This document shows positions 1-64,000 of a stretch of DNA of 64,000 nucleotides, one piece after another (within the stretch, counting starts at the first letter, position 1; each line of letters begins with the position of its first letter). The notes beneath the pieces are model-generated. The model was given only the letters and a program-made list of their open reading frames with translations, ran no database searches and had not been told where the DNA came from. Source of the DNA: Haloterrigena alkaliphila (GTDB lineage: Archaea; Halobacteriota; Halobacteria; Halobacteriales; Natrialbaceae); contig NZ_CP071462.1 of the NCBI RefSeq assembly GCF_017352155.2, forward strand, positions 434,001 through 498,000, given 5' to 3'. The translations under genes and the position numbers were made by a program.

Positions 1-51
1 GAGGAACTGCGTGACCTCCGGATGGGGTTCGGGTGCGCGAGTTGGTGTCAT
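1..51 (-). CDS. 5' end of a tandem alpha/beta-hydrolase paralogue (cut by window edge)
   Basis: Only the first 17 codons lie in the window, reading leftward from ATG at 51-49: MTPTRAPEPHPEVTQFL. This matches the start of the next hydrolase (MPPSRAPEPHPEVEPLL). The upstream DNA is also duplicated: 'aaaaaggtatccgcatcggca' at about 79-99 resembles 'aaaaaggtgtacgcatcggca' at about 1175-1195. So the gene and its promoter region look like one arm of a tandem duplication. The active site lies outside the window, so activity cannot be judged. Confidence 0.7.
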   Translation of the reverse strand, partial: MTPTRAPEPHPEVTQFL

Positions 52-192
52 AGTACGGTACTCTCATCGTCGGGAACAAAAAGGTATCCGCATCGGCAGG
101 CGCGGCGTGCTCTCAGTCGGTTCCGGTGCCTCGCGGTCGGTTCCGGTGCGCTCGCGATCGGTTCACGAGACTGGCGTTACGGCCCGCTGGGC

Positions 193-1149
193 TTACTCGA
201 GGGCGGCCTCGAGGTCGTCGGCCACCGCGTCGTAGGCCTCGTGGGCGCGCGTGAGGTCGACCGAGCCCTCGACCATGCTGACGAAGCCGTGGATCATGTC
301 CTCGTAGTGGTGGTGCGAGACCGGGACGCCGGCGGCCTCGAGGCGCTCGGCGTAGGCCGCGCCGTCGTCCCGCAGCGGGTCGAAGCCGGCGGTGACGACC
401 GTCGCGGGCGGCAGCCTCGAGAGGTCGGCCGCCAGTCGCGGGCGGGCGTAGACGTTCCCTTTGTCTACCTCGCGATCGAAGTAACAGTCCTCGAACCACG
501 CCATCCCGTCCCGCTCGAGGAAGTAGCCCTCGCCGTTCTCCTCGTAGGCCTCGGTCTCGGTGACGTCGCCGGTGATGGGGTAGAACAGTACCTGGTGGGC
601 GATTTCGGGGCCGCCACGGTCCCGCGAGCGCAGGGCCGTCGCCGCCGCGAGGTTGCCGCCGGCGCTGTCGCCCGCGAGGACGATGCGACCGCGGTCGCCG
701 CCCAGCGTCTCGATTTCGTCGGCGGCCCACTCCAGCGCGGCGTAACAGTCCTCGAGAGCGGCCGGGAACGGGTGCTCGGGCGCCAACCGGTACTCGAGGC
801 TGGCGACGGTGTAGCCGGTCTCGGCGGCGAGTTTCCGACACGTCTTGTCGTAGGCGTCGACGCTCCCGAGGACGAAGCCGCCCCCGTGGAAAAAGAGGAT
901 CGTCGGCCGCGGGGTCTCGCCCGCGGGCTGGTAGATGCGGACCGGGAGGTCCCCGCCCGGGCCGTCGATCGTTCGGTCTTCGACCGACTCGACGGCGATC
1001 GGGTCGCCCTCGGCGGCGAACATTCCCTCGAGGAGTTCGCGCGCCTCCTCGACCGGCAGTTCGTGCAGATCGGGCGCGTCCGGCGAGTCGAGCAACTCGA
1101 GGAGCGGTTCGACCTCCGGGTGGGGTTCGGGTGCGCGTGACGGTGGCAT
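193..1149 (-). CDS. alpha/beta hydrolase, hormone-sensitive-lipase type (esterase/lipase)
   Basis: This 318-residue cytoplasmic hydrolase belongs to the HSL-like carboxylesterases. It carries the oxyanion-hole motif HGGGF near residue 90, the nucleophile elbow GDSAGGN near 160, an Asp in FDPLRDDG and a His in DMIHGF near the C-terminus, so the Ser-Asp-His triad is complete. The ATG at 1149 is preferred over the GTG at 1161 because it aligns with the start of the partial paralogue at the window edge. Length is normal for the family. The physiological substrate is unknown; acyl esters are the family expectation. No operon partner is seen, and the next gene (pyrE) is divergent. Confidence 0.85.
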   Translation of the reverse strand: MPPSRAPEPHPEVEPLLELLDSPDAPDLHELPVEEARELLEGMFAAEGDPIAVESVEDRTIDGPGGDLPVRIYQPAGETPRPTILFFHGGGFVLGSVDAYDKTCRKLAAETGYTVASLEYRLAPEHPFPAALEDCYAALEWAADEIETLGGDRGRIVLAGDSAGGNLAAATALRSRDRGGPEIAHQVLFYPITGDVTETEAYEENGEGYFLERDGMAWFEDCYFDREVDKGNVYARPRLAADLSRLPPATVVTAGFDPLRDDGAAYAERLEAAGVPVSHHHYEDMIHGFVSMVEGSVDLTRAHEAYDAVADDLEAALE

Positions 1150-1263
1150 GCCACAGGCCACTCAGTGACAGAATAAAAAGGTGTACGCATCGGCACTCCG
1201 GAGCGCTCGCCCGACGGGTCCGTTCCACACCGCTTATTTCGGTTCGGTGCGGCCCTTCGAGCA

Positions 1264-1791
1264 ATGACGAACGAGGCACTCATCGCAGCCCTGCGCGAGG
1301 CGGAGGCCGTCAAGTTCGGCGAGTTCGAACTCTCCCACGGCGGTACCAGCGAGTACTACGTCGACAAGTACCTCTTCGAGACCGACCCGGACTGTCTCGA
1401 GGCCATCGCCGCGGCCTTCGCCGAGCGACTCGAGGCCGACGACAAACTCGGCGGCGTCGCCCTCGGCGGCGTTCCCCTCGCGGCGGCCACCAGCGTCGCC
1501 GCCGGCGTTCCCTACGTCATCGCGCGCAAGCAGCGCAAGGAGTACGGCACCGGGAACCTGATCGAGGGCCGCCTCGAGGAGGGCGAGGAGGTCGTCGTCG
1601 TCGAGGACATCGTGACGACGGGGACGAGCCTCGTCGAGGCCGTCGAGGCGCTCCGGGAAGCGGGCGCGACCGTCGATCGCGCGCTGGTCGTCGTCGACCG
1701 CGAGGAGGGCGGCCGCGAGAACGTCGAGGACGCCGGCGTGGAGATGGAGGCGCTGGTGACCGCGAGCGAGTTGTTAGCGGACCGGGACTGA
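1264..1791 (+). CDS. pyrE: orotate phosphoribosyltransferase
   Basis: PyrE converts orotate and PRPP to orotidine 5'-phosphate in de novo UMP synthesis. The 175-residue protein has the type I phosphoribosyltransferase PRPP loop [10 protein letters not shown] near residues 116-125, an upstream [11 protein letters not shown] segment matching the flexible catalytic loop, and the typical PyrE length. A TATA-like CTTATTTC lies about 30 nt before the ATG, which fits the nearly leaderless mRNAs common in haloarchaea. It stands alone between a divergent esterase and a convergent Tat-exported protein. Assignment as PyrE rather than another small PRTase rests on length and loop context. Confidence 0.9.
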
Positions 1792-1822
1792 GTGCTCGCC
1801 GACGCGCTCTCCGGTCGCTCGA

Positions 1823-2380
1823 TCAGAGATCGATCGTCGCCGTCTCCGTCGCCGTATTGCCGTTCGTATCGGTGACCGTGAGTTCGACCTCGTAGCGTTC
1901 ACCGTGTCCCTTGCGAACGCGATGACCGTGTTCGCCCGCGGCGTTCGAACCGCTCACTCCGGTGGATTCGGAGATCGATCCCCAGCCGTCACCGGTCAGC
2001 ACCGACTCGACTTCCGCGAGGAGTTCGTCGGAGTGGGAGACCGACCAGTCGACACCGACGCGCGCCCACTGCGGATTGCTTCGGTCCCGAAGCTCGAGCC
2101 GATCGATCACCGGGCCCACCGATTCTTCCCGTTCGCTTCCGTCGACTGGTTCCGAGTCGTCGACTCCACCGTAACCGCCCGCACCGTATCCGTCCCCGCC
2201 GTAGCCGACCGTCTCGGAACCGTCGGCTCCAGCGGCGATCGAACTTACGGCAGCGAGCGCCGTTGCACCGCTGGCCACCGTGAGAAAACTCCGTCTATCG
2301 ATTCGGACACGCTCCTGCGAGGTCTCACTCGTTTCGTCTGAAGACCGGGTCGAACGGATACCGTCACTATCAGTATACAT
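1823..2380 (-). CDS. Tat-exported haloarchaeal protein, uncharacterised
   Basis: The 185-residue protein has a twin-arginine signal, DRRSFLTVASGATALAAV near residues 29-46, so it is probably exported folded. A Gly/Tyr-rich linker (repeats of GYGGDGYGAGGYGG type) follows, then an acidic domain of about 110 residues ending ELTVTDTNGNTATETATIDL. That ending looks like the last strands of a PKD or Ig-like beta-sandwich. Similar Gly-Tyr linkers join modules in secreted haloarchaeal enzymes, but no catalytic domain is present here. It may be a stand-alone accessory or binding module, or a decayed larger enzyme. Function unknown. Confidence 0.65.
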   Translation of the reverse strand: MYTDSDGIRSTRSSDETSETSQERVRIDRRSFLTVASGATALAAVSSIAAGADGSETVGYGGDGYGAGGYGGVDDSEPVDGSEREESVGPVIDRLELRDRSNPQWARVGVDWSVSHSDELLAEVESVLTGDGWGSISESTGVSGSNAAGEHGHRVRKGHGERYEVELTVTDTNGNTATETATIDL

Positions 2381-2684
2381 TCACTAATACCTGATTTACA
2401 GGCGAATTTGGTGAGTCCACGGATGGACAGGTCCGCACTTGAAGTGAACGCGGTTGTCGGCCCGGACCATCAGCCGTCCGCTCGCCGAGTGCGACCGGCG
2501 CCGACCCCTACACGGTTGGCGGTCGGAAGACCGAGTTCGACCGCGAGAGCGATCGCTTCGGATCCATTTCGGTGACTCTTCGATGTCGACGAGCCTCGAT
2601 GTGTGCGACAGGTGAGGGCTGCCAGCGAGGAGAAGCGGTCGCGTTTCTACGGTCCGATCGGAGTCGCTCCGCTATCGTGGAGAG
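2381..2684. other. intergenic region, no gene seen
   Basis: This stretch separates the start of the Tat-exported protein from the end of the aldolase gene. I find no convincing short reading frame or RNA gene. A weak dyad (ggtcggaagaccg) lies near 2520. The side next to 2380 presumably holds the promoter of the exported protein. Confidence 0.5.
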
Positions 2685-3326
2685 TTACTGCCCGTAGGAC
2701 TCGAACTTCTCGAGGACCGTCTCCAACTGCGCGTCCGACAGCGTCTCGGGCTCGAGCCCGGCTGCCCGCGTCTGCAGGTACAGGCGCGCGAGGCTCTCGA
2801 CGTGGTGGGTGTTCTCGAGGGCGGTCTCTATGTCCGACGCCGTAACCACGAGTCCGTGGTTCTCGATGAACGTCGCCGTCGCGTCGGCGTCGTCCATCGC
2901 CGAGACGATGTTCGCAGCCAGTTCGTCGGTGCCGTAGGGGGCGTACTCGGCGACCGGGACCGACTTGCCGACGGCGACGATCATGTAGTGGATCGGCGGC
3001 AGCGGCTCGTGAGCGACCGCCATCGCCGTCGACCACGGGGAGTGAGTGTGGACGATGGCGCCGACGTCCTCGCGCCGGTAGATCGCGGCGTGCATCGGCA
3101 CCTCGCTGCTCGGGGCCATCTCGCCGCCGCGCTGGTCGCCGTCGACGCCGACGACCGGCACGTCCGCGGCGTCGAAGCTGTCGTAGGGGACGCCGGTCGG
3201 CGTCACCGCGAACGCGTCGCCGGTGTTGCCATCGCGGACGCTCAGATTACCCGTCCGGCCGGGCGTCAGCGCGGCGAGGTCCGGCGCGTGATCGACCACC
3301 GCTCTCCGCTCGGACTCGAGGATCAC
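2685..3326 (-). CDS. class II aldolase (L-fuculose-1-phosphate aldolase / adducin family)
   Basis: The 213-residue zinc aldolase has GNLSVR near residue 30, a Zn-binding pair in [10 protein letters not shown], and ENHGLVV, as in fuculose/ribulose/rhamnulose-phosphate aldolases that release DHAP or glycolaldehyde phosphate. The start is GTG at 3326: an upstream GGAGG lies at proper spacing, and the start overlaps the stop of the upstream HAD gene (GTGA), so the two are translationally coupled. The reading frame stays open upstream through the HAD gene, but that part is a shadow. Pairing with a HAD phosphatase suggests sugar-phosphate or deoxysugar salvage. The exact substrate cannot be read from the sequence. 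Confidence 0.85.
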
Positions 3327-4033
3327 AGTACCTCCTCCGTTAGATCCCCGAAGGAATCTATCCTGTGGTCGGGGCGTCGACGGCCCGCGAGCGGTTCGTC
3401 CGCCGGGTCGACGTCGGCGTTCCAGAGTACCGTCTCGAGGCCCACCGCGTTCGCGCCCACGACGTCGGTCTCGATATTGTCGCCGACCATCACCGCCTCC
3501 GACGGCCGGGACTCGAGGCGCGACAGGGCCAGCGAGAACATGACCGAGCCCGGCTTCTCCCGGCCGGTTTCCTCGGAGGTGAGCAGGAGATCGATGTGCT
3601 CCTCGAGACCGAGTCGATCGACCTTCTCCAGTTGGATGCGCGTCGTGAGGTTCGTGACGATACCGACCGCGACGCCGTTCTCGCGCAGCGTCTCGAGGGT
3701 CTCGCGGACGCCCGGGAAGAGCTCCATCTCGTCGAGGTAGGCCTCCCAGAACGCCTCGCCGAGCGCCAGCGCGTCGCCGGCTCTGGGTTCCCCGGTCCGC
3801 TCCTCGAGCGCGCGTTTGAAGTAGATGAACCGCTCGTGGGTCGCGGCCGTCCCGGCGAGTTCGCGTTTGGCCTCCCGGCGTCCCGACCGGTAGAACGCGT
3901 CGAAGCCCTCCCGATCGAACTCGTAGCCGAGGTCGAGCGCGACGGTTCGAGCCGCCTCGAGCCCCGCTTCCTTGCACGGGGCATAGGGATACAGCGTGTC
4001 GTCGAGGTCGAAGAGCACGGCAGTGACGGTCAT
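3323..4033 (-). CDS. HAD-superfamily hydrolase, coupled to the aldolase
   Basis: This 236-residue subfamily IA HAD hydrolase has motif [10 protein letters not shown] at residues 8-16, motif II in IVTNLTT, a motif III Lys in EKPG and motif [13 protein letters not shown], so all catalytic positions are present. The start is the ATG at 4033, directly before the DLDDT motif; longer readings have no support. It is the first gene of a two-gene unit with the class II aldolase, overlapping by 4 nt. Likely a phosphatase on a small sugar or glycolate phosphate; the substrate is unassigned. Confidence 0.85.
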
Positions 4034-4167
4034 ACCGGGGCTTCGACGGGGCGCGAAAAACGAGTATCGGTCCGTCCACGCCGATGCGAGAACGAAACGA
4101 GCCGATCTGGCCAGAGACCGTCGCCACGACGATCGATCAATTCCGACGGACCGCCACACCATCAGAA

Positions 4168-4178
4168 GGCTTTTATCC
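4168..4178 (+). promoter_or_regulatory. TATA-like element ahead of the thrS leader
   Basis: GGCTTTTATCC sits about 25-30 nt before position 4200-4205. That places the predicted thrS transcription start at or just before the ATG at 4203 and the 5' arm of the leader stem. Position inferred from archaeal promoter spacing. Confidence 0.5.
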
Positions 4179-4202
4179 CGCTCGAGACAATCCGAATCCA
4201 CG

Positions 4203-4256
4203 ATGGTAGGTGTCCGCTTTACAGGGGCTTTCGCCCGCTTCTAACCCACACCTACC
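4203..4256 (+). promoter_or_regulatory. structured thrS leader with a 13-codon ORF inside
   Basis: A perfect 9-bp inverted repeat, GGTAGGTGT (4205-4213) and ACACCTACC (4248-4256), encloses a GGGC-TTTC-GCCC hairpin (4225-4236). The same DNA encodes ATG-to-TAA 4203-4244 (MVGVRFTGAFARF), so the 5' arm and inner hairpin are inside the mini-ORF and the 3' arm starts 4 nt after its stop. A second 7-bp hairpin (GAACTTC/GAAGTTC, 4311-4329) lies further down the roughly 170-nt leader. Most haloarchaeal mRNAs are leaderless, so such a leader before a tRNA synthetase is unusual. On the minus strand the inner loop would be a GAAA tetraloop, so a minus-strand RNA is the main alternative. Confidence 0.5.
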
Positions 4257-4373
4257 GCTCGCTGTGTCGGAACCGACCCGCAGCCGAGCGGCCACGGCGG
4301 ACCCCCGACCGAACTTCTCACCGAAGTTCCCAGCACAGCACCAGCCACAGCACTACCCACAGCTACACCACCC

Positions 4374-6329
4374 ATGTCAGAACCAGATTCCCAGTCACAG
4401 GAACAGATAGCGGTCGTACTGCCCGACGGCTCCGAACTCGAGGTCGACGCGGACGCGACGGTCGAGGACTGCGCCTACGAGATCGGCCCCGGCCTCGGCC
4501 GCGACACGGTCGCCGGCAAACTCGACGGCGACCTCGTCGCCAAGGAGGCGCCCGTCTACGACGGCGTCGACCTCGAGATCGTCACGGACCAGTCCGACGA
4601 GTACCTCGACGTCATGCGCCACTCCGCGTCGCACTGCCTCGCACAGGCGGTCGAACGACTGTACGACGAGGACGAGGTCAAACTCGCGATCGGCCCGCCG
4701 ACGGACGAGGGCTTCTACTACGACTTCGACAATCTCGACATCGACGAGGAGGACCTCGCGGATCTCGAGGAGGAGATCGAAGAGATCGTCGCCGAGGACT
4801 ACGAGATCGAGCGCGAGGACGTCTCGATCGAGGAGGCCGAGAAGCGGCTGGCGGACGAACCCTACAAGCTCGAACTGCTCGAGGAGTTCGCCGACGAGAA
4901 CGACACCGTGAGCTTCTACAAACAGGGTGAGTGGGAGGACCTCTGTGCCGGCCCCCACGTCGACTCGACGGGCGAGATCGGCGTCGTCAAACTCCTCGAG
5001 ATCGCGGGCGCCTACTGGCGCGGCGACGAGGAGAACCCGATGCAGACGCGCATCTACGGCACGGCCTTCGAGAACGAGAGCGACCTCGAGGCGTTCCTCG
5101 AGCGCAAGGAGGCGGCCGAGGAGCGCGACCACCGGAAGATCGGCAACGAGATGAACCTGTTCTCGATTCAGGACGTCACCGGCCCCGGACTGCCGCTGTA
5201 TCACCCGCCGGGCAAGACCGTCCTGAAGGAACTCGAGGACTTCGTCGAGAACCTGAACGAGGACGCGGGCTACGACTACGTCGAGACGCCCCACGTCTTC
5301 AAGACGGACCTCTGGCACCGCTCGGGCCACTACGAGAACTACGCCGACGACATGTTCATCTTCGACGTCGGCGACGACGAGTTCGGCCTGAAGCCGATGA
5401 ACTGCCCCGGCCACGCCGCCATCTTCCAGGATCAGTCCTGGAGCTACCGCGACCTCCCGATCCGCTACGCGGAGAACGGGAAGGTCTACCGGAAGGAACA
5501 GCGCGGCGAACTCTCGGGGCTCTCGCGGGTCTGGGCCTTCACGATCGACGACGGCCACCTGTTCATCCGCCCCGATCAGATCGAGCGCGAGGTCGAAGGG
5601 ATCATGGACATGATCACGGACGTCCTCGACACGTTCGACCTCGAGTACGAGATGGCCCTCGCGACGCGCCCGGAGAAGTCGGTCGGTAGCGACGAGATCT
5701 GGGAAGAGGCGGAGGAGCAACTCGAGAACGTCCTCGAGAAGCGAAACCTCGACTACGACCTCGAGGAGGGCGACGGCGCCTTCTACGGCCCGAAGATCGA
5801 CTTCGCGTTCGAGGACGCCATCGGCCGCTCGTGGGACGGCCCCACGGTCCAGCTCGACTTCAACATGCCCGAGCGCTTCGACCTCTCCTACGTGGGCGAG
5901 GACAACGACGAACACCGCCCCGTCATGATCCACCGCGCGCTGTACGGCAGCTACGAGCGGTTCTTCATGATGCTCATCGAGCACTACGAGGGCCGGTTCC
6001 CGCTGTGGCTCGCGCCCGAGCAGGTCCGCGTGCTCCCCATCTCCGACGACAATCTCGGCTACGCCCACCGCGTCGCCAACGAGTTCGACGCGTTCCGCGT
6101 CGAGGTCGACGGCCGCGACAGCACGCTCGAGCGGAAGATCCGCGCGGCCCACGACGACCGCGTCCCCTACCAGATCATCGTCGGCGACGACGAGGAGGAA
6201 GACGGCAACATCTCGGTCCGCGACCGCTTCGAGGACCAGGAGTACGACGTCGAGATCGACGCGTTCCGAAGCCATCTCGAGCGCGAGGTCGAGGAGCAGC
6301 GAACGCAACCGGACTTCCTTCAGGACTGA
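4374..6329 (+). CDS. thrS: threonyl-tRNA synthetase, bacterial-type
   Basis: The enzyme charges tRNA-Thr with threonine. The 651 residues run: TGS domain (about 10-75), an N2 editing domain with HSASH near 85 and CAGPHV near 188 that supply zinc-site and editing residues, a class II catalytic core (motif 2 area [16 protein letters not shown], zinc Cys in KPMNCPGH, motif 3 [11 protein letters not shown]), and a C-terminal anticodon-binding domain. The N2 domain marks it as bacterial-type rather than the archaeal form with a DTD-like editing domain; in haloarchaea this is attributed to ancient transfer. Many Asp/Glu reflect halophily. It is preceded by an unusual structured leader and stands as a single gene. 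Confidence 0.95.
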
Positions 6330-6525
6330 GGCGGTTCCGGGATCCGAGATCTGAGATTCGAGTCCCGAGACCCGAGACCCGGAGGCCCGAGCCCCGAGGT
6401 CCAGAAGCCCCGAGATGGGGCGGTTCGGGTCTCGATCTCCCTCTGCGACGGCGAACGCGGTCAATTCCACTCTTTCGTTCGATCCGGTTGGCGGGAACGT
6501 CGTCGATCGGCCGTCGATCCGTGAT

Positions 6526-6550
6526 CCCACGCACGTGGGTATTCATACCC
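6526..6550 (+). promoter_or_regulatory. two overlapping perfect dyads upstream of gfcR
   Basis: CCCACGCACGTGGG (6526-6539) and GGGTATTCATACCC (6537-6550) are each perfect palindromes around 2-nt centres and share GGG. They end 50 bp before the gfcR ATG, where an operator would be expected. They could bind GfcR itself or another dimeric regulator; this is inference from position and symmetry. Confidence 0.4.
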
Positions 6551-6599
6551 GTTTCCGACATCGACGTGTTCATAGTTGCACAGCCGTGAGTATCTCGGT

Positions 6600-7310
6600 A
6601 TGAACAGAGCCGAGAAGGCAGCCCTCCAGTTGCGGGCCGTCGACGTGTTGCGGATGCTGAAGGAGACGCGGACCTACGACGAACTCGCGGCAACGACGGG
6701 ACTGCCGGCGGGCGACCTCAACCGGTACGTCAACGGGCACGTCCTCCCGGGAACCGATCGCGCGCGCGAAATCGTCGAGGATCTGGGCCGCGAGGCGCTC
6801 GGCCAGGAACTCGAGGCGCGTATCCGCGTCGACGACGAGGGCTACGTCGACAACAGCGCGGCGGTCTTCGATCAGCCGTTCCTCGACCTCGTCGCGCCGG
6901 TCGTCGCGAACGGGTTCGAGTTCGACCGCCCCGACGTGGTCCTGACTGCGGCGACCGACGGCATCACGCTCGCCGCGTCGCTCGCGAGCTACTACGGAAT
7001 CCGCTGCGCCTACGCGAAGAAGAGCAAGGAGACCGCCGTCGAGGAGTTCATCGAGGCCCGCGAGCGCCTCCAGTCGGGGATCGAACTCACCTACTACCTG
7101 CCCGAGCAGGCCATCGACGCCGGGGAGTCGGTGCTGGTCGTCGACGACCTCATCCGCTCGGGGGAGACTCAGGAACTCCTGCTCGATATCGTCGAGACCG
7201 CCGACGCGGACGTCGCCGGCGTCTTCGCGCTGATCGCGGCGGGGGAGGACGGCATCAAGCGCGCGCGCGAACGCACCGACGCACCGATCGGCGCGCTCAC
7301 GAAAGTCTGA
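6600..7310 (+). CDS. gfcR: GfcR-type PRTase-like transcriptional regulator
   Basis: The 236-residue protein joins an N-terminal helix-turn-helix (about residues 18-55, YDELAATTGLPAGDLNRYVNG) to an orotate-PRTase-like domain with a PRPP-loop remnant VVDDLIRSGETQ near 180. This is the architecture of haloarchaeal GfcR, described in Haloferax as an activator of glycolytic genes and often misannotated as PyrE. A true pyrE is present at 1264, which supports the regulator reading. The ATG at 6600 is preferred to an upstream TTG because the conserved start MNRAEK begins there. The overlapping dyads upstream may be its own control site. Confidence 0.88.
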   Translation: MNRAEKAALQLRAVDVLRMLKETRTYDELAATTGLPAGDLNRYVNGHVLPGTDRAREIVEDLGREALGQELEARIRVDDEGYVDNSAAVFDQPFLDLVAPVVANGFEFDRPDVVLTAATDGITLAASLASYYGIRCAYAKKSKETAVEEFIEARERLQSGIELTYYLPEQAIDAGESVLVVDDLIRSGETQELLLDIVETADADVAGVFALIAAGEDGIKRARERTDAPIGALTKV

Positions 7311-7645
7311 TTGGATCCGTTCACTAGGTATACGTCCGAATAGAGCACTCTATCGGCAGATTCCGTCCTCGAGTGCGATCTACTGTAATCCACCGCCAGT
7401 TTCATCGATACCCGTCGACGGCGACTGATCGCCGCTCACGACACTCATCGGATCGCTCCCGTCCCTCGAGGCATCGTCTCGAGCGATATCCCGGCGTTTC
7501 CACCTCGAGCCCGCTCGCAGGGCGCCGAATCGTAGTTCGGCCCGTAACTCACACCCCAGATCGCAAGCAGGGGACCGTGCGAACGACTAACACATTATTA
7601 ATCATTAGGTTTATGGTGCTCCCCCCAGTTTGTGGTGGTACGAAC
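7311..7645. other. intergenic region with probable mutase-gene promoter
   Basis: No gene is seen. An AT-rich patch, cacattattaatcattagg followed by tttatgg (about 7588-7616), is the best TATA candidate for the downstream B12-binding subunit and leaves a short leader before its ATG at 7646. Confidence 0.45.
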
Positions 7646-8095
7646 ATGACGAAGACAGTCATCCTCGGCGTGATCGGGTCCGACGCCCACGTCGTCGGGA
7701 TCACCATCCTGGAACAAGCGTTTGAGGCGGCCGGGTTCGACGTCGTCAATCTCGGGGTCCAGACCTCGCAGGAAGAGTTCGTCGAAGCCGCCGACGCTCA
7801 CGACGCCGAGGCTGTACTCGTTTCCTCGCTCTACGGTCACGCCAAGCAGGACTGTCAGGGATTCCACCAGACCATCGTCGACGCCGGTCTCGAGGACGTC
7901 ACGACCTACATCGGCGGCAACCTCGCTGTCGGGCAGGACGACTTCGAGGAAACCCGTCAGTCCTTCCGCGAGATGGGGTTCGACCGCGTCTTCGACTCCG
8001 AGACCGACCCCGAGGACGCCATCGAGGCGCTCCGTGCCGACCTGGACATTCGCTCTTCGGAGTCCGAACGGGAGAGCCAGACCATCTCCGCGTAG
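7646..8095 (+). CDS. mamA: methylaspartate mutase (glutamate mutase) small B12-binding subunit
   Basis: The 149-residue sigma subunit binds adenosylcobalamin for the reversible glutamate to 3-methylaspartate rearrangement. It shows the B12 fold motif SDAHVVG near residues 10-16 (DxHxxG), SSLYGHA near 60 and GGNLAVG near 92. In haloarchaea the enzyme works in the methylaspartate cycle of acetyl-CoA assimilation. The large subunit and 3-methylaspartate ammonia-lyase are not in this window, so gene linkage is broken or they lie elsewhere. Its need for B12 connects it to the cobamide operon at 45.9-52.1 kb. The gene name follows haloarchaeal usage; older annotation calls it glmS or mutS. Confidence 0.85.
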   Translation: MTKTVILGVIGSDAHVVGITILEQAFEAAGFDVVNLGVQTSQEEFVEAADAHDAEAVLVSSLYGHAKQDCQGFHQTIVDAGLEDVTTYIGGNLAVGQDDFEETRQSFREMGFDRVFDSETDPEDAIEALRADLDIRSSESERESQTISA

Positions 8096-8277
8096 GCACG
8101 CAACGTCGGGTTTTCGGCCGCTAACGGATCGATAGCGGTCGCGCTGTTTTCCTCGGAGGACCGCTCGTACCTGTCGTCACGTCCTCCACGCGACTCGTCA
8201 CTGCTGCACTTGCGCGTCGTGACCGCTATACGAGCCACTCGCTAGCCGACTCGAGACAGTGAGTCGACGTGAGCGCG

Positions 8278-8712
8278 TCAGCGAACGATCGTCACCGGCA
8301 CCGGCGAGCGGCGGGCGACCTTCTCCGCGACGCTGCCAAGCAGGATTCGGCTCGCGCCCGTTCGGCCGTGACTGCCGACGACGATGTGATCGATCCCGTT
8401 GTCGGCCGCGTAGTCGACGATCGAGCCCGAGATTCCGCCGACGACGTGGTCCGTCTCGATCTCGACCCCGTAGTCGGCGGCCCGCTCCCGGGCCTCCTCG
8501 AGCAGATTGTCGGCTCGATCCTCGTGGTGTTGCTGGAGGTCGTCGTAGTTCGCCATCGCGCCGCCTTCGGTCCCTGTCGCCGCGTAGAAATCGCCCGGGT
8601 CGAGCACGTGCAGCGCCGTGATTCTGGCGTCCGGATACTCTTCGCACGCGAACTCGAGGGCGGCGGTCGACTGCGACGAGTCGTCAACGGGGACGAGAAC
8701 GTGGTCCACCAT
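8278..8712 (-). CDS. universal stress protein, UspA family
   Basis: A single 144-residue USP domain begins VDHVLVPVDDSSQS (nucleotide-binding Asp near residue 10) and ends with the ATP-binding signature GSHGRTGASRILLGSVAEKV near 115-134. Such proteins bind ATP and are linked to stress or dormancy, but the precise role is unknown. The gene lies alone, convergent with the mutase-subunit gene, with about 180 bp of featureless DNA between them. Confidence 0.85.
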   Translation of the reverse strand: MVDHVLVPVDDSSQSTAALEFACEEYPDARITALHVLDPGDFYAATGTEGGAMANYDDLQQHHEDRADNLLEEARERAADYGVEIETDHVVGGISGSIVDYAADNGIDHIVVGSHGRTGASRILLGSVAEKVARRSPVPVTIVR

Positions 8713-8744
8713 GGGAGCGGGTACGCCGGCCGTCGAAATAAACG

Positions 8745-8875
8745 TCAGCCCGGCGACGCCTCGAACGCGGCGCGTACGCCGAGCGGACGCGCTCGATCGC
8801 CTCTTCGAGGTGCCAGACCGGCCCGTCGACGATTTTGGCCGCGAGTTCGCCGCCGAAACCGCCCGCCTGCGGCAC
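8745..8875 (-). pseudogene. short coding-like remnant between usp and rpl15e
   Basis: On the minus strand a protein-like segment GGFGGELAAKIVDGPVWHLE...AIERVRSAYA can be read from a GTG at 8875. It continues sensibly (RAAFEASPG, then a stop) only after a change of frame near 8770. This suggests the 3' end of a decayed gene, or a small real gene whose end differs from what I infer. I do not recognise the family. If the frame is not shifted, the ORF would run on into the start of usp, which seems unlikely. Confidence 0.25.
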
Positions 8876-8974
8876 CTCGTGACGCGGCGCTGTCGCTCGC
8901 GACTCGAGTCGAGAAAAATCGAAGTCGGAATCGATCCGGATCAGCGCGAAACCGCCAACCGCCCGCGGTCGTCG

Positions 8975-9565
8975 TTACTTCGCGCGGCCGCGGTCGCCGT
9001 TGTTCGACGGACGGACCTTCTCGGCGCCCTTGCCGCGGTTGTTGAGACCGCGGTTGGCCTTGCCCGCGTTGGTCAGGCCGCGGAAGGCGCGGTTCGTGTG
9101 GTCGTCGCTGCAGATCCAGTTGAGGTCGTCGTCGTTCTGGATCGCGGGGTGGTTCGGATCCACGAGGATCACTTCGAACCACTTCTGCGAGCCGTCTTCA
9201 CCGACCCAGTAGCTGTTGAGCACCCGCAGGTTGGGGTACTTCCGAGAGACGCGCTCCTCGCCGATGCGCTGGATGTTCTTGCGTCGCCCGATGCGGTTGA
9301 CGCCCTGGCGCTTCGAGCGCCGGCCGGCCTTGTGTCGCTGCTTCCGGGCGGTCCCCTTGCGGACCGAGACCCGGGTCACGACGATACCCTGTTTGGCCTT
9401 GTAGCCGAGTTCGCGCGCCTTGTCGAGGCGGGTCGGGCGCTCGATGCGCTCGATGGCGCCCTGTTTGCGCCACTCTTGCTTGCGCTGCCACTGCAGTTCC
9501 CCGAGTTTGCCGTCGTCGGGGTCCTTCCATGCTTCCTTGATGTGGGAGTAGAAGCTTTCTGCCAT
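8975..9565 (-). CDS. rpl15e: 50S ribosomal protein L15e
   Basis: The 196-residue protein is basic and typical of L15e, with MAESFYSHIKEAWKDPDDG at the start, KARELGYKAKQGIVVTRVSV, RRSKRQGVNRIGRRKNIQ and the C-terminal GRGRAK tail. It binds 23S rRNA in the archaeal/eukaryal large subunit. It is a standalone gene whose TATA-like box CCCTTATACT lies at 9711-9720, leaving a leader of over 100 nt. Confidence 0.97.
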   Translation of the reverse strand: MAESFYSHIKEAWKDPDDGKLGELQWQRKQEWRKQGAIERIERPTRLDKARELGYKAKQGIVVTRVSVRKGTARKQRHKAGRRSKRQGVNRIGRRKNIQRIGEERVSRKYPNLRVLNSYWVGEDGSQKWFEVILVDPNHPAIQNDDDLNWICSDDHTNRAFRGLTNAGKANRGLNNRGKGAEKVRPSNNGDRGRAK

Positions 9566-9957
9566 TGTGTATCACCTGCGGGCGTTTCCTGGTTCAATCC
9601 CGACCGGGGCGAAGCCCCGCGGATCACATCCCGACCTGTGGCGGCGATGCCGTACAGGTGCCCGCTGCCGCCCGCGGCTCAGCGAGTCTACCGTATCTTC
9701 CGAACTCTCGAGTATAAGGGCTTCGAACTTCGGGACCGACGCTAAGGGCGAAAACTGGATGGCGTCGTCGATAAAACCGCGGCACAGTACTCGAGGCGCC
9801 GTACACGGGCGAGAACGCCTACGTCGCAGTCATCGGCTCGAGGATCGACGGCGCGCACGCGGACCTCGAACCCTTGCGGCGGCGGTCGATCTAACGGGAG
9901 CCAACCGAGCGCCGCGAGGAGTACCCGTCGGTAGCGGTGCGAACTGCAGTATGAAGA
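9566..9957. other. intergenic region between rpl15e and the 5S rRNA gene
   Basis: It contains the probable rpl15e promoter (minus strand, CCCTTATACT at 9711-9720). A coding-like plus-strand stretch at about 9786-9894 ends in TAA, but I cannot assign it to a family and do not call it a gene. The 5S rRNA 3' end marks the right border. Confidence 0.4.
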
Positions 9958-10080
9958 GCGAGGCGACGATCCGGGTCTCCCAGAGGCTCGCGCACTCCAG
10001 TACTCGCCGGAACGCAGGCGGGCTTAACGTCCGTGTTCGGGATGGGTACGGGTGGAACCCCGCCGCTGTGGTCGCCTCAG
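9958..10080 (-). rRNA. rrf: orphan 5S rRNA
   Basis: Read on the minus strand, the core is archaeal 5S rRNA: GGTTCCACCCGTACCCATCC, CGAACACGG, GTTAAGCCCGCCTGCGTTCC, AGTACTGGAGTG and CTCTGGGAGACCC. The ends close as a helix: GAGGCGAC (10078-10071) pairs with GTCGCCTC (9967-9960). Length is about 123 nt. No 16S, 23S or tRNA neighbour is present, so this copy is outside an rRNA operon. The intact closing stem argues against simple decay. Exact ends are uncertain by a few bases. Confidence 0.85.
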
Positions 10081-10741
10081 TCGGCCAGACGTAACGATTC
10101 CGGGATCCGACCGAAATCGGTCGGAACCCGCCAATGACGTACGGCTGACCGAATGCCGACCCGCGGAATCGAACCACGGTGTAGCCAGCGTCGGTTTCTA
10201 CCCCGAAATCGGGTGACTGCGGTATTATGGCTTCCGATCTTCGCCAGACGATTTGCTGACCGCTCGAGCGACCGATTCGCGACTCGGTGACTCGAGCGGG
10301 TCGAGCGAGACGATCGGTTCGGTCCCGTTGGGGCACCACCGGCCCGATACGACCTGAATCCGGATCGAATCGATTCGACTGGAGAACCACGATTTCGTAT
10401 ATCGATATTCAGTTTATCCAATGCGATACCCGCATATCGAACCAGAGTCTCCGCAACGAGGCAGACTCGGAAAATCAGCGTCGCTCGGTCTCTATTCGGC
10501 CGATTCGCGGCGTTCCAGCGACCGGAAGACAGTCCGAACGGCCGTGTCACTCCCGAACGACACAGTTTCGCTAGCTACTCTGCGAACTCCCTCTCGGAAC
10601 TGCGGTCGGGACGCGACGGGAGGTAGGCCGGAAGAAACGAATCGATTTCAGTCGTTTGGCCCGCTCGAGGCCGACGAGGAGCCAGACCAGCGGCTACTCC
10701 TGACTGACGAACAGTCCGGACCGACGAGCCGCTCCCGCTTC
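10081..10741. other. 661-bp intergenic region upstream of the 5S rRNA gene
   Basis: No credible protein gene is seen. A perfect 18-bp dyad, CCGACCGA-AA-TCGGTCGG, lies at 10107-10124, just upstream of the 5S 5' end and possibly part of its control region. Around 10395-10415 the sequence is AT-rich (gtatatcgatattcagtttatcc) and could contain a minus-strand promoter, though it is some 300 bp from the 5S gene. Confidence 0.4.
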
Positions 10742-11653
10742 CTAGGCGACGAATTCGGTGATCGTCTCGAACGAGTCGTCCTCGATCGACGCGGCGAGGT
10801 CATCGCTCTCGAGTCCATCGGGGACGTGCTGGGGGTACTTGCGGCGGAAGTAGCCGACGATGTTCGTCAGATCACGCCGGAGGAATTCGCTGGCGTTCTC
10901 GTGTTCGGTCGGGACCGCCTGGGGCCAGTCGAAGATCTTCACTCCCGCCTCGTTGACGAAGACGTTGTACTCGCTCATGTCGGCGTGGACGTACCCGTGC
11001 GCGTACGCGTTGGCGATCTCGTCGACGAGTAGGTCGAGCACGCCCAGCACCTGGTCGTCCTCGAGTCGCGTTCGCGAGAGTTCGACGCCGTCCATCTTCT
11101 CCATGACGATGGCGTGGCGGTTCTGATCGATGGGCTGGGGGACCGAGACGTCCGGGTAGAGCGCCTCGAGGATCTCGTGTTCCCGTTCGGCGGCCTTCCG
11201 GGCGGTGTACATCCACGAGACGTGGTCGTTCTCAGACGTGTAATCGCGTTCTTTGTGGACCTCCCGAAAGTTCGTGTACCCCTCGCGATGGTACTTCAGG
11301 GCCAGCGGTTTGTAGGAGCGAACCTCGTAGACGTCGCTCTCCTTGCCGACGCCCAGCGGCGACCCGAACTCGCCGATCGTCTCCCGCTGGACGAGCGCCC
11401 GGAGCGCCAGGGAGTCGTACCCCTCGAACTGGAGGGTGTACCCCTCGTACTGGATCGTCTTCTTCTCGATCAACCCGCGTTTGAGACAGCGCTCGAGTCG
11501 GTAATCGACCTCCTCTTCGGTCAGGCTGGAGAACTTCGGGAGCTTCTCCCGCTGGACCCACTCGGAGAAGCGCATCCCCTGTTCGACCCCCGAGAGGAGA
11601 TAGAAGTCTTCGGCCTCGAGCTCCGGGAGTAACCCGGCGACGTTCCGCACCAT
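10742..11653 (-). CDS. rio2: RIO-type serine/threonine protein kinase Rio2
   Basis: Rio2 is an atypical kinase/ATPase involved in small-subunit maturation. The 303-residue protein has an N-terminal winged helix (about 10-90), the ATP loop GVGKESDVYEV near 100-110, the catalytic HADMSEYNVFV near 220 and the metal-binding IFDWPQAV near 237. The winged helix separates Rio2 from Rio1. The ATG at 11653 is chosen because the family begins MVRNVAGLLPELE; the open frame further upstream lacks conserved sequence. The gene is the last core gene before the 11.83-kb insert. Confidence 0.92.
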   Translation of the reverse strand: MVRNVAGLLPELEAEDFYLLSGVEQGMRFSEWVQREKLPKFSSLTEEEVDYRLERCLKRGLIEKKTIQYEGYTLQFEGYDSLALRALVQRETIGEFGSPLGVGKESDVYEVRSYKPLALKYHREGYTNFREVHKERDYTSENDHVSWMYTARKAAEREHEILEALYPDVSVPQPIDQNRHAIVMEKMDGVELSRTRLEDDQVLGVLDLLVDEIANAYAHGYVHADMSEYNVFVNEAGVKIFDWPQAVPTEHENASEFLRRDLTNIVGYFRRKYPQHVPDGLESDDLAASIEDDSFETITEFVA

Positions 11654-11828
11654 AGCCCGGGATAGCCGTCGGATACGTAAAAACGTCGTGACGTCCGATT
11701 CCGGCCGCGAACGAGCGGTCGGCACGGGGAATTCGTGGGGGCGGCGCACCCAGCGTCGGCGGACACGGCCCCGTGAATCGGTTACCGAGTCTGCTGTAAA
11801 CCATCTCACGCTATATCAAATGGGAGAA

Positions 11829-11858
11829 CACCTATCGGAGAAATGCCGATTCTAACCG
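11829..11858 (+). repeat. left terminal inverted repeat
   Basis: The sequence CACCTATCGGAGA...TTCTAACCG is 30 bp long and preceded by GGAGAA. It pairs with 17542-17571. Similarity may continue weakly inward into CTCGGTT and CACTCAC. Confidence 0.6.
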
Positions 11859-12021
11859 TTAGCTCTCGGTTCGATACCAGCCACTCACCGTGAAAGAAGG
11901 TAGCCGATACTCGCCGGTCGGTCTATATGAGTGTTACGCGATAAGAACGGCGGAAAAGAAGGAAAGTTGCCGAGCGCTGCCGCTCAGGAGTGAGGCGGTT
12001 TTTCAGAAGAAACGTGGGGTG

Positions 12022-14031
12022 CTACGTCACCGGGCGGAGGTAGTTCGCCACGATCACCGCGAAGGTCTTCGCCTTCAGCTCGGGATCGTCCGCATACTCA
12101 ATTCCCTTCCGCTTCTTCACAGTCCGATCGACGAGCATCCAGGTGTTGAACAACAGCGTCGCGTACAACATGTAGAAGAGCCGCGTATCGGCGTCTCCCG
12201 TCTTCGTGTACGCGAGGAACTCCTTCACCTTCTTGAACCCGGACTCGATGAGCCAGCGCCACGAATAGCCCCCGCGCTCGTCCTCGATGTCGTCGGCGTC
12301 GTTGCCGTTGACGAGTTCAAGCGCTCTCTCGGAGTCGAACCCAGCGCGATTCGTACAGAACGCAACGCGGTCGGTCACGGGGTCTTCGACCGTCTCGACG
12401 CCCCGCTTCGGCAGCGCAAATAGCGTGGTGTGGCCGTACGCTTTCTCGTCCTGCGAGTACTGGGCGTACTCCTGAAGGATGGTCACGTCATCGTCGTTGT
12501 CGTCCATCTTAGCGGTGAAGTCACCGCCACCGGGCTTCTCCTTGAGAACAGCTTTCTTCACGTCGTCGTTCTCGCGGATATTCATCACGTAGTCCATGTC
12601 GAAGACGTCCGCTGTCCGGAACTTGCCCGGGTACCGGAACCGATTGTAGACCGGCACCTGCGCGTACGCGGAGTCCATGTAGACTTCGTCCACGACGATG
12701 AGCTCCTGCGCGCGCTCGATGAACTCCGATACGTGTTCTTCGAGTTCGTCCTTCCGTTCGAGCGGCTTCACCGCGAACACCATCGGGCACGTGGGGTGTG
12801 CGATGCAGGCCGCAGCGAACTCCCACGCGTAGCAGAAGTCGTCGCCCGACTTCGTCCCGTGGACGTACCGGACGACGTCCGGGATGGACTCGGCGATCTC
12901 GACTAACTCAGGATCATCGAAGTCGGCGTTCCGAATCTTCTCAGAGTCCCTCCCGACGAGCGGTTGCAAATCCCATTTCTCGATCGCTTTGTACGTCTCG
13001 TTGCGTTTCGCCTTGCTCCACTCGTCGTCTTCGGGGTTACTGATTGACTCGAAGGTGACGCGCTTCCCGAACGCATCGGACTCCCACGTGGTGGTGTCGA
13101 TGGCGATCGGGAGCGCCTGGTCGTAGAGGTCGAGTTTCGAGGCCGCGTTGAACTGGCTCTCGATCGCCTCGTCGAACATCTCCAGCATCTGCGCGGGAGA
13201 GAGACTCTGGATGTGGTCAAAGTACGTCCGCCCGGACGGCGGCGCTTCGTCGCTGCACTTCGACCACTCGAACGTCTCTCCACCGCCGTAGACGCTCGAA
13301 CTGGTAAGCGCGCAGTGTGCGAGTACCTCGAAGAAGAGGTTCTTCCGGTGGCTCTTGTTGTCCCCGCGCTCGAACGAATAGTTCGGGAGGATGTGGCACA
13401 TCATCTCGTTCACAATGCGCCGAATCTCCTCCTTCGAGAGCCCTTCCTCCTCGTCTTCGGAGGGAACGCTCAGTTCTGTGGTCTCGATGAACGTCTCGTT
13501 CTCGCGCGCCCACTCGTGGACGTACTCGACGGTCTCTCCGATGTAGTCGCGTACGTCTTAGTTGAACCGGTCGTTCCAGCACTCGTTAACCGTGGTCTGA
13601 AACGGCGTACGAACCTCCAGCGAGTTCTTCTTGAAGTCGAATCCAAGATCAAGCGCTGTGTTCGGGTTCTCGTCGAGGAAGTCAGCGATGTGCGAGCGGT
13701 GAGCGAACCCGCGGAGTTCGGCGAACAGGAACGTCCGCAGCATCACCTGAAAGTCGTAGACCTGCGGGTGATCGTTCCAATAGGGGTCGTCGAACTCCTG
13801 GTAGAGCCGAGTCTGGGAGATCGCGTCGAGGAGTGACTCGCCGTCCTCCAGGTGCGACGTGATCTGATTGGCGACGCCGAACGGGTCTGACGGGACTCCG
13901 TAGGATTCTGTCGTGTAGACGTGATGAATATCGGGGCCGTCGATCTGCGTCTCCGTGTAGCTGAACTTGCAGCTATCGACGTCGATGTCGTCCAAGAGGG
14001 CAGTCGTCAGCTCTGCGGCAGTCGCGGGCAC
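12022..14031 (-). pseudogene. IS4-family transposase interrupted by an in-frame TAA
   Basis: One reading frame runs from GTG 14031 to the stop at 12022 (about 669 codons). A TAA at 13560-13558 splits it after FN, and the frame continues DVRDYIGETVEYVHEW without a shift. The C-terminal part has DDE elements: IAIDTTTW near 13100, VVDEVYMDSAYA near 12680 and the IS4 YREK signature YSWRWLIESGFKKVK (Y-x2-R-x3-E-x6-K) near 12250. A CAA or GAA to TAA change is the simplest cause. Translation could restart at ATG 13413 to give a 463-residue catalytic fragment. The N-terminal part (157 codons) probably holds the end-binding region. Confidence 0.82.
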
Positions 14032-14167
14032 TCACTAGGACGCCCACACATACAGGTGGCATAAAGATTGCCGATAACTGATAAGTGGTTAGAGCACTGG
14101 CTTATGTCTATTTGTCCAAAAGACTAATAGACACTATGACGTACTGACTATCGGTGTGAAAACCAGA

Positions 14168-14341
14168 ATGGCTAACGGACAACGATCCATCGGGACGCAC
14201 ATGCGACCGAATATTCAGATCAGCCACCAGCTAAATGGACGCGTGAAAGACTATGCCGCAGCGAACGACCTTGATCTCGATGAGGCGTACCGACGTGTGA
14301 TTGAGACCGGATTAGACGAACTGGAGGAAAACGATGGCTGA
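14168..14341 (+). CDS. small ribbon-helix-helix-like protein, first gene of cargo operon
   Basis: The 57-residue product (61 if the GTG at 14156 is used) has the pattern of an RHH/CopG DNA-binding protein: a short beta segment NIQISHQLNGRVKDYAAA, then a helix pair LDLDEAYRRVIETGLDELE. It overlaps the HNH gene by 8 nt, so the two are coupled. Such proteins often act as antitoxin or autorepressor of the operon they head. It is divergent from the transposase gene with 136 bp between starts. Family membership is by pattern only. Confidence 0.6.
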   Translation: MANGQRSIGTHMRPNIQISHQLNGRVKDYAAANDLDLDEAYRRVIETGLDELEENDG

Positions 14342-15098
14342 CTATTCCAAAACGGTATGTAGAGACTGTGGAACAGAGGTCGTGAAAAGCACCTCTGAAC
14401 GAGGGAAACAACGTGGATACAAGTTCTGCCCGGAGTGTAAGAAGACACTTCGATCGAGTGACGACCTGGAAGTTAAGCGATTGAAGTGTACATGTTGTGA
14501 GGAGTCGCTTGACCAATCGGAAGAAGGGAAAAAAGAGCGGAAAGAATTGAGGCGGTCTATCGCCGAAGAAATCAAAGAGAACGGATTCGATCCTGAAGAT
14601 GATGGACTCGATACGAGACATATAGAGGTGGCCCATCGGACTTCACCAGGACTCTGCAAGAACTGTTTAGATTCGGGTTGTGATGAGTCTGAAATATGCT
14701 GGTACCGCCGATCTGTCACCGATCCAAGTGAGTGTGAAGAACACTCGTTCTTTGACCGGAGAGTGGTGGCCGCTGAATCAATGGGAATTGAATGCCGATG
14801 GTGTGGATACGTCACTTCTGGTGGCCCAAAGTCCTCGGACTACGGGCCAGACTGGGGCGAAGCACGATTTGAAGCACTTCAAAGAGATGGCTTCTGCTGC
14901 CAGAAATGCGGCATGACCCAGAAAGAACACCGGGCAGAATATGAGACTGGACTCCACGTTCATCACATTGAACCCTACCGTAAGTTCGATGATGACGAGA
15001 AGGCGCATAAACTGGACAATCTCGTGACCGTCTGTGAATCGTGCCATAAGGATCTGGAGCCCTTATCCAATGCTGAGCAACAGGAGATCATTGCATGA
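14334..15098 (+). CDS. HNH endonuclease with multiple zinc ribbons
   Basis: The 254-residue protein has an N-terminal zinc ribbon (C9xxC12 and C32xxC35), further CxxC pairs (CTCC, CKNC, CRWC), and a C-terminal HNH nuclease: RDGFCCQKCG, then LHVHHIEPY, then LDNLVTVCESCHKDL, so the HNH His/Asn/His and structural Cys are present. It probably cuts DNA, and the many zinc modules suggest specific target recognition. It overlaps both neighbours (8 nt upstream, 4 nt ATGA downstream). Lysine- and AT-rich codon use differs from the chromosome. It could be a defence or homing nuclease; target unknown. Confidence 0.8.
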   Translation: MADYSKTVCRDCGTEVVKSTSERGKQRGYKFCPECKKTLRSSDDLEVKRLKCTCCEESLDQSEEGKKERKELRRSIAEEIKENGFDPEDDGLDTRHIEVAHRTSPGLCKNCLDSGCDESEICWYRRSVTDPSECEEHSFFDRRVVAAESMGIECRWCGYVTSGGPKSSDYGPDWGEARFEALQRDGFCCQKCGMTQKEHRAEYETGLHVHHIEPYRKFDDDEKAHKLDNLVTVCESCHKDLEPLSNAEQQEIIA

Positions 15099-15454
15099 CT
15101 CAGGACGACGCTAAGGAACGGTGTAGGATTGCACGGATGTTAGCTAAAGGGCACATCAACCCCGCGTATGTTGGTGACCTTAACTCGCTGGACGTTGATT
15201 TAGTAGCTGAATCCAATGCACCTACCGACATAGAATACCAATACTTTGCGTTGCTGGGGCCGTTGAACAAAGAACATGAGACGGAGTACATGACTGTCGG
15301 TGACATCCTTCTCGAAAAGAAACCAGGCGGCCAGGTGATCGTAAAGCGGAATAGAAAGCGTATCGGAGAAATCACGGCCCAAGGACTACACGAGGCCGCA
15401 GATCTTGGCGACGATCTCCTCTCAGAATTGTGGGCAGAAGAGCAGGAGAAATAG
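15095..15454 (+). CDS. uncharacterised 119-residue protein of the cargo operon
   Basis: Its ATG overlaps the HNH stop (ATGA). I do not recognise the family. The sequence is hydrophilic with a helical N-terminus (DDAKERCRIARMLAKGHI), a central segment VGDILLEKKPGGQVIVKR that looks like a small beta domain, and a helical acidic C-terminus. There is no signal peptide or membrane segment. Tight coupling to the nuclease suggests an accessory or immunity partner, but nothing in the sequence shows that directly. Confidence 0.6.
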   Translation: MTQDDAKERCRIARMLAKGHINPAYVGDLNSLDVDLVAESNAPTDIEYQYFALLGPLNKEHETEYMTVGDILLEKKPGGQVIVKRNRKRIGEITAQGLHEAADLGDDLLSELWAEEQEK

Positions 15455-15467
15455 GTAGAACAGAAAT

Positions 15468-15710
15468 ATGAGTCCTTACGATTGGTTCACCGAAAGTGGG
15501 AGTGATCGGGAACGGGATCTGTCTGGGCCAGTAACTGGACAGTGTCCATGGCGCGGATGTAATCATAGTTTCATAGAGGTCTCGACAAAACAAGCAGGGG
15601 AACACTTCAACAACCACCTCGGGTTTCAATCCCCACCCGAAATAATTGGTTCGTCTGTTGTTTGGTTAATGAGATACCGGGAAATGGATTCGGAGAATGA
15701 ACAAAGATAA
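15468..15710 (+). CDS. small C2H2-like zinc-finger protein
   Basis: The 80-residue product contains a classic finger pattern CPWRGCNHSF followed by EHFNNH (Cys, Cys, His, His), flanked by polar sequence. It starts 13 nt after the previous stop and its end overlaps the next gene by 14 nt. Small haloarchaeal zinc fingers often bind nucleic acid or protein. Here it is probably part of the same cargo operon; function unknown. Confidence 0.6.
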   Translation: MSPYDWFTESGSDRERDLSGPVTGQCPWRGCNHSFIEVSTKQAGEHFNNHLGFQSPPEIIGSSVVWLMRYREMDSENEQR

Positions 15711-16269
15711 ACGCCTTACAGAGAACGAAGCACGGGAGTTTTTGAAATTACTGGATAGAGTCGAAGATGACTTGGATGACGCGTTCACAGACGCCTCCGA
15801 AGAAGTATTCGGAGATGGTGACCCTGACGATTCTTTTGAGGAAAAGTGGAACGCACCGGTAGGCCAGGTATATACCGAACATACGCGCGGCAGACTCCGA
15901 ACTTTCGTGAAACACGTTTATCTCCAAGAAGAGGAGCCAGTGAACGATTCTGAGGAGATAGAAGACCAAGAGAACGAATATCTCGGAAAGGCGGTGCTTC
16001 AGCCACCCCTCGATGATGAAGAAATAGAGGAAATTGATGACGAGAAGCTTCGGGCATTGGCGTGGGATCTGGATGCGATCGCCACCGCGTATAATTACGC
16101 CACTGATCCAACCATCCCTGATTTAGCCCGCGACGATATTGGGACATGGGTAGACCCTAAAACCGAGATGAGATTGACCCAGGCTCGAAGCTTGCTCAAG
16201 GAAGCGTATGATCGGCTTCACGGTAGTATCGGCGACGAGCTAGAGCAGTACAAGACCGAAGAGCCTTGA
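15697..16269 (+). CDS. uncharacterised acidic 190-residue cargo protein
   Basis: It overlaps the zinc-finger gene by 14 nt and is the last gene of the AT-rich block. The protein is very acidic and mostly helical, with a linker DSEEIEDQENEYLGKAV and a C-terminal helical region (TQARSLLKEAYDRLHGSIG). No membrane segment, signal peptide or catalytic motif is seen. I do not recognise the family. Codon use resembles the HNH gene rather than the chromosome. Confidence 0.6.
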   Translation: MNKDKRLTENEAREFLKLLDRVEDDLDDAFTDASEEVFGDGDPDDSFEEKWNAPVGQVYTEHTRGRLRTFVKHVYLQEEEPVNDSEEIEDQENEYLGKAVLQPPLDDEEIEEIDDEKLRALAWDLDAIATAYNYATDPTIPDLARDDIGTWVDPKTEMRLTQARSLLKEAYDRLHGSIGDELEQYKTEEP

Positions 16270-16337
16270 CGAACTGGGCCAGTTGCGCTGACCACCCCAA
16301 TCTTAATCCTCGTAGAGCGTCAACGCTGTCAACAAGG

Positions 16338-16568
16338 ATGTCACATCAGATCCGTCTCGAAGATGACGTATACGAACGCATCAAGGCGAACAAACGTGAT
16401 AACGAGTCGTTCAGCGACGCCGTGGATCGACTCATCGGTGGGCGGTCACTCCGCGATCTCCGCGACGTCTTCGACGACAACCAGGTGAGCGAGATGCGAG
16501 AAGCAATCGAGGCCGCTGATCAGGCGGATCGTGATGAAGTCCGCGAAGTTGCAGAGCGCTTCGAATGA
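16338..16568 (+). CDS. vapB: VapB-type antitoxin
   Basis: The 76-residue protein begins MSHQIRLEDDVYERIKANK and continues SFSDAVDRLIGG, the pattern of short haloarchaeal antitoxins with an N-terminal DNA-binding fold and an acidic toxin-wrapping tail. It overlaps the PIN toxin gene by 4 nt (ATGA), the usual VapBC order. The ATG at 16338 fits the conserved start; the frame upstream is not conserved-looking. It should neutralise VapC and repress the pair. Confidence 0.8.
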   Translation: MSHQIRLEDDVYERIKANKRDNESFSDAVDRLIGGRSLRDLRDVFDDNQVSEMREAIEAADQADRDEVREVAERFE

Positions 16569-16972
16569 TCGTCGATACAAGCTTCGTTCTGGATGTCATC
16601 GACGACGTCGAACCCGCCGTCGAGAAAGAACAGGAACTCGAAGTAGAGAACGTTCCGCTGGTAATCCCCTCAATGACCGTTCTGGAGCTCTATATCGGCG
16701 TCGGGAAGGTAGCGAACACCGTCGAAGAACGTCAGAAGGTAGAAGCCGTACTCGATTCCTACCCAGTAATAGATATGACTCCGAGTATCTCCCGCCGCGC
16801 TGGGCGGCTGCTCGGTGAGCGAATGGCCGATGCGGATGAAGGAGAGGGGCCTGGTATCGGGAAAGGAGATGCAGCAATCGCAGCAACTGCTCTGGAGCGT
16901 GATGAGCCTGTTCTCGCTGGTGACGGACACTTCGGAAACATCCCCGGTGTCACCCACGAAACGTACCGGTAA
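16565..16972 (+). CDS. vapC: VapC-type PIN-domain ribonuclease toxin
   Basis: The 135-residue PIN protein has the acidic metal-site residues in order: D4 in MIVDTSF, E41 in TVLELY, D101 in GKGDAAIAA and D118 in AGDGHF. PIN toxins cut RNA (tRNA or rRNA in studied cases). It is translationally coupled to VapB. The module may stabilise the surrounding transposon, as toxin-antitoxin pairs often do on mobile DNA; that role is inference. All four acidic positions are intact. Confidence 0.85.
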   Translation: MIVDTSFVLDVIDDVEPAVEKEQELEVENVPLVIPSMTVLELYIGVGKVANTVEERQKVEAVLDSYPVIDMTPSISRRAGRLLGERMADADEGEGPGIGKGDAAIAATALERDEPVLAGDGHFGNIPGVTHETYR

Positions 16973-16978
16973 GGAATT

Positions 16979-17446
16979 GTGACAACGTACGTCCTTCTTC
17001 TTCCATCCAATGGAACGACCTTTCGTAGCCGCGAACAACGCTTCGCGTCTGAACTCTGCGACCAGCTGCTCTACCTCACACCGGACGGCCTCGACGAGGA
17101 GTCGGTCGGAAATCTCGAAGCGATCACGCCGACCGAGTTGGCGAACGCGGTGTACGGTAGCGCCCGCGATATCGACTGGACGGACGACGACGACCTCTAC
17201 GTCCTCGCCTATCCGCGGCTGCTTGATCTCGAAACAACGAACACGTTCCGTCGGTCGCTTCGAGTCGTCTTCGAACGGGTAGACCCGGACGAACACTTTC
17301 CGTACGACCACCTGGACGACGTCGGGAAGCGGGCGGCGTGGCTCACCGACTCGATCGAGGCGGGGGAGATCGTCCCGCCCGGCGGGGTTCGTCGGCAGAG
17401 TGTCGATGGTGTCGAGGAAGGGCAGACCGACCTCTTTTCCTTCTAG
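16979..17446 (+). CDS. uncharacterised 155-residue protein next to vapC
   Basis: It starts with GTG 6 nt after the VapC stop, so it is probably co-transcribed. The N-terminus TTYVLLLPSNGTTFRSREQR looks like an alpha/beta nucleotide-handling fold, followed by acidic segments and the C-terminus EGQTDLFSF, which resembles a short interaction tail. I do not recognise the family. Base composition is closer to the chromosome than to the AT-rich cargo genes, so it may have a different origin. It is the last gene before the right inverted repeat. Confidence 0.6.
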   Translation: MTTYVLLLPSNGTTFRSREQRFASELCDQLLYLTPDGLDEESVGNLEAITPTELANAVYGSARDIDWTDDDDLYVLAYPRLLDLETTNTFRRSLRVVFERVDPDEHFPYDHLDDVGKRAAWLTDSIEAGEIVPPGGVRRQSVDGVEEGQTDLFSF

Positions 17447-17541
17447 GAATCTGGTAGCTCCGGACGTCGTGGTGTCCTCAGTCTGAACGGCTCGCAGTCG
17501 AGTCGCCCCCTCAGTGTGAGTGTAAAACCGTGTAGAACCTG

Positions 17542-17571
17542 CGGTTAGAACCTACAAATCTCCATTAGGTG
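17542..17571 (-). repeat. right terminal inverted repeat
   Basis: The plus strand reads CGGTTAGAACC...TAGGTG and is followed by GGAGAA. Just inside it TAGAACCT occurs twice, 13 bp apart (17533-17540 and 17546-17553), which could be transposase-binding subrepeats. Confidence 0.6.
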
Positions 17572-17711
17572 GGAGAAGGTGTACGAGCGAGGGCGTTCGG
17601 CGGTCGATTCACTCCGGCCGCCGGTTCGACCGAAATTCGGACGGAATTCGGACGGAATCGGCGACGACGGGCCGTCGCAATCACTAACTCGGTCGCCGGT
17701 GACCAGCCGGT

Positions 17712-18548
17712 ATGAGCGAACTCGCCGATCGGAAGTGGCGGCTGATCCGGGACGACCCCCGCGAGGGGGCCGTGCAGATGGCCGTCGAAGAGATCGCGGC
17801 GCGGACGGCCCTCGAGGACGACCTGCGGACCGTTCGGGTCTACTCGTGGGAACCGAGTACGCTGTCGCTGGGGTACCGTCAAGACGCCGAGACGGTCGAC
17901 TGGGAGTACTGCGAGCGCGAGGGGGTCGGTGTGACGCGTCGTCAGACCGGCGGCGGCGGGATCTACCACGACCGCCACGCCGACATCTCCTATACGATCG
18001 TCGCGCCGGCCGACGAGGTGCCCGGCGACCTGATGGACTGTTACGCGCTGTTCTGCGAGCCGATCCTCGAGGGACTCCGGCGGATGGGCGTCGACGCGGA
18101 CTTCGCCGGCGTCGAGCAGTCGTCGATCTACCAGCCCTCCTGCTATCTGCGGGACATCAACCCGGCCCACGACGTCGTCGCACCGGCGTCGGCGGGCGCG
18201 GACGCCCGGAAAATCAGCGGCAACGCCCAGTACCGCCAGCGCGACGTCGTCATCCAACACGGCTCGATCAGTTACGACCTCGAACCCGAGCGCCACGTCG
18301 GCGTCTTCGAGACCGACGTCGGCCCGGAGACGTTCGCCGATCGCGTGACGAGCATCCGCGAGGAGACCGGCATCGACCGCTCGGAGGCCGTCGAGACGCT
18401 CGCGACGGCGCTCGGGGAGTGGTGCGACGCGGCGGACGCGTCGTGGCGCGACGACGAACTCGAGGCGGCCCGGGACCTCGCCGACCGGAAGTTCGGCGCG
18501 GACGCGTGGATCCGGAACCGAGAGGTGCTGGAAGCCGACGGCGGGTGA
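17712..18548 (+). CDS. lplA: lipoate-protein ligase family protein
   Basis: The 278-residue protein belongs to the LplA/LipB/BirA fold. It has the lipoyl-AMP motif RRQTGGGGIYH near residues 75-85, the conserved Lys in ARKISGNAQYRQ near 160-170 and the HGSISYDL segment. It would attach lipoate to E2 or glycine-cleavage H proteins. It has the catalytic domain and only a short C-terminal extension, which may serve as accessory domain. It is the first chromosomal gene after the insert. Confidence 0.87.
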   Translation: MSELADRKWRLIRDDPREGAVQMAVEEIAARTALEDDLRTVRVYSWEPSTLSLGYRQDAETVDWEYCEREGVGVTRRQTGGGGIYHDRHADISYTIVAPADEVPGDLMDCYALFCEPILEGLRRMGVDADFAGVEQSSIYQPSCYLRDINPAHDVVAPASAGADARKISGNAQYRQRDVVIQHGSISYDLEPERHVGVFETDVGPETFADRVTSIREETGIDRSEAVETLATALGEWCDAADASWRDDELEAARDLADRKFGADAWIRNREVLEADGG

Positions 18549-18701
18549 CCCCGGGAAACCGAGCGGGCACGCGGAGAGAATCGACAGCCAGACGAAGCGA
18601 ACTACCGGGCAGAAAGAGCGGATGGGAACGGACGGGAACGGACGGATCGGTTCTCGCCGTCACGGGGTATCGTGACCCCGCGATTCGACTCGACCGCGGC
18701 C

Positions 18702-18977
18702 CTAGGCGATGGCCTTCCAGCTCCAGCCACCGAGGATGATCACCACGAGGGCCATGACGAAGAAGACGCCCCACTGTGCGCCTGCGGTTTCCGCGAAGGG
18801 GGCGAGGACGTCGACGAGACCCGTCGCCTGCATCGCCCCGATCATGAGCACCACCAGCGCCAGAATCGAGACGACCCCGATCGCGATCCCGTTACGGGCC
18901 ATCCACTTCCCCTCCGACTCGGCCTCCTCCTTGGACGTCGTGGGTTTCTCCGTCGGCTCTCGATCCGGTTCGGACAT
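18702..18977 (-). CDS. small two-helix membrane protein, uncharacterised
   Basis: The 91-residue product begins MSEPDREPTEKPTTS, followed by two clear membrane helices (IAIGVVSILALVVLMIGAM and WGVFFVMALVVIILGGWSW). The ATG at 18977 is preferred to the start at 18992 because the charged Met-Ser start is typical. No enzymatic motif. It is a common type of haloarchaeal membrane protein of unknown role; neighbours give no hint. Confidence 0.6.
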   Translation of the reverse strand: MSEPDREPTEKPTTSKEEAESEGKWMARNGIAIGVVSILALVVLMIGAMQATGLVDVLAPFAETAGAQWGVFFVMALVVIILGGWSWKAIA

Positions 18978-19088
18978 AGTCGCGTCTATCACGGACGCGC
19001 GGGAAACGGTTCCACCTGCAGACTCCGGGGTTCCTCGATTAGCCGACCGAGACGCCGTCGCGGCGGACTCGAGCCCGGAGTTCGGAAC

Positions 19089-19763
19089 TCAGCCCACGAC
19101 GCCGTCGTTGCGGCGCCGCAGCGTCCCGCGGACGATCGGCGTCGCGGGAAAGACGCCGGCCTCGAGCGACTCGATTTCCTCGACGGCGAGCGCCTCGTGG
19201 CCGACGAAGCGCCCGACCGTGTCGCGGGTGAGGTGACAGCCGCCCGCCGCGCGCTGCCAGATCGGATCGAGCAGTTCCTGCCCTCGTCCGCGCCAACCGT
19301 CGGCGCCGACGTGCTCGAGGAAGCGGAACTCGCCGCCCGGCTTCAGCACGCGGACGACCTCCTCGAGGGCCGCGTCGGGATCCTGGACGGTACAGAAGAC
19401 GACGCCGGCGAGGACGACGTCGAAGCTGTCGTCGGGGTACGGAAGCGACTCCGCGCGGGCGTCCCGGAGGTCCACCGCGAGTCCCGTCTCGCGAGCGGCC
19501 TCGGCCGCCCGCCTGCGCATGTGCGGGTCAGGTTCGATGGCGTGGTACTCGAGGTCGTCGCTCGCGCCGTCGACGACGAACGGGAACATGTCGCCGGTGC
19601 CACAGCCCAGTTCAAGCACCCGGCCCGAGAGGTCGCGCACGAGATACCCGCGCTGGGCCTCGAGTGCTTCGGGTTCCGGACACAGATCGTAGATCGCAGC
19701 GAAGACGGGGTGGGAGATTTCGTCCGCCGTCGTCGCCGCGGGTGGGGAGCGCTGTTCGGACAT
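19089..19763 (-). CDS. class I SAM-dependent methyltransferase
   Basis: The 224-residue protein has the SAM-binding motif VLELGCGTGDMFP near residues 49-61, an acidic post-II residue in AIEPDPHM, and motif IV/V segments SFDVVLAGVVFC and VLKPGGEFRFLEHV. It resembles the UbiE/type-11 small-molecule methyltransferases (similar to METTL7-like forms). The substrate is unknown. It is followed upstream by a 22-bp direct repeat and then the NAD(P)HX dehydratase gene on the same strand. Confidence 0.82.
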   Translation of the reverse strand: MSEQRSPPAATTADEISHPVFAAIYDLCPEPEALEAQRGYLVRDLSGRVLELGCGTGDMFPFVVDGASDDLEYHAIEPDPHMRRRAAEAARETGLAVDLRDARAESLPYPDDSFDVVLAGVVFCTVQDPDAALEEVVRVLKPGGEFRFLEHVGADGWRGRGQELLDPIWQRAAGGCHLTRDTVGRFVGHEALAVEEIESLEAGVFPATPIVRGTLRRRNDGVVG

Positions 19764-19828
19764 CTCGTTCGAACTGATGACGCGCCGAGCAGTAATGGTT
19801 TCCCGTCCAGTCGGAACCCGTACGGAAC

Positions 19829-19882
19829 GCGCCCGATCCGCAGCGGCTTCCAAACGGACCGCGCCCGATCCGCAGCGGCTTC
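19829..19882 (+). repeat. 22-bp direct repeat, period 32
   Basis: The sequence gcgcccgatccgcagcggcttc occurs exactly at 19829-19850 and 19861-19882, between the methyltransferase start and the dehydratase stop. Probably a local slip duplication or paired binding site. Confidence 0.6.
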
Positions 19883-19899
19883 GAGCGGACGCCCTCGAC

Positions 19900-20673
19900 T
19901 CAGCGGATCGTGTCCGGAATCCGCTCGATCACGTCGGTCGCGACGACGCCCGGCCCGCGCTCGGCGGTCGCCAGCTCGCCGCTCTTGCCGAGGATCCACG
20001 CGCCCAGTTCGGCCGCCTCGTGCCGGTCCATTCCCTGGCCGAGCAGCGAGGCGACGATCCCGACCAACGTGTCGCCGGTCCCGGCGGCGGTCATCGCCGA
20101 CGTCCCCGTCTCGTTTTCGAGTCGTTCGCCGCCGGCGACGATCTCGTCGACGTCGCCGGTCAGGGTGACGACGGCGCCCGTCTCCTCCGTGAACGTCGCG
20201 AGCGAGCCGTACTCGTCGCGGATCGGACCGACCTCCGTATCGCTGGGCGTGAGCACGGCGTTCGAGAGGTCGGCGTCGAGCGACGGCTCGAGCGCGAGGG
20301 CGTCGACGACCATCGGGACGTCGATCGTGTCGATCGCCTCGCAGACGGCCTCGGGATCGGCGTCGACGAGTCCGGGGCCGATTACGAGCGCGTCTGCCCA
20401 CTCGCTCATCTCGCGGGTGCGTTCGACCGCGCTCTCCTCGAACTGCTCGCCCGCGTAGCGGTCGACCAGCAGGTTCGGGTCCTGCCCCGCGACGATCTCG
20501 TAGATCGGATCGGGGACGAACGTCCGGACGTGGTCGGAGCCGGTCCGCAGCGCCGCGCGGCCGACGAGCACGGGCTGATTAGGGTACTCGATCGCGCCGG
20601 CGACGATCCCGATCCGGCCGTTGTCGATCTCTTCCTCGGAGATGTTCGAGAGCGTTCGCTGCAGTCGTCCCAT
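19900..20673 (-). CDS. nnrD: ADP-dependent NAD(P)H-hydrate dehydratase, stand-alone
   Basis: The enzyme dehydrates damaged NAD(P)HX back to NAD(P)H. The 257-residue protein is the YjeF C-terminal (ribokinase-like) domain alone, with DALVIGPGLVD near 97, VVDALAL near 125 and the phosphate-binding AAGTGDTLVGI near 203. The N-terminal epimerase domain found in many bacterial bifunctional proteins is absent, so the epimerase, if present, is elsewhere. The ATG at 20673 gives MGRLQRTLSN; a slightly longer start (20682) is possible. Confidence 0.85.
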   Translation of the reverse strand: MGRLQRTLSNISEEEIDNGRIGIVAGAIEYPNQPVLVGRAALRTGSDHVRTFVPDPIYEIVAGQDPNLLVDRYAGEQFEESAVERTREMSEWADALVIGPGLVDADPEAVCEAIDTIDVPMVVDALALEPSLDADLSNAVLTPSDTEVGPIRDEYGSLATFTEETGAVVTLTGDVDEIVAGGERLENETGTSAMTAAGTGDTLVGIVASLLGQGMDRHEAAELGAWILGKSGELATAERGPGVVATDVIERIPDTIR

Positions 20674-21037
20674 ACCGCACATCCAGAAACCGGGACGGGT
20701 AGCCGTTTGGCAGGCGTGTTCCGGTCGTTTTCGGATCTCAATTCGACTCGGAAACGCTCGGTGAAACGATTAACTCGAGCGTTCTGCTGCTACTGGCAAC
20801 GGTGATCTCCACACCCTTCCCAACCGATTCGCTCGCTCCCGCTCACGGCTACGCCGTTCGCGTCCGCGGCGCGTAGCGCCGCGCTCTCGCTCGCTCATCC
20901 CTCGCGCAACCTCGGCGACGCGCTCTCGTCGATACTCGAGCGCGTCGCCAGCGCGCGCCACCGCAAACGGTTGCGCAGCGGTCGGTTCCATCGTCTGCCA
21001 CGACAAGCCATAGTACGTGGCCGTCGTAGCTCGCTGT
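20674..21037. other. intergenic region containing a dispersed repeat
   Basis: No gene is seen. The middle holds one copy of a repeat also found at 45548-45619 (see next entry). A perfect hairpin CGCGGCGC-GTA-GCGCCGCG lies at about 20864-20882. Confidence 0.5.
20792..20910 (+). repeat. dispersed intergenic repeat, copy A
   Basis: It shares actggcaac, ccaaccgattcgctc and tcgctcatccctcgcgcaac, in the same order and spacing, with the reverse complement of 45548-45619. Copy A carries an extra hairpin-containing segment of about 50 bp. It is likely a non-autonomous or degenerate mobile repeat; I see no transposase and cannot name the family. Confidence 0.6.
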
Positions 21038-21667
21038 ATGTTCGACGACAGAACCGACGCCGGCGAACGACTCGCCGCTGACCTCGAGTCCCGCGGTCTC
21101 GAGGCCGATATCGTCCTCGGAATCCCCCGCGGCGCGCTCCCCGTCGCGCGGCCGGTCGCGGACGCGCTGGATGCGGACCTCGACGTCGTGGTCGCCCGGA
21201 AGATGGGCGCGCCGGAGAACCCCGAACTGGCGCTCGGGGCGGTCGCCAGCGACGGCAGCGTCTGGTACAACGAGGACCTGATCGATCGCCTGGGCGTGTC
21301 TGAGACGTACCTCGAGGAGAGCAGGGACGACGAAGCGGAAAACGCCGCGGCGAAGGCCGACCGATACCGCGATCGGCCGGGCCTGCCGGACCTCGAGGGG
21401 AAGCGGGTGGTCGTCGTCGACGACGGCGTCGCGACCGGCGCGACCGCGACTGCCTGTCTCCGACAGGTGCGGGAGGCCGGCGCCGAGTACGTCGCGCTGG
21501 CGGTTCCCGTCGGGTCGCCGCGGGGCGTCGACGACCTCGAGAGCGAGGCCGACGCGGTGATCGCCCTCGAGACCCCCGAGTCGTTCCGCGCAGTAGGTCA
21601 GTTCTACTGCAAGTTCGGGCAGGTGAGCGACGCGAAGGCGATCGCGTATCTCGACCGGAACGCATAG
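21038..21667 (+). CDS. phosphoribosyltransferase-family protein
   Basis: The 209-residue protein has a type I PRTase fold with the PRPP loop VVVVDDGVATGATATACLRQ near residues 124-143, preceded by IVLGIPRGALPVA and VVVARKMGAPENPELALGAV. It matches the family of predicted PRTases related to ComF or Hpt-like proteins, often encoded with hydrolases; base specificity is unknown. The ATG at 21038 is chosen because MFDDRTDAGERL is the conserved start. Complete and without neighbours on the same strand. Confidence 0.8.
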   Translation: MFDDRTDAGERLAADLESRGLEADIVLGIPRGALPVARPVADALDADLDVVVARKMGAPENPELALGAVASDGSVWYNEDLIDRLGVSETYLEESRDDEAENAAAKADRYRDRPGLPDLEGKRVVVVDDGVATGATATACLRQVREAGAEYVALAVPVGSPRGVDDLESEADAVIALETPESFRAVGQFYCKFGQVSDAKAIAYLDRNA

Positions 21668-21783
21668 TACGTCCGTACGATCGACTGGAACGTGTAATAC
21701 GTCCTCACGACCGGTGAAGCGGGACCGAAAACGGAGAGCCGCGCGGTCCGCGACCCGTAGCCGCGGTCAACTCGAGGCCGCGG

Positions 21784-23100
21784 TCAGGGCCACAACCCGC
21801 GCGCGTCGTGGGCCTCGGCGACCCGTGACAGCGCGACGACGTAGGCGGCGTCGCGCCAGGAGAGATCGCGCCGCTCGACCTCGTCGCGCACGGCCGACCA
21901 GGCCTCGGTCATCTCGGCCTCGAGTTCCTCGTGAACGCGCTCGAGGCTCCACGTCCGGCGGTTGATATCCTGGAGCCACTCGAAGTAGCTGACCGTCACG
22001 CCGCCCGCGTTGGCCAGAATGTCGGGGACGACGTGCACGCCACGCTCGTCGAGGATCGTGTCGGCGGCGAACGTCGTCGGGCCGTTCGCGCCCTCGACGA
22101 CGATGTCCGCCGCCACGTCGTCGGCGTTGTCCGCGGTGATGACGTTGCCGACGGCGGCCGGGACGAGGACGTCGACGTCGAGTTCGAGCAGTTCTGCGTT
22201 CGTGATTCGAGCGACGTCGCTCGCCTCCGCCGCGTAGCTGGTGACCGCCTCCGGTTCCTCGTCGTGGGAGGGGATCGCATCGACGTCGATCCCGTCGGGG
22301 TCGTGGATCGCGCCGTTGACGTCGCTGACGGCGACCACGGTCGCACCCCACTCCTCGAGCAGGCGGGCCGCGTTGGCGCCGACGCTGCCGAAGCCCTGCA
22401 CGGCGACGGTGGTGTCCTCGAGCGGGTAGCCGTAGTAGTCGCAGGTCTCGCGCGTGACGATCGCGACGCTGCGGCCGGGCGCCTCCTCGCGGCCGTAACT
22501 GCCGCCGACGACGGGCGGTTTGCCGGTGACGACGCCGGGGATGGTCTCGCCTTCCTGCATGCTGTAGGCGTCCATCAGCCAGGCCATCGTCGCCGGATCC
22601 GTTCCCATATCGGGAGCGGGGATGTCCTTCGTCGGGCCGATCGCGCCGCGGATCTCCTGCGTGAACCGGCGGGTGAGTCGCTCTTTCTCGTCGCCGGTCA
22701 ACGACTTGGGGTCGACGACGACGCCGCCCTTCGCGCCGCCGAAGGGGAGGTCCATCACCGCGCACTTCCAGGTCATCCACATCGAGAGGCCGACGCACTC
22801 GTCGCGAGTGACCTCGGGGTGGTACCGGAGCCCGCCCTTGTACGGGCCGCGGACGCTGTCGTGCTGGGCGCGGTAGCCGGTGAAGACCTCGACCGAGCCG
22901 TCCTCGCGCTCGAGGGGGACGCTCACCTCGTGAACTTTGGTCGGGTGTTTGAGTCGCTCGAGCACGGCCTCGTCGATCTCGAGATGGGCAGTCGCCCGCT
23001 CGAGTTGTCGGCGAGCGGTTTCGAGCGCCGTCTCGGGTTCGGTCGCGTCGACCGATCGCTGCGGCGTAGCGGACGCTGACGACTGCTGGTTCGACGCCAT
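21784..23100 (-). CDS. gdhA: glutamate dehydrogenase, Glu/Leu/Phe/Val family
   Basis: The 438-residue enzyme interconverts glutamate and 2-oxoglutarate plus ammonia. It shows [20 protein letters not shown], the catalytic Lys in [13 protein letters not shown] near residue 131, the dinucleotide fold [14 protein letters not shown] near 235, and [15 protein letters not shown] low-complexity N-terminus of about 25 residues precedes the core. Cofactor preference cannot be settled by eye. A 46-residue zinc-finger gene ends up about 10 bp upstream on the same strand and may be co-transcribed. Confidence 0.94.
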
Positions 23101-23110
23101 GGCGACTCGA

Positions 23111-23251
23111 TCACTCGATCGGTGTCTGCCGATTGCGCATGTCGGCGCCGCAGTCAGGACAGGATTCGGGTGCCGCCGCGCGGACGACGGTTCCGCAGTC
23201 GAAGCACTCGTAGGTCGATTCCTCGTCGGGGTTGAGGGAGATGTCTTTCAT
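23111..23251 (-). CDS. 46-residue rubrerythrin-like zinc-ribbon miniprotein
   Basis: Read from ATG 23251 to TGA 23111, the protein is [14 protein letters not shown], then ECFDCGTVV and [10 protein letters not shown], giving two CxxC knuckles 13 residues apart. This is a known kind of haloarchaeal zinc-ribbon miniprotein, annotated as rubrerythrin-like. It lacks the di-iron domain of real rubrerythrin, so the name reflects only the zinc site. It lies 10 bp upstream of gdhA on the same strand and may share its transcript. Function unknown. Confidence 0.75.
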
Positions 23252-23341
23252 GGGAGTCGCGCCGTTGCATTCAGGAATAATAGGGATATTAGGATAGGCA
23301 TATTCGTTGGATAGCTAACCCCGTCCGTTCGAGAGGGTTCA

Positions 23342-26305
23342 CTATTCAACACTGCCCTCGATATTTGCCGGAACGCCGATCTCCTCGAACAGGATCGTGA
23401 ACAGTTTCCGCTGGACGGTCCGGACGTGACGATAGAACGCCGCCGCGGAGATGCCGAGCGTCTCGGCGACCGCTTCGCCCGAACGTTCACGGGGCGACTT
23501 GAAGTAGCCCCCGTAGTACGCCACCTGCACGACCTCGAGTTGGCGGTCCGTGAGTCGCTCGAGCAGTTCCGACCGGAGGTCGCGGGCGCTCGTCCGCTCG
23601 ACGGTTCGTTTGGCGTGAAGATCGACGTCCGAGAACGCGTTCGAGACGATGTCGATGCTCCCCCGCGCGTCGACGGTGCGCGGAACGTCGACGACGACGC
23701 GCGACCCCTCCGGCGTCGCCTCCACGCTCCGCAATACGACGCCGTGATCCGCGAGTTGGAGCGCCAAAAACGGCGGTGAGAGCTCGAGAAGGACCGTCCC
23801 GCTGGCGTTACTCGACCCGTTACTGGCGGTTTCGTCGCCGTCGGTCCCGTTAGCCTCGGTTCCGTCGCCGTCGCTCCTGTCGTCGCTGATCACCCGAGCG
23901 TCGTCGACCGCGACGAGATCGGCGGCCGCGTCCGCGACGGCAGTGGGTGAGGCGCCGTCGACGGTCGCGAACACGGCGGCCCCGTCCTCGTGTAGCCGAA
24001 CGCCGCCGTCGAACGACAGGGCGCAGTCGGCCCGCCGGGCGAGCCGGGAGAACACGAAGCCGTCGTCGCGGACGTCGAACTCGAGGCGGGTCCGAGAGTC
24101 GGTCAGCAGCGCCTGTTTGCGCTCGGCGGCGGCGATGGCGGAGGCGATGGTCTCGCCGAGTTCCGCGAGCACGGTCCGCGTCACCTCGTCGAACGCGTCG
24201 GGGCGATCGGCGTAGACGGTCAACACGCCGTAGGTGAACTCGTCGTAGGCGAGCGGGACGCCGGCGACGGACTGGTACTCCCGGGAGAGGGCCTCCGAGC
24301 GCCACGGTTCGTCGCGAAGTCTGTCGACGACGTTCGAGACGACCGTCACCTCGCGGTCGGCCGCGGTGCGGGCCGCCGGCTCGGTCGCGTCCGCGAGCGA
24401 GAGCGAGACGCTGTCGAGGTACTCCTGACCGCGCCCCGTTCCACCGAGTGTTGTCGGCTCGAGGTGCTCGCCCGCGGGGTCGGTCGTCCCGATCCAGGCG
24501 AACGAGAACCGATCGGCCGACGTGAGTCGTTCGCAGACGGCTCGCTCGATCTCCTCGCGGGTTTCGGCCCGCACCAGCGCCGCGTCGATCTCGCGAATGA
24601 TCTCGTTGACCTGATTGAGCCGGGTGAGCTGCTGATTCTGCCGTTTGAGTTCGCGATCGCGCTCGCGGAGGGTTCGCTCGCGCTCGACCCGATCGAGCGC
24701 CGCCTCCGCCGTCGCCCCGAGCAGATCGGTTACTTCGCGATCCACGTCGTCGAAGGCGTCGGTTTCGGACGCCCCGACGAGCAAGACGCCGTGATCGCCG
24801 AGCGGCACGAACCCCGCGCTCCTGACGTCCGTCGTCGGATCGGCCAGCGCGTCCGCGTCGGAGACGTCCGCGAAGAACCGGGACTCGCCCTCGACGAAGA
24901 CCCGGCCCGAGATACTGTCGCCGGTGGCGCGTCGCTGCGAGAGCGGACCGTTCAGGCGATTCAGTCCCGGAGACGCGGCGGCCGGGCGGAGGACGTTCTC
25001 GTCGGTATCGAACAGGTAGACGCCGCTCCCCTCGCAGTCGAGGATCTCGGTAGCGTCGCCGACGACGATGTCGGCGATCTCGCGCTCGGTTTCGGCGTAG
25101 AGCAGTTCCCGCGTCGTCCGGTGGAGCGCCGTCAGCGCCACCTCCCGGCGTTTTCGTTTCGTCACGTCACGGCAACTGTAGAGGAGCGTTCCGTCCTGAA
25201 TCGAGACCTCGCGGACGTTGACCAGCAGCGTGTGTTCACGGCCCGCCCTGTCCGTCGCCGTGCACTCGATGTTCGTCAGGACGCCCTCGTCCTCGAGGTC
25301 CTCGCGGTCGAAGAGGTCGGGCCCGAGCAGTTCCTCGATCGAGCCCATCTCGTGGATCTCGTCGTCGTCGTAGCCGAAGATGAAGTGGACGTTCGGGCAG
25401 ACGTAGGTGAACTCGCCCGCATCGTTCGTGATGAGGACGGTGTCGGTCATGTTGTTGAGCGTCACCCGGTGGAGCTCCTCCGACTCGCGGAGCTCTCGCT
25501 CGAGTTCGACTCGCTCCGTGACGTCGCTCGCCTGCGCGAGCAGCGAGACGACGGTCCCCGACTCGTCGCGGATCGGTCGGAACGTCACCTCGAGGGTTCG
25601 CGGCACCTCGCCGCTCGCGTCCCCGCCGCCGAGCCGAATCTCCCGATCGACGACCGTCCCGTTCGCCGCCCGATCGATCGCACGCCGGAGCGTCGTCGGT
25701 CCCGCCTCGGCGTACTCCCACCACGGCGACTCGGCGAACGACTCGCCGCGAACGTCGCGCTCGCTCGCGTCGATCGCCTCGAGCGCGGTCTCGTTGGCCC
25801 GACGAAGGTGCCCGTCGAGATCCAGCACCCACGCGTACGCCTCCGGATCGTCAAACACCGCGCCGAACTGGCGCGCGCTCGCACGACACTGCCGTCGGTC
25901 GCGACCCCGTTCGATCGCTCGCTCGAGGGTCGCCTCGAGGGCCGCGTCCGGCCGATCGGCGGGGACGTACTCCGAGACGCCCGCCGCGATGGCCTCGCTG
26001 GCGAGCGCTTCGTCGCCGTCGCGGGCGACGAGGACGACCGGCAGGTCGGGGTCGCGCTCGCGGAGCAGTTCGATCAGCTCGAGTCCGGTTCCGTTCGGCA
26101 GGTGCTGGGCGGTCACCACGCAGTCGACGGCCCGTCGGTCCAGCGCCTCGAGGGCCTCGCTCGCGCTCGAAACCGTCTCGACGGCGCCGGCGCCGTCTTC
26201 GGTCGCCGCTCGATTTTCGACCCAGTTCGAGAGCGGCCCCGCGTGTTCGGCGTCGGACCCGACGGCGAGAACCTGCGCGCCGTCGGAGATCCCTTCGGAA
26301 ACCAT
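23342..26305 (-). CDS. Bat-type regulator: pseudo-receiver, PAS, GAF, HTH_10
   Basis: The 987-residue protein reads: receiver-like fold (about 8-125), a PAS region (about 140-280), a second PAS (about 285-400, beginning ELHRVTLNNMTDTV), GAF (about 410-560), a second GAF (about 590-760), a bacterioopsin-activator domain, and a C-terminal HTH_10 (LTDRQLEVVQVAYYGGYF ... ISAAAFYRHVRTVQRKL). In the receiver the phospho-acceptor Asp is replaced (VDCVVTAQHLPN), so phosphorelay control is unlikely. Bat proteins sense oxygen, light or redox state. The ATG at 26305 is preferred over longer starts. Target genes are unknown. Confidence 0.83.
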   Translation of the reverse strand: MVSEGISDGAQVLAVGSDAEHAGPLSNWVENRAATEDGAGAVETVSSASEALEALDRRAVDCVVTAQHLPNGTGLELIELLRERDPDLPVVLVARDGDEALASEAIAAGVSEYVPADRPDAALEATLERAIERGRDRRQCRASARQFGAVFDDPEAYAWVLDLDGHLRRANETALEAIDASERDVRGESFAESPWWEYAEAGPTTLRRAIDRAANGTVVDREIRLGGGDASGEVPRTLEVTFRPIRDESGTVVSLLAQASDVTERVELERELRESEELHRVTLNNMTDTVLITNDAGEFTYVCPNVHFIFGYDDDEIHEMGSIEELLGPDLFDREDLEDEGVLTNIECTATDRAGREHTLLVNVREVSIQDGTLLYSCRDVTKRKRREVALTALHRTTRELLYAETEREIADIVVGDATEILDCEGSGVYLFDTDENVLRPAAASPGLNRLNGPLSQRRATGDSISGRVFVEGESRFFADVSDADALADPTTDVRSAGFVPLGDHGVLLVGASETDAFDDVDREVTDLLGATAEAALDRVERERTLRERDRELKRQNQQLTRLNQVNEIIREIDAALVRAETREEIERAVCERLTSADRFSFAWIGTTDPAGEHLEPTTLGGTGRGQEYLDSVSLSLADATEPAARTAADREVTVVSNVVDRLRDEPWRSEALSREYQSVAGVPLAYDEFTYGVLTVYADRPDAFDEVTRTVLAELGETIASAIAAAERKQALLTDSRTRLEFDVRDDGFVFSRLARRADCALSFDGGVRLHEDGAAVFATVDGASPTAVADAAADLVAVDDARVISDDRSDGDGTEANGTDGDETASNGSSNASGTVLLELSPPFLALQLADHGVVLRSVEATPEGSRVVVDVPRTVDARGSIDIVSNAFSDVDLHAKRTVERTSARDLRSELLERLTDRQLEVVQVAYYGGYFKSPRERSGEAVAETLGISAAAFYRHVRTVQRKLFTILFEEIGVPANIEGSVE

Positions 26306-26424
26306 TCGTCGCGTATACGGACGCGAGCCGATAGAACCCATCGGTTCGTTTCGGCTCGTGGAATCTCCCTGCCGCGTCTCGCGGGACACCTCGTTCGGCC
26401 CGGGTCGACGACGAACCGACGAGC

Positions 26425-26672
26425 ATGCGCGTCGCCGTCACCGTCGACGATCGGGAGCCAGCGGGCCTCCTCGCGGCCGTCCGCGACCATCCGGACGTGA
26501 CCGAGGTCGTCGTCGATCGACTGCCCACGGGCGATCTCGCGATCGATTCGGTCGGCTTCGAGCGCAAGACCCTGCGAGACTACGTCGACAGCGCGTGTAC
26601 GGCTGCATCGAGGGGATCCGCGAGACCCGCGCGCGGACGATCTACGCCGCGTTTCGCGACGACGGACGCTGA
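26425..26672 (+). pseudogene. ERCC4-family nuclease remnant
   Basis: The start MRVAVTVDDREPAGLLAAV and GFERKTLRDYVDSA match the N-terminal ERCC4 (XPF-like) nuclease domain, including the ERKxxxD catalytic motif. After codon 53 the sequence jumps, in another frame, to VYGCIEGIRETRARTIYAAF, which looks like two pieces of the family's C-terminal helix-hairpin-helix. Intact haloarchaeal relatives are roughly 250 residues, so most of the nuclease domain and part of the HhH are missing. At least two internal deletions are the simplest explanation. Confidence 0.65.
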
Positions 26673-26687
26673 CGGGTGTGATAGCGA

Positions 26688-26969
26688 GTGTCCCGTCGGA
26701 TTCGCGACGGTTCAGACTCAGGCAGGCGCCTTATCCCGTCCGACTGGATACGGGCTGACGCGACGATCGAGTTTGCTCTCCGCTTCCTGATACTGGCTGG
26801 TGGCGCGACCGCGATCGCCGTCGGCGTCGTCCTCCTGAGCAGCGGCGTCGTCGACGTCGAACTCGGTGAGCAGTTCGGTTCCGGCGTCGTCACGGGCCTC
26901 TCGCTCCTGGTCCTCTCTCTGGGTATCGCCGCCTGGTACGAACTGCAGGAGAGTCGCTCGGGCCCGTAA
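26688..26969 (+). CDS. small two-helix membrane protein, start uncertain
   Basis: The reading frame starts with GTG at 26688 and gives 93 residues with two hydrophobic segments (FALRFLILAGGATAIAVGVVLL and FGSGVVTGLSLLVLSLGIAAW). The N-terminal 25 residues look less coding-like, so the true start may be further in. No family recognised. It lies 16 bp after the ERCC4 remnant. Confidence 0.45.
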   Translation: MSRRIRDGSDSGRRLIPSDWIRADATIEFALRFLILAGGATAIAVGVVLLSSGVVDVELGEQFGSGVVTGLSLLVLSLGIAAWYELQESRSGP

Positions 26970-27004
26970 CGCCGTCGAGCGTCTGAATCCACGCCGCCGA
27001 GCGC

Positions 27005-27862
27005 CTAGTCGGAGTGATCCGTCGACCACACCGATCGCATCGGGACCCACCCATCTTCGGGATCGACGTGGCCCGCGAGGACGGCGTTGAGAACCGCGCC
27101 GAGCAGGAGACAGAGCCCGCCCAGGTACACCCACGTCAGGATCAACAGGACCGCGCCGGCGATCCCGAACAGGGCGACGCTCTCCGAGGCCGTGACGTAG
27201 ATTCGGAAGCCGACGGCCAGGACGGTCCAGGAGACGGCGGCGAACGCCGTTCCCGGCAGCACCTCGGCGACCGAGACGTCGGGCTGGGGAAACCAGTAGT
27301 ACATCGGGAAGAAGACCACGAGCAACAGCGCCGCGAGCAGGACGGTGTTGAGACCCGCCGACCAGACCCCGCCGACGACCGTCGAGAGGCTGATCCCGAC
27401 CACGCTGACCAGTGCGACGCCGACCGCGACCGTGGCCGTCACGAGGGCCGTGTTGAGCGCCGTGACGAGCGCGATCGTCGTCACCGTACTCACGTACGAC
27501 TCCTCCTTTCGAGCACCGTAGACGTCCGTAAACGCGCTGTTGACCGCCTGAAACAGCCGGACCGCGCTCCAGAGGAGGATCGCAACCGCGAACACCGCCG
27601 CCCGCCTTCGGGCACTGGTTCCGACGCCCCCCTCGAGGCCGCCGTCGGTCACCGCCTCGTCGAGCCCCGCCGCGCGCTCGAAGGTCGCGATCAACGGTTC
27701 GAACGAGTCGGTGAACGAGACGGCGACGAGCGCGAGGATCGCCAGCGGGACGAGCGTGTTGAACGCGTGGTAGGCCAGTCCCGCCGATTTGACGCTGAGC
27801 TGGCGCTCTCGGGCGACCGCGGCGACGTCGCGGACGAAAGCGAGGCGACTCGAGTCGGCCAT
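27005..27862 (-). CDS. YihY/BrkB-family membrane protein
   Basis: The 285-residue protein has about six membrane helices and family landmarks: SAGLAYHAFNTLVPL near residue 25, LFQAVNSAFTDVYG near 103, and ILTWVYLGGLCLLLGAVLNAVL near the end. It was once misannotated as ribonuclease BN; the present view is an inner-membrane protein of unknown, perhaps transport, function. The loop GGLEGGVGTSARRR between helices is a low-complexity insert. It is a single gene. Confidence 0.85.
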   Translation of the reverse strand: MADSSRLAFVRDVAAVARERQLSVKSAGLAYHAFNTLVPLAILALVAVSFTDSFEPLIATFERAAGLDEAVTDGGLEGGVGTSARRRAAVFAVAILLWSAVRLFQAVNSAFTDVYGARKEESYVSTVTTIALVTALNTALVTATVAVGVALVSVVGISLSTVVGGVWSAGLNTVLLAALLLVVFFPMYYWFPQPDVSVAEVLPGTAFAAVSWTVLAVGFRIYVTASESVALFGIAGAVLLILTWVYLGGLCLLLGAVLNAVLAGHVDPEDGWVPMRSVWSTDHSD

Positions 27863-28010
27863 AGTCGGGCGACAACGGCACGGCTGAAATCGATTCCGTC
27901 GAGACGCAATGCGTGACGACGGCCGTAGGGGACGACTCGAGACGATGGCCGGAGAGAACGACTCGAGACGAAGCGGGACTCGAGGAGCGGGCCGGGTGAA
28001 TCGACGCGCG

Positions 28011-28217
28011 CTATTCGTCGTGGACGACCGACTGCACGTGGCCGACGACGCCGTTTTTCAGTTCGACCTCAGGTCCCTCGGGTTCGTCGCCGTAGACCGT
28101 CGCGACCTCGCCGACGATCGGTTCCGCGTCCGTCGACTGGACGTCCTGATCGCCCTGTACGACCTCGACGGTGACTCCCTGTCGCAGTTCCTCGGCGGTC
28201 GGTCGTTCGTTGGACAT
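28011..28217 (-). CDS. YwbE-family (DUF2196) small protein
   Basis: The 68-residue acidic protein has EELRQGVTVEVVQGDQD, GEVATVYGD and EVELKNGVVGHVQSVV, matching the small YwbE beta-barrel found in bacteria and archaea. Its molecular role is unknown. Length is normal for the family. Monocistronic, about 90 bp from the msrB stop. Confidence 0.72.
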   Translation of the reverse strand: MSNERPTAEELRQGVTVEVVQGDQDVQSTDAEPIVGEVATVYGDEPEGPEVELKNGVVGHVQSVVHDE

Positions 28218-28307
28218 GCCCGGTGGTCCGGCGGTCGCGTCGAAAAGGGTAGTGCCTGCACTCGTCTCATACCGCGCCGAGACCGAATCGGGGGGACGGG
28301 CGCGGTC

Positions 28308-28733
28308 CTACTCCTCGTCGAACTCGAGGGCCACCGAGTTGATGCAGTACCGTTTCTCGGTGGGCTCGGGGCCGTCCTCGAAGACGTGGCCGAGGTGGCC
28401 GCCGCAGTTGCCACAGAGGACTTCGGTGCGTCGCATCCCGTGGCTGGTGTCGGTGCGCGTCTCGACGCGGCCGTCGTCGACGTCGTAGAAACTCGGCCAG
28501 CCGCAGCCGGATTCGAACTTCGTCTCCGAGTCGAACAGTTCGGCGCCGCAGCCGGCGCAGACGTAGCTGCCGTCTTCCTTGTGGTCGACGTACTCGCCGC
28601 TGAACGGCGGTTCGGTGCCGGCTTCCCGCAGGATGCGGTACTCCTCCTCGCTCAGTTCGGATCGCCACTCGGCGTCGCTCGCGGGGAGGTCGTCGTCCGC
28701 CCCGCGCTCGTGCGCGTTCGGTTCGTGTCCCAT
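28308..28733 (-). CDS. msrB: peptide-methionine (R)-S-oxide reductase
   Basis: MsrB repairs methionine-R-sulfoxide. The 141-residue protein has both zinc knuckles (CAGCGAELF and [12 protein letters not shown]), SGCGWPSF, and the catalytic Cys in [12 protein letters not shown] at the end. The ATG at 28733 is chosen because the family-like sequence begins shortly after it. No MsrA is seen in the window. It is followed upstream by a small zinc-finger gene on the same strand. Confidence 0.93.
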
Positions 28734-28783
28734 ACCTCCGTCTAGGCGCGTGACGCCCAAGAGTCTGTCTGCGCTCGAGCGAC

Positions 28784-28945
28784 CTACCGACTCGTGATCA
28801 CGTCTGTGCTCTCGCAGTCGGGACACTGGGTCATGCGACCCAGTTTCGGAACGTCGATCCGACGCCACGCGTCGTCGCCACCGGGCGCTTCGAAGCCGCA
28901 GTTTCGACACTGTGACGGGCCGATCGCGTGTGGTTCACTCGCCAT
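28784..28945 (-). CDS. 53-residue CxxC zinc-finger miniprotein
   Basis: Starting at ATG 28945 ([13 protein letters not shown]), the product has [10 protein letters not shown] and CPDCESTDV, two CxxC knuckles bracketing a short beta region, like other haloarchaeal zinc miniproteins. It is upstream of msrB on the same strand with 50 bp between, so co-expression is possible. Function unknown. Confidence 0.65.
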
Positions 28946-29126
28946 GCGTCGTCGTATGTCACTGAATAGCATAGGTGTTATTCACGCTGATCCTGACTGT
29001 CCCCATCCCCGATCGATCGACGGCAGAAAATTGGTCCGGCGATCGCGTCCCCACCCGGAACGGCGACCGAACGCGCAGCACCCGCGGCGATCGCGGTCGC
29101 GGCGATAGCGGTCGGAACTGGAACGA

Positions 29127-29705
29127 TTAGTCGGACCGAAACGCCGGCAGGTCCACGTGATCCCGGCCGTAGTTCGTCCGTTCGGACGAGCGGTCGGTCA
29201 TCACCTCCTCCGTCCGGCGCGGCCCGTCCATCGGGCGGTGTGGCTCCGCGTCGTCGGCCAGCGCATCGAACCGGTCGAAGACGTCGATCGTTCGATCGCC
29301 GTCGCGACAGGGTGCGACGTGAAGGAGGTCGTCGTTCTCGTCGAACTCGGCGACCGCGATCGTCGGCAGTCGCCAGACGTCGCGCGATTCGCCCGTGATC
29401 GACGATTCGACGTGCGCGTTCCGGAAGAACGGCTCGAGGCGGCGATCCGTGCGAGCCGCCCACGTCTCGAACGCCTCGAGCCGCCGTTCGATCCGCTGAA
29501 GCTGTGGAATCCGAACCGCGCGGTCGACGCCCTCGACCTCGACTTCCTTCCCCCAGACGCCGACCTCGACCGACTCGATCGACGCGGTCGACGCGAGTTC
29601 GTCGAGTCGGTCGAGGGCGCGTTCCTGGGTCGGACCGGCGCTCGAGGGGGCGAACGATCGGATCCACAGTTCGACTGTCGCGGGTGTAGGGGTGGGGTTC
29701 GACAC
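29127..29705 (-). CDS. uncharacterised haloarchaeal protein (HTH-annotated family)
   Basis: The 192-residue protein has no membrane segment. The first part (TVELWIRSFAPSSAGPTQERALDRLDEL) and WGKEVEVEG form an alpha/beta pattern, followed by SSITGESRDVWRLPTIAVAEF and a polar C-terminus. This matches my memory of a haloarchaea-restricted family annotated as helix-turn-helix or DUF proteins. I see no clear DNA-binding helix, so I leave function open. Confidence 0.55.
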   Translation of the reverse strand: MSNPTPTPATVELWIRSFAPSSAGPTQERALDRLDELASTASIESVEVGVWGKEVEVEGVDRAVRIPQLQRIERRLEAFETWAARTDRRLEPFFRNAHVESSITGESRDVWRLPTIAVAEFDENDDLLHVAPCRDGDRTIDVFDRFDALADDAEPHRPMDGPRRTEEVMTDRSSERTNYGRDHVDLPAFRSD

Positions 29706-30002
29706 GGTTGCTCTCCGGTGAGGCCGTCTACGGAACTGTACTAAAGTGTTGGCAGAACCGTCATTTCCCCTGAAATATCGGCGGACGGCGCCTGTGGCGA
29801 ATTCGCGAGCGTCGAGGGCCGTCGGCGGCGGGTTGAGATCGGCGGTCGGTGACGGTACTGAGGGGCGGCGATCGGTGACGGTGCGAAGGAGCGGCGATTA
29901 CCGACGGCGGCTTCGGAGACCGAGGTGGCGCGCCGAGGCGTTCCCGGTCCAGTCGATCCGAGACGCACACATTCACGGTCCCCGGCCGCCAACGCTGCAC
30001 CG

Positions 30003-31244
30003 ATGACCGTTTCGCGAACCGTCGAACTCGAGGGACACATCATCGACTCGGGGACGATGGGCAACTGTTTCGGGGCCGTGATGGACATGGGCGGCGAGTT
30101 CGAGGTCGAGGAGTTCGAGGTCGGCCGCCACAAGCACGCGGAGACGTACTGCCGGATGCGGGTGATGGCGGAGACCGAAGCGGACCTGCGGGCCATCCTC
30201 CACGAACTCAACCAGCAGGGGGCGACCGTCGCCGACCCGCGGGACGCGACGCTCCACGAGGCGCCGGAGGACGGGGTCGTCCCCGTCGACTTCTACTCGA
30301 CGACGAACCACCCCACCTTCGTCCGCGTCGACGGCGAGTGGATCGAGGTGGAGGACGCCGAGATGGACTGCGCGCTCGTCGTGGAACGAGGAGAGCCGGA
30401 GGACGGCGAGCGTCCGCGCGTCCAGACGAAGGTCCTCAACGCCGTCGAGGAGGGAGACCTCATCGTTACGGGCGAAAGCGGCATCCGGGTCGAACCGCCG
30501 GAACGCCCCCGCAACGGCGGCGGTTCCTTCGGCTTCATGCAGGGCGGCGTCTCCAGCGAGCGTCCCTCCGCGTCGCTGATCGAGGAGATCGCCGACGAGA
30601 TGCGCGAGGTTCGGGAAACCGACGGCAACGTCCTCGTCGTCTGCGGCCCGGCGATCGTCCACTCCGGCGGCCGCGACGCGCTCGCGGACCTGGTCCGCGA
30701 GGGGTACGTCGACGCGCTGTCGGCCGGCAACGGCTTCGCCGTCCACGACTTAGAGCGGGACCTGTACGGCACCTCGCTCGGCGTCGACACGGAGAAACTC
30801 GAGCACCCGCGGAAGGGGCACAAACACCACATCTACACGATCAGCGAGATCGCCCGCCTCGGCGGGATCGAGGAGGCCGTCGACGAGGGCGTCGTCGACG
30901 AGGGCGTGATGTACGAGTGCGTCAGCAACGACGTTCCCTACGTCCTCGCGGGATCGATCCGCGACGACGGGCCGCTGCCGGACACGATCACCGATTCGAT
31001 CGAGGCCCAGAACGCGATCCGCGAGCAGGCCCAGGAGGCCGACATCGTGCTCATGCTCGCGACGCTGCTGCACTCCGTCGCCGTCGGTAACTGTCTCCCC
31101 TCGACGACCAAGACCGTCTGCGTCGACATCAATCCCGCCACCGTCACCCAGTTGCTCGACCGGGGTAGCGCGCAGGCTATCGGAATGGTCACCGACATCG
31201 GGACGTTCATCCCGATGCTCGCCGAGGAACTGCTCGAGGAGTGA
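30003..31244 (+). CDS. archaeal ornithine cyclodeaminase, TIGR00300/LOR-SDH family
   Basis: The 413-residue protein begins MTVSRTVELEGHIIDSGTMG and contains VVCGPAIVHSGGRDAL, GNGFAVHDLERDLYGTSLG and CVDINPATVTQLLDRG, the pattern of the family first named for a LOR/SDH conserved region and later shown in a methanogen to be an ornithine cyclodeaminase (ornithine to proline plus ammonia). Haloarchaea commonly lack the canonical proline pathway, so this is a likely proline source. The ATG at 30003 fits the conserved start; an open frame upstream is not conserved. Monocistronic. Confidence 0.8.
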   Translation: MTVSRTVELEGHIIDSGTMGNCFGAVMDMGGEFEVEEFEVGRHKHAETYCRMRVMAETEADLRAILHELNQQGATVADPRDATLHEAPEDGVVPVDFYSTTNHPTFVRVDGEWIEVEDAEMDCALVVERGEPEDGERPRVQTKVLNAVEEGDLIVTGESGIRVEPPERPRNGGGSFGFMQGGVSSERPSASLIEEIADEMREVRETDGNVLVVCGPAIVHSGGRDALADLVREGYVDALSAGNGFAVHDLERDLYGTSLGVDTEKLEHPRKGHKHHIYTISEIARLGGIEEAVDEGVVDEGVMYECVSNDVPYVLAGSIRDDGPLPDTITDSIEAQNAIREQAQEADIVLMLATLLHSVAVGNCLPSTTKTVCVDINPATVTQLLDRGSAQAIGMVTDIGTFIPMLAEELLEE

Positions 31245-31439
31245 ACACCCGAACTCCCCGGTTGTCCGCCCGAAGCGTCCGTTTTTTCCGCCGTGTGCCA
31301 GAGAGGCTGGGGCCGCGATAACCCAGCGTGGACGCGACATCCCCGACACGCGACGCCCCGTCCATCGCGCTGCGGTAGCGACGTCCTCGACACGCGTCGC
31401 CCGGTTTCGTTATGGGGTTCTGGCGCGAAGTAGCGCCCG

Positions 31440-33077
31440 ATGGGCACCGGGAACGACCTCGCAGCGGCGACCCTCGAGACGCTCCCGATCACCGTCGCGG
31501 TCATCGACGGTGACGGCGAGATCCTGTCGACGAACCGAGCGTGGCGGGAGTTCGGCCCGGACGACGCCGCCGACCACGTCGGCGTCGACTACCTCGCGAC
31601 GGCGGACGTCGACGACGAACACGCCAGACGGGCCGTCGAGGGGCTCGAGGCCGTCGTCGAGGGCGAGCGCGAGACGTTCGCGATGGAGTACCCGTGCCAC
31701 TCGCCCGACGAGAAGCGGTGGTTCCTGATGCGGGCCAACCGGTTCACCGTCGACGGCGCGGTCCGCGTCTCGATCCTCCACCTCGAGATCACCGAGCGGA
31801 AGCTGGCCGAAATCGCGGTCGAGGAGACCGCCGCGGAGCTCCGCGAGGAGCACGAGGCGCTCGAGCACGTCCTCGATCGCATCGACGGCCTGCTGCGCGA
31901 GGTCACCGACGCCGCCGTCGGCGCGGCCACGCGCGAGGAGATCGAGCGGCGGGTCTGCGAGACGCTCGTCGGGACGGACCCCTACGTGCTCGCCTGGATC
32001 GGCCGCCTCGACGCCACGAACCGTCGGCTCTCACCCCGCGAGTGGGCCGCCGACGGCGACGCCGCCCTCGAGGACGACGAACTCGTCCTCGGCACGGACG
32101 AGACCCACCCCGCGGTCCGGGCGCTCGCGGACGGCGGGGTACAGGTGATACAAGACCTCGAGGCGTTCGACGACGCGGAGCGCTGGTGGCCGGCGGGAGC
32201 CGGCGACTCGTTCCGATCGGTCGCCGCCGTGCCGCTGACCTACGGCGACGTCACGTACGGCGTCCTCACCCTGTTCGCGACGGACGCGGACGTCTTCGGC
32301 GAGCGGGAACTGCTCGTCCTCGACTCGCTGGCCGGGACGATCGCGACCGCGATGAACGCCCTCGAGGCTCGCCGGATGCTCACGACCGACAGCGTCGTCG
32401 AACTCGAGATCACCGTCGAGGACCCGTCGCAGTTCGTCGCGGCGCTGGCAGTCGCGCTCGAGACGGCACTCAGCTATCGCGGCCTGACCTACGCGGAGGA
32501 CGGGACGCCGCTGGCGTTCTTCCAGGCCGACCGGGCCGTCGAGGCCGTCCCTCCGGCGGCGGAAATCGACGGTGTCTCCGACGTCACGGTGCTCTCCACG
32601 TACGACGACAGCGCCCTTCTCGAGGTCGCGATCGACGACGCCGTCGTGACGGGACTGTCCGAACACGGGGCCGCGATCCGTCGGTTCGATGCGGCGACTG
32701 CGGGAAACGAATCCGCGCAGACTGCCGCCCGCGAGGTGGGCGTCGATCTCACCGTCGACCTTCCGACCGCCCAGTCCGCGCGCTCGGTCTACGATCTGCT
32801 CGATCGGACGTACGACGGCGTCGAACTGGTCAGCTACCACGAGACGGATCAGCCGCCCCAGACCCCACAGGACGTCGTGGCTCGACTCGAGTCCTCGCTG
32901 ACCGATCGGCAGCTCACGGCGCTGCGGAAGGCCTACTTCGCCGACTACTTCGAGTGGCCGCGCAACGTCTCCGGCGACGACCTCGCCCAATCGATGGACA
33001 TCTCCCGGTCGACGTTCCACCAGCACCTCCGGGCCGCCCAGCGGAAACTCCTCGACGAACTGTTCGATAGCGCGTAA
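31440..33077 (+). CDS. Bat-like PAS-GAF-HTH_10 regulator upstream of crtB
   Basis: The 545-residue protein has an N-terminal PAS/PAC (about 5-120, VAVIDGDGEILSTNRAW), a GAF domain (about 150-300, FRSVAAVPLTYGDVTYG), a bacterioopsin-activator region and a C-terminal HTH_10 (SLTDRQLTALRKAYFADYF, then STFHQHLRAAQRKLL). Bat in Halobacterium controls bop and a phytoene synthase gene under low oxygen and light. Direct adjacency to crtB here makes a role in carotenoid control plausible, though unproven. The smaller size and lack of a receiver separate it from the 987-residue paralogue at 23 kb. Confidence 0.82.
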   Translation: MGTGNDLAAATLETLPITVAVIDGDGEILSTNRAWREFGPDDAADHVGVDYLATADVDDEHARRAVEGLEAVVEGERETFAMEYPCHSPDEKRWFLMRANRFTVDGAVRVSILHLEITERKLAEIAVEETAAELREEHEALEHVLDRIDGLLREVTDAAVGAATREEIERRVCETLVGTDPYVLAWIGRLDATNRRLSPREWAADGDAALEDDELVLGTDETHPAVRALADGGVQVIQDLEAFDDAERWWPAGAGDSFRSVAAVPLTYGDVTYGVLTLFATDADVFGERELLVLDSLAGTIATAMNALEARRMLTTDSVVELEITVEDPSQFVAALAVALETALSYRGLTYAEDGTPLAFFQADRAVEAVPPAAEIDGVSDVTVLSTYDDSALLEVAIDDAVVTGLSEHGAAIRRFDAATAGNESAQTAAREVGVDLTVDLPTAQSARSVYDLLDRTYDGVELVSYHETDQPPQTPQDVVARLESSLTDRQLTALRKAYFADYFEWPRNVSGDDLAQSMDISRSTFHQHLRAAQRKLLDELFDSA

Positions 33078-33082
33078 TGGTT

Positions 33083-33274
33083 CGAAAATCAGCGGTGCTG
33101 ATTTTCGTCATCACGAGAGACGGTACCGCCGTCTCTCGAACGACTTCGTTCCGCGGACCGTGCGAGCGGGCGGGCTGCGAGGCGGTTTCACCGCCTCGAA
33201 CGAGACGGACGCGGAGCAAAGCTCCGCGAGCAGCCGAACGGGCAAAGGCCATGAGACGACGGCGTCGCCGTCTC
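33083..33274. repeat. array of six adjacent hairpins
   Basis: Perfect inverted repeats follow one another: 33083-33107 (11-bp arms, CGAAAATCAGC), 33114-33138 (10-bp arms, CGAGAGACGG), 33138-33151 (GAACGA/TCGTTC), 33178-33198 (8-bp, CGAGGCGG), 33210-33228 (8-bp, CGCGGAGC), and 33253-33274 (GAGACG/CGTCTC). Arms differ between hairpins, so they are not copies of one unit. The first starts 6 nt after the regulator's stop and may end its transcript; no T-run follows. Confidence 0.7.
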
Positions 33275-33316
33275 GCGGCCCGCGAGCAGACGCAGGCCCG
33301 ACTAGTAAGGGGTAGC

Positions 33317-33327
33317 TATTTTATAAG
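33317..33327 (+). promoter_or_regulatory. crtB TATA-like box
   Basis: TATTTTATAAG is the clearest TATA-like sequence in the area. Standard spacing predicts transcription from about 33350, giving a leader of about 30 nt to the crtB ATG and leaving the hairpin array outside the mRNA. Confidence 0.6.
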
Positions 33328-33379
33328 CAACTGTCGTACGGAATACATCCCTCAGCTGTCAGTTGGGGCGAGACAGAGA

Positions 33380-34330
33380 ATGCAACAGGAACACATCGAC
33401 GCGGGCAAGGCCATCCAGCGGCGCACCGGCAAGACGTTCTATCTGGCGACGCGGTTCCTTCCGAAACGCGTTCGCCACGCCACGCACGTCCTCTACGCGT
33501 TCTTCCGGATCGCCGACGAGGTCGTCGACGACGCCGACGGCGTCCCGCCGGCGCGCCAGCGGGCCGAACTCGAGTCGCTTCGCGCTCAGGCGCTGGGCGA
33601 AACCGGCCCCGAGGAACCCGTCCTCGAGGCGTTCGACGAACTCCGCCGGGAGTACGACATCCCGGATTCGGAGATCGACTCGTTCGTCGACGCGATGCAG
33701 TCCGACATCGACACCGGCCGCTACGAGCGCTACGACGACCTCGAGCGCTACATGCGGGGGTCGGCGGCCGCGGTCGGCGTGATGATGACCGCGATCATGG
33801 ACCCCGACGACCCGGAGGCGGCGCTCCCGCACGCGATCAAACTCGGCGACGCCTTCCAGATGACGAACTTCCTGCGGGACGTCCGCGAGGACGTCCGCGA
33901 GCGCGACCGGATCTACCTCCCGCAGGAAACGCTTCGCGCGCACGGCGTCCCGCCCGAGCAGGTCGAGCGCCTCGAGTACTCGGAGGACTTCGCGGCCGCG
34001 ATGGCCGCCGAAATGAAGCGGACCGAGGACCTCTATCGGGAGGGCGTCGCCGGAATTCGGTATCTCCCCGCGGACTGTCAACTGCCCGTCCTGCTGGCGG
34101 CCGTGCTCTACGCGGAACACCACGCGGTCATCCGGGGACAGGAGTACGACGTCCTCACCGCGGAGCCGTCGCTCTCCGCGGCGCGAAAGCTGTGGTGTCT
34201 CGCGAAGACGCGCTGGCACTGGCACTGGAACCGGGACCCGGAGGCCGTCTTCAAGCGCGTGTCGGCCGTTCCCTCCCTCGAGACGGATCGACGCGAACCG
34301 GGCCGCAGCAGCCGCGTCCCGACGCGGTGA
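33380..34330 (+). CDS. crtB: phytoene synthase
   Basis: CrtB condenses two GGPP molecules to phytoene, the first step to bacterioruberin. The 316-residue protein has the first aspartate-rich motif DEVVDDAD near residue 49, the second DVREDVRERDRIYLP near 170-184, and RGSAAAVGVMM. The ATG at 33380 (MQQEHIDAGKAIQRRTGKTF) matches the typical haloarchaeal start region; longer open frame runs through the hairpin array and is rejected. A Bat-like regulator lies upstream, and crtD-lyeJ-cruF lie convergent downstream, so the local pathway is nearly complete. Confidence 0.93.
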   Translation: MQQEHIDAGKAIQRRTGKTFYLATRFLPKRVRHATHVLYAFFRIADEVVDDADGVPPARQRAELESLRAQALGETGPEEPVLEAFDELRREYDIPDSEIDSFVDAMQSDIDTGRYERYDDLERYMRGSAAAVGVMMTAIMDPDDPEAALPHAIKLGDAFQMTNFLRDVREDVRERDRIYLPQETLRAHGVPPEQVERLEYSEDFAAAMAAEMKRTEDLYREGVAGIRYLPADCQLPVLLAAVLYAEHHAVIRGQEYDVLTAEPSLSAARKLWCLAKTRWHWHWNRDPEAVFKRVSAVPSLETDRREPGRSSRVPTR

Positions 34331-34374
34331 TCGTCACGGTTCGATTCCCGCGCTATCGGGGATCCATCGCGGAA

Positions 34375-34536
34375 TTATTCGGAAACGTCCTTCGCCTCGA
34401 GCGCTTCGGTCTCGGCGACGACGAACTTTGCCAGCTCCCGTTCCGAGTGAGTGGCCACGAGGTGGTCCTCGAGGTTCTGATCGCGCATCAGTTCCTCGCG
34501 ACAGAGCGGACACTCGAGCGGTGTTCTGGTCGCCAT
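34375..34536 (-). CDS. 53-residue C2H2-type zinc-finger miniprotein
   Basis: From ATG 34536 the product is MATRTPLECPLC, REELMRDQNLEDHL and VATH, a classic C-x2-C...H-x4-H finger, followed by an acidic helical tail EAKDVSE. Such single-finger proteins are common in haloarchaea; their targets are mostly unknown. It is convergent with crtB with 44 bp between stops. Confidence 0.65.
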   Translation of the reverse strand: MATRTPLECPLCREELMRDQNLEDHLVATHSERELAKFVVAETEALEAKDVSE

Positions 34537-34769
34537 ACGCCTCCCACGGGCCGCACGAGCAAAAGACTGGAGCGCGCACGTTCGGCCCTCGCCGCAGACC
34601 GGTCCCCGATCACTGGAACGGTCCGATCCCGGAGTCACTGGTGCGGGGGCGATTCCGGAGACGCGTCGTCCGACCGCGATCACGGCGCTCGAGCGGCCTC
34701 GTCGTCATCGTTCCGGACCCGAAACACGTTGGGAGTACGGTGATCCCAGTGGACGTTCGTCGTGACGAT

Positions 34770-34922
34770 ATGGCAATCACGAGCAAGCAGAAGGCGGTCG
34801 TGGCCTGTACCGGCTGTAGCGCGATTCTCCCCGCCGAGGTGCTCGAGGATGGGGCGTTCACGCCGATAGGATCAGAGGACGAGTGCGCCTGCGGCGCGTC
34901 GACGTTCCGCCGACTTCGCTGA
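34770..34922 (+). CDS. 50-residue zinc-ribbon miniprotein, paralogue of the one at 54145
   Basis: The product has CTGCSAILPAEVLEDG, FTPIG and ECACGASTF, giving a CxxC...CxC zinc site. The pattern C-x2-C-x-A...A-x-E...DG-x-F-x-PIG-x2-D-x-C-x-CG...F is shared with the 63-residue protein at 54145. Starts upstream in frame exist but lack this conservation. It lies between crtB and the end of cruF (convergent), with only 7 bp to the cruF stop. Function unknown. Confidence 0.65.
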   Translation: MAITSKQKAVVACTGCSAILPAEVLEDGAFTPIGSEDECACGASTFRRLR

Positions 34923-34929
34923 GCGCGGC

Positions 34930-35952
34930 TCACGAATCGTGGTCTTCGCGACGGCCCGTGGGAAGCGCCGTCCGGAGCAGGTCGCGGTCGTAGCGGTCCG
35001 TCCGGAACAGCCCCAGACAGAACAGGCCGGCGACGCCGGCCGCGAGCCAGTTCCCGTAGAGAAGGTTGATCCCGCCCCAGAGCAACACGAAGCTCACCAG
35101 ATCGTCGAGGACGAACTCGCAGGTCCGCACGCGCTCGAGCAGCGCCGCGCGGTCGAAGGCGAGGTCGACGAGCACGACGGCGACGGTCCCCGAGAGGAGC
35201 CAGCCCGCGTAGTTCGACGCGGGCACGCCGTAGTAGTCCCCCGGCGGTAGGTACTCCCAGAAGCCGATAGCGACGGCGCCGGGGTCGAGCACGAGGTCCA
35301 CGGCGACGACCGCTGCGACGGCCGCCGGAATCCGGACCAGCGCCGTCGCGGTCCGTTCCTCGAACGCCAGCAGCGTCAGCAGGTAGGCGTTCAGCACCAG
35401 CGGCACGAAGAATAGCGGCAGGGCCAGCGGGATCTCCCCGAACAGCATCGGTCCGAGTTCGATCCCGTACGCGAAGGCGCCGTAGGGCCAGTCGGTTCGC
35501 ACCCCGACGAACTCGACCGCGTACGTGTACGCCGTCAGGAGTCCCAGCGCGGCGAGCGCTCGCCGGTCGATCCGCGGGAGCAGGCCGACGACCAGCGGCG
35601 AGCGCATTACCAGCGTTCCGAACAGGATCAGTAGCGGGTTGAACGCGAGCGGGACGGGAACGAACCCCTCGGCGCTCGCGACCAGCGTCACCGCGCCGAC
35701 GACCGGGAAGACGACGGCGATCGTGAACCGGTTCTCCCGGATCAGGGCCTCGAGGCGCCGCTGGACGGCCGCGCGTCGCTCGTCGACCTCGGTGCCGGCG
35801 TCGGCGTCAGTGGCGTCGGCATCAGTGTCGTCGGCGTCAGTGGCCTCAGCATCGGTGGCGCTGGCGTCGGTGGCGCCGGTCTCGGCGTCAGTGGCGCTGG
35901 CGTCTGTGGCGGCATCGCCGTCGGTGCCCGCTGCATCGCCCGGATCAGCCAT
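34930..35952 (-). CDS. cruF: bisanhydrobacterioruberin hydratase CruF
   Basis: CruF hydrates the terminal double bonds to make bacterioruberin. The 340-residue protein has about eight membrane helices and carotenoid-hydratase landmarks such as YAVEFVGVRTDWPYGAFAYG and VALDLVLDP-like sequence (VAVDLVLDPGAVAIGFWEY). Its first 55 residues are an unusual Ala-Thr-Asp-Ala repeat tract not needed for catalysis. The start overlaps the lyeJ stop by 8 nt, giving the order crtD-lyeJ-cruF known from other haloarchaea. Confidence 0.88.
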   Translation of the reverse strand: MADPGDAAGTDGDAATDASATDAETGATDASATDAEATDADDTDADATDADAGTEVDERRAAVQRRLEALIRENRFTIAVVFPVVGAVTLVASAEGFVPVPLAFNPLLILFGTLVMRSPLVVGLLPRIDRRALAALGLLTAYTYAVEFVGVRTDWPYGAFAYGIELGPMLFGEIPLALPLFFVPLVLNAYLLTLLAFEERTATALVRIPAAVAAVVAVDLVLDPGAVAIGFWEYLPPGDYYGVPASNYAGWLLSGTVAVVLVDLAFDRAALLERVRTCEFVLDDLVSFVLLWGGINLLYGNWLAAGVAGLFCLGLFRTDRYDRDLLRTALPTGRREDHDS

Positions 35953-36838
35953 AGACCAGCCTCCAGAGGGCGCCCATCGTCAGCGCCGCGCCGACCGCCG
36001 TGTTGATCGCGGGGAACCACCAGTAGGCGCGGTCGACCGCGACGCTCGAGGTGACGATGGCCGCGACGAGCGCTGGGTAGACGAGCATGAGCGCGCCCAG
36101 TCGGAGGTCGAGGGCGGCGAACGCGGTGGCGGCCGCGAGCCAGCAGGCGCCGCAGTAGGCGTAAGTCCGGCGCTCGCCCAGCACCGTCGCGGTCGTCCGG
36201 ATCCCGGTTTCGCGGTCGGGATCGATGTCGGGAATCGCCGAAAACGTGTGCATCCCCATCGCCCACAGCCAGCCGCCGAGGACGGCCAGCAGGGGCGGCT
36301 GGCTCCCCGCGACGGCGGCGTAGGCCGCCGCGCCGGGCGCGATGTAGAGCCCGTTCGAGACCGAGTCCAACAGGGGCGTGGTCTTGAACCGGACCGGCGG
36401 GGCGCTGTAGGCCGCGCCGAGGACGAGGAAGACGGCGATCCAGGGCCACGCCGCCGACGGCACGAGCGGAAGGATCGCCAGCGGGAGGACGGCACACAGC
36501 GCCACGGCGACGGGAACGATCCGCTGGCCGCGGTAGCGGGCCTCCCGCTCCTCCTTCTTGGGATTCGCCGCGTCGATCTCACGATCGTAGACGTCGTTGA
36601 TCCCGTAGAGGAAGACGTTGGCCGGCAGGAGGAAGTAGGCGAACAGGACGGCCGCTTCTGGCGCGAACAGGTCGCCCACGCTCTCGGCGGCGTACGCGAC
36701 GCCCACGAGGACCGGCCCGGCGAGGTAGAGCCAGAACCGCGGCCGCGAGAGGGTCAACAGATACGAGAGGCGGTCGCCGAGGCGCTCGTCGCTCGAGGAC
36801 GCCGAATCCGCTGTCGAGGACGTCGAATCCCTGGTCAT
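35945..36838 (-). CDS. lyeJ: lycopene elongase/hydratase, UbiA-family prenyltransferase
   Basis: LyeJ adds C5 units and water to lycopene on the way to bacterioruberin. The 297-residue membrane protein has the UbiA aspartate motifs NDVYDREIDAANPKKEER near residue 80 and DIDPDRETGIRTTA near 205, plus about eight helices. The N-terminal 18 residues are Ser/Asp-rich. It overlaps cruF by 8 nt and starts 46 bp after the crtD stop, so the three genes form one operon. Confidence 0.9.
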   Translation of the reverse strand: MTRDSTSSTADSASSSDERLGDRLSYLLTLSRPRFWLYLAGPVLVGVAYAAESVGDLFAPEAAVLFAYFLLPANVFLYGINDVYDREIDAANPKKEEREARYRGQRIVPVAVALCAVLPLAILPLVPSAAWPWIAVFLVLGAAYSAPPVRFKTTPLLDSVSNGLYIAPGAAAYAAVAGSQPPLLAVLGGWLWAMGMHTFSAIPDIDPDRETGIRTTATVLGERRTYAYCGACWLAAATAFAALDLRLGALMLVYPALVAAIVTSSVAVDRAYWWFPAINTAVGAALTMGALWRLVYG

Positions 36839-36884
36839 GGAAGTGCGTGAGGCCGTCGGGGCGCATCGCGGGGGTTCGAGGCGA

Positions 36885-38381
36885 TCACCGTTTCGTCGGT
36901 CGGCCGTAGTCCTCGAGGACCTTCTCGGCTGTCAGTTCGCCGCTGATGAGACACATCGGGACGCCGATACCGGGCGTGGTGTCCCCGCCGACGAAGTAGA
37001 GCCCGTCGGTCCCCTTCGCGCGGTGGGGCGGCCGGAACAGGGCCGTCTGGCGGAGCGTGTGTGCCAGTCCGAGCGCCGTCCCGTCGTAGCTGTTGTACCG
37101 ATCGGCGAAGTCCTCGATGCAGAAGCGCTCCTCGAGGACGATCCGGTCGCGGAGGTCGGTGCCGGTGTTGGCCGCGATATCCGCGAGGATCTCGTCCCGG
37201 TACTCGTCGCGGATCTCGAGGGTGTCCTCGAGGCCGGGCGCGACGGGGACGAGGACGAACAGCGCGCTGTGGCCCTCGGGAGCGACGTCGTCGTCCGTTT
37301 TCGACGGCACGCAGCAGTAGTAGGCCGGGTCGTCGGGCCACTCCGGGTCCTCGAAGATCTGATCGAAGTGGTCCTGCCAGTCGGTCGGGAGGACGAGCGT
37401 GTGGTGGGCCAGGTCGTCGACCGACCCCTCGACGCCGAGATACAGCAGAAACGCGGAGGGTGCGTAGGTCCGCCGCTCCCAGTAGTCGGCGTCGTAGCCG
37501 CGCCGCTCGGGCGGGAGCAGGTCCTGCTCCGTGTGCGCGTAGTCGGCGTTGCTCACGACCAGATCGGGTCTGAGCGGCCCCGCCGGGGTCTCGACGAGGA
37601 ACGCGCCCTCGCGGCCCTTGATCGCCGTCACGGGGCGGTTCGTGTCGTACTCGACGCCCAGTTCGCGACCGACTTCGGCCACGGCGTCGACGACGGCGCC
37701 GATCCCGCCCTCGGGATACCAGACGCCGAGGTTGAAATCGACGTGGCTCATCAGGTTGTACAGCGCCGGCGTGTTCTCGGGGGAGCCGCCGAGGAACACC
37801 AGCGTGTACTGCATGATCTGCTGGAGCTTCGGGTGGTCGAAGTAGTCCTCGACGTGGCCCTGCATCGACCCCAGCAACGAGAGCCCGCGCGCCTGCCGGG
37901 CCACGTCGCGGTCGACGTAGTCGCGCAGGCGGGTGCGGTCCTCGTAGACGAAGTGTTCCATCCCCACCTCGTAGTTCTCGCGTGACTTCTCGAGGTAGCG
38001 CTCTAAGGCCTCGCCCGCGCCGTCCTCGTACGCCTCGAAGACGCGCTTGGTGCGCTCGAGGTCGGGCGTGACGTCCACCCGATCGTCGTCTTTGAAGAAG
38101 ATTCGATAGTGCGGGTCGAGGTGCGTCAGTTCGTAGTAGTCCGACGGCGTCCGGTCGAAGTCGCCGAAGAAGCGCTCGAAGACGTCGGGCATCAGGTACC
38201 ACGACGGCCCCATGTCGAACCGGAACCCGTCCCGCTCGAGGCGGCTCGCTCGGCCGCCGACCTGCTCGTTCTTCTCGACGACTCGCACGTCGGCGCCCGC
38301 GTCGGCGAGGTAACAGGCCGTCGAGAGGCCACCGATCCCGGCGCCGATCACGACGACCGACTCACCGGCCAGCGATTGCAT
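36885..38381 (-). CDS. crtD: carotenoid 3,4-desaturase / phytoene desaturase family, CrtD
   Basis: The 498-residue flavoprotein has the N-terminal dinucleotide motif VVVIGAGIGGLSTACYLADAGADV, the following NEQVGGRASRLERDGFRFDMGPSWY, and the C-terminal FAD motif GLYFVGGDTTPGIGVPMCLISG. In haloarchaea the copy next to lyeJ and cruF is CrtD, which introduces the 3',4' double bonds. Sequence alone cannot exclude a phytoene desaturase (CrtI), but operon order favours CrtD. It is the first gene of the unit; its promoter region faces the FNT-USP gene. Confidence 0.88.
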   Translation of the reverse strand: MQSLAGESVVVIGAGIGGLSTACYLADAGADVRVVEKNEQVGGRASRLERDGFRFDMGPSWYLMPDVFERFFGDFDRTPSDYYELTHLDPHYRIFFKDDDRVDVTPDLERTKRVFEAYEDGAGEALERYLEKSRENYEVGMEHFVYEDRTRLRDYVDRDVARQARGLSLLGSMQGHVEDYFDHPKLQQIMQYTLVFLGGSPENTPALYNLMSHVDFNLGVWYPEGGIGAVVDAVAEVGRELGVEYDTNRPVTAIKGREGAFLVETPAGPLRPDLVVSNADYAHTEQDLLPPERRGYDADYWERRTYAPSAFLLYLGVEGSVDDLAHHTLVLPTDWQDHFDQIFEDPEWPDDPAYYCCVPSKTDDDVAPEGHSALFVLVPVAPGLEDTLEIRDEYRDEILADIAANTGTDLRDRIVLEERFCIEDFADRYNSYDGTALGLAHTLRQTALFRPPHRAKGTDGLYFVGGDTTPGIGVPMCLISGELTAEKVLEDYGRPTKR

Positions 38382-38423
38382 ACCCTACTATGAGTGTCGG
38401 CACGGTCAAAAACGTACGTCATA

Positions 38424-38503
38424 CCTACGTAGGGTTCGGATATCGACGTCCCTTCGATCGCGGCCCTCGAGCCGGCTCGATCGAGGGCCTCGAGCCGGCT
38501 CGA
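38424..38503. promoter_or_regulatory. palindromes in the crtD / FNT-USP divergent region
   Basis: CCTACGTAGG (38424-38433) is a perfect 10-bp palindrome about 45 bp upstream of the crtD start. TCGAGCCGGCTCGA occurs twice as a perfect 14-bp palindrome (within 38465-38480 and 38488-38503), 23 bp apart, about two helical turns. They could serve either divergent gene. No matching regulator is proposed. Confidence 0.4.
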
Positions 38504-38649
38504 ACGGTCGGCGCTCGCTCGCGGTGGCGATCGTCGGTCGGTGCGGCTACGATGGGGTCTCCAGTCGTTCCGGCGCTGGTTTGACACCTGCTGACTCGTG
38601 GCGTCCTCAAAGCCAAACGCTTAGTTCGTCCCGTGATTCGGTCTCGACA

Positions 38650-40521
38650 ATGAGCGATCACGACCGACCGGATCGGGCGGAGACCGACCGTCCCGACCGG
38701 GAAGAGGATCCCCCGGTTCAAGAAGAGGTGGAGACCGAACGAGTGCGCGAGGCCGTCGAGCGGTCCAGAAGCGGCGCTCCCGCCGTTGGATCGGTCGTCC
38801 GCGACCGGTTCTCGTCCGACGAGGTCTTCCAGCGAATCGTCGCGGCCGCCGACGAGGAGGTCACCTCCGGGAACCGCGAACTGTTCTTCAGCGGGCTGGC
38901 CGCCGGCTTCGCGATCACGATCACGTTCCTGCTCTATGCCTCGCTGTACGGGGCGACCGACGGCCACCCGATTCTGAGCGCCCTGCTGTACCCGCTCGGG
39001 TTCATCTACATCATCATCGGCGGCTACCAGCTCTACACCGAGAACACGCTGCCGCCGGTCGCGCTGACTCTGGAGCGCCTGACCAGTCTCCCGACGCTGT
39101 TACGCCACTGGGTCATCGTGCTGGCGGGGAACTTCGCCGGCGGCGCCGTCGGTGCGATCGCGCTGACGTGGGGCGGCGTGTTCGACCCGGACGCGGAAGC
39201 GGCGGCGTTGAGCATCGCACAGCACGGCGTCGAGACGCCGGTCTGGGACCTGTTCTTCAAGGCCGCCTTCGCCGGCCTGATCGTCGCCGGCGTCGTCTGG
39301 GTCACGTTCGCCTCGCGCGACACGATCTCCCGGCTCGTTGTCGTCTACCTGGCGTTTCTGGCGATCCCCTTCGGCAATCTCTTCCACGTGGTCGTCTCCT
39401 TCACCGAGATGCTCTATCTATTCTTCGCCGGCGAATATCCGCTCATTCCCGGTCTAACCGGGTTCGTCCTGCCGGTCCTGCTCGGGAACACGCTCGGCGG
39501 CATCCTGCTGGTGACCATCGTCAACTACTACCAGACGAGCGAGGAACGCCTCGAGTCGGCCCGCTTCGATGGAATCGAACGGCGGCTCTCCCCCCAGGAG
39601 TGGCTGTTCGGGAGCCTCGCCGGGCGCTCGTACGTCCCCCTGATCGACACGGCCGAGACGACGGCACCCGCTAACGACGACACCTACCGGGTGGTCGTCC
39701 CGATCGCGAATCCGCGGACCGAAGGGCGACTCGTCGAACTCGCCGCGACGCTCGCGAGCAGGCACGAGTCGGCGATCGTCCACGTCGTCCACGTCGTCCA
39801 GACGCCCGACCGGCCGTCGACGGTCGGCAGCGACCGACAGCGGTCCCGGATCGTCAACGAATCGGAGATCTTGCTCGAGGACGTCACCGGGTCGATCGAC
39901 TACGGCAACGTCGACAGCGAGACGTCGACGGTCGTCACCCACCGCTCGTTCGAGGAAATCTTCGACACCGCCGTCCGCGAGCACGCCGACCTCGTGGTGA
40001 TGGGCTGGGGCGACAACAACCTCTGGGACGCCGCCCGGGCCGAGCGCCCCATCAGCGAGTTGACCAGCCAGCTTCCCTGTGACTTCCTCGTGGTCAAGAA
40101 CCGCGGGCTGGACACCTCGCGGATCCTCCTGCCGACGGCCGGCGGTCCGGACTCGGACCTGAGCGCCGAAGTTGCGAAGACGCTCAGTGATACCACCGGT
40201 GCCGAAGTCTCGCTACTCCACATCGTCGACGGCCCCGACGAGCGCCGCGCCGGCGAGGAGTTCCTCGAGGAGTGGGCCATCGACCACGACCTCCACGACG
40301 CCGAGATCCTGATCGACGACTCCGGGAACGTCGAGGAGGCCATCTGTCGCGCGGCCGACGACCACACGACGATCATGCTCGGCGCGACCGAGCGCGGCCT
40401 CCTCTCGCGGCTCGTGACCAGTTCGCTCCACCTCGACGTGGTCAACGACGTCGACTGCTCGGTGATGCTCGCCGAGCGGCCGAGCGAGCGGAGTATCTTC
40501 CGGCGGCTGTTCGGTCGCTGA
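38650..40521 (+). CDS. formate/nitrite-type transporter fused to two universal stress domains
   Basis: The 623-residue protein has an acidic 60-residue cytosolic N-terminus, an FNT-family channel with six membrane helices (about 80-310, including FFSGLAAGFAITITFLLY, YTENTLPPVALTL and GNTLGGILLVTIVNYY), and two USP domains (about 350-490 and 500-615). FNT proteins pass formate, nitrite or small acids. USP domains bind ATP in other proteins, so they may gate transport by energy state; that is inference. The start is the ATG at 38650, just before the acidic tail. It is divergent from the crt operon. Confidence 0.83.
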   Translation: MSDHDRPDRAETDRPDREEDPPVQEEVETERVREAVERSRSGAPAVGSVVRDRFSSDEVFQRIVAAADEEVTSGNRELFFSGLAAGFAITITFLLYASLYGATDGHPILSALLYPLGFIYIIIGGYQLYTENTLPPVALTLERLTSLPTLLRHWVIVLAGNFAGGAVGAIALTWGGVFDPDAEAAALSIAQHGVETPVWDLFFKAAFAGLIVAGVVWVTFASRDTISRLVVVYLAFLAIPFGNLFHVVVSFTEMLYLFFAGEYPLIPGLTGFVLPVLLGNTLGGILLVTIVNYYQTSEERLESARFDGIERRLSPQEWLFGSLAGRSYVPLIDTAETTAPANDDTYRVVVPIANPRTEGRLVELAATLASRHESAIVHVVHVVQTPDRPSTVGSDRQRSRIVNESEILLEDVTGSIDYGNVDSETSTVVTHRSFEEIFDTAVREHADLVVMGWGDNNLWDAARAERPISELTSQLPCDFLVVKNRGLDTSRILLPTAGGPDSDLSAEVAKTLSDTTGAEVSLLHIVDGPDERRAGEEFLEEWAIDHDLHDAEILIDDSGNVEEAICRAADDHTTIMLGATERGLLSRLVTSSLHLDVVNDVDCSVMLAERPSERSIFRRLFGR

Positions 40522-40588
40522 TTTCGACGGCCCACCGCCGCGATCCGATCCACCGGGTTCCTTGTTCTCGCCCGTCGTACGCCGTTCC

Positions 40589-41365
40589 ATGACACTCCAG
40601 GGAACGACCGTCGTCGTCACCGGCGGCACTCGCGGCATCGGACGCGCCGTCGCCGACGCCTTCGCCGACGGCGGCGCGACCGTCGTCGTCGGCGCCCGTG
40701 ACGGCGACGCGGTCTCGGAGACGGTCGCGGCGCTCGAGGAGCGACTCGCGTCCGCGACCGAAGACGCACAGTCCGATGCGGACGGGGACGTCGGTGCGGA
40801 CGCCGACAGTGACGAGGAGGCGGCCGTAGCGGGCGTTCGCACCGACGTCCGGGACGAGTTCGACCTCGAGCGACTGGCCGAGACGGCCTCCCGGACCGGC
40901 CCGAACGGCGGTATCGACGTCGTGGTTCCCGCGGCCGGCGTCTACCACGGGGAACCGGGCTCGACGCCGATCGACCGCGAGTCGTACGCCGCGTTCGACG
41001 ACCACTGGCGAATCAACGGGCGGGGCGTCTTCGCGACGATGCACGAGGCCTTACCCCACCTGAACGACGAGGCGCGCGTGCTCGTCCCGACGGGATCGGT
41101 CGCTCGCGAGGCCGAATCGGGCTACGGCGCCTACGCCGTCTCGAAGGCGACGGCGGAGGCGGTGGCTCGCGGGTTCGCCGCCGACACCGACTACACCGTC
41201 GGCTGTCTGGATCCCGGACGGGTCGCGACGGACCTATCGGGCGGGACGGGGCGCGATCCCGAGTCCGTCGCAGGAATGTTCGTCTGGGCCGCGACGACGG
41301 CCGATGCGGCCGACGTAGACGGGGCCGTCGTCGACCTACAAACGTGGAAGCGAGCGATCAGATGA
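40589..41365 (+). CDS. short-chain dehydrogenase/reductase
   Basis: The 258-residue SDR has VVVTGGTRGIGRAVADAF (TGxxxGIG) at the N-terminus, the NAD(P) stabilising segment VVVPAAGVYHG, a catalytic Ser region PTGSVAREAESGYGAYAVSKA with YxxxK, and a C-terminal PGRVATDLSG. An acidic insert of about 25 residues (DAQSDADGDVGADADSDEE) follows the first repeat and is unusual. Substrate unknown. Its end overlaps the convergent small gene by 8 nt. Confidence 0.85.
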   Translation: MTLQGTTVVVTGGTRGIGRAVADAFADGGATVVVGARDGDAVSETVAALEERLASATEDAQSDADGDVGADADSDEEAAVAGVRTDVRDEFDLERLAETASRTGPNGGIDVVVPAAGVYHGEPGSTPIDRESYAAFDDHWRINGRGVFATMHEALPHLNDEARVLVPTGSVAREAESGYGAYAVSKATAEAVARGFAADTDYTVGCLDPGRVATDLSGGTGRDPESVAGMFVWAATTADAADVDGAVVDLQTWKRAIR

Positions 41366-41642
41366 CGTCGTCGGGGTCGTGAACGTCGGCCATGCGCTGG
41401 GCTTCGGTGGCGTACTGCTCGCGGGTTTCGGCGTCGTCGACGTTGCCGAGGTTTCCGGAATCCGCGTCGACGGCGGCGGTCGTATCGCGGACGTCCGTAA
41501 AGGAAGTTAGCGCCCGCTCCTTCCGGAAGTACCGCTCGCCGTCGGGGGTCGCGTAGGTGAGGATGATCAGGTTCTGCTCGTCGTCCGAGTAGGTTCGCTC
41601 GACGAGCCAGACGCGGACGGTATCTGCGGTAGCGCTCGACAT
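41358..41642 (-). CDS. uncharacterised 94-residue haloarchaeal protein
   Basis: The protein starts MSSATADTVRVWLVERTYSDDEQNLIIL and contains YATPDGERYFRKERALTSF, an alpha/beta pattern with conserved-looking aromatic residues, and an acidic tail. No membrane segment and no motif I recognise. The 3' end overlaps the SDR gene tail to tail. It is probably a real gene, given its clean GC-rich third positions and sensible composition. Confidence 0.6.
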   Translation of the reverse strand: MSSATADTVRVWLVERTYSDDEQNLIILTYATPDGERYFRKERALTSFTDVRDTTAAVDADSGNLGNVDDAETREQYATEAQRMADVHDPDDVI

Positions 41643-41869
41643 ACCCCTTCTACGTGCGCGACGGGGAAAAACGACCGGCCCCTGTCGGGAAACTGTCCGT
41701 TCGGAACGTCGGCTGGACGGGAACGAGCCGTCGGGCCGTCGGCTGGACGGAGACGATCCATCGACGCGTCGGCGCCCGGGGCGGCGATTTCGCTCGCAGG
41801 CGACGGCGCCGTCGCTCGTCGGTCGTGGTACGTCGAGAGAAGTCTAGTTGTGGAGCCGGTACCGAGGGT

Positions 41870-42154
41870 TCAATCGATGTGGCCTTCGCGGCGCAGTTGA
41901 TCCGCGTCCTGACTGGTGTAGCGCCACTCGATCGTGGCCTTCTCGTCCTGCCAGTCCCAGGGCTCGGCGACGACGATGTCGTCTTGCTCGATCCAGGTGC
42001 GGTACTTCATGCGACCTGGGATGCGGCCGAGGCGCTCCTCGCCGTCTGCACAGCGGAGTTGAACGTGGTTCCCTCCGAGGTGTTCGGTTACGACGGCGAA
42101 TACTTCATCGCTGTTGGGCATACGGAGATTCCGGCGCCCGGATTCTTCTGTCAC
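41870..42154 (-). CDS. eif1a: translation initiation factor aIF-1A
   Basis: The 94-residue protein is an S1/OB-fold factor that works with aIF1 and aIF2 on the 30S subunit. It shows [44 protein letters not shown] and [22 protein letters not shown], the full family pattern. Length is standard. Monocistronic. Confidence 0.95.
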
Positions 42155-42326
42155 AGTCGTACTACGTGCGGGAGACGTTTAAAACATTGGAGAGTCGTGG
42201 TAACATCTGACGCATTGGTGACTGTCGGTTCGTCTGACACCACCGCTGAGAGAGAACCGCTCGTCGTCGGACGAAACGTCTCAGTCGGCGAGCGAGACGC
42301 GACAGCTCCCGGTCGGAATCCAGGTG

Positions 42327-42839
42327 TTACAGCTCTCGATCGGAATCCGGATTCTCGAGTTCCCAGAGCAGTTCGGGGACGAAGGCATCGAGGTTGTCGG
42401 TCACGCGCCGTTCGCTGACGTTCAGCCCCTCGCAGTGCTCGTGGGCCGAGTCGCGGATATCGACGTGGAGGTCGCCGTCCTCGAGGAAGACGGCCAGCGG
42501 GAAGACCGAACAGCGGGTGGGTTTCCAGTCCTCCTCGAGGTGTAAGCTACAGAGGCCGTCGTCCCGGAGGAACGCGCAGGCGCAGCCGTCGTCGTCGACG
42601 TGCTCGTCCCGGTCTTTCTCCTCGCGGGTGACGAACTTCTCGCCGCGAAAGTCCGTCGTCGTCTCGGCGAGGTTGGCCCGCTGGGCGAGCTCGAGGAGGT
42701 CCTCGTCGTAGAGGAGTACGCCGTGCTGACAGCACCACGTGCAGTCGTCGACGCACTCGAAGGTGAGGTCCGGATCGAACTCGACGACGACCTCGCGGTC
42801 GGGGTAGACCTCGACGCGTCGCCGCTGATCAGCGCTCAC
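42327..42839 (-). CDS. YkgJ-family cysteine-cluster protein
   Basis: The 170-residue protein has the metal-cluster Cys set CVDDCTWCCQHGVLL near residue 29, then CACAFLRDDGLCSLH near 88 and KPTRCSVFPL near 106. YkgJ (Fe-S or zinc cluster) proteins may act in protein methylation or metal handling; the function is not settled. No operon partner; it lies about 70 bp upstream of the end of the FAH-family gene. Confidence 0.8.
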   Translation of the reverse strand: MSADQRRRVEVYPDREVVVEFDPDLTFECVDDCTWCCQHGVLLYDEDLLELAQRANLAETTTDFRGEKFVTREEKDRDEHVDDDGCACAFLRDDGLCSLHLEEDWKPTRCSVFPLAVFLEDGDLHVDIRDSAHEHCEGLNVSERRVTDNLDAFVPELLWELENPDSDREL

Positions 42840-42905
42840 GTCTCGTGGGAGGGCGGTCCGCGTGAAGTGTCTTTCTACCCGGCGTCTCGGGAGCCGACGG
42901 TGGCC

Positions 42906-43667
42906 CTACGCGCGAACCGTCTCTCGCTCGAGCGGCAGCTTCTCCCGCTCGCTCGAGTCGACGACGGTGTTTCGGAGCGTGCCGACGCCCTCGTAGGTGA
43001 TCTCGACCTCGTCGCCGGGTTCGACCAGACCGGGGTTGGCGGGGCTCCCGAAGGCGATCACGTCGCCGGGGCGGAGCGTGAACCGCCGCGAGAGGAAGGC
43101 GACGATCTCGTCGGGGTCGAATAACATCAGTTCGGTGTTCGCCTCCTGTCGGCGCTCGCCGGCGACGTCGGTCCACATGTCGACGTCGGTCGAATCGACG
43201 GCGGTCTCGATCCACGGCCCCAGCGGGCCGGAACCGTCGAAGACCTTGCGCGCGGTGCGGCCCTGCTGGTCGAGCGCGTCCATATCGTTCAGGATCGTGT
43301 AGCCGCGGACGACGTCCGGCACCTCGTCTTCAGAAACGTTCCGGCAGGGTTCGTCGATGACGGCCGCGAGTTCGCCGGCGTAGGTGAGTTCGTCGGTGAA
43401 CGCGGGGTAGGGGATCGGATCCCGGTGGCCCAGCAGCGACGCGGGCGGCTTGATGAAGAAGTCCGGTTCGTCCGGGCGTTCGTACTCCATCTGTTCGATC
43501 GTGGCCGCGTAGTTGCGTCCGACGCAGTACAGCGCCGACGGCTCGCAGGGCGGCAGGAACTCGCCGTCAGCGCCGACCTCGTAGGCGCCGTCGTCGGTGT
43601 GCACGACGCCGTCCTCGTATCTGCCCGTGACCGGTCCCTCGTCCGTCGCGATCCGCGCGAGTTTCAT
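42906..43667 (-). CDS. fumarylacetoacetate hydrolase (FAH) family protein
   Basis: The 253-residue protein has the FAH fold: YCVGRNYAATIEQM near residue 48, FFIKPPASLLGH near 70, metal-binding ELTYAGELAAVI (E-x-E) near 92, and LRPGDVIAFGSPANPG near 215. Family members cleave or decarboxylate 2-keto compounds, such as acylpyruvates or oxaloacetate. The start ATG at 43667 (MKLARIATDEG) is preferred because it begins the typical small N-terminal domain. Substrate unassigned; single gene. Confidence 0.85.
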   Translation of the reverse strand: MKLARIATDEGPVTGRYEDGVVHTDDGAYEVGADGEFLPPCEPSALYCVGRNYAATIEQMEYERPDEPDFFIKPPASLLGHRDPIPYPAFTDELTYAGELAAVIDEPCRNVSEDEVPDVVRGYTILNDMDALDQQGRTARKVFDGSGPLGPWIETAVDSTDVDMWTDVAGERRQEANTELMLFDPDEIVAFLSRRFTLRPGDVIAFGSPANPGLVEPGDEVEITYEGVGTLRNTVVDSSEREKLPLERETVRA

Positions 43668-43872
43668 TACCGGCCGTCGCGGTTCCTCCCGATTAGTCGT
43701 ATCGGTTCGATTTCGGACCGGTTCGGATCGAATCGTCGCTCGAGTCGACGCACCACCCTCCGAGTTGCCCCGAGCCGGCCGATACAGGCGACCCACGCGT
43801 CGGGCGGCCCACCGGGTGACACACGCACATGGAGGCCCGACGTATACCCCGGCGGTCGGTCAACGAGCGAGT

Positions 43873-44121
43873 ATGTGCGCCAACCTGACGGTAGACGACG
43901 AAGGGAAGCGAGTCGTCAACACGAACGGGAAGGAGATCGGCGTCGTCGACGAGGTCGGTGCCGGCGTCGCGTTCGTCGAACCGGGCGCCGAGATGAGCGA
44001 GTCGATCAAGTCGCGGCTCAGTCGCGATCGCGACGTCGCCGACGGGATGGAGCGCTATCACCTCGACGAGGATCACATCGACGAGATTACCCGAGACGAA
44101 ATCCGACTGCAGCGATTCTGA
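43873..44121 (+). CDS. small PRC-barrel-like protein
   Basis: The 82-residue protein contains VVNTNGKEIGVVDEVGAGVAFVEPG and YHLDEDHIDEITRDEIRL, which fits the short PRC-barrel type found in haloarchaea. These proteins may help RNA processing or, in some lineages, cell division; no role is shown here. The conserved start MCANLTVDDEGKR fits ATG 43873. Divergent from the FAH-family gene. Confidence 0.65.
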   Translation: MCANLTVDDEGKRVVNTNGKEIGVVDEVGAGVAFVEPGAEMSESIKSRLSRDRDVADGMERYHLDEDHIDEITRDEIRLQRF

Positions 44122-44331
44122 GGGACTGCGATTGTCCGTCGTCGCTTACTCGAGTCGAATCACTCACTTGAGAATGGCCTCGGTCTTCCTGTATGCGACG
44201 CTCACCCACAGTCGCGATAAAAACGGTGCGGGGGACCGAACACGCGAGCGACTGCTGACAGGGGTCGCGCGGTGTCGGTCCCGAACCCGGATCGATAGTC
44301 TATCGGTCCCAATCCCGTGATCCGACGGTGC
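44122..44331. other. intergenic region before the tandem repeat
   Basis: This 210-bp stretch, with the repeat that follows (44332-44582), makes a gap of over 450 bp with no gene. The region up to 44331 shows nothing beyond ordinary intergenic DNA. Confidence 0.4.
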
Positions 44332-44582
44332 GTGTGACAGGGAGTCCGCCGGAACGTGTGACAGGCACTCCGAGACGGCGTGTGACAGGGAGTCCGCCGG
44401 AACGTGTGACAGGCACTCCGAGACGGCGTGTGACAGGGAGCCCGCCGGAACGTGTGACAGGCACTCCGGACGGCGTGTGACAGGGAGCCCGCCGGAGCGT
44501 GTGACAGGCACTCCGAGACGGCGTGTGACAGGGAGCCCGCCGGAGCGTGTGACAGGCACTCGGGCGGCGCGTGTGACGGGTG
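44332..44582 (+). repeat. 24/48-bp tandem repeat, ten units plus a partial
   Basis: Ten head-to-tail units, each starting GTGTGACAGG, alternate between type A (GTGTGACAGGGAG[T/C]CCGCCGGA[A/G]C) and type B (GTGTGACAGGCACTCCGAGACGGC). Unit starts are 44332, 44356, 44380, 44404, 44428, 44452 (23 nt), 44475, 44499, 44523 and 44547, ending with a partial GTGTGACGGGTG. The array stops right before the end of the next small gene. Both strands stay open because 24 is a multiple of 3, but the 23-nt unit shifts the frame, which argues against a coding role. Confidence 0.9.
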
Positions 44583-44585
44583 TGC

Positions 44586-44798
44586 TTATTCCTCGAGGAC
44601 GAGGAAGGTCCGGGCCCCGCGGTGCTCGAGCGAGACGCAGTCGGTATCGACGTTCGACCGGACGAACTCCTCGATACCAGCCGTGTGCAGGTCGGTGACG
44701 TCGATGCGTCGTCGCTGTGGTTCTCGCTCGAGCGTGGCGCCCTCGCGTCGGTCGGTCGGCTCGCCTCGGTCGTCTGTGCGGTCGACGATCAGTGCCAT
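44586..44798 (-). CDS. uncharacterised 70-residue haloarchaeal protein
   Basis: From ATG 44798 the protein is MALIVDRTDDRGEPTD, a basic-acidic middle, and a compact C-terminus HTAGIEEFVRSNVDTDCVSL...GARTFLVLEE. An upstream AT-rich patch (gtttaacgtacactcagtcttatcg on the minus strand) can serve as promoter. No family is recognised. The stop lies only a few bases from the 24-bp repeat array, which may form its 3' UTR. Confidence 0.6.
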   Translation of the reverse strand: MALIVDRTDDRGEPTDRREGATLEREPQRRRIDVTDLHTAGIEEFVRSNVDTDCVSLEHRGARTFLVLEE

Positions 44799-44944
44799 AC
44801 CTATCGATAAGACTGAGTGTACGTTAAACCGACCCACCCGGAGTGAAAGTGAAAGTACAGGAGAGCGGCGACATCGCGTCGAAATTCGTGGACGGGGAAT
44901 CGCGGATACGGGTCGGCAAAAGACGGTCGCCGCGAACCGTGAGT

Positions 44945-45361
44945 TTAGCCGACCCGCTTGATCTCGACGCGGTGGGGACCCGCGTCGGTGTCGATCGTCA
45001 CGGCGTCGACGATCGCCTCCTGCGCCCGGGCCTGCCACTCCTCGACCGCCTCGGCGTGGCGCTTTCGGATCCGCTCGGTCGTCGACGGGTCCGCATCGTC
45101 GAGTTTCCCTTCGAGGTCGGGGTAGTCGGCGACGACCTCGTCCGCGATGACGGCGTCGGGTCGGACGTGGACCGCGCCCGTCAGTTCGGTGTCGTCGCGC
45201 CGGTAGACGTGGATCCGCGCCCGCATCCGGCCGTGAAACGGCGGCGTCACGCGGAGCACGGCCTCGCCCGGGTTCTCCCGCGTGTACGCGTAGGCGTCGG
45301 CAGCGTCCTCGGCCGACAGCGCGAGCGATCGGATCGCCGTCGGATCGTCCTCGTCCTCCAT
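44945..45361 (-). CDS. uncharacterised 138-residue haloarchaeal protein
   Basis: The product is acidic and without membrane segments: LALSAEDAADAYAYTRENPGEAVLRVTPPFHGRMRARIHVYRR is shortened here to key parts AYAYTRENPGEAVLR and FHGRMRARIHVY, followed by a long helix (STTERIRKRHAEAVEEWQAR) and the C-terminal HRVEIKRVG. The pattern suggests a beta domain plus helices. I do not recognise a characterised family. Probably a conserved haloarchaeal cytoplasmic protein. Confidence 0.6.
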   Translation of the reverse strand: MEDEDDPTAIRSLALSAEDAADAYAYTRENPGEAVLRVTPPFHGRMRARIHVYRRDDTELTGAVHVRPDAVIADEVVADYPDLEGKLDDADPSTTERIRKRHAEAVEEWQARAQEAIVDAVTIDTDAGPHRVEIKRVG

Positions 45362-45866
45362 GACCGGTCATTGGCGACGGACGGGGAAAAGGTGTTTCTC
45401 GTGGGCTGGACTCGAGGCCGATATCGAATGTGTCCCGATCGACGGTTTCGGACTCAAATCGACAGCGGTCGAACCCGCATGCGAGCAGCTATTGTGCGGT
45501 GGCGCGCGCTGTCGGTCGCCCGAGCGACGGCGAGGGCGGCCGACGATGTTGCGCGAGGGATGAGCGACCGCAGGGAGCGAATCGGTTGGGGAGGGCGTGG
45601 CTATTCCCTGTTGCCAGTATGAGCAACAGAGGCTCGAACCAATCACAACAAAGAGATTGACTGCGCCTCGGACGAAACGGTGAGCACGAGCGTGATCCTG
45701 ATACGAGGGTTTCCACGCCCTCCAGCCAATTCGCGCTCCAAAGTCGGTCGCGACGACCTCCCACGTTTCGTATCGCGGTTCGGTGAGGGCTCACGGGTCG
45801 CTTCGCTCCCCGTTCGCTTTTCCGAGGCCTTCACTCCGTTCAGGCCTCGCATCCGTCGAATGCGTA
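45362..45866. other. 505-bp intergenic region with repeat-derived sequence
   Basis: No gene is seen. The centre holds copy B of the dispersed repeat (45548-45619). Further right, GAGGCCT and AGGCCTC at about 45822-45846 form a loop-separated inverted repeat in DNA that looks like a second degenerate repeat. The region ends at the stop of cbiZ. Confidence 0.5.
45548..45619 (-). repeat. dispersed intergenic repeat, copy B
   Basis: The reverse complement reads actggcaac, ccacgccctccccaaccgattcgctc, tcgctcatccctcgcgcaac, matching copy A at 20792-20910 in order. Copy B lacks the internal hairpin segment of copy A. Confidence 0.6.
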
Positions 45867-46694
45867 TCACTCCTCGAGTCGCGGCCGAACGATCCTCGCC
45901 CGTTGATCCGTCGAGACGCCGGAGGATGCGTCAGCGACCGAGTCGGGTATCTCGTCTCCAGAATCCGCGTACCGGGCACGCAACGAGGCCCGAACGGCCT
46001 CGCGGACGCAGGCCCGGACGGCCGCGCCGACATCCGTGCCGCTGCCCGAGAACGCGGCCCGCTCACCCGACGGATCGTGGCCCGCGACGATGGCGTCCGT
46101 CGTGGTACCGGGAAAGCCGGTCTCGGCGAGCAGCGTCGCGGCCTTCGCCTCCGCGGCGACGGCGATCAGGTTCGCCAGCGCGCCGGGTGCGAGCGCGCGG
46201 GTCGTGACGACGACGACGTTGACCGTCCCTCGACCCGGGGCCGCGTCCGAATCGACGTCGATGGGGTCGTCTCGAGGCCTCGAGCCCTCTTCGACGTCCA
46301 TCGGCAGGGCCGCGGGGTTCGAAACCCCGGCGGTCGCGTAGGCCGTCACGGAGCCGTACCGCGCTCCGCGAGCGTGGACCTGATCGACGCCGGTGAGCAG
46401 AACCGGGGGCTCGCCACATCCGTCTCCCTCGCTGTCGGCCGGATCGGCGTCACGACCGCCCCCATTATCGACACCCCCGCCCGCGTCGTCGAACCCGGCC
46501 CGCTCGAGGCGCTCGTCGACGTACGCGCCCAGATCCGTCCGGTCCCAGCCCTCGGGGACCGAGACGTTGTACGCGCAGTCGGCGCGCCGCCGGCCGCCGT
46601 TCCAGCCGGTCGAGAGCCACTCGGTCCCCGGCCGTCGAACGCGGAGAATCCCGTCCCGGCGCACGGCGTCGTACGCTGGCTCAGTCGCGGTCAT
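45867..46694 (-). CDS. cbiZ: adenosylcobinamide amidohydrolase CbiZ
   Basis: CbiZ removes the aminopropanol-side nucleotide loop from imported cobamides to give adenosylcobyric acid for re-use. The 275-residue protein has WLSTGWNGGRRRADCAYNV near residue 26, TGVDQVHARGARYGSVTAYATAGVSNPA near 100, and VVVTTRALAPGALANLIAVAAEAK, the family pattern. An acidic Gly-rich insert lies near 70-90. It is the last gene of the cobamide operon and overlaps cobD by 4 nt. It indicates salvage of B12 from the environment. Confidence 0.88.
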   Translation of the reverse strand: MTATEPAYDAVRRDGILRVRRPGTEWLSTGWNGGRRRADCAYNVSVPEGWDRTDLGAYVDERLERAGFDDAGGGVDNGGGRDADPADSEGDGCGEPPVLLTGVDQVHARGARYGSVTAYATAGVSNPAALPMDVEEGSRPRDDPIDVDSDAAPGRGTVNVVVVTTRALAPGALANLIAVAAEAKAATLLAETGFPGTTTDAIVAGHDPSGERAAFSGSGTDVGAAVRACVREAVRASLRARYADSGDEIPDSVADASSGVSTDQRARIVRPRLEE

Positions 46695-47788
46695 CCACGG
46701 CGTCCGGTCTCGCGCCCACCACTTGAGTCGTCGGATTCGGCTGCGTCTGGCGCCTCGAGGGCGCCGCCCACCTCGAGCGCCGCGAGCAATCGATCGTTCG
46801 CCGCGCGGTCCTTGACGGCGACACGGACGTGGGACTCGAGCCCGCGGAACGTCCGCGCGTCCCGGATCGCCACGCCGTCCTCGCGCGCCGCGGCGATCAC
46901 GTCGTCGACGTCGTCCTCGCCGACGTCACACAACAGGTAGGGCGCGTCAGAGGGGGCGACGTCGAACCGCGACTCGAGCGCGGCGCGCATCCGCTCGCGT
47001 TCGCTCGCGACCCGTTCACGCGTGTCGCGAACGAACTCGTCCCGCTGCAGGCAGTGGGCGCCCACGCGGGCGGCCGGCGTCCCGAGCGACCAGGCCCGGC
47101 GAGCGGTCTCGAGGGCGACCCGCTGCTCGCCTGTCGCGACTGCGAATCCGGCGCGCAGCCCCGGCAACCCAAACAGTTTGGTGAGTGAACGGGCGACGAT
47201 CACGCCCTCGGCCTCGAGTCGGGCGGCCGAAGGCAGGTCGGTAAAGCCCAGAAACGCCTCGTCGACCAGCAGCGTCGTCCCCGCCGCCTCGCACCGCGCC
47301 GCGAAGTCGGCCAGCGCGGCGGGATCCGTCGCCTCACCGGTCGGATTGTTCGGCGTGCAGACGATCGCCAGCGCGCAGTCCTCGAGCGCGCCGTCGGTCG
47401 TCCCCGGAACCTCGTCGTGGGGGACGAACTGCGGTGATGCACCCTGTAACCGCACCTCTCGGGCGTACTCGCCGAAGCTCGGGTACGGGACCAACGCCTC
47501 GTCGCCGGGCTCGAGCGTGACTTCCATCGCCAGCCGGATCGCGGCCAGCCCGCCGGGCGTGGGGATCACTCGCTCGGGGTCGCAGCCGCCGAATTCGCCA
47601 GCAGCGGTCCGGAACTCGGGATAGTCGTCGTCGGGGTAGCGCCGCGAGGCCTCGAGCGCGTCCGCGTAGACCGCCTCGACGCCGTCGGGCGTTCGGGGAT
47701 TGGTGTTGGCCGAGAAGTCGAGGACGTCCCGGTCCGTCTCGCCGCCGTGGGGGACGCGCTCCCCCTCGCGCACCGAGTCAGGGTCCAC
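46691..47788 (-). CDS. cobD: L-threonine-O-3-phosphate decarboxylase (CobD/CobC, PLP enzyme)
   Basis: It makes (R)-1-aminopropan-2-ol phosphate, the linker that CbiB attaches. The 365-residue class I/II aminotransferase-fold protein has FSANTNPRTPDG near residue 25, CTPNNPTGEATD near 150, LLVDEAFLGFTD, and the PLP-lysine motif SLTKLFGLPGLRAGFA near 205. It resembles HisC, but operon context and FSANTNP favour CobD. It overlaps cobT by 11 nt and cbiZ by 4 nt. Confidence 0.87.
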   Translation of the reverse strand: MDPDSVREGERVPHGGETDRDVLDFSANTNPRTPDGVEAVYADALEASRRYPDDDYPEFRTAAGEFGGCDPERVIPTPGGLAAIRLAMEVTLEPGDEALVPYPSFGEYAREVRLQGASPQFVPHDEVPGTTDGALEDCALAIVCTPNNPTGEATDPAALADFAARCEAAGTTLLVDEAFLGFTDLPSAARLEAEGVIVARSLTKLFGLPGLRAGFAVATGEQRVALETARRAWSLGTPAARVGAHCLQRDEFVRDTRERVASERERMRAALESRFDVAPSDAPYLLCDVGEDDVDDVIAAAREDGVAIRDARTFRGLESHVRVAVKDRAANDRLLAALEVGGALEAPDAAESDDSSGGRETGRRG

Positions 47789-48818
47789 CGTCGCCCTCCG
47801 TATGCGTCGCCGGGCCCGAGTCGGGGTCGCCGTCGGGATCGATACCGAGGCGGTCGCAGACGCCCTCGAGTCGGTCCAGCACGTCGTCCATCCGGCCGTC
47901 GGGGACGAGCGACAGTGCGCCGCCCATCGCGACGCCTTCTTTCGCCTCGCCGGCGCAGTAGCGCCGCATCGCGACGTGCTCGCGGGCGTCGAAGCCGGGA
48001 TCCGTCACCGTCAGGTCGCAGTCCAGTCGCTCGCAGGCCTCCTCGAGGCGGTCACCCTGTTCGTCCGCGACGAACGACGTGGTCGCGATCGACAGCGACT
48101 CGTCGACCCCCGCGTGGCGCAGCGCGGTCGCGATGGCGATCATCTGCGTCCCGCCGGCGAGGGTGACGTCGGCTTCGGACTCGAGCGCGCCGGCGGCGAT
48201 ACCGGCGACGGTCGCCTGCACGGGGTCGCCGACCGCGCGGATCGCCGCGAGAGGGCGACCCTCGCAGTCGCCGGCTGCGAGGTCGCTCGCGGCGAGTGCC
48301 TCGTCGACGACGCGGCGCTTGCGCTCGATCGGATTGTCTGGCAGCGACGAGGAGACGCCGGCGGGTTCGCCCAGCGCGGTGAGCACGCCCAGCGCGGTCG
48401 TCGTTCCCCCCGGCACGGTCTCGCCGATCAGCAGGTCGTCGTCCGGCAGGCTCGCGCCGAACGCGTGGGCGCGGTCGAAGATCGCCTCGGCGTCCGGAAC
48501 GGCCTCCGGCTCGCGAATGTCGGCGCCCGGTTCGACCCCGAGGTCGACCGTCGGCGCGCCCGTCGGCTGGACGAGGCCGGCGTCGACGACCGTGGCGTCG
48601 AACCCGATCACCTCTCGCACCGCGCGGGTCACCGCGGCCGGCGTCGGACAGCCGTTCGGGCTGACCGGCGTGACGGGCGCCGTCGTGGGTCGGCCGTACT
48701 CGAGGATCTCGACGTCCGCGGAGGGGGTGTGTTCCATCAGCTCCGGCGCCGCGCCGGCGGCGCTGATGCCGTCGATCAGGGCCGTCTCGGTCGTCCCGGC
48801 GGGGAGGAGTACGCGCAC
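47778..48818 (-). CDS. cobT: nicotinate-nucleotide-dimethylbenzimidazole PRTase-like protein (archaeal CobT)
   Basis: The 346-residue protein fits the archaeal CobT-like family (TIGR00303) thought to activate the lower-ligand base as alpha-ribazole phosphate. Landmarks are VSPNGCPTPAAVTRAV, GETVPGGTTTALGVLTALG and LAGGTQMIAIATALRHAG. Its C-terminus is acidic and low-complexity. Whether the base is DMB or another cannot be read. It is 1 nt from cobY and overlaps cobD by 11 nt. Confidence 0.85.
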   Translation of the reverse strand: MRVLLPAGTTETALIDGISAAGAAPELMEHTPSADVEILEYGRPTTAPVTPVSPNGCPTPAAVTRAVREVIGFDATVVDAGLVQPTGAPTVDLGVEPGADIREPEAVPDAEAIFDRAHAFGASLPDDDLLIGETVPGGTTTALGVLTALGEPAGVSSSLPDNPIERKRRVVDEALAASDLAAGDCEGRPLAAIRAVGDPVQATVAGIAAGALESEADVTLAGGTQMIAIATALRHAGVDESLSIATTSFVADEQGDRLEEACERLDCDLTVTDPGFDAREHVAMRRYCAGEAKEGVAMGGALSLVPDGRMDDVLDRLEGVCDRLGIDPDGDPDSGPATHTEGDGGP

Positions 48819-48819
48819 G

Positions 48820-49431
48820 TTATCGGCCCTCCGTGGACAACCGCTCGGCGGCGATTCGGGCGTCTTCGCGTCGGTTCACGTTGATCGCGAGTCGTGGGTC
48901 GTAGCTGCGGTGTGTCATGGATCTGGAGTCGTCCGCGGTGCCGACGACGTTGACCCCGGTCGGCGCGAGGTGGTCGGCCGACTCGAGCGTCGCGTCGACG
49001 CTGACGCCGAGTCGGCGCTTGAGTGCGACGGGAACGGCGACGGTCATCGACGGGGCGTCGCGTCCGTCGGCGTCGTTACCGTCGTAATCCGCCAGTATTC
49101 GGTCGATCCCGGCCCCCGCGAGCAGCGGGACGTCGGCCGCGACGGTGCAGATCGGCGGCTCGAGGGCGGAGCGCTCGAGCAGGGCGATCAGGTCGGCCAC
49201 GTAGCCGTCGCCGGCCGTCTCGATCGGCTCGACGCCGGCGGTGGCCTCGAGGTGGGCTCGCGTCTCGGGCGTGTTCGGCGAAACGGCGGCGTAAACGCCC
49301 TCGACGCGGCTCTCCTCGAGGCCCGCGAGCACGCGGTCGACCATCGGGGTGCCGTCGATCGGGTGCAGGGGTTTCTCGTGCGGGCTCTCGAGGCGGGTCC
49401 CCTTCCCGCCGCACATCACAACAGCGTCCAC
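48820..49431 (-). CDS. cobY: adenosylcobinamide-phosphate guanylyltransferase CobY
   Basis: CobY is the archaeal, non-orthologous replacement for bacterial CobU and forms AdoCbi-GDP. The 203-residue protein has the nucleotidyltransferase signature VVMCGGKGTRLESPHEKPL at residues 4-22, VAADVPLL near 98 and GVNVVGTADDS. No kinase P-loop is present, as expected for CobY. It overlaps cobS by 16 nt. Confidence 0.9.
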   Translation of the reverse strand: MDAVVMCGGKGTRLESPHEKPLHPIDGTPMVDRVLAGLEESRVEGVYAAVSPNTPETRAHLEATAGVEPIETAGDGYVADLIALLERSALEPPICTVAADVPLLAGAGIDRILADYDGNDADGRDAPSMTVAVPVALKRRLGVSVDATLESADHLAPTGVNVVGTADDSRSMTHRSYDPRLAINVNRREDARIAAERLSTEGR

Positions 49432-50177
49432 GCGATCACCCCCGCGTGAACGCCGACGACGCGGCCGATCTCGTTGGCCGCGCCGAAGATATCCCCGTTG
49501 ATCCCCCCGAGGAAGCGATTCGCCCAGTACCAGGGGAGGGCGATCCCCGCGAGCGCGCCGCAGAGGGCGACCGCCGCGGTCGGGGTCGGCCAGGTCAGCG
49601 CGACGGCTGGCAGGGCGACGGCGGCGGGTGCGACGAACCGACCGGGCGTCGCGGCGGCGGTGAACTGCCGGCCCATCCCCTCGTAGCTCGCGCGGCCGAA
49701 ACAGGCCATCGCGGCCATCCCCAGTTTCGTCCCGACTTCGGCGGCGACCGCGACGCCGACCGCCCGGAACGCGGGAAGCCCGGCGAGGGCGAGTCCCCCG
49801 AGCGCGAGCGCCGCGACGACGAGCGAGACCGCCAGCAGCGCGCCGACGCCGGTCGTGGTATCCTTCAGGATCTCGCGGCGCCGGTCGACGTCGCCGTGGA
49901 CGACGAGCGCGTCGCCCAGATCAGCGATCCCGTCGATGTGGTGGATCCCGAGGACCGCGTAAACGGCGAGGATATACCCTAACGCGACGGTCGGCGCCGG
50001 CAGCGCACCGGCCGCGAGCAGGGGGAGCGCGGCCAGCGCGCCCGCGACGTAGCCGACGACGGGGAACGCCGCCGGCCTCGAGCGAAACGCGATCCAGTCG
50101 CCGTCGCGGTACCCGACCGGGAGCCGCGTCAGAAAGCTGAGCGCGCCGCGGACGGCGCCGAACGGCCCCCCGATCAC
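49416..50177 (-). CDS. cobS: adenosylcobinamide-GDP ribazoletransferase
   Basis: CobS joins AdoCbi-GDP with alpha-ribazole (phosphate) in the membrane. The 253-residue protein has ALSFLTRLPVG near residue 12, the signature GIHHIDGIADLGDALVVHGD near 77-96, about six membrane helices and the end GANEIGRVVG-type sequence. The GTG start at 50177 overlaps the cbiB stop (GTGA), so the frame upstream is a shadow. It overlaps cobY downstream. Confidence 0.92.
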   Translation of the reverse strand: MIGGPFGAVRGALSFLTRLPVGYRDGDWIAFRSRPAAFPVVGYVAGALAALPLLAAGALPAPTVALGYILAVYAVLGIHHIDGIADLGDALVVHGDVDRRREILKDTTTGVGALLAVSLVVAALALGGLALAGLPAFRAVGVAVAAEVGTKLGMAAMACFGRASYEGMGRQFTAAATPGRFVAPAAVALPAVALTWPTPTAAVALCGALAGIALPWYWANRFLGGINGDIFGAANEIGRVVGVHAGVIAWTLL

Positions 50178-51331
50178 GCGAACACCACCTCCGGCTTCGG
50201 GATCGGCCACGCGGGTACCGCGAGGGGGTCGCCCAGGAACGCGAGGCCCGCGCCGAGCGCGACGCCGACGCCGGCCGTCGGATCCGTCGGAATCGGTTGC
50301 CCGGCCTCGAGCGGCGCGAGCGCCGTCACGGCCGCCGCGAGAGCGATGGTGAAGAGGACGACGACGACGGCCGCCCGGCCGACGACGGCGATAGCCCGCT
50401 CGGCGTCGGCGGCCGTCGGCAGGTCGGCCGCGGGATTGAGGTCGTACACGCCCCGCTTCCGGAGACGGACCGAGAGGACGCAGGCCAGCGTCGCCATGGG
50501 CCACCCCGAGTTGGGCGAGGGCGGGTCGCGGGCCCACTCGGCGGCGCGCCGGAGCGCGAGCGGGTCCACTCCGGCGACGGCGATCGCGACCGCCGTGAGC
50601 CGGGCCGGAAGCCACATCACGAGATCGTCGAGGCGCGCGCTCGCGGTGCCGTGGGGCTTCGACGGGTAGCCGAGCATGGAGTCCAGCGTGTTGACACCCT
50701 TGACCCACGCCGCGGCGGCCGCGGCGGCGGGCAGCGACAGCGGCGCGAGGAGGGCGAAGGGAAGCAGCGTCGCGACCAGCCCGTCGGCGAGGTTCTCGCC
50801 GGCGCTCTCGACCGCGGCGCTGCGGATCTCGGCCGCCGAGAGCCCGGCCGTATCGCGACCGACGAGTCCGCGGACCCGCTCGCGGGCCGCCTCGAGGCCG
50901 TCGCCTGAATCCGGTCCAGGTTTGTCGCCGGAATCGGGTCCGTATCCGTCGCCTGAATCCGATTCGGATTCGGATTCACCCGCCGCGACGTCCGCAGTGG
51001 CGTCCACGACCGCGCGGGTCAACTCGAGCAGCGAGCGCAGACTGGTCGTCAGGAAGAGGACGACGCCGGCGACTACCGCGGCGGCGAGCGCGGAGTACGC
51101 CCCTGCGAGGAGGACGACGCCGGCGGCGGCCCCGGCGGGAACCAGCGGCGCGAGGAGCGCGATCCCGACGCCGGCCAGTCGCTGGCCGCGCTCTGTGGCG
51201 GCCCACTCTCGGTCGAGCGCGCCGACGAGGCGGCCGAACCACGCCACCGGGTGGGCCGGGGTCGGCGGTTCGCCGACCAATAGGTCGAGGCTAAAGGCGA
51301 GTCCGAACAGCGCGATAATCGTCAGTAGCAC
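50174..51331 (-). CDS. cbiB: adenosylcobinamide-phosphate synthase CbiB
   Basis: CbiB attaches aminopropanol phosphate to adenosylcobyric acid. The 385-residue membrane protein has LDLLVGEPPTPAHPVAWFGRLV near the start, AVESAGENLADGLVATLLPFALL near 165, and KGVNTLDSMLGYPSKPHGTASARLDD near 215. A Gly/Ser/Asp-Pro insert with DSGDG-type repeats (near residues 112-136) interrupts the core and is probably a surface loop. The GTG start at 51331 lies inside the end of the microORF. All catalytic landmarks are present. Confidence 0.9.
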   Translation of the reverse strand: MLLTIIALFGLAFSLDLLVGEPPTPAHPVAWFGRLVGALDREWAATERGQRLAGVGIALLAPLVPAGAAAGVVLLAGAYSALAAAVVAGVVLFLTTSLRSLLELTRAVVDATADVAAGESESESDSGDGYGPDSGDKPGPDSGDGLEAARERVRGLVGRDTAGLSAAEIRSAAVESAGENLADGLVATLLPFALLAPLSLPAAAAAAAWVKGVNTLDSMLGYPSKPHGTASARLDDLVMWLPARLTAVAIAVAGVDPLALRRAAEWARDPPSPNSGWPMATLACVLSVRLRKRGVYDLNPAADLPTAADAERAIAVVGRAAVVVVLFTIALAAAVTALAPLEAGQPIPTDPTAGVGVALGAGLAFLGDPLAVPAWPIPKPEVVFA

Positions 51332-51417
51332 GGTCGTGCCTCCGTTTTGCCCCCGATGAACTCGAGGAGCGGCGTCCCGGTCCGGGTCACAGTGTCGTCG
51401 TCCCCGCGCGTGGTCAT
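51322..51417 (-). CDS. 31-residue microORF between HAD and cbiB
   Basis: ATG 51417 to TGA 51322 encodes MTTRGDDDTVTRTGTPLLEF then IGGKTEARPCY. Its ATG overlaps the HAD stop (ATGA) and its stop overlaps the first codons of cbiB by 10 nt. Without it there would be an 80-nt gap in an operon where all other genes overlap or nearly touch. The C-terminal PCY and the IGGK turn are notable. I do not recognise it; it could be a real micropeptide or a translational bridge. Confidence 0.5.
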   Translation of the reverse strand: MTTRGDDDTVTRTGTPLLEFIGGKTEARPCY

Positions 51418-52052
51418 GACTGCTGTGACTCCTCCCGCTCGGCCAGTCGCGCTGGAAGCGTCTCGAGCGGGTGGTCCGCGAGCAGCAGCGCGGTCCCGCC
51501 GACGCTCTCGACGCCGCCGTCGGCCCGCCGGTCGTCGCCGACGTGAACGAGGTCGCTCGAGTCGACCCCTACCTGGTCGGCGGTGAGTTCGAAGATCTGC
51601 GGGGCGGGTTTGCGCCACCCGCAGCCGACGCTCGTGATGACGGCGTCGAACTCGTCGCGCTCGAAAGCCGAGCGGACGAGGGTGCGGCCCACCAGTTCCG
51701 GGACGCTGCAGTTCGAGCAGATCGCGACCGGACCGCGCTCGCGGGCGGCGTCGACGGCCTCGCGGGCGCCCGGTCTGGTCTCGACGGCGGGATCGAAGGC
51801 GGCGACGACCGCCCGTCGGGCCGCGTTGCGCTCGTAGTCGACGTTGCGGCTCTCGAGCGCGCGCGAGACGTGAGCCGGCAGTGGTACCTCGGCTCCCTCC
51901 GGGGCGTCGATGTGACTCTCCGCGTAGGCGTCGGCCCAGTCGTCGGGGACGTCGACGCCGCGGCGCTCGAGTTCGGCCGCGACTGCTGCGGCCGGATCGG
52001 ACGGTCTATCGGCGGTCACGAGCGTCCCGAAGAGGTCGAACGATACTCCCAC
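51414..52052 (-). CDS. HAD-family hydrolase heading the cobamide operon
   Basis: The 212-residue HAD protein has motif I SFDLFGTLVTADRP at residues 4-17, motif II in AICSNCSVPEL, the Lys in GWRKPAP and motif IV VHVGDDRRADG. As the first gene of a nucleotide-loop operon that lacks CobC/CobZ, it may be the missing alpha-ribazole-phosphate (or cobalamin-phosphate) phosphatase; this is inference from context. The GTG start at 52052 is about 27 nt from a TATA-like TTAAAG, fitting a leaderless operon mRNA. Confidence 0.82.
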   Translation of the reverse strand: MGVSFDLFGTLVTADRPSDPAAAVAAELERRGVDVPDDWADAYAESHIDAPEGAEVPLPAHVSRALESRNVDYERNAARRAVVAAFDPAVETRPGAREAVDAARERGPVAICSNCSVPELVGRTLVRSAFERDEFDAVITSVGCGWRKPAPQIFELTADQVGVDSSDLVHVGDDRRADGGVESVGGTALLLADHPLETLPARLAEREESQQS

Positions 52053-52073
52053 GTCAGCGGTACTAACGCAAGT

Positions 52074-52083
52074 TGACTTTAAC
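52074..52083 (-). promoter_or_regulatory. TATA-like box of the cobamide operon
   Basis: On the minus strand GCGTTAAAGTC lies about 25-30 nt before the GTG at 52052. The spacing predicts transcription starting at or next to the start codon, so all eight genes could be read from here. No riboswitch-like leader fits in this space. Confidence 0.5.
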
Positions 52084-52170
52084 GCCGCGATATGCGCGGG
52101 GCGACGGGCGGTCGACGGTGGAAAAGATTTGTAACGACGACAGTCAGGCTAGGGATCGTAGCTCCGCCCT

Positions 52171-52740
52171 ATGTCCCGACGATCATCCCCTCCCTCCCGA
52201 GTCGTCCGCCGCGTTCGGCGCACCGTCCGCGCCGGTCTTCGAACGATCAGCTCGCTGGTCCGCGTCAGCCCCCGTTCCGATACCCCCGACGGCGGTCACC
52301 GGACCGACGACGGTCCACACCGCGACCGGCAGCACGAACGCGGCGGCTCCGACCACGGCGGCCGCACCGAACGTCGCCGCCGAACGGATCGTGGCCGCGA
52401 TACTGCGACACGGCTCGAGTCGCGCGCCGATTCGAACGCGGACCCGCTCGACCCCGATACGGGGCCGACGAGTCGCGGTGAAATCCTCGAGTACGGGTGG
52501 CTGCCGTCCGAATACGTGCGGGCCGTCCTCGCCGACCACGGCGGTCGGATCAAACAGCGGCGCTTCGTCGACGAGTACGGCTGGTCGCCGTCGACCCTCA
52601 GCGAACTCCTCTCGTCGCTCGAGGACGACGGCGCGATCGAGCGCTACCGACTCGGTCGCGAGAAAGTGGTTCGACTCCCCGAGGAGGAGCGACGGATGGC
52701 TCCGATGGCGGGGCGCGGTCGCGAAAACGGCACTCGATAA
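52171..52740 (+). CDS. winged-helix DNA-binding protein with disordered N-terminus
   Basis: The C-terminal 80 residues form a winged helix of the haloarchaeal DUF7343/IclR-like kind: LPSEYVRAVLADHGGRIKQRRF, then WSPSTLSELLSSLEDDGAIERY and GREKVVRLPEEE. The first 100 residues are Arg/Ser/Asp-rich and low in hydrophobics, so no membrane anchor is predicted in this frame. A membrane-like stretch can be read on the opposite strand, which I treat as a shadow. Target genes unknown. Confidence 0.6.
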   Translation: MSRRSSPPSRVVRRVRRTVRAGLRTISSLVRVSPRSDTPDGGHRTDDGPHRDRQHERGGSDHGGRTERRRRTDRGRDTATRLESRADSNADPLDPDTGPTSRGEILEYGWLPSEYVRAVLADHGGRIKQRRFVDEYGWSPSTLSELLSSLEDDGAIERYRLGREKVVRLPEEERRMAPMAGRGRENGTR

Positions 52741-52808
52741 TCGGCAGTCGTCAACGATCGGTAGCCTTCGATAACCGCCAGCCTTCGATAATCGGCGGTC
52801 GGCCGCTC

Positions 52809-53420
52809 TCAGTCGAGGCGAGCGAACGCGAGGTTGCCGGAGATGTTCTTGATGTAGATGTCGACGACGTCGCCCTCTGCGGCGCCGGGGACGAAGATGG
52901 TGTACTCCCCTTTCTCGGCCACGCCGTCGCCCTTGCGGCCGGTGCCGGTGATCTCGACGGTGTAGGTCTTGCCTTCCTCGACGGCCTCCTGCTGTTGTTG
53001 CTGCTGGCTGCTGGTCGAGCGCTTGGTGACGGGGCGGAACGCACCGCAGGCGTCACAGCGAAGCATCGGCGTGCGGTCCTCGCGGACGAGGCGGGTGTCC
53101 GGCAGGCCGCACTCCGAACAGAGCACGTACTCGTCGACGTAGGCGTCGACGGCCGCGTCGAAGTCCTGCTCGGAGAAGGTCCCGTTGTATCGGCCGCGGC
53201 CGTCCTCGAACTTGCCGCTGGTCCCCATCTCGCGCTGGACGAACCGGTGGAGGTGCTCGTCCTCGCGCGAGAGGACGTCGGCGATTTCGCCGAGGTTCGT
53301 AAACCGCGTGAAGGCGCCGTCCTTCTGGGTCTCGGCGTCGGGGATCTGCAGTCGCTCTTCGTCGCCCCCGATGTCCGGAACGTCTTCCATGGCTCGGTCG
53401 AGACTCGCTTCGTAATCCAT
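52809..53420 (-). CDS. eif2b: translation initiation factor aIF2 subunit beta, with TRAM domain
   Basis: The 203-residue protein has the aIF2-beta core (NLGEIADVLSREDEHLHRFVQREMGTSG), the zinc site CSECGLPDTRL and CDACGAFRPV near 105-130, then a Gln-rich linker (SSQQQQQQE) and a C-terminal TRAM domain (TYTVEITGTGRKGDGVAEKG, then FVPGAAEGDVVDIYI). TRAM fusions on this subunit are known in haloarchaea and probably add RNA binding. It is a standalone gene. Confidence 0.93.
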   Translation of the reverse strand: MDYEASLDRAMEDVPDIGGDEERLQIPDAETQKDGAFTRFTNLGEIADVLSREDEHLHRFVQREMGTSGKFEDGRGRYNGTFSEQDFDAAVDAYVDEYVLCSECGLPDTRLVREDRTPMLRCDACGAFRPVTKRSTSSQQQQQQEAVEEGKTYTVEITGTGRKGDGVAEKGEYTIFVPGAAEGDVVDIYIKNISGNLAFARLD

Positions 53421-53587
53421 ACGCGAGACAAGGCGACCGGGACGTAAATCCGTTCTGCTCTGACAATCGGGGCACGTGACGGCGATCGGCGGCGCGACGC
53501 GAGTCGACGATGACGGCGGTCACCGCCGGGGTCGTTCGAGCGGCGGCCCGACCGGGAACCGAAGCGACCGCCGTTTCCGACTCGGAC

Positions 53588-53974
53588 TCAGTACGTGCTC
53601 CCGCCGCTCTCGCCGAGCGATCCCTGTTTCTCCTCGTCCAGCCTGGTGAGGTCGCGTTCGGCGTTGGCCTCGTTGGGACTGCCGGCCTCGCCGGTGATCT
53701 CGCCGTAGACCGCCTCGCGGACCTCCTCGGGGGTGTCGAACTGCTCGCCGGCCAGCCGATCGAAGACGCTCCCGAGCGACTCGGTCTCGTTGGGCATGTC
53801 GATCGGTTCGCTGGCGTACTCCGAGGCGAGTTCCTCGCTCGTGATCGGATACTCGACCTCGCCGAGGTCTCGTTCCACCTCCGCGAGGATCGACTCGGTC
53901 GTCTCGGCCCGCTCGGCTTTCCGCTGCTCGGCGCGGTCCTGTGCGCGGTCGCGGTCTGGGCCACCCTCGCTCAT
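53588..53974 (-). CDS. DUF5789-like small acidic protein
   Basis: The 128-residue protein starts MSEGGPDRDRAQDRAEQRKA and contains VEYPITSEELASEYASEPIDMPNETESLG (shown here as YPITSEELASEY and PIDMPNETESL), then SVFDRLAGEQFDTPEEVREAVYGEI. It is a haloarchaeal family of unknown function with a helical, hydrophilic layout. The start at 53974 fits the conserved MSEG.. region; the longer reading to 54199 has no support. Confidence 0.65.
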   Translation of the reverse strand: MSEGGPDRDRAQDRAEQRKAERAETTESILAEVERDLGEVEYPITSEELASEYASEPIDMPNETESLGSVFDRLAGEQFDTPEEVREAVYGEITGEAGSPNEANAERDLTRLDEEKQGSLGESGGSTY

Positions 53975-54144
53975 AGCCGGTGCTATCGCGGGCCGAGGGA
54001 AAAACGACCGGCCGGCGATCGCCTGTGAAACGATCGCGCGCCGGCACGATCGCCTGTTGTCACTGCGGTCGCGACAGCACTGGTGTCGCTTCCGTACTCG
54101 AGATGGATTCATATAGCCGCTCTCGAGACCGCAAGACGAGACGC

Positions 54145-54336
54145 ATGGGGGACGACGAGCACCAACGAACGATCGCCATGTGCGAACAGTGCGGGGCACT
54201 CTACGCGGCGCTCGAGATCGGCGACGGCGACTTCCGACCGATCGGGCGACGGGACGGCTGTCAGTGTGGTAGTATGGCGTTTACGCCCGTAGACGACGAC
54301 GACGAAGTCTCCGGACTCTCTCCCGACGACGACTGA
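54145..54336 (+). CDS. 63-residue zinc-ribbon miniprotein, paralogue of the one at 34770
   Basis: The product has MCEQCGALYAALEIGDGDF, RPIG and GCQCGSMAF, giving CxxC and CxC knuckles and the same spacing as the 50-residue protein at 34770. It has an extra N-terminal extension (MGDDEHQRT) and an acidic tail (DDDDEVSG...). The ATG at 54145 is chosen; the longer open frame upstream is not conserved. Function unknown. Confidence 0.65.
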   Translation: MGDDEHQRTIAMCEQCGALYAALEIGDGDFRPIGRRDGCQCGSMAFTPVDDDDEVSGLSPDDD

Positions 54337-54361
54337 CCGGCGGATCTGCCGCGCTATCGGC

Positions 54362-56089
54362 CTACTCGTCGCGGAACGCCGGGTTCGTGACTGCACCGGC
54401 GGCGGCCGAACCGAAGTCACCGCCGTAGCGGGCCAACACGCCGCCGATTTCGGGAGAGTCGTGCGATGACTGATCCTCGAGTCTCGCCGCCAGTTGCCCG
54501 TCGTCGAGGTCGACCGCGACGGTCCGTTCGGGGACGTCGATCGTGATCTCGTCGCCGTCCTCGAGGGCCGCGATCGGCCCGCCGACGGCCGCCTCGGGGG
54601 CGACGTGGCCGATCATCGGGCCGCGAGTCGCCCCGGAGAACCGCGCGTCGGTCAGCATCGCGACGTCGTCCTCGTGGCCCTGTCCCACGATGGCGGCGGT
54701 GATTCCGACCATCTCGCGCATCCCGGGACCGCCGCGAGGTCCCTCGTTTCTGATGACGATGACGTCGCCGCTCTCGAGGTCGCCCGAGAGGACGAACCGG
54801 GCGGCCGCCTCCTCGCTCTCGAAGACGCGAGCGGGGCCGGTGTGGCTGTAGGCGTCGGCGTCGTTGCCCGTCAGTTTCAACACCGCGCCATCGGGCGCGA
54901 CGTTCCCCGAGAGGACGGCGATGGCCCCGACGTCGTGGACCGGATTCGACAGCGGGCGGACGACCGATTCGTCGACGGCGTCGGCGGCGGGCAGATCCAG
55001 CGCCTCGAGTTCCGCGGCGATCGTCCGGCCGGTGACGGTCGTCGCGTCGCCGTCGATCAGGTCCGCCTCGAGGAGTCGCCGGAGGACGACGGGGACGCCG
55101 CCGTTCTCGTGCAGGTCGGCCATCACGTGGGTGCCGCCCGGTCGGAAGTCACAGAGGTGGGGGACTTCGCGGGAGATACGATCGAAGTCCTCGAGTTCGA
55201 GGTCGATCCCCGCTTCGCGGGCGATCGCCAGCAGGTGGAGGACGCCGTTGGTCGACCCGCCCAGCGCGGTCTGGAGCGCGATGGCGTTCTCGAAGGACGC
55301 CCGCGAGAGGACGTCGCTCGGCCGACGATCCCGCTCGACGCACTCGAGGGCGATCTCGCCGGCGCGTCCGGCGACCGCCAGCCGCTCGTCGCTTTCGGCC
55401 GGGGCCGACGCGGAGCCGAGCGGTGACAGTCCGAGCGCCTCGCTCAGTGCCGCCATCGTGTTCGCGGTGTACATTCCGGCACACGAGCCGGCACCCGGAC
55501 AGGCCGTGCGCTCGAGTTCCAGTAGTTCCTCGTCGGTTATCTCGCCGGCGAAGTGCGAGCCGACGGCCTCGCCGACGTCCTGGATCGTGACGTCCTCGCC
55601 GCGGAACGCGCCCGGGAGGATCGTCCCGCCGTAGACGAAGACCGAGGGGAGGTCGGTCCTGACCATCGCGATCAGCATCCCCGGCAGATTCTTGTCGCAG
55701 CCGCCGATCGTCACCAGCCCGTCCATCCGCTCGCCGATTGCCGCCAATTCGACGCTGTCAGCGATCAGTTCCCTGGAGATCAGCGAGGTCTTCATCCCTT
55801 CGGTACCGACCGAAATAGCGTCGGAGATCGTGACGGTCCCGAACTCGACGGGCATCCCGCCCTCGTCGAGGCGGTCGCTCGCGCCGGCAGCGAGGTCGTC
55901 GAGGTGGACGTTACACGGCGTCATTTCGGCGGCCGGATTGGCGATTCCGACCAGCGGGGCGGCGAGGTCCTCGTCGTCGTACCCCATCGCCCGGAACATC
56001 GCTCGCTGGGGCGCGCGGCCGGCACCGGTCGTTATCTGGCTGCTCGGTAAGCGCTCGTCCTTCTGGGGAAACGGATCCCGTTCGGTCAT
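54362..56089 (-). CDS. ilvD: dihydroxy-acid dehydratase
   Basis: IlvD performs the third step of valine/isoleucine synthesis. The 575-residue protein has the Fe-S motif region [10 protein letters not shown] near residue 120, [21 protein letters not shown] near 190-210, and [14 protein letters not shown] near 460. The ATG at 56089 ([16 protein letters not shown]) is preferred; a 4-codon longer start at 56101 is equally open. Other ilv genes are not in the window. Confidence 0.93.
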
Positions 56090-56233
56090 GTTGACACACA
56101 TGATACCAATTAGCGTGAATCTTCCCCCTGACTCGATCCGACGGCGAGCCGCTTCGGATCGGTGATCCACTCGAATTTCGAATCGCCGTCGCGTACGGGT
56201 GACTTTTCCGGACGGAGCCTGAGTACAATCCAT

Positions 56234-58969
56234 ATGAGTGAACGAGCGGACGCCACCGGAGGTGGATTCTGGGGCGACGTCGACGAGAGCGCGGCGCTCC
56301 AGCGCTACCGGACGCTCGTGAGCACGATCGACGACGGCCTCTATCAGCTCGACGCCGAGGGTAACTTCGTCGCGGTCAACGACATCATCGTCGAGACGAC
56401 GGGGTTTGCACGCGACGATCTGCTCGGCGAACACGTCTCGCTGGTTCTCGACGACGACGACCTCGAGCGCATCGAACGCGAGATCCGTGAAGAGCTATCG
56501 ACCGATCGGGACGCCGCCGGCGTCTTCGAGGTCTCGATCGAGACGGCCGACGGGCGCCGAGTGCCGATCGAACTGCGGGTCAGCCCCTTGATCGAGGACG
56601 GCACGTTCCGGGGAACGGTCGGCGTGGCCCGCGACGTCTCGGATCGGAAACAGCGCCAGGCACGGATCGAGACGACGCGTGGCTCCTACGAGACGCTCAC
56701 CAGCGTTCTCGACGAGGCCGACGTGGGCGTCTTCGTGCTCGACGAGTCGTTCGACGTCGCCTGGGCCGACGAGACCGCGGGCGAGTACTTCGGGTTCGAC
56801 CGGGACGCCGCGATCGGTCGCGACAAACGCGAACTGATCGAGGAGGAGATCCGCGACCGCGTCGCCGACGGCGACGCCTTCGCCGATACCGTTCTGGCCA
56901 CCTACGACGACAACAGCTACGACGAACGGTTCGACTGTCACGTCACGCCCGGCCCCGACCGCGAGGAACGGTGGCTCGAGCACCGGAGCCGGCCGATCGA
57001 ATCGGGGCGATACGCCGGCGGCCGGGTCGAACTCTACTACGACGTCACCGACGATCACCGCCGGGCCGAACAGTTGCGACGGCTGAACGAAGCCGTCGGC
57101 GAGTGGCTCGAGGAGTCCTCGCGCGCGGCGGTCGCCGAACGGGCCCTGGACCACCTCCGCGACATCCTCGGGATGACGCTCAACGGGATCTACCTCTACG
57201 ACGCCGACGCGGCGGCGCTTCGGCCCGCGAGCTGGACCGAGGCGACCGAGCGCCTGCTCGGCGACCTGCCGACGTTCGAGCCGAACGAGGGGATCGCCTG
57301 GCGCGTCTTCGAGTCGGGCGAACCGGCGTTCTACGCCGACGTGGGCGCCGCTCCGGACGCGTACGATCCCGACACGCCGATCGGTAGCGAGATGGTCCTG
57401 CCGATCGGGGACCACGGCGTCGCCTTCATCAGCTCCGAGAAGCGCGACGCCTTCGACGAGGGCGATCAGATGATCGCGCGAGTCGTCGCTTCGAGCCTCG
57501 AGGCGACGTTCGACAGGTTCCGCCACGAGCGACGCCTCGAGCGCGAGCGCGACCTGACCGACCGGATCCTCGACACCATTCCCGTCGGCGGGCTCGTGCT
57601 CGACGCCGACGGGGAAGTCACGCGGATCAACGACCGCGCCGCGGAGATTTTCGACGTCGACGATCCGGAATCGTTCTCCCTACAGGACAGGCGGATCTAC
57701 GACGAGGAGGGCCGACGACTGGCGGCCGACGAGTATCCGTCCGTGCGGGCGCTCGAGACGGGCGAGTCGGTGTCCGATCGCGTATTACAGGTCGAACGCC
57801 CGGACAGCAACCGACGCTGGCTGTCGATCAACGCCGTCCCGATCGCCGACGAGCGCGGCGAGATCGATCGAATCGTCACCGCGGGGGAGGACATCACCGA
57901 GCTGAAGGAACGCCAGCGGGTACTCGAGAGCGAACTGAGCGAGGTGTTCGGCCGGATCTCCGACGCGTTTTACGCGCTCGACGAGGAGGGGCGGTTCACC
58001 CACGTCAACGACCGAGCGGCGGACCTCCTCGAGGTCACCGAAGACGAACTCCTCGGAGAACGCCTCGAGGACGTGTTCCCGGGGACGGCGGAGACCCAAC
58101 TGACGCGAGAGCGCCTGGACGCGGCGATGGAGCGTCAGGAACCGATCAATCTGGAACACTACTCGGAACGGCTCGGGTTCTGGATCGAAGCGACCCTGTA
58201 CCCATCCGAGAGCGGCGTGTCGGTCTACTTCCGCGACGTCACCGAGCGGCGGGAGTACCGGCGGAAACTCGAGGAATCCAACGAGCGCCTCGAGCAGTTC
58301 GCCTACGCCGTCTCTCACGACCTGCAGGAGCCGCTGCGGATGGTCTCGAGCTACCTCAAGCTGCTCGAGGACCGGTACGGGGACGAACTCGGCGACGACG
58401 GCCGCGAGTTCGTCGAGTTCGCCGTCGACGGCGCCGAGCGGATGACGGCGATGATCGACGGCCTCCTCGAGTACTCTCGAGTCACGACGCGCGGCGATCC
58501 GCTCGAACCGATCGACCTCGAGCGGGTCGTCGACGACGTCCTCGCGGACCTGCAGTTCCGGATCGAGGACCACGACGCCGAGATCACGGTCGAGGACCTC
58601 CCCCGCGTCGAGGGCGACGCCGACCAGTTGCGGCAGGTGTTCCAGAACCTGCTGGACAACGCCATCGAGTACAGCGGCGACGAGCCGCCACGAATCCGCG
58701 TCGACGCGGAACGAAACGGCGATATGTGGACGGTTTCGGTCGCAGACGAGGGCATCGGGATCGATCCCGACGATACCGACCGCATCTTCGAGGTGTTCGA
58801 ACGGTTGCACACCCGCGAGGAACACGAGGGGACGGGCATCGGTCTCGCGCTCTGTAAACGCATCGTCGAACGGCACGACGGAGAGCTGTGGGTCGAGAGC
58901 GAACCGGACGAGGGGACGACGTTCTCGTTCACGCTGCCGGCCGTCGACGGGACCAGCGACGACCGGTGA
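56234..58969 (+). CDS. PAS-PAS-GAF-PAS-PAS sensor histidine kinase (first of a tandem pair)
   Basis: The 911-residue soluble kinase has PAS domains at about 20-150, 160-285, 445-575 and 575-675, a GAF at about 290-440 ([15 protein letters not shown]), a HisKA dimerisation helix with phospho-acceptor His at 695 in [19 protein letters not shown], and an HATPase (N-box [33 protein letters not shown]). No membrane helix, so it senses a cytosolic signal. The start ATG 56234 follows a CAT that creates catATG. It is the upstream copy of a tandem duplication. Confidence 0.88.
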
Positions 58970-59109
58970 GCACGCGACTGCCGTACGCGGCCGGTGCGGG
59001 AGCAGCGTTGCAGGCCGTCACGAACCCGCCAATCGAATTCACCGGCGTCACCGGCGACTCGAGCCGATCGTCGAGGAATTTATCCGACTCGACGATCTCT
59101 TCCGGTCAT

Positions 59110-62100
59110 ATGAGCGAACGGGTGGGGGCCGCTGACGTGAACGCATGGGAGGACGCGGACGAGCAAGCGGCGCTCCAGCAATTTCGAACGCTGGTTTCCA
59201 CCGTCGACGAGGCGGTCTGCCAGCTCGATACCGACGACCGATTCCTCGCAGTCGACGACGACCTCCTCGAACTGACCGGCTACGCTCGCGACGACCTCCT
59301 CGGCGAACACGTCTCGCTCGTGCTCTCCGCGTCCGATACCGAGCGACTCGAGGACCGACTCGCGACGGACGATCGACCGGTCGAGCCGTTCGACCTCGAA
59401 CTGGCGGTTCACACCGCGGAGGGCGACCCGAACCCCTGTGCGGTCCGAGTCGGACCGCTGACCGACGACGGCGAACTGCAGGGAGCTATCGCCGTCGTAC
59501 AGGACGTCGGCGAACGACGCCAGCATCGACAGCGCGACCGCGAACTCGAGCAGTACCGGGCCCTCACCGAGGCGGCCAGCGACGTGATCGTCACGATCGA
59601 CGAGGACAGCACGGTTCGGACGGTCAACCCCGCAGTCGAGACCGTCTTCGGCTACGATCCGGAAGAGCTGGTCGGCGAGTCGCTGACGACGCTCATGCCG
59701 GACGGGCTGGCGGACGGCCACCGCGAGGCGCTGACCCGGTATCTCGAGAGCGGCGACCGGACCCTCGACTGGGACTACGTCGAACTCCCCGGAGTTCGGG
59801 CCGACGGCTCGGAGATCCCGCTGGGGGTCTCGTTCAGCGAGGTCGAGTACGGGGGCGAGCGGTACTTCACCGGTATCGTCCGGGACGTCACCGAGCGTCG
59901 CGAGTACGAGCGCCAACTCTCGACGCTGATGGACAACGTCCCCGGGATGGTCTATCGCTGCGAGAACGAACGCGGGTGGCCGATGGAGTTCGTCAGCGAC
60001 GCCTGCGAGCCGCTGACCGGCTACGACGCCGACGCCCTCGAGCGCGGCGATGTCAGTTGGGGCGAGGACGTCATGGTCGATACGGACCGCCAGACGCTAT
60101 GGGAGAGCGTCCAGCAGGCGGTGGACGAGGACGACACCTTCTCGGAAACGTACCGCATCGAGACCGCCGACGGCGACCGGCGATGGGTCAGGGACTACGG
60201 CCGCAGCGTCCGCGACGATGGGAACCGTACCGTCATCGAGGGGATCATCGCCGACGTCACCGAACGCAAGGAGCGCGAACGGGAACTCGAGCAGTACCGG
60301 CGGATCGTGGAAACGATCGGCGAGGGGGTCTACGTTCTCGACGGCGACAACCGGTTCATCACGGTCAACGAGGCGTTCGCGTCGATGGTCGGCGCCGATC
60401 GGGAGTCGCTGATCGGAAGCCACGCGTCGGCCGCGTTCCGCGAAGACCAGATCGAGAAGGGCGACGACCTCCAGCGAGAGATGCTCGAGGGCGAGACCGA
60501 CGTCGCCGAACTGGAGGAGCAGCTGGTGACCGACGACGGGGCAATTCCAGTCGTGAGCCGGCTCACGCCGCTGGAGATCGGCGACGACGTCGGCCGCGTC
60601 GGCGTCGTCCGCGACGTCACCGAGCGGGAGCGTCACAAGCGCGAACTCGAGCGCCACACGGAGCAGCTCGAGGCCCTATTCGACGTCCTTCCGGTCGGCG
60701 TCGTCGTCGCGGAGGCCGACGGCGAGATCGTCGATGCCAACGACGTCGCCCACGAGATCTGGGGCGGTGACGTCTTCGACGCCGGCTCCGTCGAAGAGTA
60801 CGAGCGGTATACGGTGCGGTGGGCCGACTCGGGCGACCCCGTGGCTCCCGAGGAGATGACGCTGGCTCGGGTCGTCGACGGCGAGGAAGTGACCGACCCC
60901 GACGTCCTCGAGATCGAGGCCGTCGACGGCGAACGTCGAATCGTCGAACTGGAGGGGATGCCCATCCGCGACGATGACGGCGCGGTGACCCGCGGGGTCG
61001 TCACCATGAGCGACGTCACCGAGCGCAGGGAGGCCCAGCGTCGGCTCGCGGAGTCCGAGCGACTCCACCGGACGCTGGCCGAACGGTTCCCCAACGGAAC
61101 GGTCGGCGTCTACGACCACGACCTCCGATACACGCTGGCGGCCGGCGAGAAAGTGGGGGGTCCCGCACCGAGCGCCGAGGAAGTCGAGGGAACGCGGATG
61201 CCGGACCTCTACCCGGACGACGCCGTGGCAGACCTCGAGCCGTTGTTCCGGGCCGCTATCGAAGACGGCGAGACCGGCACCACACAAACGACGGTCGTCG
61301 GCCGCCACTGGAAAGTGTGGGCGACCCCGTTACGCGGCCCCGACGGCGAGATTTACGCGGGCCTGAGCTACGCCCAGGACATCACCGAACGGATCGAGCG
61401 CGAGCGGCGCCTCGAGGAGTCCAACGAACGCCTCCAGCAGTTCGCTTACGCCGCCTCTCACGACCTGCAAGAGCCACTCCGGATGGTCTCGAGCTACCTG
61501 CAACTGCTCGAGAACCGGTACGGGGACGACCTCGACGACGACGGTAAGGAGTTCATCGAGTTCGCCGTCGACGGCGCCGAACGCATGAAGGCGATGATCG
61601 ACGGCCTGCTCGCGTACTCCCGGGTCGACTCGCGGGGCGAACCCCTCGAACCGGTGGAGCTGGACGACGTGCTCGCAGACGTGCTCGCGGATCTCCAGTT
61701 TACGATCGAGGAACACGACGCCGACATCGCGCGGGAGCCGCTACCACGCGTCGAGGGCGACGCCGACCAGTTGCGGCAGGTGTTCCAGAACCTGCTGGAC
61801 AACGCCATCGAGTACAGCGGCGACGAGCCGCCGCGGATCGACGTCGGTGCCGAGCGACGGGGCGAGAAGTGGGTGATTTCGGTCGCGGACGAGGGGATCG
61901 GGCTCGAGCCCGAGGATCAGGAGCGGATCTTCGACATCTTCCAGCGCCTGCACAGCCGCGACGAGCACGCGGGAACGGGGATCGGACTGGCGCTCTGTGA
62001 GCGGATCGTGGAGCGCCACGACGGGGAGCTGTGGGTCGAATCGGCGCCCGGAGAGGGGTCGACGTTCTCGTTTACGCTGCCGGTTGCCGATGGAGACGAA

Positions 62101-62115
62101 CGGGAGCAAAACTGA
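59110..62115 (+). CDS. multi-PAS sensor histidine kinase (second of a tandem pair)
   Basis: The 1001-residue kinase is a paralogue of the gene before it. Both begin MSER, share the first PAS ([13 protein letters not shown]), and have nearly the same C-terminus: [23 protein letters not shown] with His 784, [11 protein letters not shown] and [18 protein letters not shown]. The middle differs: this copy has about five PAS domains and no GAF, so the pair may sense different signals. The start ATG at 59110 also lies in catATG. No response regulator is nearby. Confidence 0.88.
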   Translation: MSERVGAADVNAWEDADEQAALQQFRTLVSTVDEAVCQLDTDDRFLAVDDDLLELTGYARDDLLGEHVSLVLSASDTERLEDRLATDDRPVEPFDLELAVHTAEGDPNPCAVRVGPLTDDGELQGAIAVVQDVGERRQHRQRDRELEQYRALTEAASDVIVTIDEDSTVRTVNPAVETVFGYDPEELVGESLTTLMPDGLADGHREALTRYLESGDRTLDWDYVELPGVRADGSEIPLGVSFSEVEYGGERYFTGIVRDVTERREYERQLSTLMDNVPGMVYRCENERGWPMEFVSDACEPLTGYDADALERGDVSWGEDVMVDTDRQTLWESVQQAVDEDDTFSETYRIETADGDRRWVRDYGRSVRDDGNRTVIEGIIADVTERKERERELEQYRRIVETIGEGVYVLDGDNRFITVNEAFASMVGADRESLIGSHASAAFREDQIEKGDDLQREMLEGETDVAELEEQLVTDDGAIPVVSRLTPLEIGDDVGRVGVVRDVTERERHKRELERHTEQLEALFDVLPVGVVVAEADGEIVDANDVAHEIWGGDVFDAGSVEEYERYTVRWADSGDPVAPEEMTLARVVDGEEVTDPDVLEIEAVDGERRIVELEGMPIRDDDGAVTRGVVTMSDVTERREAQRRLAESERLHRTLAERFPNGTVGVYDHDLRYTLAAGEKVGGPAPSAEEVEGTRMPDLYPDDAVADLEPLFRAAIEDGETGTTQTTVVGRHWKVWATPLRGPDGEIYAGLSYAQDITERIERERRLEESNERLQQFAYAASHDLQEPLRMVSSYLQLLENRYGDDLDDDGKEFIEFAVDGAERMKAMIDGLLAYSRVDSRGEPLEPVELDDVLADVLADLQFTIEEHDADIAREPLPRVEGDADQLRQVFQNLLDNAIEYSGDEPPRIDVGAERRGEKWVISVADEGIGLEPEDQERIFDIFQRLHSRDEHAGTGIGLALCERIVERHDGELWVESAPGEGSTFSFTLPVADGDEREQN

Positions 62116-62236
62116 GGCTGGAAGCCGCACTATGGACCGGTGACTGGAATCGGGGTCCGATTCCTTCGACGGATACGACACGTAAACGCCGGACTGCTGG
62201 GACTGTCGCTCGGACAGATTTCGTTCGCAGGAGGAG

Positions 62237-62256
62237 TCCGCCTTCCCGATTTGAAC
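62237..62256 (-). repeat. partial copy of the tRNA-Tyr 3' end
   Basis: TCCGCCTTCCCGATTTGAAC resembles the 3' end of tRNA-Tyr (tccgccctccccgatttgaac, 62340-62360), covering the acceptor and T-arm. It lies on the 3' side of the tRNA in the same orientation, as expected for an attachment-site relic. A further inverted gttcaaatc lies at 62303-62311. Confidence 0.6.
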
Positions 62257-62340
62257 AGATGAGAGACGGTCCCGCTCGTTACACTCGCGAGCGTGCGACT
62301 CTCGTGTTCAAATCGTGTCGGTCGGATTTTCGGAGAAAAT

Positions 62341-62413
62341 CCGCCCTCCCCGATTTGAACGGGGGACAAGTCGATCTACAGTCGACTGCTCTACCAGTCT
62401 GAGCTAAGGGCGG
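62341..62413 (-). tRNA. tRNA-Tyr (GTA anticodon)
   Basis: On the minus strand the 73 bases run CCGCCCT, D-arm TAGCTCAGACTGGTAGAGCA, anticodon arm GTCGACTGTAGATCGAC with GTA, variable TTGTC, T-arm CCCCGTTCAAATCGGGG and 3' acceptor AGGGCGG. Acceptor pairing CCGCCCT/AGGGCGG is complete. There is no intron. A TATA-like CCTTATGTG lies about 35 bp upstream (near 62441-62449). Confidence 0.93.
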
Positions 62414-62481
62414 TCGCACGTCAACGTAGACGCCGTGGGTCACATAAGGGTTATTATTCGTGGCGGCAGCGGGCGATGTGT

Positions 62482-62488
62482 GTCTTAC
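62482..62488 (-). promoter_or_regulatory. GTAAGAC box upstream of cdrL
   Basis: The motif GTCTTAC (minus GTAAGAC) lies 57 bp before the cdrL ATG, inside gtgtgtcttacagtgac. The same heptamer recurs four more times around the cdrS promoter, suggesting one shared regulator. Confidence 0.45.
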
Positions 62489-62544
62489 AGTGACTAGCAG
62501 AATGATTGAAATAGGTGGAGTGTCAATGTCGCTGTAACATCGGA

Positions 62545-63135
62545 ATGAGCAAGATCACGTTCCGCGCCGACGACGACCTCGTCGAGCAACTCGAGGGGCT
62601 CGAGATCTCCAAGAGCGAGGCGATGCGGGAGGCGCTGCGTTCGTATCTCGGGGCCGCGGAGCGGCCGGAACGTGGCGGCGCGGGCGGCGAGACGGGTGCG
62701 ATCGACGACCTGATTCGCCGGCGCGTCGACGAACTGCTCGCCGACAGACTCGACGAACTGGATCGCGACGGTGCGCGCACGCGCCGTGGCCGTCCGGAGG
62801 AGGTCACCGTCTCCGTCTCGCTCGCGGGCGACACTCCCGAGGATCGGACGCGACGCGAGACGGGCGACCGGGAGACGGCCGATCCGCCGGCCGACTCGTC
62901 AGCCGATCGGTCCGTCGACCGGCCGCAAACGCCCGACGAGGTGTCGACGTCGTGTGGACAGTGTGGCGAACAGGTGGCGGGAGAGCACGTCTACTGTCCG
63001 AACTGCGGCGAAAAGGCCTCGCGACGGCTGTTCTGTGAGTGCGGTGACGAGATCCGCTCGGACTGGTCGTTCTGCCCCGGCTGCGGGCGGCGAACACCGG
63101 CAGCTGACGTCCTCGGGACGGAGAGTCAGTCGTAG
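62545..63135 (+). CDS. cdrL: CdrL-like protein: ribbon-helix-helix plus double zinc ribbon
   Basis: The 196-residue protein has an N-terminal RHH domain (MSKITFRADDDLVEQLEGLEISKSEAMREALRSYL), here noted by ITFRADDDLVEQL and SKSEAMREALRSYL, a polar linker, and a C-terminal double zinc ribbon (CGQCGEQV, CPNCGEK, CECGDEI, CPGCGRR). In Haloferax and Halobacterium this gene sits before cdrS-ftsZ2 and regulates the cell-division locus. The ATG at 62545 is the first codon of the conserved RHH. The name is by synteny and architecture. Confidence 0.85.
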   Translation: MSKITFRADDDLVEQLEGLEISKSEAMREALRSYLGAAERPERGGAGGETGAIDDLIRRRVDELLADRLDELDRDGARTRRGRPEEVTVSVSLAGDTPEDRTRRETGDRETADPPADSSADRSVDRPQTPDEVSTSCGQCGEQVAGEHVYCPNCGEKASRRLFCECGDEIRSDWSFCPGCGRRTPAADVLGTESQS

Positions 63136-63143
63136 GGACCGGT

Positions 63144-63315
63144 GTAAGACACGGACAGTCGCGTCTGACGAAAGTTTTATTGTCTATGCGGATATTCTAC
63201 TTAGTCGCGTAAGACGGTCGTCTTACAACACTCGGCAAACGCCGCAAACCGCCCGATGTCGGGCGGCTCACGTGTAAGACACGCCGCGTCTGACAGGGGC
63301 GCGCCACCGTCTTAC
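63144..63315. promoter_or_regulatory. cluster of GTAAGAC boxes upstream of cdrS-ftsZ2
   Basis: GTAAGAC occurs at 63144-63150, 63209-63215, 63220-63226 (reverse), 63274-63280 and 63309-63315 (reverse). The middle pair forms a perfect dyad GTAAGAC-GGTC-GTCTTAC, and the variant GTCTGAC at 63163-63169 and 63288-63294 faces the single boxes. A TATA-like GTTTTATTG lies near 63174, and a CCGCCCGA/TCGGGCGG hairpin at 63249-63266. An RHH protein such as CdrS or CdrL is the obvious binder, by inference. Confidence 0.6.
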
Positions 63316-63334
63316 CCCAACGGGGAATACAAAT

Positions 63335-63514
63335 ATGGAGCGTGTGACACTGCGAATCCCGAAACAGCAGATCGAGGAGGTAGAGCAACTGGTCGACTCG
63401 GGCGAGTTCCCGAACCGGAGCGAAGCGATCCGGTCGGCGGTCCGAGAGATGATCAACGAACAACAGGACGGGCCGAGCGAGCAGTCCGGTAAACGAACCT
63501 GGGCCAAGGTGTAA
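63335..63514 (+). CDS. cdrS: CdrS, short ribbon-helix-helix cell-division regulator
   Basis: The 59-residue RHH protein ([19 protein letters not shown], then [19 protein letters not shown]) matches CdrS, a regulator that controls cell division and is co-transcribed with ftsZ2 in haloarchaea. The start ATG at 63335 lies just after aatac. Its stop is 2 nt before the ftsZ2 ATG, so the genes form one mRNA. The operator cluster upstream suggests autoregulation. Confidence 0.92.
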
Positions 63515-63516
63515 CG

Positions 63517-64000
63517 ATGCAGGATATCGTACAAGACGCCCTCGAGAACGCGGAGGAAGAGGCCCGCGAGATGGACGCCGACATGGACGACGACGAGTTC
63601 GGCGATCCGCGAATCGTCATCGTCGGCGCTGGCGGTGCGGGTAACAACACGATCAACCGGCTGTACAACATCGGCGTCGACGGCGCCGACACCGTGGCGA
63701 TCAACACGGACAAGCAGCACCTCAAGATGATCGAGGCCGACACGAAGATCCTGGTCGGCAAGTCGCTCACCAACGGGCTCGGCGCCGGCGGCGACCCGTC
63801 GATGGGCGAGCGCGCGACAGAGATGGCCCAGAGCACGATCAAAGAGGTGCTCGGCGACGCGGACCTCGTGTTCGTGACCGCCGGGATGGGCGGTGGGACC
63901 GGCACGGGTGCCGCCCCCGTCGTCTCCAAGATCGCCAAGGAGCAGGGTGCGATCGTCGTCGGCATGGTCTCGACGCCGTTCAACGTCGAGCGCGCGCGCA
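63517..64000 (+). CDS. ftsZ2: cell-division GTPase FtsZ2, 3' part cut by the window
   Basis: The first 161 residues are seen: an acidic N-terminal tail, the nucleotide-binding start [18 protein letters not shown] near 33-50, and the tubulin/FtsZ signature [13 protein letters not shown] near 127-139. FtsZ2 drives ring constriction, while FtsZ1 has a scaffold role. The long acidic N-terminus and cdrS linkage separate FtsZ2 from FtsZ1. The C-terminal half lies past the window end. Confidence 0.94.

Follow-up and report, generated by a model that had tools for sequence, protein, structure and literature searches.

The DNA at 11829-17571 in the window (the whole 64,000-nucleotide stretch of Haloterrigena alkaliphila DNA analysed here) is a genuine transposon, though probably a defective one, and belongs to an unnamed family of cargo-carrying elements in haloarchaea; its transposase gene stands at one end and a further conserved gene, u155, at the other. 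We consider it likely that the family carries a putative sliding-clamp contact on a separate accessory protein, the product of u155. No description of such a transposon family was found in a literature survey, the scope of which did not extend to ISfinder.

The element is delimited by two inverted arms, at 11829-11858 (plus strand, the transposase end) and 17542-17571 (minus strand, the u155 end), which are identical at 23 of 30 positions without gaps, and each is directly flanked by a copy of the target-site duplication GGAGAA, at 11823-11828 and 17572-17577 (no strand assigned). The original prediction had described these repeats, and they were confirmed: when dinucleotide shuffling was applied 400 times to both flanks, an arm pair matching at 23/30 never arose, and neither did arms matching at 20/30 with a flush 6-bp repeat. 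The end pattern ACCTRNNSGAGAN11TAACCG has exactly two matches genome-wide, which are the two ends of the element, and the reversed pattern, used as a control, has none in the whole genome; the element is present as a single copy in its own genome. The gene order within it and the AT-richness of its accessory genes were as first described, the GC content being approximately 0.49 in the middle of the element against 0.60-0.72 outside. An accessory region that is flanked by repeats arising by chance, or by repeats unrelated to transposition, might account for ends matched at only 77% and for a broken transposase frame, but not readily for the results of the shuffles or for an end pattern found nowhere else in the genome, nor for the ten elements with duplications and the end-to-end identity in foreign flanks described below, and we regard this explanation as exceedingly improbable.

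The layout of this transposon recurs in nine or more elements from other haloarchaea, with conserved ends, target duplications, an IS4/ISH3-like transposase of approximately 670 aa and a u155 homologue, which bears out the expectation that the same ends would be found around different cargo in haloarchaeal genomes. In the related loci the transposase and u155 lie at opposite ends, both reading outward, and the genes between them differ. Across ten independent elements, that of the window included, the duplication is 6 bp long in eight (GGAGAA in the window, ACTCTC in L093, TCTTTA in L094, TAACAA in L095, GTCTGG in L096, CGCTAT in L098, ACCTCA in L099, and TCGTTC at the one site shared by L145 and L146 on Natribaculum plasmids) and 7 bp long in two (GCGCCGG in L091 and TTGCGCC in L092). 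The ends in the family are of the form CANCTA-N2-SGAGA, with a TACCT start in L091, the elements are 3.8-8.9 kb in size and the transposases are approximately 670-730 aa long. Loci L092 and L093, the second of which is an intact copy from Haloferax sulfurifontis, belong to different haloarchaeal families and have different duplications; their identity is 94.4% across a stretch of exactly 4,819 bp, beyond which the 2-kb flanks show nothing collinear, and, because this identity stops exactly at the ends, the boundaries of the element are fixed. The cargo comprises an ABC transporter and a FilR1-like regulator in L094 (Natrialba chahannaoensis; L095 is from Natrialba hulunbeirensis), a trypsin-like protease in L099, small zinc-ribbon and DUF7344 proteins in L091, and an HNH protein, a winged-helix protein and a membrane protein in L092 and L093. 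The same ends and transposase thus occur with different genes, at different sites and with duplications, as in a cargo-carrying unit transposon, and the proposal of a single mobile unit stood on its transposase, terminal repeats, duplication and the different cargo of its relatives. Pairing of the left repeat with another end lying just upstream of the transposase, to give an ordinary cargo-less insertion sequence, was rejected because the ends and duplications of the relatives enclose both the cargo and u155. Within the L098 element, at 4556-4600 of that locus, there is a further copy of the end on the u155 side, perhaps a nested insertion or an internal duplication; L137 is a possible further relative, with degenerate ends and no exact duplication.

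The insertion lies between rio2 and lplA. The empty site that had been anticipated was found in part: in the congener G026, the rio2-lplA gap is approximately 280 bp and uninserted, but G026 does not preserve the precise bases of the target, so that the empty site is seen at the level of the junction rather than base by base. The interval was also considered as an insertion hotspot, an idea that was rejected; congeners hold other genes there and no trace of the 11829-17571 element. These other genes, in G023 (L161) and G024 (L162), encode the substrate-binding protein and permease of an ABC transporter, with the ATPase too in G024, and are absent from the interval in the window genome and in G026.

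The transposase gene (12022-14031, minus strand) encodes a protein of approximately 669 aa with a DDE catalytic set and the signature Y(2)R(3)E(6)K. Close relatives, sought in 341 class genomes, are 46-66% identical to it, and across the aligned transposases both D313, D454 and E604 and the complete signature, Y597, R600, E604 and K611, are invariant (L091 numbering). The best named HMM is that of ISH3 (NF033541; E 2.5e-14), with a score of 53.1 bits that falls below the cut-off of 225, the match covering the part of the protein downstream of a premature stop. The original prediction was right in recognizing a transposase but missed this stop, an in-frame TAA at 13558-13560 (minus strand), through which the aligned intact relatives read; on account of it the copy in the window is probably dead and, given also its presence as a single copy, probably immobile unless helped in trans. 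Comparison of the transposase with profiles of solved structures gave nothing useful, an AlphaFold model built with six sequences reached a pLDDT of 37.6, and a scan of IMG/VR gave no match. In the plasmid records examined, fragments of related transposases are annotated merely as hypothetical proteins, and for this reason the vehicle has probably escaped notice in the genomes of haloarchaea.

The genes carried in the window are all on the plus strand. Divergent from the transposase is a small ribbon-helix-helix-like protein (14156-14341), which matches no Pfam family and shares 79% identity over 43 aa with a small ORF of a plasmid from Halomontanus rarus; it is followed by an HNH protein with N-terminal Cys pairs (14334-15098; Pfam HNH, 8.1e-10), a 119-aa orphan, u119 (15095-15454), an 80-aa C2H2-like protein (15468-15710), which has the Cys/His spacing in its sequence and no family match, and a 190-aa protein, u190 (15697-16269). 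Beyond these lie a VapB antitoxin (16338-16568; Pfam VAPB_antitox, 4e-13) and a VapC PIN toxin (16565-16972; Pfam PIN, 9.6e-12), whose overlapping genes and PIN domain are those of a VapBC toxin-antitoxin pair. The first five had been put forward as a nuclease operon, possibly serving defence or competition, and we therefore weighed the reading that the HNH operon and VapBC form a functional island of this kind, with the transposon as its vehicle. HNH proteins do occur in many defence systems, PADLOC gave weak matches to ZorE and PtuB, the genes overlap or nearly touch, and an HNH gene is carried by L092 and L093 as well. However, the block at 14156-16269 did not recur in the genomes searched: neither the other 340 class genomes nor plasmids contain a relative of u119, and u190 is rare, with relatives in four of those genomes and three plasmid records, where its partners differ. 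The relatives of the HNH protein match chiefly over residues ~140-250, which is the generic domain only, and VapBC, earlier counted as part of the unit, is an independent cassette, its DNA (16293-16971) being up to 91% identical in many genomes of the same family that lack the transposon; judged by this sequence identity, vapBC seems to travel as a unit of its own. A defence island is accordingly very unlikely, and we treat the HNH block and VapBC as passengers. The Halomontanus rarus plasmid has a u190 homologue, an HNH gene and the ribbon-helix-helix-like small ORF all within 4 kb, together with a winged-helix protein resembling one in L092, and part of the cargo is drawn from a shared pool of haloarchaeal plasmid genes. 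In the genome G286 (L174, 7496-8571), a relative of u190 directly follows a winged-helix gene, which suggests a pair of regulator and u190.

The gene after VapBC (16979-17446, plus strand), which the original prediction had listed as another unknown, is u155, which is not cargo and instead is a conserved part of the element, being present at the same end in related elements. It has relatives in 24 of the 341 class genomes (E 0.001), the strongest matches being in genomes that also have this transposase, and tblastn gave no match in plasmids. The protein itself has no direct Pfam match and found nothing useful among profiles of solved structures; it is nevertheless homologous to DUF6884 (hhalign 99.0%, E 2.6e-18), and one of its relatives matches PF21818 (DUF6884) at 3.7e-22. 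A structural model of u155 had a pLDDT of 81.5, Foldseek found no match to it below E 0.01, and the best match in VIA-align, AF0587, had a weak Z of 6.4, in the range of common Rossmann-like arrangements; because the fold matches are weak, the link with DUF6884 is one of sequence only. DUF6884 proteins have a YaaA-like DNA-binding cleft with the putative active-site motifs CxxxK and LSAxxG, and have been linked to the recognition of DNA lesions (PMC11701544). Both motifs are absent from u155 and present in DUF6884 relatives such as L140 and L141.

What is conserved in u155 is the middle of the protein (FRRSLRVV, PYDHL) and the extreme C-terminus, Q-x-x-L-x-S-F, and intact u155 proteins of divergent lineages, down to approximately 34% identity, end in Q-x2-L-x-S-[F/L]. 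In the window this terminus is the PIP-box-like motif QTDLFSF (17423-17443, plus strand), which has the pattern Qxx-hydrophobic-xx-aromatic near the terminus and lacks the second aromatic residue of the full consensus. Among 667 long ORFs of the fetched DNA, a C-terminal Qxx(hydrophobic)xx(aromatic) occurs outside the u155/DUF6884 group in two distinct proteins only. C-terminal motifs of such form are common in archaeal PCNA-binding proteins, and in those of haloarchaea the second aromatic position is weakened (PMC3504372). Residues 143-155 are disordered in the model, which fits the expectation for a docking tail; the transposase ends in NYLRPVT, without a clamp-binding motif. From its sequence, then, u155 is best described as a DUF6884/YaaA-like descendant that has lost the putative active-site motifs and kept a PIP-box-like tail. 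As DUF6884 relatives outside these elements also have such a tail, it may have been inherited from the parent family rather than gained for transposition. Haloarchaeal DUF6884 proteins in L140, L141 and L142 have zinc-ribbon-like N-terminal extensions and PIP-box-like ends, and C5-methylase and MutY-like genes are found close to the one in L140. Locus L136 (8446-10373), from another haloarchaeal family, has a u155 homologue of 160 aa ending in QRDLSSL next to genes for a tyrosine integrase and an IS5-like transposase, without the transposase described here, which weighs against the role proposed for u155 below.

On these observations the transposase and u155 form a two-gene core, reading outward from the two ends, between which the DNA is exchangeable cargo. 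In the mechanism that we propose, the long DDE transposase, of the IS4/ISH3 superfamily, would act on the CANCTA-N2-SGAGA ends and yield the 6-7 bp duplication, and u155 would dock through its C-terminal tail on the host sliding clamp, PCNA. The docked protein could then bring the transposase complex to replicating DNA or, alternatively, might recruit PCNA to repair the gaps left at insertion. Alternatively, in a genuine transposon, u155 may be no more than a passenger that has been conserved because, as a protein of DNA repair or damage recognition like its DUF6884 relatives, it aids the survival of host or element, and may have no role in transposition; the association of DUF6884 with DNA lesions (PMC11701544) and the same tail in haloarchaeal relatives outside the elements would fit such a protein, as would the disagreement between the relationships of the transposase and those of u155. 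The window transposase is 66% identical to that of L091 and 52% to that of L092, whereas u155 is 37% identical to that of L091 and 69% to that of L092; since their closest relatives differ, the two are exchangeable and a tight partnership is not required, which suggests that u155 is modular and can serve more than one transposase. Against a passenger, however, stand the constant end and orientation of u155 in related elements while the intervening genes change, and the loss of the enzyme-marking CxxxK and LSAxxG motifs, and we consider a mere passenger unlikely, preferring the clamp-docking accessory protein.

The element resembles the ISH3/IS4 superfamily in its DDE transposase with a C-terminal Y-R-E signature, its terminal inverted repeats and its best HMM, that of ISH3. 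Published ISH3 elements are 1.2-1.5 kb long, with CRGT ends, 4-5 bp duplications and an incomplete YREK (PMC2266710); the elements here are 3.8-8.9 kb long and have cargo, a second conserved gene, CANCTA ends and a complete Y(2)R(3)E(6)K, and none of the ten has CRGT ends with a 4-5 bp duplication. The complete signature agrees with IS4 sensu stricto, but the 6-7 bp duplications do not agree with the ~8-13 bp (7-8 in ISPepr1) given for that group. As the traits published for both groups (PMC2266710) fit incompletely, we file the transposase in neither. The IS231 subgroup of IS4 also has passenger genes inside its ends (PMC2266710), but these lie between the left end and the transposase, and the subgroup has 10-12 bp duplications and CAT ends and is found mostly in Firmicutes; the passages on it describe no u155-like partner (PMC2266710). 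With DUF6884 (PF21818)/YaaA, u155 shares homology, and it differs in being shorter, in lacking CxxxK and LSAxxG and in being tied to a transposon.

Bacterial transposases often bind the replication clamp directly. Those of IS1634 bind the beta clamp, in bacteria affinity for the clamp raises the transposition rate, and peptides of archaeal IS1634 transposases bind PCNA (PMC4549789). The present family and IS1634 are thus alike as mobile elements with a short C-terminal clamp motif, putative in our case (PMC4549789). In IS1634, however, the motif is on the transposase, whereas here it is on the separate protein u155. In Tn7 the contact with the sliding clamp is made by TnsE, an accessory protein in its own right, which directs the transposon to DNA under replication. 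The likeness of u155 to TnsE would be one of function, and no TnsABC-like genes were seen in the 11829-17571 element. We suggest tentatively, as a plausible if somewhat doubtful extension, that in these archaeal elements a second, dedicated protein, recruited from a family that recognizes DNA lesions, couples transposition to PCNA, as an independently evolved counterpart of TnsE that is exchangeable between elements. With a separate clamp-docking candidate opposite the transposase, the family lends itself to direct tests of whether transposition is linked to replication, in haloarchaea that are genetically tractable; the element is ordinary as a cargo transposon, and it is in this separate candidate that it is unusual.
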